26,178 bases of DNA from a virus, in IMG/VR virus record IMGVR_UViG_3300030107_004486, positions 11,763-37,940 of that record; one strand, given 5' to 3'. Position numbers and translations under genes: made by a program. This document shows, in pieces, positions 1-26,178 of this stretch; position 1 is the stretch's first letter; the number at the start of each line of letters is the position of its first letter. The notes below the pieces were generated by a model. It made no database searches. It saw only the letters and a program-made list of their open reading frames with translations, and was not told the origin of the DNA.

Positions 1-1962
1 ACCACAACGACGCTGACGCCCAGCGGTGCGACAGGCAGCATCACAATTGCCGCGTCTGCCGTAACCGGTATTAACGGAGGTAGTGGTTTTATATCTTCTG
101 ACATTGGGCGCATGGTTCGGATTGGCCACCATGCAACTGCATGGGCGTCGGGTACGGCATATTCAGTCGGCAATGTCAGACGGAACAGCGGCAACGTATA
201 CGAATGCATCAAGGCTGGTACGTCTGCGGGGTCCGGTGGGCCAAGTGGTGAAGGCGACAACATCGTTGACAATGGCGCAACGTGGAAGTTTCTGGACGAC
301 GGCGGCGTTGTATATGGCAACGCTACGATCACTGATATCAACAGCACCACAAACGTTGACGCTACAGTAAACAAAGCCTTTGGCGGTACGACGGCGGAGA
401 CCGATTGGCGGTTGGGCGCGTTTAGCGGAACAACTGGCTACCCGTCTGCGGTTGCGTTTTTTGAACAACGCCTGTTTTTCGCCGGCACAACCGACCAGCC
501 GCAAACAATCTTTGGCAGCCAATCCGGTGACTTTGAAAACTTTACGCCGAGCGCGCTGGATACCGGCGCTATCACAAACACGATTGCGACGGACGAAGTT
601 AACAGTATCAGGTGGCTATCGCCTGGACAGGTGCTTGCTGTTGGAACTGCTGGTGGCGAGTTTACCCTATCATCGACAACGCAGCAGGACGCAGTAACGC
701 CTTCAAACGTTCGCGTTGTCAGACAGGGCACACGCGGCGTGCATTCCACACGTCCCGTTCGGATTGATAACCGTGTGCTGTTTATTCAGTACCACCAACG
801 CAAGTTACGCGAACTGAGTTTCGATTTTGCTTCTGATAGTTTTGTATCTCCTGATCTTACGGTTCTTGCTGAAGACGTAAGCGGCAACGGCTTTGTTGAA
901 ATGGCGTTTCAGCAGGAGCCGGACAGCGTAGTTTGGGTTGTGCGAGATGATGGCCGGTTAGCCGGTCTGACGTACATGCGCGATCAGGAAGTGGTGGCTT
1001 GGCACGAACACGTTTTTGGCGGCAACAATTCTAAAAGTTTTAACTCCGCATCAAGCGTTGGCAGTAACCAGATAACAATATCAAGTCACGGGTATGCGAC
1101 AGGCGACGCCGTGACATACGACGCGGTAGGTGGTGAAGTTGTCGGCGGGTTAGTTGATGGCACTGAATACTTTGTCCTTGTTGTAGATTCTAACACGATC
1201 AAACTTGCGGCGACTAAACCGCAAGCGTTGGTATCGGCAACGATAACGCTGGCAGATGCTTCGTCGGCGTCTACCCAGCAATTGCGACAGGATTCAGTTT
1301 GTGAGTCCGCAATTGTCATACCCGGTACGAACGAAGATGAACTGTGGCTGTCGATAAAACGCACTGTGGACGGCACAACGCGGCGCTATGTCGAAGTTAT
1401 GTCAACGAAGTTTGATACAACACGCGGCAGCGATAAGGTCACGTCAATTTTTGCCGACTCCGCGCTTACGTATGACAGCACCGCCACGGCGTCGCTAAGT
1501 GGGTTGGATCATCTGACCGGTGAAACGGCCACCATACTGGGCGACGGTTCAGTATACGCCAACCAAACTGTAACCTCTGGCAGCGTGTCGTCACTGTCGC
1601 CAACAGTTACAAAAGCAACTGTCGGCTTGCCGTACACATCAACAATTAAAACTTTGCGACCGGAACAGGGCGGCGACGATGGTTCCGCGCAAGGCCGTAC
1701 AAAACGCGTTTTTGAAATAACGTTTAGATTTCTTGACACGTTGGGCGCGGAGTATTCGCCGGTCGGCGGGTCGTTTGACGATGTGCAGTTTCGCGCAGGT
1801 TCAACACCAATGGATATGTCGCCACCGTTATTTAGCGGTGACAAAACTGTTCAGTTCCACGGTTCATGGGAAACGGAAGGCCAGGTGATTGTACGCCAAG
1901 CCCAGCCATTGCCGTTTGAACTGACGGCCATCGTAACTCGCATTATTACGCATTCGGGATAA
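1..1962 (+). CDS. Tail nozzle / tail-tubular-B-like structural protein with FCCH-type domain (5' partial)
   Basis: The frame is open from base 1, so the gene starts outside the window; the first ATG in frame (112) is internal. About 653 codons are visible, ending TAA. The core around 400-1010 (AVAFFEQRLFFAGT, SGDFENF, WLSPGQVLAVGTAGGE, VLFIQYHQRKLREL) is the pattern of podovirus tail nozzle proteins, usually annotated as 'ubiquitin-activating E1 FCCH domain-containing protein'. The FCCH-like beta module is at about 1021-1265 (ITISSHGYATGDAVTYD, then a GTEYFVLVVDSNTIKLA strand). In such phages this protein forms the distal tail tube below the portal and adaptor. It is followed after 4 nt by the gp14-like gene, as expected at the tail-to-internal-protein junction. 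The family is recognised by pattern; the exact subfamily is uncertain. Confidence 0.8.
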   Translation, partial: TTTTLTPSGATGSITIAASAVTGINGGSGFISSDIGRMVRIGHHATAWASGTAYSVGNVRRNSGNVYECIKAGTSAGSGGPSGEGDNIVDNGATWKFLDDGGVVYGNATITDINSTTNVDATVNKAFGGTTAETDWRLGAFSGTTGYPSAVAFFEQRLFFAGTTDQPQTIFGSQSGDFENFTPSALDTGAITNTIATDEVNSIRWLSPGQVLAVGTAGGEFTLSSTTQQDAVTPSNVRVVRQGTRGVHSTRPVRIDNRVLFIQYHQRKLRELSFDFASDSFVSPDLTVLAEDVSGNGFVEMAFQQEPDSVVWVVRDDGRLAGLTYMRDQEVVAWHEHVFGGNNSKSFNSASSVGSNQITISSHGYATGDAVTYDAVGGEVVGGLVDGTEYFVLVVDSNTIKLAATKPQALVSATITLADASSASTQQLRQDSVCESAIVIPGTNEDELWLSIKRTVDGTTRRYVEVMSTKFDTTRGSDKVTSIFADSALTYDSTATASLSGLDHLTGETATILGDGSVYANQTVTSGSVSSLSPTVTKATVGLPYTSTIKTLRPEQGGDDGSAQGRTKRVFEITFRFLDTLGAEYSPVGGSFDDVQFRAGSTPMDMSPPLFSGDKTVQFHGSWETEGQVIVRQAQPLPFELTAIVTRIITHSG

Positions 1963-1966
1963 TGAT

Positions 1967-2668
1967 ATGTGCTTTCCAGCAATAGCAGCGGCGTTACCTT
2001 CTTTATCAACAATAACAGCGTCGTTACCTTCTTTATCAGCAATAACAGCGGCCGCCCCGTCACTTGGTACAGTCTTTGCCGGTGCGGGGGCTTTGACAAG
2101 TGCATTTGGCGCAGTGCGGCAAAGCCAGTTTCAATCCGCTAACATGCAATATCAATCTCAGCTTGCAGCGCAAAACGCGCAGATTGCCGAGAACAATGCG
2201 GTTGTTGCGCAGCAAGCGGCAATAGCGGACGCGGATACTATCGACCGACAGCGGCGCATTGCGCTGGCGCAGCAGAGCGCGCAGCGTGCCGCGCAAGGGG
2301 TGGTGATAAATGAAGGGTCTACGCTGGATACTCTGGGCGACGCTGCGGCCGAATTGGAACTGGATCGCTTAAATCGTTTGTACGAAGGCGGAACGCGGGC
2401 GCGGGCGCAGCTTGCCCAAGCTGGACAAGACACGGCGGCAAGTCGTGGGTTGCTTGTGCAAGCAAGCCAAGCGCGTACCTCTGGAACTATTGGTGCGCTG
2501 ACTTCGCTCGCTAAAGGTGGTTATCAGATTTCGCGCAGTATGTCGCGGACTCCTAGCGGACTGCGTGGCTATGCAATCCCGTCTAGTGTTTTGGCTACAA
2601 TGCCCAAAGGCACATCCGGTCTGACAAGTCGGCAATACGCCGCAAGCTATCCAGCTAACGCGTTTTAG
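1967..2668 (+). CDS. Internal virion protein, T7 gp14-like
   Basis: This 233-aa protein is rich in Ala and Gln, with long helices (residues about 45-170: QYQSQLAAQNAQIAENNAV, ALAQQSAQRAAQGV, LGDAAAELELDRLNRLYEG). This is the usual look of the small internal core protein of T7-type podoviruses (virion core protein, gp14 family), ejected into the cell envelope at infection to begin the DNA channel. Its place directly after the tail nozzle gene and before two or three large helical proteins fits that order. The N-terminus has three consecutive 10-residue repeats (pattern xLPSLSxITA), the first two nearly identical at DNA level. The ribosome site is weak, and the start lies only 4 nt past the upstream stop, suggesting translational coupling. 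Confidence 0.7.
   Translation: MCFPAIAAALPSLSTITASLPSLSAITAAAPSLGTVFAGAGALTSAFGAVRQSQFQSANMQYQSQLAAQNAQIAENNAVVAQQAAIADADTIDRQRRIALAQQSAQRAAQGVVINEGSTLDTLGDAAAELELDRLNRLYEGGTRARAQLAQAGQDTAASRGLLVQASQARTSGTIGALTSLAKGGYQISRSMSRTPSGLRGYAIPSSVLATMPKGTSGLTSRQYAASYPANAF
1992..2050 (+). repeat. 30-bp tandem duplication inside the gp14-like gene
   Basis: The stretches 1992-2020 and 2022-2050 (core gttaccttctttatca) differ by one base (a/g). The period of 30 bp keeps the frame and duplicates a hydrophobic decapeptide. A third, diverged copy follows at the protein level (AAPSLGTVFA). Confidence 0.8.
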
Positions 2669-2676
2669 GAATAAAT

Positions 2677-4680
2677 ATGGCTAGAATCCCGACTTACACC
2701 GCGCAATCGCGTGCGGTGCAGACTACCGGTGTGCCAAGAGTACGCGGCATCCCAATGCAGGATTTTTCCAGCCAAGGCATTATGCAAGCTGGTTCTGAAC
2801 TGACAAAAATCGGTGCGCAGCTATTGAAGGCGGCGGATGATGACGCAGCGCATCAGGCAAAGGTCAACGCTCAACTTAAATTAAACGACCTTGAACTTGA
2901 GCTACAAAAAATTGATCCGATGAGCGCGCTCACATCATACGATATTCGTGCGCAAGCAATTATAGACGAAGCCGGTTCTTCGCTGTCAGACAATGCACGG
3001 GCGACCTATGACATAGCTTCGCGTGAGGCTGTGGCACGCGTCAAGATTGGTGTTCAGAAAGACGGCATTCGTCGCGGCCGTGAAAAGCAGGAAGCAAACC
3101 TTGTAACCGGTTTAGCGGCGAATATAGCGTTAATACGGGCTAATGACACTGCGGCTGATCGCGAACGACGTTTGAACGATGTCAAAGAGCAGCTTAACAC
3201 GGCTGTTAATAATAGGATTATTCCCGCTGATACCGGGGCAAGGTATTTAATAAAATATAGGACAGACGCCGATATAGCGCGCGCGGCGTTTGATGTTGAG
3301 GCAACCCCAGAAAAATTTTTAACAGAGATAAAAAGCGGCAAGGAATATGCAAATTTGCCGGGTAAACAGCGTGCAATGTTTATGAAGCGCGCGGCGGCGT
3401 TAATTAAATCAAGAGAACGGGAAGAAGAAAGACAACGTACAATTGAAAAAAATCGCGCAAGAGTACAACTGAACCAAGAAATCCGTGACGCGGTTGCAAT
3501 TTTAGACAGGGGGCTTACGCCAGACGGTTTAACAAAATTAGAAATGCGCGCCGATGTTTACGAAGATTTATACGGCGAAGAAATCACAGCGCCACTAAGA
3601 GCCGCCCAAGAAAATTTTGCAACGATCCACGAATTTGTTCGCGCAAATAACGCAAAGCAAATTGGAATGCTTTCAACTTTAACGAAAAAGGAAACATATA
3701 CCCGCCAAGAAGCTGTTTTGCTTGAGCGGTTACAGCGTGCGCGGACGGCGCATAATAACGCTGTCGAAAAAGACCCTTTAGGTTACGGCCAGCAGGTAGG
3801 TTTGTACCAACTTGCTCCGGTTTCTTGGACCGACCCAGAAACGCTTAACGCGCGCGTTACTGCGGCAAATCTTGCGCGCGATCATTTTGGAACAGATGTA
3901 CCGATATTGCGCACAAGCGAGATTGAAGCGTTAAAAGAAAATTTTGACAGTTTAAGCGGCGAAGCCGTTACGCAAGTTTTCGCTTCTTTAGGCGAGGCTG
4001 TTGGCGAAGATGGCGCATTTGAAATTGGCGGGCAGATGACGAAGGTTGACGGGGCTTTAGGCGTTGCAATTGCGCGCAGCGGTAAAAGCCCGTTAGTTGC
4101 CAGTGCCATAGTAACAGGCAACCGCCTACGCAAAGAAAATAAAACTTTGGAATTTCCAGCAGCACAGGTGAGAAATGCAATTGAGAACATTGTTGGTAAC
4201 ACGTTTAAAGACACTGAAGGTGCGCTTGCTCACTATACTGAAGCAGCTAAGGCAATTTATGCACAAACGCGTATACAAACCGGTGATCTTACTTGGCATT
4301 TGGATACGTTCAAGGATGCTTTAAATTTAGTTGTTGGGGGCGACTACACCAAGAATTATGAAATTTCTGGCGGCCCTATTGAATTTAACGATCAAAAAAT
4401 TGTGGCACCTGTACCGGGCATGGAACGGGAACAATTTGAGGCAATGGTCGAAAACATTGGCATCGCCGATATGCGGGCTTTTGGAAACGGTGCGCCTCAA
4501 TACGATAACGGAAAAGAATTTGACATAAGTCGCTTTGCCAGTGACGCACAGTTTATAACCGTTGGCCACGGCGTTTATCGCGTGCATGAACCGGGGCTTG
4601 GCTACATTAAAAATGAAACTGGTCAGTTGTACGAAATTGATTTGCGCGCTTTATATAACCGGGGCCGGTTTTCAAGATGA
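2677..4680 (+). CDS. Large internal virion protein, probably T7 gp15-like
   Basis: This 667-aa protein is almost wholly charged and helical, with coiled-coil-like segments (about residues 140-300, e.g. AALIKSREREEERQRTIEKN). A possible SD, taggaa, lies 6 nt before the ATG. It has no signal peptide, membrane segment or enzyme motif that I can see. Size and order (gp14-like, this, then gp16-like) match the gp15 internal core protein of T7 (747 aa), which forms part of the periplasmic ejection tunnel. Sequence similarity to T7 itself is not obvious by eye, so the assignment is from position, length and composition. The stop overlaps the next start (ATGA). Confidence 0.55.
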   Translation: MARIPTYTAQSRAVQTTGVPRVRGIPMQDFSSQGIMQAGSELTKIGAQLLKAADDDAAHQAKVNAQLKLNDLELELQKIDPMSALTSYDIRAQAIIDEAGSSLSDNARATYDIASREAVARVKIGVQKDGIRRGREKQEANLVTGLAANIALIRANDTAADRERRLNDVKEQLNTAVNNRIIPADTGARYLIKYRTDADIARAAFDVEATPEKFLTEIKSGKEYANLPGKQRAMFMKRAAALIKSREREEERQRTIEKNRARVQLNQEIRDAVAILDRGLTPDGLTKLEMRADVYEDLYGEEITAPLRAAQENFATIHEFVRANNAKQIGMLSTLTKKETYTRQEAVLLERLQRARTAHNNAVEKDPLGYGQQVGLYQLAPVSWTDPETLNARVTAANLARDHFGTDVPILRTSEIEALKENFDSLSGEAVTQVFASLGEAVGEDGAFEIGGQMTKVDGALGVAIARSGKSPLVASAIVTGNRLRKENKTLEFPAAQVRNAIENIVGNTFKDTEGALAHYTEAAKAIYAQTRIQTGDLTWHLDTFKDALNLVVGGDYTKNYEISGGPIEFNDQKIVAPVPGMEREQFEAMVENIGIADMRAFGNGAPQYDNGKEFDISRFASDAQFITVGHGVYRVHEPGLGYIKNETGQLYEIDLRALYNRGRFSR

Positions 4681-6518
4681 TGGGTCTGTACGACAAACGC
4701 GGATCGCAAACACGGGCTTTACTTAATATAGCGCCTGGCCCAGCGGCTACGACTGGCGAAGCGTTTGATGCTGCTTGGGACGAGATGCGGACTAATCATC
4801 TTGGCATTAGCGCATTTGCCGAAATGCACGATGCGTATAAAAATTATATTGATGATGTTTTTGACCTGACAGGTAAGCGGGTCTTTAATCCACTTGCGGT
4901 AGCAGGGCCGGGTAGACGCAATAGTTTAGAAAACATTGATAGTCGTTTCCAGCGCCAGATTGATGAAATAGCAAAAGATTTTCCGGAAATACCGCGCAAA
5001 TCGCTAAAAGAAATACGCGACGAAGTGGCCGGTGTTCGCCGCGCCGCGCGGGAGCGGCGGGCGGAAGTTTCACGGCGTAACGTAGATTTTTCTGGCCAGT
5101 TGGCAGAACTAAGCGCGGACATGGCGGCTACGGTTTCTGATCCGTTAATACTATTATCAATGGCTGTCGGCGCGCCTGTAGCGGCTGGAATAGTTCGGAC
5201 AGCCTTAATTGAAGGTTTGATAGCCGGTGGCGTTGAAGTACCAATTCAAGTGGCTGTGCAAGCAACGCGGCCGTCGTTTGGTGAACAAGTTTCAGTAGGT
5301 GAGGCGGCATTAAACGTGGCAACGGCGGCGGCTGGTGGTGCTGTGTTTGCCGGTGCGTTGAAAGGCGGGATACGCGGTTTAACCAAAGTTTCACAGCAAG
5401 AAAGGGTTTACAACCAACTGCCACGGCATGCGCGTGATGCATCTGATTTCTTAGCACAGAAACTTGAAATGGAAGACCAGACGCCATTTGTCAGAACAAA
5501 TGACGGCGATGCACTGCACGTACAACGTTACAGCGAGGCGCAAAACGCCGTTAAACGCGGTGATCCTGTGGCGCTGGCGGATGACATTGATATGCCAATT
5601 CGCCCCGAAGCGTTACCACGGGGTATGCCAGTTTCGTCAAAAGAATTTTCTGAAGATGAAATGTTTGCGGAGTTGGGTGATGAACTGGTTGCGTCTGTGC
5701 GCAGCGCCGTCGTTGAAAGCGCACAGACAATCGAGGGGCAAAAGGCTGTGCGCCGATTGCGCGCAATGGTTGGCGAAGATGCAACTTCCGCAGCGGCAAT
5801 TAAGGAAAGATTAAAATTAAGAGCGCCTAAAGAGCCACAAAGTTTAATCAATTTTATTAAATCGAAAGGCGGGCTGAGGCCCGATGGAGAGCTTGATTTT
5901 ATTGGCCTGACTTCAAAAACGCGCCCAGGTGTTATTAGCAAAAATGGGCTTTCGTTGGACGAAGCCGCTGAGTTAGCACAGGAAGCTGGGTACATAGGCA
6001 GAGTTAAGGCAGGTGAGTTTGAAGGCGAAGATGTTGGCAGCGGTGTGCCGTCAATAAATGAAATAGTTGACGCTCTTAGAAATGATTTTGAAGGGCGTCG
6101 CGTTTATTCCGCTTTTGACCAAGACATAGTTGACGAACGCAGTCGGATTTTGGCTGAACGCGCTGAGATTGAAGACGCACTAAACATTCTGAACATAAAC
6201 AAGCGCGACAATGCGTTGATTGATTTGGCGTTGCGCCAAGCGGACGAATTTTCTGCTGAACCGGATATTGGTACTGCACGCGTAATATCTGAAGCGAAAA
6301 ACGAAATAGGACGCCTTCGCGCAGAGAGCGTGACCGAAACAGACAATGTTTCGCTAAACCTTATGAAAGACGAATTTGCTGAACGCATGGACGAGAAACT
6401 TTTGCTGCCAGACGAAATAGGCGAAATGCGGTTAATGACTGTGCGCGAAGTGTTTGATGAACTGGATCAAGACGAAATTGCTTTGCGGGAATTTTTTGAC
6501 TGCGCGGGGCGGACATGA
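4677..6518 (+). CDS. Internal virion protein, possible N-terminal part of a split gp16-like protein
   Basis: This 613-aa protein is mostly helical and acidic. A hydrophobic, glycine/alanine-rich membrane-prone stretch lies at about residues 155-250 (DPLILLSMAVGAPVAAG, AALNVATAAAGGAVFAGA), which suits a protein inserted in the envelope during ejection. The start is ATGATG, overlapping the previous stop by 4 nt; the second ATG (4680) is equally possible. It ends by an ATGA overlap with the 830-aa gene that follows. Together the two make about 1440 residues, near the 1318 of T7 gp16, so they may be two halves of one large ejection protein. No lytic transglycosylase motif is visible here. The role is inferred from context. 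Confidence 0.5.
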   Translation: MMGLYDKRGSQTRALLNIAPGPAATTGEAFDAAWDEMRTNHLGISAFAEMHDAYKNYIDDVFDLTGKRVFNPLAVAGPGRRNSLENIDSRFQRQIDEIAKDFPEIPRKSLKEIRDEVAGVRRAARERRAEVSRRNVDFSGQLAELSADMAATVSDPLILLSMAVGAPVAAGIVRTALIEGLIAGGVEVPIQVAVQATRPSFGEQVSVGEAALNVATAAAGGAVFAGALKGGIRGLTKVSQQERVYNQLPRHARDASDFLAQKLEMEDQTPFVRTNDGDALHVQRYSEAQNAVKRGDPVALADDIDMPIRPEALPRGMPVSSKEFSEDEMFAELGDELVASVRSAVVESAQTIEGQKAVRRLRAMVGEDATSAAAIKERLKLRAPKEPQSLINFIKSKGGLRPDGELDFIGLTSKTRPGVISKNGLSLDEAAELAQEAGYIGRVKAGEFEGEDVGSGVPSINEIVDALRNDFEGRRVYSAFDQDIVDERSRILAERAEIEDALNILNINKRDNALIDLALRQADEFSAEPDIGTARVISEAKNEIGRLRAESVTETDNVSLNLMKDEFAERMDEKLLLPDEIGEMRLMTVREVFDELDQDEIALREFFDCAGRT

Positions 6519-9007
6519 GCGTAGACCTTTGCATTATTGGTAAGGCCGAAGCCGGTTTAATTGATAAGGCCCACGCTGAACGGCTTGCAAATATCTATCG
6601 CGGTCTTGAACAAAAATATCGCATTAGCATGGGCGAGGCCGCGCGCGAACGGGCTGCGATGGAAGCGGCTGGTATTGCCGAAAGGCAAACAATAAACAAG
6701 AAACGGGAACGTATAGCCGACTTGCGCGCGCAAGCCGGAATTTTACGACAAGCGAAGTTGCACCCTGACCGCATTGATGAAGCAATGGTTTCGGTACTTT
6801 CGCCCGATCCGAGATTGTTTGTCGGCGGTTTAAACGTTCACAAGCTACAGCAATTTCATCGGGGCCAAGCGCAAGCCTTAATGACTGACTTCATAGAAAA
6901 GTATCGGTCAAAGGCAGCGGGGCTTACGCGCGAGAAAACTGGATTAAAGGATATTGTTAAAGAACGATTTGGCGTGGATTCAGGAAATGCAAACGCCAAG
7001 GCATTGGCGGGCGGAATAGAAGAAAACTTGGAATACCTGCGCCTTACGCTTAATCGTTACGGCGCGAGCATACCGAAACGCAAAAACTACGGCTTGCCGC
7101 AAAAACACAATCGTCGAAAAATGGCGTCTGTTAAAAAACCTGAGTGGGTTGATTTTGTATCTACTCGGCTAAACCGACAAGAAATGATCGATTATGATAC
7201 CGGTTTGCCAATGGATGACGCAAAATTAACGGACGTGCTTGAGAAAAGCTACGACAGCGTTGTAACTAACGGTTTGTCGGAAGTAGAACCGGGCGGTTTT
7301 CGGGTAGGCAAAAGCATTGTTTCGCGTCGCCAAGAGTCGCGCATCTTAATATTCGACGGCCCCGAAAAATGGCTGGAATATCAGGAAGAATTTGGCGAAG
7401 GCACTATTTTTGACGTGCTGGCAAGCCACACGGAAAGTATGACGCGCGACATTGCTATTACTCAGGCGTTGGGTACTACGCCGGAAGCAAGCATACGTTT
7501 GATGGAGCGGATTGTTGATGAAGCGATAGCTGATAAGGCAATAACTGGAACAGGTAAAAAGGCGGCGCGGGCAGCCGGTCGAATAACTGGGCCTAAAAGT
7601 AATATTCGCAAACTTTGGCAGGTAGTGAGCGGGGAATCGTCGATACCGTCAAATGAAACAATTGCTAATGGGCTGGCCGCCAATAGAAATATTTTAACAT
7701 CAACAATGCTTGGGTCTGCTTTTGTCACGGCGATAAGCGATTTAGTATTCGGTAAAATAACTGCAAACCTTAACGGCATTCCAGCTTCACGGGTGTTACA
7801 AACGCATTTGCGCACATTTTTACCCGGTGGCAACGCTAACCGAATGCAAGCGGTACGATTGGGGTTTACCGCCCAAGGTTGGACAAGCAGGGCAATAGCG
7901 GCACAGCGTTATCACGGCGAGGTAATTGGGCCTGCTTGGTCTGAAAAAGTGGCCGACACGATTTTACGGGCGTCGTTTTTGTCCCCCTGGACCGATGCAG
8001 GGCGGTGGGCATTTTCAACTGAATACCTTGGGTTTCTGACAGAAAACGCAGGTAAATCTTTTCAGCGATTGCCACCGTTATTGAAATCACAATTAAATAA
8101 ATATGGTGTGTCGCCAGAGGATTGGGACGCATACAGGGCAACAGAAAAATTCGTCGATCCCGACACAGGAGCCACGTTTATACGCGCGCAAGATTTGGCG
8201 GCGGCCGGAAATACGGACGCAGCCGCGCGCATACAATCAATGATTCTGACGGAAACTGATTTTGCGGTGCCGTCAGTTACGCCGCGTGCGCTTGCTGTAA
8301 TGACAGGCGGCACTAAGCCGGGGGAATTTTGGGGGGAAGTAGCACGCAATACGACACTGTTTAAATCGTTCCCGGTCACACTGCTGATGACGCACGTCAA
8401 TCGCATGATGTTTGGCAATTTGACATCCGCGGAAAAGGGAAAATACGCAGCTAATTTTGTTATTGGCCTTACTGTGATGGGCGCATTGACTGAGCAATCA
8501 TATCAAGTGCTTTCGGGCAAAGACCCAATGACAATGGACCCAACCACTGAGGCAGGGCGTAAATTTTGGTTTAAGGCGCTTATGCGCAGTGGCGGCCTTG
8601 GCATCTTTGGGGATTTCTTATTTTCTGACGTAAACAGATTTGGCAGCGGTATTGGGCAAACGTTATTAGGTCCAGCACTGGGGCAACAATTAGACGCAGG
8701 GGTTCGGTTAACGCTTGGTAATGTGCAGGAGCTTATACAAGAGGGTGAAGCAAAAAACGCTGGCCGTGAATTGTTGCGCTTTATTGAATTGATGACGCCG
8801 GGGCAATCTCTTTGGTACGCACGGCTGGCGTTTGAAAGATTAATAGTAGACGAAGCGCAGCGGTTGATAGACCCGAAGGCTGAAAGAAACTGGTCGCAAT
8901 ACGAAAGCAGAATGCGACGCGAAACCGGGCAAAGATATTGGTCACGGCCCGGAAGTGGATTGGAATTTTTAGAACGAAGCCCGGATTTGGAACGGGCGTT
9001 TCAGTAA
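6515..9007 (+). CDS. Large internal virion protein, possible C-terminal part of a gp16-like protein
   Basis: This 830-aa protein overlaps the previous gene by 4 nt (ATGA). It begins with a helical region (LANIYRGLEQKYRISMGEAA) and has amphipathic or hydrophobic helices near residues 395-420 (TSTMLGSAFVTAISDLVFGK), 605-670 (LFKSFPVTLLMTHVNRMMFG, YAANFVIGLTVMGALTE) and about 750. The motif LFKSFPVTLL...HVNRM recurs in C-terminal parts of very large phage ejection proteins that I have seen in alphaproteobacterial podoviruses. It is the last virion-core gene before the tail fibre. I assign it to the internal core (gp16-like) from context, size and composition; no catalytic motif is seen. Confidence 0.55.
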   Translation: MSVDLCIIGKAEAGLIDKAHAERLANIYRGLEQKYRISMGEAARERAAMEAAGIAERQTINKKRERIADLRAQAGILRQAKLHPDRIDEAMVSVLSPDPRLFVGGLNVHKLQQFHRGQAQALMTDFIEKYRSKAAGLTREKTGLKDIVKERFGVDSGNANAKALAGGIEENLEYLRLTLNRYGASIPKRKNYGLPQKHNRRKMASVKKPEWVDFVSTRLNRQEMIDYDTGLPMDDAKLTDVLEKSYDSVVTNGLSEVEPGGFRVGKSIVSRRQESRILIFDGPEKWLEYQEEFGEGTIFDVLASHTESMTRDIAITQALGTTPEASIRLMERIVDEAIADKAITGTGKKAARAAGRITGPKSNIRKLWQVVSGESSIPSNETIANGLAANRNILTSTMLGSAFVTAISDLVFGKITANLNGIPASRVLQTHLRTFLPGGNANRMQAVRLGFTAQGWTSRAIAAQRYHGEVIGPAWSEKVADTILRASFLSPWTDAGRWAFSTEYLGFLTENAGKSFQRLPPLLKSQLNKYGVSPEDWDAYRATEKFVDPDTGATFIRAQDLAAAGNTDAAARIQSMILTETDFAVPSVTPRALAVMTGGTKPGEFWGEVARNTTLFKSFPVTLLMTHVNRMMFGNLTSAEKGKYAANFVIGLTVMGALTEQSYQVLSGKDPMTMDPTTEAGRKFWFKALMRSGGLGIFGDFLFSDVNRFGSGIGQTLLGPALGQQLDAGVRLTLGNVQELIQEGEAKNAGRELLRFIELMTPGQSLWYARLAFERLIVDEAQRLIDPKAERNWSQYESRMRRETGQRYWSRPGSGLEFLERSPDLERAFQ

Positions 9008-9036
9008 CCAAATAATCTTGAACTAAGGAAATCGAC

Positions 9037-10977
9037 ATGGCTGTCAGCAGCACATTAACAACCGTGAGTTATTCGGGGAACGGATCAACTACGTCTTTTG
9101 CCGTCAGCTTCCCTTTCCAGGGAACCGGCGCAACTGCGGAGCTTGAGGTCGTTGAACGCGTAATTGCAACTGGCGCGGAAACGGTCAAGAGCTACACGAC
9201 GCACTACACCGTAAGCGGCGGCAACGGATCAACCGGCACTGTCACGGCGGCATCTGCGCCAGCGGATACCGTGCAGTGGCACATCCGGCGAACGACTACC
9301 AGAACGCAAACCGTTGACTACACGGCCAACGATCCATTCCCTGCCGATACGCACGAACTGGCCCTTGATAGGCTGGCGATGGCAACGCAGGAATTGCAGG
9401 AAGAATCAAACAGATCGTTTAAGGTAAGTCGTACAAACGCTATCACCACGCCGGAATTTGTAGATAACGCTGCGACACGCGCCAGTAAACTTCTGGGCTT
9501 TGACAGCGACGGTGATCTGGAAGCGACCACTGGCCGCGTGTCATCAGTCAGCGTTTCCAACGTAGCAACAAGCAGCGGCGCACCTGGCACAGCTACAGCC
9601 AGCTTTACCACATCGAGCGGCGCACTGGCGCTCGGCATACCTATTGGGCAGACAGGCCACGCTGGTATCAGCATGCAGTATTCAACGACAACTGCGGACG
9701 CTGATCCCGGCGCTGGGTTTATCCGGTTAAATAATGCGTCCCTGAACAGCGCGACGATTATGTATGTCGATGATTCAGACGGCACCACAGATATAAGCGC
9801 GTGGGTGCAATCGTGGGACAACAGCACCAGCGGTTCAAAAGGTTTTATTACGATTGCTGGCAACCCGAATAGTTCGTCTCCGCTGGTAATTTTTAAGGTC
9901 AATGGCGCGGTTACAGACGCCAGCGGCTATACCAAGGTGCCGGTTGCGTATGTTGCTGGGTCTACCAGCATTAGCAACAGTGCCGAAATATCGGTGCAAT
10001 TCTCACCGGCTGGCGATGGCGATGTAGCTGGGCTTGATTACACATTCAGCACAACCACAACCGACAGCGACCCCGGAACGGGAACGCTGCGGTTGAACCA
10101 CGGCACAATCGGAAGCGCGACAGCAATCTACATCGACGACAGTGACGCTAATTCGGCGGATGTGTCTGCGTATCTTTTGACGTGGGACGACAGCACAAAC
10201 ACTGCTGATCGCGGAACAATTTACATAACGAAGAAAAGCGCACCTGCGAACTACGCAATCTTCAAAGTGAGCGGCGCATCAACCGATGCTTCCGGCTACG
10301 TCAAGTTGGCGGTGACGCATGTAGACAGCAACGGCAGCTTTAGTGACGCCGATGAAATAGCGGTTGAGTTTAACCGCACCGGAAACGCAGGTGACTTGCA
10401 AGACCCGACAACGACGCGCGGTGACATTATTACGCGCGGCGCATCAGCTATAGGCCGGTTGGCAGTTGGTTCTGCAAACCGAGTGTTGATCTCAGACGGC
10501 ACTGACCCTGCATATGGTCAAGTTCCATTAGCGACGGCGGTAAGCGGCACTTTGCCAGTAGCAAACGGCGGTACGGGCGCAACCAGTCTTGCATCAGCAA
10601 ACATTGTCGCAACCAACGCGCAGAATACCTTCACCAAAGCGCAGCTTCCAAGCACCCACACCGCTGCGTTGTCGGCAACCAGCGGCGTTTTAGATTACGA
10701 CACCTACCAGAACTTCATCATCACGCTGGCAGCAGGGTCGAACACGCTTGCAGCGCCGACGACCGAGGCGAGCCAAGTCGGACAATGCGGCGTCATCATA
10801 TTTGTCCAGCCCTCCAGCGGCAGCGCGGCAACGCTTTCGCTGCACGGTGATTATGAAACGGCAGCGGCGGCTGGGATCACGTTGAGTACGGCCAATGACG
10901 ACTACGATCTCGTCGCATACTGTGTCCGCGCAGATAATTCTATCCTTCTCTCCCAAGCGCAACTGAACTTCGGGTGA
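9037..10977 (+). CDS. Tail fibre protein with T7-type N-terminal attachment domain
   Basis: 646 aa; SD aagga 9 nt before the ATG. Residues 1-140 (VSYSGNGSTTSFAVSFPFQG, TVDYTANDPFPADTHELALD, RLAMATQELQEESNRSF) are the classic N-terminal domain that fixes T7-type fibres to the podovirus tail. Two homologous beta-rich modules of about 120 residues follow (about 209-328 and 329-452; each opens with an S/F-S-TTTxxxDPG...RLN motif, then A.I.YIDDSD...W.DST and IFKV.GA.TDASGY). A glycine-rich LPVANGGTGATS motif near residues 505-520, common in fibre shafts, precedes a C-terminal receptor-side domain. The gene is one of two adhesion genes in tandem (the next is at 10982). Trimerisation is expected from the family but not visible here. 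Confidence 0.85.
   Translation: MAVSSTLTTVSYSGNGSTTSFAVSFPFQGTGATAELEVVERVIATGAETVKSYTTHYTVSGGNGSTGTVTAASAPADTVQWHIRRTTTRTQTVDYTANDPFPADTHELALDRLAMATQELQEESNRSFKVSRTNAITTPEFVDNAATRASKLLGFDSDGDLEATTGRVSSVSVSNVATSSGAPGTATASFTTSSGALALGIPIGQTGHAGISMQYSTTTADADPGAGFIRLNNASLNSATIMYVDDSDGTTDISAWVQSWDNSTSGSKGFITIAGNPNSSSPLVIFKVNGAVTDASGYTKVPVAYVAGSTSISNSAEISVQFSPAGDGDVAGLDYTFSTTTTDSDPGTGTLRLNHGTIGSATAIYIDDSDANSADVSAYLLTWDDSTNTADRGTIYITKKSAPANYAIFKVSGASTDASGYVKLAVTHVDSNGSFSDADEIAVEFNRTGNAGDLQDPTTTRGDIITRGASAIGRLAVGSANRVLISDGTDPAYGQVPLATAVSGTLPVANGGTGATSLASANIVATNAQNTFTKAQLPSTHTAALSATSGVLDYDTYQNFIITLAAGSNTLAAPTTEASQVGQCGVIIFVQPSSGSAATLSLHGDYETAAAAGITLSTANDDYDLVAYCVRADNSILLSQAQLNFG
9661..10392 (+). repeat. 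Duplicated ~120-residue module within the tail fibre
   Basis: Two adjacent in-frame segments (9661-10020 and 10021-10392) encode modules with shared motifs at matching positions: STTTADADPG / STTTTDSDPG, YVDDSDGTTDISAW / YIDDSDANSADVSAY, and IFKVNGAVTDASGYTKV / IFKVSGASTDASGYVKL. The protein similarity is clear while the DNA has diverged, so the duplication is old. Confidence 0.8.
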
Positions 10978-10981
10978 TCTG

Positions 10982-13360
10982 ATGTTCACTGAACCCGGAC
11001 AGTTTTTTGCCGCGAGCGCGGATTATGAAATAGAGCAGTCGATCCGTTTCAACGACGACGATTCTGCTTATTTGGAATGGTCTGGTTACAGCGGTTCGCC
11101 AACGAGCGGCACTGATTGCACGTTTTCGTTTTGGGTAAAGCGTTGCAGATTAGGTGCTACGCAAGTTTGTATCTATGGTGGCGATGCCAGTGGATCAACT
11201 TACGAAATGATTAGGTTTGACTCGGACGATCAGTTTCGAGTTGCCCAAGCAAGCAGTGCCTACGATTTAACAACTACGCAAGTTTTTCGGGACGTTGCGG
11301 CCTGGAGTCATTTTGTCGTCGCATTTGACACCGACGATTCAACCGCTGCCGACCGAATAAAAATGTATCACAACGGGTCTCGCATTACTGATTTTAGTGT
11401 TCAAACAAACCCGTCCAGTGGATACGTCACAAACCTTAACACGGGCGGTTCTGGTGAAGCAATTCAGATTGGTCGAGAGGGTGGCAACTCACAATTCCTT
11501 GATGGCTACATGGCTGAAATTGTTTTTATTGACGGGCAAGCACTAACCCCATCTAGCTTTGGTGAAACTAACAATGATGGTGTGTGGATACCGAAAAATC
11601 CGTCAAGTCTGACGTTTGGCACTAACGGCTATTACCTAAAAGGACAGGACAGTTCTGCGCTAGGCGACGATACCAGCGGCAACGGGAATGATTTTACGTC
11701 ATCTGGCTTGGCAGCGGCGGATCAAGTCACAGACAGTCCAACTAACAACTGGTGCGTCTGGAATCCTATCGACACTTCGTTCAACGACAACACAACCAGC
11801 GATGGAAATTTAAAAATTACGACAGCTAGTCCCGGCTACACTCGTTTTCAGCTTGGCACAATTGGAGTGACCAGCGGCAAATGGGAGTGGAAATGGACCC
11901 CTACAGATAGCTTGTCTGACGGCGGAATTGGTGTGGACGACGGCACCAGCCAAGCGGCGACCGGGGCATCAAGCGGGGCTTTGAGTAGCCAAAGCGCGAA
12001 CGGTGTAATCTATCGAAGCGGCGGGACAAAACTTGTTAACGGTAGCGCGACTTCTTACGGAGACAGTTTTGCGGCAGATGATGTTATCCGTGTTCAATTA
12101 GATCTGGATTCTGGCACAAAAACGATTGAGTTTTTTAAAAACGATTCCAGCCAAGGCACGATAAACTTAAACGATAATGTTACATATTTTCCGGCACAGT
12201 TTTCCGCCGATGCTGGATTAGTCACTGTCGCTGATTTTGGGCAAGGCGGATTTACTCCAGCTTCCGGGTTTGATGCACTTAACGCAAATAATTTGTCAGA
12301 CCCAACAATCGCTGATCCATCCGCGCATTTCCAGACCACGCTCTACGCAGGTAATGGATCAACGCAGTCGATCACCAACGGTGGCAATTCTGATCTGCAA
12401 CCAGATTTAATTTGGATCAAAAACCGCAGCGCGGCGGACAGCCACGTTCTGACCGATAGCGTGCGCGGTGCAACAAAAATTCTGGCAACCGATTCAACGG
12501 GTGCCGAAAGCACTGACGCAGATACGGTGACGGCGTTTGCAAGCGACGGCTTTGCGTTAGGCGACGACGACAAGGTTAACACCTCGTCCGAAAATTATGT
12601 CGCATGGCAGTGGAAAGCTGACAGCGCATGGTCTGAAGACGCGACGGGAAATATCGTTGCCAGTTCCGGTCGGCGGAATACAACAGCAGGATTTTCGATA
12701 GCGTCGTGGACGCATCAAACAAGCGGCAACTACGCGATCCGGCACGGCCTATCGACAACCCCGGAATTTTTTATGACCAAATCGCGAGACAATACGGTCA
12801 ACTGGGATTGCTGGCATAAAGACCTCGCCGATACCGCAAAAAGATTGCTTATGACTACCGCCGCCGAATCGACCGCTTATTGGGTTGACGCAAGCGATAG
12901 CGCCGATGGCAGCGGAAGCTACGGCGACATTAGCAGCGGTGAAAGCCCGGTTACTTCGTCACTTTTCGGTTTTCAGCATGACAACTTTTCTGCGACCGAC
13001 GACGTTGTTGGGTACTTCTGGCATGGCGTCGAAAATTTTAGCAAGTTTGGTAGTTACACTGGCAACGGTAATGCAGACGGTCCCTTTATTTACACAGGCT
13101 TCAAGCCAGCTTTTCTCATGTACAAAGTCATCAGCACTACGGATAGCTGGGAAATGTACGACGATGCGCGGCAGGGGTTCAACGTGCATGGCACGCAGCT
13201 AAAGGCCAATCTAAGCAACGCTGAAACCGATGACACCCGTGTCGATATTCTTAGCAACGGCTTTAAGCCTAGGTCAAACAATACAGCGGTGAACGCTGCA
13301 CAGAGCTATATTTTTGCAGCATTTGCTGAAAACCCGTTCAAAACAGCGACGGCACGATAG
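10982..13360 (+). CDS. Phage adhesion / tail fibre-associated protein with LamG- and SPRY-like domains
   Basis: This 792-aa protein starts 4 nt after the tail fibre stop. Residues about 12-200 have a concanavalin-like (LamG) pattern (SIRFNDDDSAYLEWSG, TFSFWVKR, FVVAFDTDDSTAADRIKMYHNG, FLDGYMAEIVFIDGQALTPSSFG). Residues about 275-425 have a SPRY-like pattern (GKWEWKWTPTDSL, GVDDGT, DDVIRVQLDLDSGTKTIEFFKND). The C-terminal third (QPDLIWIKNRSA, VAWQWKADSAW, GVENFSKFGSYTGNGNADGPFIYTGFKPAF, spread over about 470-740) is the part I associate with the DUF7483 family of phage proteins. Lectin folds at the tail tip suggest binding of cell-surface glycan. The last residues (YIFAAFAENPFK) are a typical ending for this family. 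Function is inferred. Confidence 0.75.
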   Translation: MFTEPGQFFAASADYEIEQSIRFNDDDSAYLEWSGYSGSPTSGTDCTFSFWVKRCRLGATQVCIYGGDASGSTYEMIRFDSDDQFRVAQASSAYDLTTTQVFRDVAAWSHFVVAFDTDDSTAADRIKMYHNGSRITDFSVQTNPSSGYVTNLNTGGSGEAIQIGREGGNSQFLDGYMAEIVFIDGQALTPSSFGETNNDGVWIPKNPSSLTFGTNGYYLKGQDSSALGDDTSGNGNDFTSSGLAAADQVTDSPTNNWCVWNPIDTSFNDNTTSDGNLKITTASPGYTRFQLGTIGVTSGKWEWKWTPTDSLSDGGIGVDDGTSQAATGASSGALSSQSANGVIYRSGGTKLVNGSATSYGDSFAADDVIRVQLDLDSGTKTIEFFKNDSSQGTINLNDNVTYFPAQFSADAGLVTVADFGQGGFTPASGFDALNANNLSDPTIADPSAHFQTTLYAGNGSTQSITNGGNSDLQPDLIWIKNRSAADSHVLTDSVRGATKILATDSTGAESTDADTVTAFASDGFALGDDDKVNTSSENYVAWQWKADSAWSEDATGNIVASSGRRNTTAGFSIASWTHQTSGNYAIRHGLSTTPEFFMTKSRDNTVNWDCWHKDLADTAKRLLMTTAAESTAYWVDASDSADGSGSYGDISSGESPVTSSLFGFQHDNFSATDDVVGYFWHGVENFSKFGSYTGNGNADGPFIYTGFKPAFLMYKVISTTDSWEMYDDARQGFNVHGTQLKANLSNAETDDTRVDILSNGFKPRSNNTAVNAAQSYIFAAFAENPFKTATAR

Positions 13361-13369
13361 GAGAAATCT

Positions 13370-13900
13370 ATGTGGAAATATGGCGAACAAACCATCCGCG
13401 AGCATCGCGCTTGGACGGATAGCGACGGCATCCAGCACCCGCGGAACTGGCATATTTGGTCAGCGGAAGAAAAGGCAGCGCATGGGCTAAAAGAAGTTAT
13501 ACCGGAAACTCCGCCAGATTCGCGGCTATATACTTGGTCGCAAAATGCAGACGGCACGATAAATAAAAAGGCCAAGGCGTTGGACGATAGCGGTTCCGGC
13601 GATGATCTGGTCAAGGGTGTGAAAACCAGTCTGAAGGATGAGGTGAACATTCAGCAAGGTTCGCTGCTTTCGCAAACGGACTGGTATCTAATTCGCAAGG
13701 CCGATAAAGGCACCGCAATTCCTGACGCAATTCAAACTTACCGAGACGCAATCCGCACCAAAGGCGATGAGATGAAGGCCGCGATTGATGATGCGACTGA
13801 CACCGCTGCTGTAGCTGCGCTGTTTTTAACGCACGCGCTTAACGACGACGGCAGCATGAGCAAGTCCGGCATTCTCTACGACTGGCCAGAGTTAGAATAA
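13370..13900 (+). CDS. Tail fibre assembly / DUF4376-like protein
   Basis: 176 aa with a strong SD (aggag, 8 nt before ATG). The N-terminal part is Trp-rich (MWKYGEQTI, HPRNWHIWSAEEKAAHGL); the middle has LYTWSQNADGTINKK; the C-terminal part has QTDWYLIRKADKGTAIPDAIQTYRDAIR. The C-terminal 'QTDWxLIRxxDxGxxIPxxIxxYRxAIR' pattern is a hallmark of phage tail-fibre assembly/DUF4376-type proteins. The position right after the adhesion genes supports a chaperone or fibre-tip role. It overlaps the next gene by 1 nt (TAATG). The family assignment is by motif only. Confidence 0.65.
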   Translation: MWKYGEQTIREHRAWTDSDGIQHPRNWHIWSAEEKAAHGLKEVIPETPPDSRLYTWSQNADGTINKKAKALDDSGSGDDLVKGVKTSLKDEVNIQQGSLLSQTDWYLIRKADKGTAIPDAIQTYRDAIRTKGDEMKAAIDDATDTAAVAALFLTHALNDDGSMSKSGILYDWPELE

Positions 13901-14199
13901 TGAAATGGTGGGTATGGCTTATGTTCTTTGGTGCCGTCATTTTGACGGCTTTTTTTATCCGCACCCCTGTTGCCGCCCAAAGTTTTTGTTTTCCAAACAT
14001 GCAAACCGCCGTGGCGGAAGCCCAAAAGCACGGCGAAATTTTTCGTTATTCCGTTGTTATGAAGATTGGCGCGTTGGTACATATTTTTGCAAGCGAAAAA
14101 ACCATGACAATTCTGATTGAGCAACCTGACGGTCGGGTTTGCACGGGGGACGCGCTAATCGGAGATATTGTCAAAAATGTCAGGGACACCTGTGTTTAA
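13900..14199 (+). CDS. Small exported or membrane-anchored protein of unknown function (lysis cassette edge)
   Basis: 99 aa. Residues 4-20 are strongly hydrophobic (WWVWLMFFGAVILTAFF), followed by RTPVAAQS, which offers a signal-peptidase site near A26. The mature part has cysteines at C30 and near the C-terminus (VCTGDAL, RDTCV), consistent with a periplasmic disulphide protein. There is no lipobox, so it is not an obvious outer-membrane spanin. It is joined to both neighbours by TAATG overlaps and sits just before the TM/coiled-coil, holin and endolysin genes. A lysis-related or envelope role is possible, but I do not recognise the family. Confidence 0.6.
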   Translation: MKWWVWLMFFGAVILTAFFIRTPVAAQSFCFPNMQTAVAEAQKHGEIFRYSVVMKIGALVHIFASEKTMTILIEQPDGRVCTGDALIGDIVKNVRDTCV

Positions 14200-14561
14200 T
14201 GGACGGCGCGATAGACCTACGTTTAGTCCTGACGCTGGGCGGAATACTGTTCTCGGTGGCGGGGGCCGCTGCCGTGGCGCGGTTGCAGATTAAGCAACTA
14301 GCCGACGAGTGCGGCGAGCTACAGCATTTATTCCGAAAACTGGATGCGCGGTACGACAAACTTCACACGCTGACTGAGACGCAAGAACAACGCATTGACG
14401 TTCTGGCAAAAATGAACAGTCCCGACAAATTGGAATTTCGCAACCGTGAAATATCAAGATTGCTGGCGGACACCGCGAACGCGCTGGATCGCGTGAAGCA
14501 TTTGGAGGTGATGCACAATACAAAGCATCCACCCGTATCGAATGAAAGAAGGGCAGAATGA
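14199..14561 (+). CDS. Membrane-anchored coiled-coil protein (i-spanin / DUF2730-like)
   Basis: I choose the ATG at 14199 (overlapping TAATG with the upstream stop) rather than one 60 nt upstream, because it gives a 120-aa protein that begins directly with a membrane helix (residues about 7-27, LRLVLTLGGILFSVAGAAA). A long charged helix follows (about 28-110, IKQLADECGELQHLFRKLDA, LLADTANALDRVKHLEVM). An N-terminal anchor with a periplasmic coiled coil is the layout of inner-membrane spanins and of DUF2730 proteins, both found in phage lysis cassettes. It overlaps the holin gene by 4 nt (ATGA). I cannot tell the two alternatives apart. Confidence 0.6.
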   Translation: MDGAIDLRLVLTLGGILFSVAGAAAVARLQIKQLADECGELQHLFRKLDARYDKLHTLTETQEQRIDVLAKMNSPDKLEFRNREISRLLADTANALDRVKHLEVMHNTKHPPVSNERRAE

Positions 14562-14956
14562 TCGGACTAATCGCAGGGCTGGTTAAACCGCTGGTCGGCG
14601 GCGTCGTTGATTACGTCAAAACAGGACAGGAAATCAAAAAGGCTGAGAAGGAAAACAAGGCGCGTCTGATGCGCGACACGCAATCCAATAACCATGAATG
14701 GGAAATGGCTTCGTTAAGCGACAAAGATCGGTGGCTTAGACGCATTTCGTTTTCAATGTTCAGCGCACCTTTTATATGGGCGTTGTTCGATCCCGTCGGC
14801 GTAGAGGTCTATTTCAACATTGCGTTAAGCGCCGTGCCGGAATGGTGGTTGGAGTTGTATGGTTGCATGATTGGTGGCGTCTGGGGTATCAGCGCGTTAA
14901 AGAACACGATGCCCGCGCTTGTTGGCGGCGTTGTAAAAGCAGTGCGTAAAAAGTGA
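14558..14956 (+). CDS. Holin, 3-TM (gene-transfer-agent-type) family
   Basis: 132 aa. An N-terminal amphipathic glycine-rich helix (residues 2-20) precedes a charged linker (21-58, KKAEKENKARLMRDTQ), then hydrophobic segments at about 62-80 (ISFSMFSAPFIWALFDPVG) and 98-115 (LELYGCMIGGVWGISALK), with a shorter one between. The layout, ending in a glycine-rich helix and basic tail (VKAVRKK), matches the 'holin of 3TMs, GTA-related' family. Holins perforate the inner membrane at the end of infection to release or activate the endolysin. The neighbour directly downstream, overlapping by GTGA, is the endolysin, which supports the call. Confidence 0.75.
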   Translation: MIGLIAGLVKPLVGGVVDYVKTGQEIKKAEKENKARLMRDTQSNNHEWEMASLSDKDRWLRRISFSMFSAPFIWALFDPVGVEVYFNIALSAVPEWWLELYGCMIGGVWGISALKNTMPALVGGVVKAVRKK

Positions 14957-15402
14957 CCTTTGAAGAAAAGCTGCGGCTGACGCTAGAGATAGACGAAGGC
15001 CGTGTGCCTGAAGTTTATTTGTGCAGCCAAGACGTGGCTACATTTGGTATTGGCCATGCGATAAAGCCAGAAGATCCCGAATACGGCTTGCCGGTCGGCA
15101 CCGCAATATCCGATCAGCGCATAACGGCTGCGTTCGAGCAGGACATGGAACAGTGCTTGGCAGACGCGCAATGGCTGGTGCCGGATTTTGCTGACCTGCC
15201 AAAAGACGCGGCCGTGACGGTTGCTTCGTTATCGTTCCAATTGGGGTTGCCACGGTACGCAAAGTTTAAACGTCACCTTGCTGCCGTTAACGCACATGAC
15301 TGGCAGACCGCTGCTGCTGAATTGCGCGATTCAAAACTTTACCAGCAAACGCCCGCGCGCACAGAACGCCACGCTGAACGGTTAGAAAAACTTGCCGTTT
15401 AG
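14953..15402 (+). CDS. Endolysin, GH24 (T4-type) lysozyme
   Basis: 149 aa starting with GTG, overlapping the holin stop (GTGA). It has the T4-lysozyme active-site region EGRVPEVYLCSQDVATFGIGH, with catalytic Glu at residue 15 and Thr at 30 in the E-x8-x-x5-T spacing. The position of T4 Asp20 is a Cys (C24), a variant seen in part of the family. The C-terminal half (FQLGLPRYAKFKRHLAAVN, LYQQTPARTERHAERL) matches the usual W/F...LR...W...GL...R..EREL ending. It cleaves the MurNAc-GlcNAc bond of peptidoglycan. No signal peptide or SAR anchor is visible, so release through the holin is expected. Confidence 0.9.
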   Translation: MTFEEKLRLTLEIDEGRVPEVYLCSQDVATFGIGHAIKPEDPEYGLPVGTAISDQRITAAFEQDMEQCLADAQWLVPDFADLPKDAAVTVASLSFQLGLPRYAKFKRHLAAVNAHDWQTAAAELRDSKLYQQTPARTERHAERLEKLAV

Positions 15403-15724
15403 ATCCCACGTTGACGGCGATGTTTGTGAAAGCATTTGTGCAGAATTTTTTATGCGCCAAGGATATTGGGTGTTTCTGACAACACAAGGCACGTCGCCAG
15501 TTGATATGGTGGTTGTCAATGAAAACGGTGCGCGGCTGATACAGGTTAAGAAGGATGGGATGCGCGTTAACCCTGGGCGCAGTAAGCCGGTGCGAATACA
15601 CCGTGTCAGGTCAAGTCTTCAAAAAGCTCTAAACGTGGAAATGGTTTACGTAGACGTAGACACTCGTAACGTTTTTGTTACTGACCACGATTACTCAATG
15701 AAGAAAAAGGACGCTGCTGTTTAG
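15392..15724 (+). CDS. Small PD-(D/E)XK-like nuclease
   Basis: 110 aa; the only start giving the full domain is TTG at 15392, overlapping the endolysin end by 11 nt. The fold pattern is a helix with E18 (ICAEFFMRQGYWVF), then SPVDMVVV (D38) and LIQVKK (Q51, K53), i.e. an E...D...QxK active site as in PD-(D/E)XK nucleases where Q replaces the second acid. This is typical of small resolvase- or homing-type nucleases. As the last late gene, it could trim or resolve packaged DNA, but that is a guess. Its 3' end overlaps a convergent minus-strand gene by 47 bp. Confidence 0.65.
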   Translation: MPFRSHVDGDVCESICAEFFMRQGYWVFLTTQGTSPVDMVVVNENGARLIQVKKDGMRVNPGRSKPVRIHRVRSSLQKALNVEMVYVDVDTRNVFVTDHDYSMKKKDAAV

Positions 15725-15950
15725 GCAATTGATTAGGGTATTCGATATCCCGGCTTTGCGCAGAAACGTATGTTTGGTCTGGTTGCACGAAAACGTCCGC
15801 AACAGTCGAAAACAATTCGATTGATCGTCGTTTAAAATTCAATGCATCGGTTTCGTCGTCAAACGAAAATGCGAAAAATTGATCGCCTTGATCTATGTAG
15901 AGATCGAACAATCCTGATTCGTCGTCTTTATCTATTTTTATCGTAATCAT
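15678..15950 (-). CDS. Hypothetical protein, 90 aa
   Basis: I place the start at the ATG at 15950, because it is preceded by an excellent SD (ggagggg, then six T) and the longer reading upstream is through a terminator hairpin. The product is acidic in the first half (MITIKIDKDDESGLFDLYID, FSFDDETDALNF) and polar in the tail; no domain is recognised. The SD is the 3' arm of the terminator described at 15951-15992, so ribosome access and termination may be linked. The last 47 bp overlap the convergent nuclease gene. It is probably the last, weakly transcribed gene of the integrase operon. Confidence 0.55.
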   Translation of the reverse strand: MITIKIDKDDESGLFDLYIDQGDQFFAFSFDDETDALNFKRRSIELFSTVADVFVQPDQTYVSAQSRDIEYPNQLPKQQRPFSSLSNRGQ

Positions 15951-15992
15951 AAAAAACCCCTCCGACGGGATAGAAAGCCACATCCGGAGGGG
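15951..15992 (-). terminator. Intrinsic terminator overlapping the ribosome site of the 90-aa gene
   Basis: On the minus strand an 8-bp stem CCCCTCCG/CGGAGGGG (15985-15992 with 15957-15964) and a 20-nt loop precede TTTTTT (15951-15956), directly followed by ATG at 15950. The 3' arm contains GGAGG, a strong Shine-Dalgarno sequence. The hairpin can end transcripts from the integrase operon and also hide the SD of any read-through transcript. Confidence 0.75.
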
Positions 15993-16007
15993 AAAGAAAA
16001 CGGCATA

Positions 16008-16085
16008 ATTTGCCGGCATTATTTGCCGGTATTATTTGCCGGTATTATTTGCCGGTATTATTTGCCGGTATTATCTGCCGGTAAT
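16008..16085. repeat. Six tandem 13-bp repeats (iteron-like)
   Basis: Units of 13 bp, consensus atttgccggtatt, start at 16008, 16021, 16034, 16047, 16060 and 16073. The four middle copies are identical; the first has gccggc and the last has atctgccggtaat. They span the 3' end of the winged-helix gene (its stop lies within the array) and the gap to the terminator. The unit has a CCGG palindromic centre. Length (13 bp is not a multiple of 3) and perfect spacing suggest protein-binding iterons or slippage expansion. Confidence 0.95.
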
Positions 16086-16816
16086 TCTTCCATCAACATA
16101 ACCTCATCGACGAGCGCATCAAACGCGTTTACGTCGACAAAATACCGGGTTAAATTGTAACCCTTCTCGCCAAAAACACGCCCAACGGCTTGCCGCAGAT
16201 ATACAAAAATACCCACCGCTCCCGGCGCGGTGGAGTTAAAAAGATTATCGGTATCGCTGACTAGCCCACGGGAAGGGTAATAACAATTCTTTCGTGCGTC
16301 ATCGGCAAGTTTGTCACGCTCCAACGATCCGATTTCCAGCGCAAACTGAAGTAGCTGTTGCATCGCCCGGATGCTGCCGAATTGTCTTGCCATCACTTCT
16401 TCTTCAGTGGTCGGGCGATCCTCAAGATAATAATTGCGCATTATCAGATGATGCAGACAAATGCGCTTGTGATCTGCAAACCACCAACGAAGCCCGAACT
16501 CCTTTTTCTGCGCTACCTCGAAAAGATTTAGCTTGGCTTCCAGATATACGCCCTGCCACTTGCGGAAGTCCTGCGCTTCTTCAATTTTTCCAGCTTGCCG
16601 TTCCGACCGTTTAGGATTCGCCGCCAACTGGTCGCCCTTTCTGCCACGGCCCCAGAACGCTTGCCAGTTCGGAACGAAATCCGGCCGATGTAATGATCGT
16701 TCGCGCAATGAATACGTTTGATATTTTTCACCGCCGGTCGGCGGGCAAAGCGCGTTTGGATCATCATGTTTTTCGTCCGCGCTTACCACTCTTAATATGT
16801 TTTTATTGTTAGTCAT
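16058..16816 (-). CDS. Predicted winged-helix DNA-binding protein downstream of integrase
   Basis: 252 aa when started at the ATG at 16816, which has a run of six G (SD) 8 nt upstream; an earlier ATG (16849) overlaps the integrase stop and is also possible. Residues about 113-185 (FADHKRICLHHLIMRNYYL, PTTEEEVMARQFGSIRAMQQ, LEIGSLERDKLADDARKNC) read like a MarR-type winged helix: helix-turn-helix, then 'G.LER...DDARK' as the wing. The N-terminal 100 residues are basic (RGRKGDQLAANPKRSERQ). I do not recognise the family by name. As the partner of int in the operon it may be an excision, copy-control or regulatory protein; the 13-bp repeats at its 3' end are possible binding sites. Confidence 0.6.
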   Translation of the reverse strand: MTNNKNILRVVSADEKHDDPNALCPPTGGEKYQTYSLRERSLHRPDFVPNWQAFWGRGRKGDQLAANPKRSERQAGKIEEAQDFRKWQGVYLEAKLNLFEVAQKKEFGLRWWFADHKRICLHHLIMRNYYLEDRPTTEEEVMARQFGSIRAMQQLLQFALEIGSLERDKLADDARKNCYYPSRGLVSDTDNLFNSTAPGAVGIFVYLRQAVGRVFGEKGYNLTRYFVDVNAFDALVDEVMLMEELPADNTGK

Positions 16817-16841
16817 CAGTTTATCCCCCCTGTTTCTAGTT

Positions 16842-18059
16842 TTACCCATTTTGCAAATCCTTTTCGGGAGTGTCCCAATCGGGGTCTGCAATCATTGCGC
16901 CAGCCATCGCTGTGACTTGCCGCTGGTCCCGGTCCCTGTCTTTAAAAAACTCCGCGTATTCCTTGTAAGTGAAGTCAATGGAGTGGTGGCCCATCCACTG
17001 CGTCACCTCGGCGTCTGACAGTTCTTTTGAGAAAATTATGGTCGATGCAAAGAAATGACGCAAATCGCGCCAGATCATTGTTTTAACCTCTGCTTTTTCG
17101 CATGCCGGTTTTAAACCGCGTTCACGCCAGTTGTCGCAGTTGCCGGGGGTTCCGATGCGCGATGGAAACACAAGGTTGTTTCTACGCATTTCGAGCGGCT
17201 GTGACATTTTCCAGTGCCGCAGCATATCGACGACGACGGGCACCAACGGAATTGTACGATCACCGTTGTAGGTTTTTACGTCGCCCTCGTCACCACCCCA
17301 CTGAATAGCCTTGTTCACGTCCACGTAACCGGGTTCGTTTTGGCTTTCGTTGGGAAAATGTATATCGGCCCAGGTCAAGGCCATTAACTCACCGCCACGC
17401 AAGCCGGTGTAGGCGGCAAACATAATTTGACGTTTATAGGTTAACGACGCGTGTTTAATTACATCTGCTATTTCTTTTGGCGAACAACGGCGCTTCTCCT
17501 TTTTTTTTGCGTTCTTCATAGATATCGTAATTTCCTGCGCCGGGGTTTCAACGATCCATCCGCGATGCAGCGCCCACATAAATAAAGTTTTTAATGTTAT
17601 GAAACAGCTTCGCTGGGTTTTTTTTGACTGTGCTTTTCGCGCTGCCGGACATTCGCCCGTATGAAGCTGGGTGCGCACTTCTTTCAGCATGGCAAACGTT
17701 ATTTTTTCAATGTGCATTTCACCGATGGGTACACCATCAATGATGCATGAATTTAGCTGCCTTATGTGGCGCTCCTTGTTGACGCGCTCACCCTTGCCAA
17801 CCTCTCCATGTTCCACCAGATAATCGACATGCTCCAGATACTTTTCTTTAACGCCGTCCATATTATCCGGACAGGTTGTATCCGGTTCTCGGCGGTTTTT
17901 TATATTAGTGATTAAACGTTCACGTTCCGCCACCGCCTCGGTTAACGTGCCTTCAAATGTGACGGTGCCAGCGTTTAAGCTCCGCAAATCCAGCCTGTAT
18001 TTTTGGCCTTTTTCCAGTTCCCAAACGCCCGGTGAGCTTTGATTTTTGTTACGTTTCAT
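16842..18059 (-). CDS. int: Tyrosine-family site-specific integrase
   Basis: 405 aa; ATG with SD agagga 5 nt upstream. Order: N-terminal arm-binding domain (1-60), SAM-like core-binding domain (about 65-180, LKTLFMWALHRGWIVETPAQ), catalytic domain (190-375). Active-site elements: R221 in YTGLRGGELMALTW, probable Lys at K262, RDLRHFFAS with R334, GH at 357-358, and nucleophile Y368 (GH-x9-Y spacing). The first histidine of the HxxR box is Arg (R331). It catalyses recombination between attP and a tRNA-fMet gene; the attP lies directly upstream (18234-18445). Its promoter contains a palindrome similar to the repressor operator. The gene overlaps or nearly abuts the winged-helix gene that follows. 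Confidence 0.93.
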   Translation of the reverse strand: MKRNKNQSSPGVWELEKGQKYRLDLRSLNAGTVTFEGTLTEAVAERERLITNIKNRREPDTTCPDNMDGVKEKYLEHVDYLVEHGEVGKGERVNKERHIRQLNSCIIDGVPIGEMHIEKITFAMLKEVRTQLHTGECPAARKAQSKKTQRSCFITLKTLFMWALHRGWIVETPAQEITISMKNAKKKEKRRCSPKEIADVIKHASLTYKRQIMFAAYTGLRGGELMALTWADIHFPNESQNEPGYVDVNKAIQWGGDEGDVKTYNGDRTIPLVPVVVDMLRHWKMSQPLEMRRNNLVFPSRIGTPGNCDNWRERGLKPACEKAEVKTMIWRDLRHFFASTIIFSKELSDAEVTQWMGHHSIDFTYKEYAEFFKDRDRDQRQVTAMAGAMIADPDWDTPEKDLQNG

Positions 18060-18086
18060 GTTGTCCTCTCTTAACTTCTGGCACGT

Positions 18087-18116
18087 CTTATATAACAGTT
18101 GTTATGTAATGCGCAA
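18087..18116 (-). promoter_or_regulatory. Predicted integrase promoter with internal operator-like palindrome
   Basis: On the minus strand: -35 TTGCGC (18116-18111), 18-nt spacer, -10 TATAAG (18092-18087), about 28 nt before the int ATG. The spacer holds the palindrome ATAACA-GT-TGTTAT (18092-18105), whose TAACA/TGTTA half-sites also occur in the cI/cro operator. Repression of int by CI or Cro is an inference. Confidence 0.45.
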
Positions 18117-18188
18117 CAGAAAAAGTGACCTGAATATCAGGCGATTAAGAGATTAGACGCTACTTTGCACGAAAAACGCACGAATCAA

Positions 18189-18218
18189 TTAACCGCCTGC
18201 TTTAAAACAGGCGGTTAA
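18189..18218 (-). terminator. Terminator-like hairpin downstream of the tRNA half
   Basis: Perfect 11-bp stem TTAACCGCCTG / CAGGCGGTTAA (18189-18199 with 18208-18218), 8-nt loop, but only a short T content after it. It lies 16 bp beyond the CCA end of the tRNA segment, on the side that would follow the rebuilt host tRNA-fMet gene after integration. It may replace the host tRNA terminator and insulate int from tRNA transcription. Confidence 0.5.
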
Positions 18219-18232
18219 ACTATTGATTTTGT

Positions 18233-18282
<50 letters not shown>

Positions 18283-18445
18283 TTCAGACGACCTGAAAAA
18301 CCATTTAAAAACAGTAGTTTACCTTACCTGTCAAATGGTTGTACCATTTCTTTACCCCTGTCGTATACCCCTATTATACCCCTAGTGTACCTTTTTCTGC
18401 ACGCGAACTGCACGCGCAAAAATGAGTTTAAGGTACGTAACAAAT
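18283..18445. other. attP arm region with phased direct repeats
   Basis: No gene is seen here. It contains TTCAG-N5-CTGAA (18283-18297), AACCATTT (18299-18306) inverted as AAATGGTT (18334-18341), TATACCCCTA twice at 18364 and 18375 (with a variant TTTACCCCTG at 18351), and CTGCACGCG twice at 18397 and 18408. Both last pairs are spaced 11 bp, one helical turn, as expected for arm-type integrase or excisionase sites. Confidence 0.6.
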
Positions 18446-18619
18446 TTAATTGTAAGTGACCTCCCCTGCCCCGTGGCAGGTTTCGCATTCAATCCAGTAT
18501 AGCCAGTAACTTTGATAGGGGCCGTTGGCATCGACGCCACCGATGACGCGTTCGCGTTCTACCTGACCGGTGCCGTCGCAGTCTGGGCAGGAATTATCTT
18601 CCGGTGGTCGTACAGGCAT
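18446..18619 (-). CDS. Small DnaJ-type zinc-finger (CxxCxGxG) protein
   Basis: 57 aa from the ATG at 18619; an upstream ATG (18667) would overlap the preceding small gene more. It has two zinc-knuckle motifs, CPDCDGTGQ (C11, C14) and CETCHGAGE (C45, C48), like half of a DnaJ cysteine-rich domain; they could bind one zinc ion. Between them is a Tyr/Trp-rich strand (YQSYWLYWIE). Such tiny proteins are common in phage early operons, with no assigned role. It is the last gene of the five-gene minus operon; no clear SD is visible, so translation is probably coupled. Confidence 0.6.
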   Translation of the reverse strand: MPVRPPEDNSCPDCDGTGQVERERVIGGVDANGPYQSYWLYWIECETCHGAGEVTYN

Positions 18620-18737
18620 TGATTGCAACGCGCAGCAGCTTGCGCTGCGTCTCCGCGGAGAACCCATATTCGGTGTCATTGCATGCGCGTGGAAGCGGCC
18701 GCACCGGACGCCAGCGTTTAAACAATAATCTAAGCAT
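18594..18737 (-). CDS. Small hypothetical protein, 47 aa
   Basis: Reads MLRLLFKRWRPVRPL...RVAINACTTTGR, basic, with a short hydrophobic start. The ATG overlaps the upstream gene's stop by 8 nt and the 3' end overlaps the zinc-finger gene by 26 nt, a spacing that suits this tightly packed operon. It fills an otherwise empty 110 bp. There is no known family; it could be non-coding. Confidence 0.4.
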   Translation of the reverse strand: MLRLLFKRWRPVRPLPRACNDTEYGFSAETQRKLLRVAINACTTTGR

Positions 18738-19041
18738 ATTTCTTTCTCCCCTTCTTGGGCACCTGTGCCCAGAGTTCGTAATGAAAAAGTCCGATCTTTT
18801 TCTGCGCTGCTATCAGGTCGCCGTTGGCGATGGCCGTGCGCACCATTTCCAGGGGATCATCAACGCCGAGATAAGGGCAGTCGTCGGTTGGTATCCATTC
18901 GCCCAAATGTCCCCGGCACACGGCAATCACATCCCACGGCAACAGGCGGCGTACTGCTTTTGGAAATGCCGATTGTGAGTGATCTTTGATGACGCGCTTG
19001 TAGGAAGCGCAGCGGATTTTTTTCGGGCTTTTACGTTTCAT
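18730..19041 (-). CDS. Hypothetical protein, 103 aa
   Basis: Starts with ATG overlapping the upstream gene by 11 nt. It is basic at both ends (MKRKSPKKIR..., VPKKGRKKYA). The centre, LPWDVIAVCRGHLGEWIPTD and MVRTAIANGDLIAAQKK, suggests a small folded alpha/beta protein. I do not recognise it. The neighbours are DUF6378-like and zinc-finger genes, so it probably belongs to the early accessory set transcribed with them. Confidence 0.6.
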   Translation of the reverse strand: MKRKSPKKIRCASYKRVIKDHSQSAFPKAVRRLLPWDVIAVCRGHLGEWIPTDDCPYLGVDDPLEMVRTAIANGDLIAAQKKIGLFHYELWAQVPKKGRKKYA

Positions 19042-19402
19042 CGGCTTGGATCAGTTCATGCGCGATGGCGCAGTAGCCGATAGCGTCAACGTAATGATCG
19101 TCTTTTTTCGGGTTTGATTTCATGCGCGCTATTTTCAAAAGCGCCATCATCGTTGCGGCTTGCGCGGCAGTAATTTTGATATCAAGGAAGCAAGACCACA
19201 TATCGGCAATTGCCTGTTGATTGTAATCAATCGCTCCGTGGTCACGTTCACGGTCGCCGGTAATCATTGCCTTCGCTGTTTCAATAGCGACGACACGCGG
19301 CAGCGGGTGCGGCGGTTCATCCGGCACAATGCAATCAGGGCAAGGCGCGTTGTCGTCGGTGCGTAAATAGCCGTTGCCATTGCACGTCTGGCAGATGGTC
19401 AT
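19031..19402 (-). CDS. Zinc-ribbon + DUF6378-like protein
   Basis: 123 aa. Residues 4-24 hold a zinc ribbon (CQTCNGNG and CPDC: C4, C7, C21, C24). Residues 40-118 carry the pattern I associate with phage DUF6378: an AKAMITGDRERDHG start, IADMWSCFLDIKI, MMALLKIARMK and DDHYVDAIGYCAIAHEL. The repeated acid/His pattern (E/D...H, KxxR, DxxxDAxGY) resembles all-alpha MazG/NTP-pyrophosphatase-like folds, so nucleotide hydrolysis is possible but unproven. The ATG overlaps the upstream gene by 4 nt. The zinc ribbon fused at the N-terminus is a less common addition. Confidence 0.7.
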   Translation of the reverse strand: MTICQTCNGNGYLRTDDNAPCPDCIVPDEPPHPLPRVVAIETAKAMITGDRERDHGAIDYNQQAIADMWSCFLDIKITAAQAATMMALLKIARMKSNPKKDDHYVDAIGYCAIAHELIQADET

Positions 19403-19614
19403 TTATCGCCCCTGATAGCTTTTATCAGTGCCATTGGCACAAAATATCGATTGCCCTCTTTTACGATTGGGCAACCGTGGCGTTCGGCTATCTCGTCGAA
19501 CAACCCCTCTTGCAGCCAACGGTAGGTTTTCTTGCGAATGCCGGGTGTCCAGCCGCCCCAGATTTCTATTCCCGCTTGGCGCGGCGTCAAAAATGTATGT
19601 CGCTGTAGGTCCAT
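19399..19614 (-). CDS. Small HTH (excisionase/AlpA-like) DNA-binding protein
   Basis: 71 aa, SD aggag 9 nt before the ATG. It has a HTH: FLTPRQAGIEIWGGWTPGIR, KKTYRWLQEGLF, then PIVKEGNRYFVPMALIKAI, matching the excisionase/MerR-like layout of 'helix-turn-helix, then a wing with V..G.RYxVP'. It is the first gene of the operon next to cI. In temperate phages such proteins are Xis (recombination direction) or regulators of the lytic state; I cannot choose between them. The promoter region just upstream carries two palindromic sites. Confidence 0.65.
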   Translation of the reverse strand: MDLQRHTFLTPRQAGIEIWGGWTPGIRKKTYRWLQEGLFDEIAERHGCPIVKEGNRYFVPMALIKAIRGDK

Positions 19615-19626
19615 TTAGCGTAACTC

Positions 19627-19647
19627 CTGTCCACCAAAGTGGTACAG
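19627..19647. promoter_or_regulatory. Imperfect palindrome upstream of the HTH gene
   Basis: On the minus strand, CTGT-a-CCAC-TTTG-GTGG-ACAG: 8 paired positions with one bulged base, ending at the SD of the gene at 19614. It could be an operator, or an RNA hairpin affecting the SD. Confidence 0.4.
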
Positions 19648-19683
19648 CAGTAGCACCAGCGGGGTAACGCCGTCAATATTTTT

Positions 19684-19700
19684 GTTACGTTTTCCGTAAC
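19684..19700. promoter_or_regulatory. Operator-like inverted repeat at the cI 3' end / HTH operon promoter
   Basis: GTTACG-N5-CGTAAC, abutting the cI stop codon and upstream of the five-gene minus operon. A similar but partial GTTACG-N5-CGTgc occurs at 20396. A likely binding site for CI or Cro, which would control the small early operon. Confidence 0.5.
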
Positions 19701-20321
19701 CTAAATGGTACGTATAGCTTTTATATAATGAATCGCTACGAGATCGGTGTTTGCTATTTCGATCTCTTTGGCCGGGTTATGCTGCGCAAGCGTAACGCCA
19801 GCCTCGGTCTTGGCGACAAGACGCTTCGCCACGGCATAGATTTCGCCGCCGCGCTGGAACTGTACAACGGCGTAATCACCGTTTCGGACAGGGCGGTAAG
19901 GATGGACAATACAAACCTCGCCTGGGAACAAACGTGGCTCCATCGATTCGCCAACAATCATTATCGCATAGCAATCATCGACGCCCTGCAAATAGGCCGG
20001 CTTATCAATGTAGTCTATCGGCGTTTCCGCTAGAGCTATCTCGCCTTCGCCAGCCGCCGCCTTTCCGTACACCGGAATATTGCCGACGTTCCGCGATGCT
20101 ACTGATGACTGCTCTGGGGGCACATCGGCACCGCTGACGTATTCGGTTGACACGCCAAAAACATCGCCAATTTTCATCGCCATTTCATACGGCACGTTGA
20201 CGCGATCCTGCGGCCGCGCCCACCGCCGCAACCGTGCCTCGCTAACGCCAATCAAACGCGCAAGCTGTGCCTCTTTCATGTCGTTCTCTTTGGCAAGCTC
20301 TCTTATTCGGTTGTCACCCAC
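19701..20321 (-). CDS. CI-like (LexA/S24) phage repressor
   Basis: 206 aa from the GTG at 20321, preferred over an earlier GTG (20354) because ggaagg lies 6 nt upstream and the predicted cI transcript starts near 20350. HTH at residues 15-34 (MKEAQLARLIGVSEARLRRW); linker; S24 peptidase domain from about 80. Autocleavage site A90-G91 (AAAGEG), catalytic S126 (GESMEPRLFPG) and K166 (AVAKRL) are all present, so RecA-stimulated self-cleavage and SOS induction are expected. It keeps the lysogenic state by repressing the divergent cro operon and probably the int and HTH operons. It faces cro with about 160 bp of control region between. Confidence 0.9.
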   Translation of the reverse strand: MGDNRIRELAKENDMKEAQLARLIGVSEARLRRWARPQDRVNVPYEMAMKIGDVFGVSTEYVSGADVPPEQSSVASRNVGNIPVYGKAAAGEGEIALAETPIDYIDKPAYLQGVDDCYAIMIVGESMEPRLFPGEVCIVHPYRPVRNGDYAVVQFQRGGEIYAVAKRLVAKTEAGVTLAQHNPAKEIEIANTDLVAIHYIKAIRTI

Positions 20322-20356
20322 GCAGTACCCTTCCAGTGGTCGAATAGTGGTCACAG

Positions 20357-20385
20357 AATGTACTCAGAATACACTCACATAACAA
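20357..20385 (-). promoter_or_regulatory. Predicted cI promoter
   Basis: Minus strand -35 TTGTTA (20385-20380), 17-nt spacer, -10 TACATT (20362-20357), giving a start near 20350 and a leader of about 30 nt to the GTG at 20321. Confidence 0.5.
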
Positions 20386-20400
20386 GTAACAATTTGTTAC
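20386..20400. promoter_or_regulatory. Perfect 15-bp operator palindrome between cI and cro
   Basis: GTAACAA-T-TTGTTAC, exactly symmetrical about 20393. It abuts the -35 of the cI promoter on one side and contains the -35 (TTGTTA, 20394-20399) of the predicted cro promoter on the other. It is the natural CI/Cro operator. Confidence 0.7.
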
Positions 20401-20422
20401 GTTTAACGTGCGGCGGTTTACT
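20394..20422 (+). promoter_or_regulatory. Predicted PR-type promoter of the cro-replication operon
   Basis: TTGTTA (20394-20399), 17-nt spacer, TTTACT (20417-20422); start expected near 20429. The -35 lies inside the operator palindrome. Confidence 0.5.
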
Positions 20423-20454
20423 CCCTTCCGACGCGCCTTTCAAAACAACTTGGA

Positions 20455-20480
20455 GAGGGGGCTTTGCCCCCTCCTTTTTT
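20455..20480 (+). terminator. Intrinsic terminator in the cro leader, abutting the start codon
   Basis: GAGGGGGC-TTT-GCCCCCTC (8-bp stem, 20455-20462 with 20466-20473), then C and six T (20475-20480), followed at once by the ATG of cro (20481). It lies downstream of the predicted promoter, so it would attenuate the whole early operon unless overcome. No SD exists between it and the ATG. Confidence 0.75.
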
Positions 20481-20738
20481 ATGACCTTGGAAAAGTATCT
20501 AAAAGCAAACAACCTGAATTACGGCCAATTCGCGAAGCAGATCGGCGTCAGTCGAGAGGCTGTCTATTACTGGGCAACCGGGAAGCGGCGGCCAAACACT
20601 ATCAACACTTTAAAAATTGAAGCGGGGACAGGGCTTCTTGTTACTGCCCGCGATTTATTCGACACCGTATCAGAGCGGGAAACTTTAGACCTTCTGGAAA
20701 TCCCAGAATTTATGGATCGGCGTAACAGTAATGCCTAA
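20481..20738 (+). CDS. Cro-like HTH regulator
   Basis: 85 aa from the ATG at 20481. A longer frame exists back to 20358 but would cross the operator, promoter and terminator, so I reject it. HTH: LKANNLNYGQFAKQIGVSREAVYYWATGKRRP, with 'G-V-S-x-x-A-V-x-x-W-x-x-G-K-R-x-P' typical of HTH_3/Cro proteins. It is first in the early plus operon and divergent from cI, as Cro is. No SD is present; the start codon follows a T-run, so the mRNA may be translated poorly or without a normal leader. The stop overlaps the resolvase gene by 8 nt. Confidence 0.8.
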   Translation: MTLEKYLKANNLNYGQFAKQIGVSREAVYYWATGKRRPNTINTLKIEAGTGLLVTARDLFDTVSERETLDLLEIPEFMDRRNSNA

Positions 20739-21060
20739 CCGCAACAAGCAGCGCGGTTACGAACTGGAAGCCGCGTGCCGTGACTTCTGGATTGCGAACG
20801 GCTTTACCGCAAAACGCACATTAGCAAGCGGCGCATACAAGCAGCAGCTTGGCGATGAGCATGCGGGCGACCTGCACATCGAAGATTTTGTGGTGGAAGC
20901 CAAGCGCAAAAAATCCGGCTTCAAATTTTTGTACGACAGCTTGGCGCAGGACGACGGCGTGTCGGACTGGCTGTGCATACGACAGGACCGCAGCCCTCGG
21001 CTGTACCTGATGCGCGAAGAAGCTGTCCTGAAGCTGATGAAAATGGCGTATGGCAAATGA
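20731..21060 (+). CDS. Hjc-like Holliday junction resolvase / PD-(D/E)XK nuclease
   Basis: 109 aa. The pattern follows archaeal Hjc: RGYELEAACRDFW with E11, then AKRTLASGAY (R29, S33), GDLHIEDFVVEAKRKK with D47 and E56-A-K58. This is the full E...D...ExK active site of a resolvase-type nuclease, which cuts four-way junctions in pairs. It probably resolves recombination or replication intermediates together with the exonuclease encoded next. It overlaps cro by 8 nt and the next gene by 4 nt (ATGA). Confidence 0.75.
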   Translation: MPNRNKQRGYELEAACRDFWIANGFTAKRTLASGAYKQQLGDEHAGDLHIEDFVVEAKRKKSGFKFLYDSLAQDDGVSDWLCIRQDRSPRLYLMREEAVLKLMKMAYGK

Positions 21061-21794
21061 AGCTGTCTGATCTCGTCAAGCACATTTCATACAGCAGCTT
21101 GAATACTGCGCGCATGGACATTGCCTACTGGGTAGCGCGGTACGGCCATAAGATTTCCGACCCAAACAACGCGGCCATGTCGCGCGGTCACGCTGTCGAG
21201 CATGGACTAAAATATTTGCACAACGGCGGCGAGTTTGATGACCCGGTTGAGGAAGCATTAAAGGATTTCAACAAACGCACAGCGTTAGGCGTCGATGGCG
21301 AAAGCCGTGAACGCGAAGCTGGCAACATTCCCGGCTATTTTGAAAACTACGCCGATCTGTGGGACGGCGACCTGCCCGAAATCGAAAGCTATCAGAAAAA
21401 AATAACGCTGGAGATACCTGGCGTTGACGTGCCGCTGATCGGTTACACAGATTTTGAATTTGAAGATGCAATTGTCGATATCAAAACGACAACCCGCATG
21501 CCATCGGCCATCACCGGAATGCACAGATGGCAGGGCGCTGTTTATCAAAAGGCTGCGGGCAACCGTCGCGTTGAATTTATTTACCTGACGCCGAAGAAGG
21601 CAGCGCGCTACGTGCTGGAAGACAGCGAGAAAGATTGGAACGCTGTCTGCCAAAGCGCCTTACGGCTGCAAAACTTTTTGGCTGCGTTTGATGACCTAGA
21701 CGCGCTCACCGCAGCCGTCATTCCAAATTACGATTCCTTTTACTGGTCGCATCCAAACACGCGGCAAGGGGGGCAAGAACTTTTTGGTTTCTAA
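21057..21794 (+). CDS. RecB/lambda-exonuclease-like PD-(D/E)XK exonuclease
   Basis: 245 aa; the ATGA overlap with the upstream gene sets the start. Motifs: RGHAVEHGL (H45, E48), GYTDFEF (D132), VDIKTTT (D141, K143) and QGAVYQKA (Q159-x3-Y163). This is the order H...D...DxK...QxxxY of the RecB-nuclease/PDDEXK_1 family. In phage operons it is the exonuclease half of a two-part recombination system: it resects double-strand ends for an annealing or ssDNA-binding partner. The SSB-like protein (22221) or the unknown at 22958 may be that partner. Confidence 0.8.
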   Translation: MKLSDLVKHISYSSLNTARMDIAYWVARYGHKISDPNNAAMSRGHAVEHGLKYLHNGGEFDDPVEEALKDFNKRTALGVDGESREREAGNIPGYFENYADLWDGDLPEIESYQKKITLEIPGVDVPLIGYTDFEFEDAIVDIKTTTRMPSAITGMHRWQGAVYQKAAGNRRVEFIYLTPKKAARYVLEDSEKDWNAVCQSALRLQNFLAAFDDLDALTAAVIPNYDSFYWSHPNTRQGGQELFGF

Positions 21795-21849
21795 GCGCCA
21801 TCAGGCACCGCGCTTAATAAAGAGTGCCCAAACAAACGAGGACAGAAGC

Positions 21850-22221
21850 ATGTCATCACGCACACGACTAACAAACAGGGAACGGTTTGACATTGAAAGT
21901 TGCATCGTCCGCAACGGCGATGAAACGGATACTGGCTGGCAGTACCACGAAGGAATGTCTGACGCTGCGATAGCCAAACAATTTAAAACCACAATGAAAA
22001 CGGTGTCGAACATTCGGAATAAAACGTTTGGCAAGTTGGCCGGGCGCGCGGAGCGCGTGACCAAAATAGACATCGTAAATGAGCGCATCGACGATTTGGA
22101 AAAAAGGCTTGCGGTATTGGAAAAAACTACCGGGCCTTCGGCCGCTTCGCCGCCGCCTATGCGACAGAGTTGGATAGACCGCTCTAGCGGAAATGGAATT
22201 TTAACAGAGGAGAGTTTGTAA
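21850..22221 (+). CDS. HTH protein of unknown role
   Basis: 123 aa from the ATG at 21850, chosen for the SD gagga upstream; the longer frame (from 21784) has none. Residues about 34-57 form a HTH (MSDAAIAKQFKTTMKTVSNIRNKTFG). A helical segment (VNERIDDLEKRLAVLEK, about 76-95) looks like a short coiled coil for dimerisation, and the C-terminus is Pro/Ser-rich. It may regulate the early operon or act in replication start; I know no family. It overlaps the next gene by 1 nt (TAATG). Confidence 0.6.
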   Translation: MSSRTRLTNRERFDIESCIVRNGDETDTGWQYHEGMSDAAIAKQFKTTMKTVSNIRNKTFGKLAGRAERVTKIDIVNERIDDLEKRLAVLEKTTGPSAASPPPMRQSWIDRSSGNGILTEESL

Positions 22222-22772
22222 TGCCACTTAACCTGGACACACCCGGCGATGGCGGCGGGCAATTTTACGACAAGCTGCGTTTCAACGCGCAAGGCGGCGT
22301 CTGGTACATGAAATCAGGCGATGACGAAACGCGGTTTAACGACGGTTTCCAAGCTGTCTTCGACATGGAAAACCTGCAAACGGGCTGGTCACGTTTCAAC
22401 GGATCGTTCCTTGATTTTATCGCTGACCCGTCACTCGAAACACCGGCACCGAAACCTGCGGAGGAAAGCGAAGAAGATCGCTGGAAGCGCAGCTTTAAGG
22501 TGCTGGCATTTTCCGACAAGGCATTTGGCGGCGTCGTTGAATTTACGCATCAGGCGAAAACCGTCACCGCTGCGTTCAACGATTTGTACTCACAGTACGA
22601 AGCGAAAAAGAAGAACGGCAAGCTGCCGGTCGTTGAAGTAAACGGCTCACCTAAAAAGGTGGGCGACTACTACGCGCCTGATTGGGCGGTAGCAAAGATG
22701 GCTGACCGGCCGGATGCTTTTAACGGTAGCGCACCAGCGCCAGCGGACGAGGCCGCTGATGCTGAGTTTTAA
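22221..22772 (+). CDS. Probable single-stranded DNA-binding protein
   Basis: 183 aa with SD gagag/ggagag near -8. The central part has alternating aromatic and basic strands (FRxx.. WKRSFKVLAFSDKAFGGVVEF, PVVEVNGSPKKVGDYYAPDW), followed by RPDAF. The C-terminus is an acidic tail ending in Phe (ADEAADAEF), like the tails of bacterial SSB and T7 gp2.5 that bind other replication proteins. Its place between a recombination exonuclease and primase-helicase fits. The OB fold is not proved by eye, so the name is an inference. Confidence 0.55.
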   Translation: MPLNLDTPGDGGGQFYDKLRFNAQGGVWYMKSGDDETRFNDGFQAVFDMENLQTGWSRFNGSFLDFIADPSLETPAPKPAEESEEDRWKRSFKVLAFSDKAFGGVVEFTHQAKTVTAAFNDLYSQYEAKKKNGKLPVVEVNGSPKKVGDYYAPDWAVAKMADRPDAFNGSAPAPADEAADAEF

Positions 22773-22785
22773 CAGATAACACTCG

Positions 22786-22880
22786 CGGCTGGGCGGGGCC
22801 GGGCGAGGCTAGGCGGGGCCGGGCAGGGCGCGGCGCGGCAGGGCACGGCGCGGCAAGGCAAGGCAAGGCAAGGCAAGGAA
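22786..22880 (+). repeat. 19-unit pentanucleotide repeat array (NGGCN)
   Basis: The gap after the SSB-like gene reads as 19 consecutive 5-bp blocks in exact register: 18 blocks fit NGGCN and the last is aggaa. The 3' end is the most uniform (aggca five times, 22856-22880 including aggaa), the 5' side is more degenerate. Some blocks repeat as a 20-bp higher unit (ggcggggccgggc at 22792 and 22812). G is strongly biased to the plus strand. Confidence 0.95.
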
Positions 22881-22957
22881 CTGGGCTTTAGAAACGTTAA
22901 TCAAAATCAATAGCACCAGAAAAGAACATGGAACAACTGACGGAGGACAGAGGACAA

Positions 22958-23578
22958 ATGACGATAGCAACATTAAGCGACACGAGACTTGAACTAATCC
23001 AGCGACACGTCCGCATCGACGGCGTGTCACCCATTATGTTCGACCGCTATGCGGGAGACAAAGATACGAGGCTTGAATGGCATCAGAAAATTTACGCCAA
23101 ACCCGGAACATCGACGCTTTCTATTCCGACACTAAACATCGTTTCGTTCTTTACCGCTCACAACACGAACTCGGCACCGAAGCGGCTGCGCGATGTGAGG
23201 AAGTACAAAGCAATCGCAAATTCAATTCTGTCGTTCACGACGATAACAGCGATGAACGGTGATGCGGAATACATACCCTTTTTACGTGACGGTAAAGAAA
23301 TACAGGTCGGCACATTTGCAGACGACCATGACCCGGTGTCCGGTTTGAAACTGCATCAGGCAGTAGCGCGGTTGGAGAAGGGCATTCCTAATGAAAAAGA
23401 ACGGGCGTTGCTGCCGCTTCCTTGGTCGTTGGAATTTATGCTGACGATATACCCGAATAAGGAAATCAAGGAACAGGAGATCAAAAACCTGCTGGCCGAA
23501 GGCGGGATGGCAATCGGGCTTGGCACGTTTCGCGGCGTGTTTGGAAAATTTCAAGTTGCAAAATGGGCCGACGCTTGA
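22958..23578 (+). CDS. Unknown early protein with glycine-rich C-terminal loop (RAMP-like?)
   Basis: 206 aa from the ATG at 22958, preferred to 22928 because agaggac precedes it by about 9 nt. The N-terminal strand has VDG-type GVSPIMFDRYAGD (residues 22-34). A tail WSLEFMLTIYPNKEI, then an AEGG-M-A-I-G-L-G-TFRGVFGKFQV segment (residues about 180-200). The G-x-G-xFRGxFGxF pattern after an extended strand resembles glycine-rich loops of RAMP/ferredoxin-like RNA- or DNA-binding proteins. That similarity is only a motif impression. It sits between the pentamer array and the primase-helicase, and is closed by an intrinsic terminator. I do not assign a function. Confidence 0.6.
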   Translation: MTIATLSDTRLELIQRHVRIDGVSPIMFDRYAGDKDTRLEWHQKIYAKPGTSTLSIPTLNIVSFFTAHNTNSAPKRLRDVRKYKAIANSILSFTTITAMNGDAEYIPFLRDGKEIQVGTFADDHDPVSGLKLHQAVARLEKGIPNEKERALLPLPWSLEFMLTIYPNKEIKEQEIKNLLAEGGMAIGLGTFRGVFGKFQVAKWADA

Positions 23579-23582
23579 TGCG

Positions 23583-23617
23583 CGGCGGGGGTGTTGCCCT
23601 TCACCCCTGCCGTTTTT
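23583..23617 (+). terminator. Intrinsic terminator after the unknown gene
   Basis: An 11-bp stem CGGCGGGGGTG / CACCCCTGCCG (23583-23593 with 23602-23612, one G-T pair), 8-nt loop ttgccctt, then TTTTT (23613-23617). The next gene starts only 12 nt later, so it separates but does not fully isolate the primase-helicase genes. Confidence 0.85.
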
Positions 23618-23628
23618 CCGAGGATTAA

Positions 23629-23793
23629 ATGAAGCAAGAAATCTGCACGGTTTGCGACGGTGACGTTGACGAAGGCATTACCGGCTTTTTCGGCATGATC
23701 CCTGTCGCCTTTTGCCCGACCTGTCTGGTTGGCGTGCGCGACCTTGCGGAAAGCATGTGCCTACGCTGTCAAGAAGATTACGATGATGACTGA
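23629..23793 (+). CDS. 54-aa triple-CxxC zinc-ribbon protein
   Basis: Not among the longer reading frames, but well supported: ATG with SD gagg 7 nt upstream, and a stop at 23793 overlapping the start of the primase-helicase gene (ATGATGACTGA). It has CTVC (C6, C9), CPTC (C29, C32) and CLRC (C44, C47): three CxxC knuckles, enough for one or two zinc ions, with a DDD tail. It is a likely DNA- or protein-binding zinc ribbon acting with the primase-helicase. Family unknown. Confidence 0.7.
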   Translation: MKQEICTVCDGDVDEGITGFFGMIPVAFCPTCLVGVRDLAESMCLRCQEDYDDD

Positions 23794-25744
23794 ACGCTAC
23801 ACACAATGGGCACCCGTGCTTCTCAGCCTCGGCTACGATCCGACGCCGGTTCATGGCAAGGCACCTATATTAAAGGGGTGGAGTGACCGGCCGGAATCGG
23901 CAAAGGATTTTGCAGCACACGGCGACGCAAACATCGGCGTGCTGTGCGGCGGTGAACACAACCTGATTGCCATTGATGTTGATGTGGTCAATCCGTTTGC
24001 AGCAAACGCTGTGCGCACCCTGATTGATGAAACGCTGGGGTTTGCGCCGGAGCGCGTCGGCAAGCCGCCAAAGTTCCTGATGGTCTTCCGCTGCACCGAA
24101 GCAATCAAGAAACGCAAGACCGGCACCTATGAAATAGAAAGCACCGATTGCCAGGTGGAAGTGCTGGCAGAAGGGCAACAGTTCGTCGCCAGCGGTATTC
24201 ACCCGGAGACAAAGGACAACTACGTGTGGCCGGATAACAACCTTCTCGATTACGCCATTGACGATTTAACGCTGGTGTCGACGCAACAGGTTGACGACTT
24301 CCTGCATCAGGCGGCAATCGCCATTTCACAATACGGACCATTAAAAGGCAGAATTACGCAACGCACGACACAGCCCATCACCGGGCTGAACCTGAAAGAG
24401 CTTGACGGCGAGATGGCTGAAATCGAAACCGCACTCGCCTTCCTGCCCAATGATGACGAACATTATGACGACTGGATTCACACTTTGCATGCCATCAAGG
24501 GGGCAGTGGGCGAGGCTGGTTACGATCTGGCGCATCGCTGGTCGAAACGATCCGACAAGTACGACGCAGCTGAAACAGATCGCGCATGGGACAGTATAAA
24601 AAATGTAAAGCACATCGGTGCCGGGTCCATTTACCACTGGGCAAGTGAACACGGTTTTAACCTGCGCGAAATGCGTGAGCCGGATTTTATCGGGCCTGAA
24701 GATATAAAGGACAAGCAACCCTCGCCGCTGCTGCGGGCCTCGGACATCCGTGGGCCAATAGCAAATCGCGAGTGGTTGCTTGACCAGTGGTTTCCAGCAA
24801 AGGCAGTCAGCGCCATGTTTGGGCAGGGTGGCGTCGGCAAGACGCTGCTGGTGCATCAGCTTGCAAACTGCGTTGCAACGGGCAGTCCATTTCTCGGCAT
24901 GGAAACAAAACAAATGCCGGTGCTGATGGTGCTGTGCGAGGACGACACAGATGAAATAAGCCGTCGCCAGTTGGCCATTAACGAATGGATGGGCGTGAAC
25001 GAGATCACGGGCAGCGCACCGGACAACCTTTTTATCTGGCCGCGGGTGGGCGAGGACAACATCCTTGTCACATGGCCATCCCAGGGCGAGGACAAGGCGG
25101 GCGAATTTTACGGCCAGCTATGTGAACAGGTGCAATTCGTCATCGATACGACAGACTCAGACGAGTTATTGCTGGTGCTGGACACGGCGGCCGACGTGTT
25201 TGGTGGCAATGAGAACATAAGGCGTGAGGTCAACACCTTTATAAAGACGTATTGCGGGTCATTTTGCACTAACTACGACGCCACGGTGCTGATGCTGGCG
25301 CACCCGTCGCTGTCCGGACTGTCATCGGGCAGCGGTATGTCGGGCAGCACGGCATGGGAGAATAGTGTTAGGGCGCGCGCCTATTTTTCCCGCAGCGACG
25401 ATGCAGACGATGTGCGTATCCTGTCGCGGAAGAAATCAAACTATTCAGCAAGCGGTGACAGTACCGATATTACGGTGATCTGGGACGAGTATGTTTACCA
25501 GTTGCCACAGTCGCAATCGCAGATGGATCGCATCGAAAACCGGGCGCTGAAAAACAAAATTATACAGGCTGTAGACGCGGCTGCGAGAGAGGGAAAACCA
25601 TACCAGAAAAAGACCGGCAGAAAGATTTTAGAAGCACTTCCGGCAGCACTTGGAGAGCGTCGAAAGCGCGTATCAAATGCCATTTCAGAATTGGAAATTG
25701 CGGGTGAAATAGTGTTCAAACCGAGGGTTGGCTACCGTGCATGA
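23783..25744 (+). CDS. PrimPol-RepA primase-helicase fusion
   Basis: 653 aa from the first of two adjacent ATGs (23783 or 23786), overlapping the zinc-ribbon gene by 11 nt. Residues 5-150 are a bifunctional primase-polymerase (prim-pol) domain: GYDPTPVHGKAPILKGW, IGVLCGG, IAIDVDV (metal acids D65, D67), EVLAEGQQFVASGIHP. About 215-305 is a PriCT_2-type linker (LAFLPNDDEHYDDWIHTLHA, IYHWASEHG). From about 335 there is a RepA/AAA_25 ATPase: Walker A GQGGVGKT (347-354), Walker B LLLVLD (D467), sensor region MLAHPSLSG...SGSTAWENS. The C-terminal 90 residues look like a winged helix. It would prime and unwind DNA at the phage origin; no separate DNA polymerase is seen in the window, so it or the host copies DNA. 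Confidence 0.85.
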   Translation: MMTERYTQWAPVLLSLGYDPTPVHGKAPILKGWSDRPESAKDFAAHGDANIGVLCGGEHNLIAIDVDVVNPFAANAVRTLIDETLGFAPERVGKPPKFLMVFRCTEAIKKRKTGTYEIESTDCQVEVLAEGQQFVASGIHPETKDNYVWPDNNLLDYAIDDLTLVSTQQVDDFLHQAAIAISQYGPLKGRITQRTTQPITGLNLKELDGEMAEIETALAFLPNDDEHYDDWIHTLHAIKGAVGEAGYDLAHRWSKRSDKYDAAETDRAWDSIKNVKHIGAGSIYHWASEHGFNLREMREPDFIGPEDIKDKQPSPLLRASDIRGPIANREWLLDQWFPAKAVSAMFGQGGVGKTLLVHQLANCVATGSPFLGMETKQMPVLMVLCEDDTDEISRRQLAINEWMGVNEITGSAPDNLFIWPRVGEDNILVTWPSQGEDKAGEFYGQLCEQVQFVIDTTDSDELLLVLDTAADVFGGNENIRREVNTFIKTYCGSFCTNYDATVLMLAHPSLSGLSSGSGMSGSTAWENSVRARAYFSRSDDADDVRILSRKKSNYSASGDSTDITVIWDEYVYQLPQSQSQMDRIENRALKNKIIQAVDAAAREGKPYQKKTGRKILEALPAALGERRKRVSNAISELEIAGEIVFKPRVGYRA

Positions 25745-25915
25745 TTTTACATTAGGGGGTCGTAACCCATTGATTTTAAACGAAAAGTGCATGTGTGTAA
25801 AAAATTACACAGATGCATGTAACCCATTGATTTATAAGCACAAAAAGTTGACACACATATCCCCCCCTAAAGGGGGGGCACAAACGTGTGCCACCCTTCA
25901 GGATTTAGGGTCGCG
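25745..25915. repeat. Non-coding region with direct repeats and palindromes (possible origin or control region)
   Basis: Contains GTAACCCATTGATTT twice as a direct repeat (25762-25776, 25819-25833). Between them is the inverted repeat GCAT-g-TGTGTAA-AAAA-TTACACA-g-ATGC (25789-25816). Later comes C7-TAAA-G7 (25861-25878), a perfect hairpin with no T-run, following TTGACA (25848-25853), which is a consensus -35 without a good -10. A 63-codon frame through it is an artefact of the repeats. Position just after the primase-helicase gene and the AT-rich repeats suit a replication origin. Confidence 0.6.
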
Positions 25916-26178
25916 ATGAGACGGCCTCGACCCGATCCGATTACCTATCCTGACAGCTTCATGCGCCAGACAGACGAAGCCATTTTTCATGCGCTTCAAA
26001 CCGTCGATGAAACGGCACGCAGGATGGAGGACAAATGGGGCGTGGATCGATTGGCGACACTGGTGAGTGTCGAAACGGCTGCGAAGTTCGGAAGTGCGAA
26101 AGCAAAACTTGATGCGGCCATCGATGACAATGACGCGGACGAGGTAACCAAACGCGCTGCGATTATGCAACGCGGATG
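25916..26178 (+). CDS. Hypothetical protein, 3' partial
   Basis: Starts at ATG 25916 after agg/aggg sequences and remains open to the end of the window (87 codons visible). Begins MRRPRPDPITYPDSFMRQTD, then FHALQTVDETARRMEDKWGVDRL...VSVETAAKFGSAKAKLDAAIDDND, a charged helical protein. I recognise no domain. It may be an early gene continuing the replication operon, or the first gene of the next module (possibly before packaging genes). Confidence 0.6.
   Translation, partial: MRRPRPDPITYPDSFMRQTDEAIFHALQTVDETARRMEDKWGVDRLATLVSVETAAKFGSAKAKLDAAIDDNDADEVTKRAAIMQRG

What the first reader, a model, noticed from the sequence alone, without database searches (positions are those of the whole stretch)
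22786..22880. Pentanucleotide NGGCN array between SSB-like and unknown genes
Nineteen 5-bp blocks in perfect register, graded from degenerate to uniform, in a phage genome otherwise without simple repeats. The period does not fit codons, and the G-rich strand is the plus (early-mRNA) strand. It could be an origin element, a phase-variable spacer controlling translation of the gene at 22958, an RNA structure with G-tracts, or ongoing slippage (the uniform 3' end looks young).
Basis: seen in the sequence. Interest (0 to 1): 0.62.

Follow-up and report, generated by a model that had tools for sequence, protein, structure and literature searches.

The report
Phage guide-RNA array beside RAMP gene
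The odd 5-letter repeat is most likely the guide RNA of a VIPR system, a recently described CRISPR-like weapon that phages use against rival phages, because the gene right after it encodes a CRISPR-Cas7-type (RAMP) protein and the same pair occurs in many unrelated phages.

Summary
The array is real: 18 perfect NNGGC units (22785-22874) plus a 19th, AAGGA; shuffles give none. It is not an origin, slippage junk or a spacer. In 83 of them a relative of the gene downstream of the window's array lies within 861 bp (median 86 bp), and 81 of those pairs are on the same strand. The window protein (206 aa, start 22958) is modelled with good confidence as a CRISPR RAMP (Csm3/Cas7; Z 11), with a glycine-rich loop. 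This matches the VIPR systems reported in 2026 (PMC13142463): a Vipr RAMP plus vrRNAs of alternating GGY/NN, where the NN pairs, read with one skipped base, specify a DNA target. The profile also finds the RAMP-like gene of phage SUSP1, which lies between GGY/NN arrays. In the window, array and gene form one cassette between the ssb-like gene and its terminator; relatives without it keep the terminator directly after that gene. One guide, no recognisable accessory gene; I found no convincing target. Verdict: a new member of a just-described kind, in a Vipr clade distant from SUSP1.

The parts
22785..22854 (+). Variable part of the repeat tract, 14 NNGGC units (NN = GC TG GG CG GA TA GG CG AG GC GC AG AC GC): putative vrRNA guide
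   Evidence: NN varies freely across relatives while GGC is fixed
22855..22879 (+). Uniform 3' end of the tract, AAGGC x4 + AAGGA; related arrays of this clade also end in AAGG, so it may be a clade-specific constant 3' part, lengthened here by slippage
22880..22921 (+). Putative 3' tail: weak hairpin CTGGGCT (22881-22887) with AGCACCAG (22912-22919) and an A-rich loop
   Evidence: folding only, -7.3 kcal/mol; not conserved in sequence, weak
22958..23578 (+). vipr: 206-aa RAMP (Csm3/Cas7-like) protein with glycine-rich loop GGMAIGLGTFRGVFGKF; in-frame ATG at 22928 is a less likely start
23583..23617 (+). Intrinsic terminator (CGGCGGGGGTG / CACCCCTGCCG + T5); the same terminator directly follows the ssb-like gene in relatives L011/L012 that lack the cassette
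22221..22772 (+). Upstream ssb-like gene (183 aa, no family match); flank of the cassette, not part of it
23729..25744 (+). Prim-Pol / PriCT-2 / AAA_25 primase-helicase; flank of the cassette

Best explanation
The array is the guide part of a vrRNA of a VIPR (Viral Interference Programmable Repeat) system and the gene after it is vipr. Likely working: the plus-strand transcript of the ssb-like/array/vipr segment supplies a vrRNA. Vipr RAMP subunits assemble along it, one per 5-nt unit, holding each GGC and exposing each NN. The NN pairs then read double-stranded DNA as NNxNNx... (one skipped base) and the complex silences a gene of a competing phage or satellite. Shown here: the array, its association with a RAMP gene across phages, the predicted RAMP fold, relationship to the SUSP1 protein, and that array plus gene form one gain/loss cassette. 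Inferred from the published system: transcription, complex formation, the skip rule, silencing, and the rival-phage role. The target of this guide is unknown.
For: Every one of nine relatives of the downstream protein found by protein search has GGC/NN arrays, some imperfect, just upstream. Of 120 viral loci found by DNA pattern alone (scan stopped at its limit), 83 carry the protein; 81 of 83 on the same strand, all within 861 bp, median 86 bp. NN entropy 3.6-3.9 of 4 bits per unit while GGC is fixed by the search. AlphaFold2 model pLDDT 87.8, pTM 0.84; all listed PDB matches are CRISPR RAMP complexes (Csm, Cmr, type VII, Cas7-11), best Z 11.0 over 165 residues. Invariant G-loop residues. The family profile hits SUSP1 ALH47069 (E 2.5e-46 with the broad profile; 3.2e-7 with the narrower A1 profile), which has GGY/NN arrays upstream and downstream as PMC13142463 describes for SUSP1. 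SUSP1 nests inside the tree. Empty-site comparison with L011/L012.
Against: No target found: no match with up to 3 mismatches in the window, no exact match to 9-11 unit stretches in viral contigs beyond two partial, chance-like ones, none to 10 units in genome contigs. My own test of the skip rule on the loci in hand gave no signal. No accessory (vap) gene conserved across the clade. The 3' tail is weak and unlike the relatives' tails. The array has 18-19 units, above the 9-16 the paper reports. No separate promoter was found for the array. 37 of the 120 pattern loci have no vipr hit in the fetched DNA.
Confidence: 0.9

Rival explanations
1. The array is mainly a cis-acting leader: the RAMP protein binds GGC units in its own mRNA and represses its translation, with no DNA target.
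For: In the window and nine relatives an array lies directly upstream of the gene, in several ending about 20 nt before the ATG. No target was found.
Against: Many relatives have arrays downstream of the gene, or several arrays separated by hairpins, which a leader would not need. NN letters are close to random. Autoregulation could coexist with guiding.
Confidence: 0.06
2. The array is a replication-origin element (iterons or strand-opening repeats) for the Prim-Pol helicase downstream.
For: It lies between an ssb-like gene and a primase-helicase gene.
Against: Near relatives of this phage have ssb-like gene, terminator and primase directly adjacent, without array or RAMP gene. Elsewhere the array travels with the RAMP gene, not with the primase.
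Confidence: 0.02
3. A simple-sequence slippage product or phase-variable spacer.
For: Uniform AAGGC run at the 3' end; copy-number difference of GAGGC between two modules of L009.
Against: NN letters differ between units and between phages while GGC is kept; association with one gene family.
Confidence: 0.02

Closest known systems
VIPR systems (Vipr + vrRNA), PMC13142463 / doi 10.64898/2026.04.26.720920; Escherichia phage SUSP1 and Pseudomonas fulva prophage (type II)
   Same: Phage-encoded small RAMP protein; adjacent tandem pentanucleotide array with fixed GG[C/T] and free NN; detectable homology to the SUSP1 protein; profile from this family retrieves SUSP1
   Different: Distant clade from SUSP1 in the tree; a single guide of 18-19 units, GGC only (SUSP1 mainly GGT); no identified vap; uniform AAGGC 3' end; weak tail hairpin; target unknown
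CRISPR-Cas class 1 effectors (Cas7/Csm3)
   Same: RAMP fold and G-loop; presumed assembly of repeated subunits along a guide RNA
   Different: No CRISPR array or other cas gene recognised at the locus; 5-nt units with a discontinuous code instead of a contiguous spacer
TRAP, trp RNA-binding attenuation protein (from general knowledge)
   Same: Protein binding a run of triplets with 2-nt spacers in RNA
   Different: TRAP sites are about 11 G/UAG triplets in a leader; the protein fold here is RAMP and arrays occur on either side of the gene

Membership tests
VIPR | RAMP-fold protein (RRM core, glycine-rich loop) | tested here: met
   AlphaFold2 pLDDT 87.8; Csm3/Cas7 matches, Z up to 11.0; invariant G183, G187, G189, R192, G196
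VIPR | Homology to a characterised Vipr (SUSP1) | tested here: met
   A1 profile vs SUSP1 ALH47069 E 3.2e-7 with Z set to 20000; blastp 36% over 45 aa; nests in tree. That ALH47069 is the paper's Vipr is inferred from the flanking arrays
VIPR | Tandem GGY/NN repeat tract next to the gene, same strand | tested here: met
   18 units at 22785-22874; 81/83 same strand in the wider set
VIPR | NN hypervariable while GGY is conserved | tested here: met
   Entropy 3.6-3.9 of 4 bits per unit; different NN in the relatives. GGC is fixed by the search pattern, but relatives found by protein search also show it
VIPR | Invariable structured 3' tail after the repeats | tested here: inconclusive
   Weak hairpin in the window, -7.3 kcal/mol; stronger hairpins in relatives; no covariation test made
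VIPR | Target matching NN with a 1-nt skip, in a competing element | tested here: inconclusive
   No convincing target; own test of the skip rule had no power
VIPR | Accessory vap gene (typical) | tested here: inconclusive
   No conserved neighbour across 11 clade loci; no vap models were available
VIPR | vrRNA expressed and bound by Vipr | not testable with these tools
   Needs RNA sequencing and pull-down
CRISPR-Cas | CRISPR array and cas genes at the locus | tested here: not met
   Repeat scans show no CRISPR-like array in the window; no cas family among the proteins scanned here (PADLOC on three proteins)

The most novel reading that the evidence does not exclude
In this clade the fixed 3' AAGGC units take over part of the role of the structured vrRNA tail, so the guide is anchored by repeat units that can grow and shrink by slippage, and the single array doubles as the vipr mRNA leader, so that one RNA is both guide and self-regulating switch.
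Probability: 0.15. Interest if true: 0.55.

Novelty: new member of a known kind. Interest (0 to 1): 0.45.

Why it matters
VIPR was described only in 2026 and is proposed as an ancestor-like relative of CRISPR. This locus was reached from raw sequence by its repeat alone, and the blind pattern scan then recovered the RAMP partner in 83 of 120 contigs, which independently supports the repeat-RAMP link. It adds a minimal one-guide cassette with a clean empty-site comparison, in a clade distant from the tested type II systems, and gives a guide of 14 letter pairs whose target can be predicted once host and rival phages are known.

Tried and rejected
Target search: window with 3 mismatches, viral contigs with units 1-11, 4-14, 1-9 and 6-14, genome contigs with units 3-12, whole phage record: nothing; the two 9-unit hits (L142, L143) do not extend to the neighbouring units and look like chance. 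A search of 399 genomes of one order with 3 mismatches gave one site (L144); it lies inside a chromosomal gene that looks like an ABC-transporter substrate-binding protein, out of the wobble register, so I treat it as chance. A search of the Candidimonas genome with one of its own prophage's guides found nothing. Skip-rule tests on the fetched loci: no signal. Host: no match in named phages by DNA or by Vipr protein, none in plasmids; ssb-like protein not found in 399 genomes; neisserial uptake sequences not enriched. A first profile was contaminated by peptides translated from arrays; it was rebuilt with arrays masked. One structure job left unused.

Full report
Observation. The plus strand at 22785-22874 reads as 18 uninterrupted NNGGC units, followed by AAGGA. 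A six-unit pattern occurs 13 times there and never in 100 dinucleotide-preserving shuffles.

Context. The window is part of a 37.9 kb virus record with an integrase, an S24-type repressor and podovirus-like structural genes. The array lies between an ssb-like gene (22221-22772, no family match) and a 206-aa gene (22958-23578), followed by an intrinsic terminator (23583-23617) and a Prim-Pol primase-helicase. In L011 and L012, whose ssb-like protein is 84% identical, the ssb-like gene is followed directly by the matching terminator and then the primase. Array plus gene therefore behave as one cassette gained or lost between the ssb-like gene and its terminator.

Association. Nine viral relatives of the 206-aa protein (67-72% identity) all carry GGC/NN arrays, some imperfect, immediately upstream, with different NN letters, often several arrays separated by hairpin elements. 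A profile of the 206-aa protein, built with arrays masked so that array-encoded peptides could not enter, found a relative in 94 of 137 sequences held (L001 and the window are the same place). Among the 120 pattern loci, 83 carry it, 81 on the same strand as the nearest array, median distance 86 bp, maximum 861 bp; the nearest array is upstream in 22 and downstream in 61. The dinucleotides are nearly random (3.6-3.9 of 4 bits). The 37 loci without a hit may be truncated, carry diverged proteins, or be coincidental repeats; I did not resolve this.

Protein. The AlphaFold2 model (pLDDT 87.8, pTM 0.84) matches CRISPR RAMP proteins: every listed Foldseek hit is a Csm, Cmr, type VII or other Cas7-type structure, and the structural realignment gives Z 11.0, rmsd 3.6, 165 residues aligned with chain E of the Cas10-Csm complex 8do6. 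Sequence identity is about 10%. A glycine-rich loop near the C terminus (GGMAIGLGTFRGVFGKF) is conserved across 18 relatives. No Pfam model matches the window protein, and one PHROG of unknown function matches its C-terminal part.

Identification. PMC13142463 (2026 preprint) describes VIPR: a phage-encoded RAMP protein, Vipr, with vrRNAs of 9-16 YNNGG repeats, in which GGY is fixed and NN specifies the DNA target with one skipped base between pairs; reported effects are transcriptional silencing and conflict with other phages. Its model phage SUSP1 is in the phage collection. The family profile finds SUSP1 ALH47069, flanked by GGY/NN arrays, one upstream and more degenerate ones downstream. 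A narrower profile (A1) gives E 3.2e-7. SUSP1 nests within the family tree, in a different part from the window, so the window system is probably not of the SUSP1 type; its type could not be assigned because the supplement was not available. The paper came up in a search for pentanucleotide repeats, phages and Cas7; before that, the RAMP idea rested only on my recognition of the C-terminal motif (note).

Mechanism. By analogy with the published system, the array is transcribed, Vipr subunits line up on it, and NN pairs read a target of the form GCxTGxGGxCGxGAxTAxGGxCGxAGxGCxGCxAGxACxGC, possibly extended by AAx units. Transcription, assembly and silencing are inferred, not shown. No promoter-like site was found directly before the array, so it is probably carried on the transcript of the upstream gene and processed, which is also inference. 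Searches for the target in the window, the phage record, viral contigs, genome contigs and one bacterial order gave nothing convincing, and a test of the skip rule on the sequences in hand had no power.

3' end. Most arrays of the window's closest relatives end in AAGG, whatever their other letters, whereas in the wider set the last unit is AA in 43 of 205 arrays. The window has five such units in a row. In L009 two modules with the same tail differ by two GAGGC units at this end, two single-letter NN changes, and an extra 5' unit, which fits slippage. I read the uniform end as a clade-specific constant part that can expand, not as evidence of a young array. The predicted hairpin after it is weak, and the array RNA itself folds somewhat better than shuffles (z -2.4).

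Judgement. The locus is a VIPR-like cassette, with high confidence in the family assignment and no knowledge of its target. It is a new member of a known kind; the novelty lies in the clade, the single-guide layout and the 3' end.

Noticed in passing
window 16008-16083: Tandem array of a 13-bp unit (ATTTGCCGGTATT, 5.8 copies, 96% matches) next to and overlapping the end of the ORF at 16058-16891 (-); not studied.
   Followed up: no
window 1980-2052: 30-bp direct repeat (2.4 copies) inside the ORF 1967-2668; probably a protein repeat.
   Followed up: no
window 18363-18391 and 20354-20377: Short 11-bp repeats (GTATACCCCTA; CAGAATACACT); the second lies at the divergent repressor/Cro-like start and could be an operator. 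Not tested.
   Followed up: no
L017, L021, L025, L031 and 33 further pattern loci (list): 37 of 120 viral loci with NNGGC arrays have no Vipr hit in the fetched DNA; some arrays lie at contig edges, others may go with diverged Vipr types or be orphan guides.
   Followed up: no
L009 4667-4978: Two nearly identical array-plus-tail modules that differ by two GAGGC units and single-letter NN changes: a snapshot of how guides duplicate and change.
   Followed up: partly
L139 9794-10699 (Candidimonas nitroreducens; flanking sequence like L007): Vipr with two arrays upstream and a degenerate one downstream, in a sequenced bacterial genome; a possible laboratory model.
   Followed up: partly
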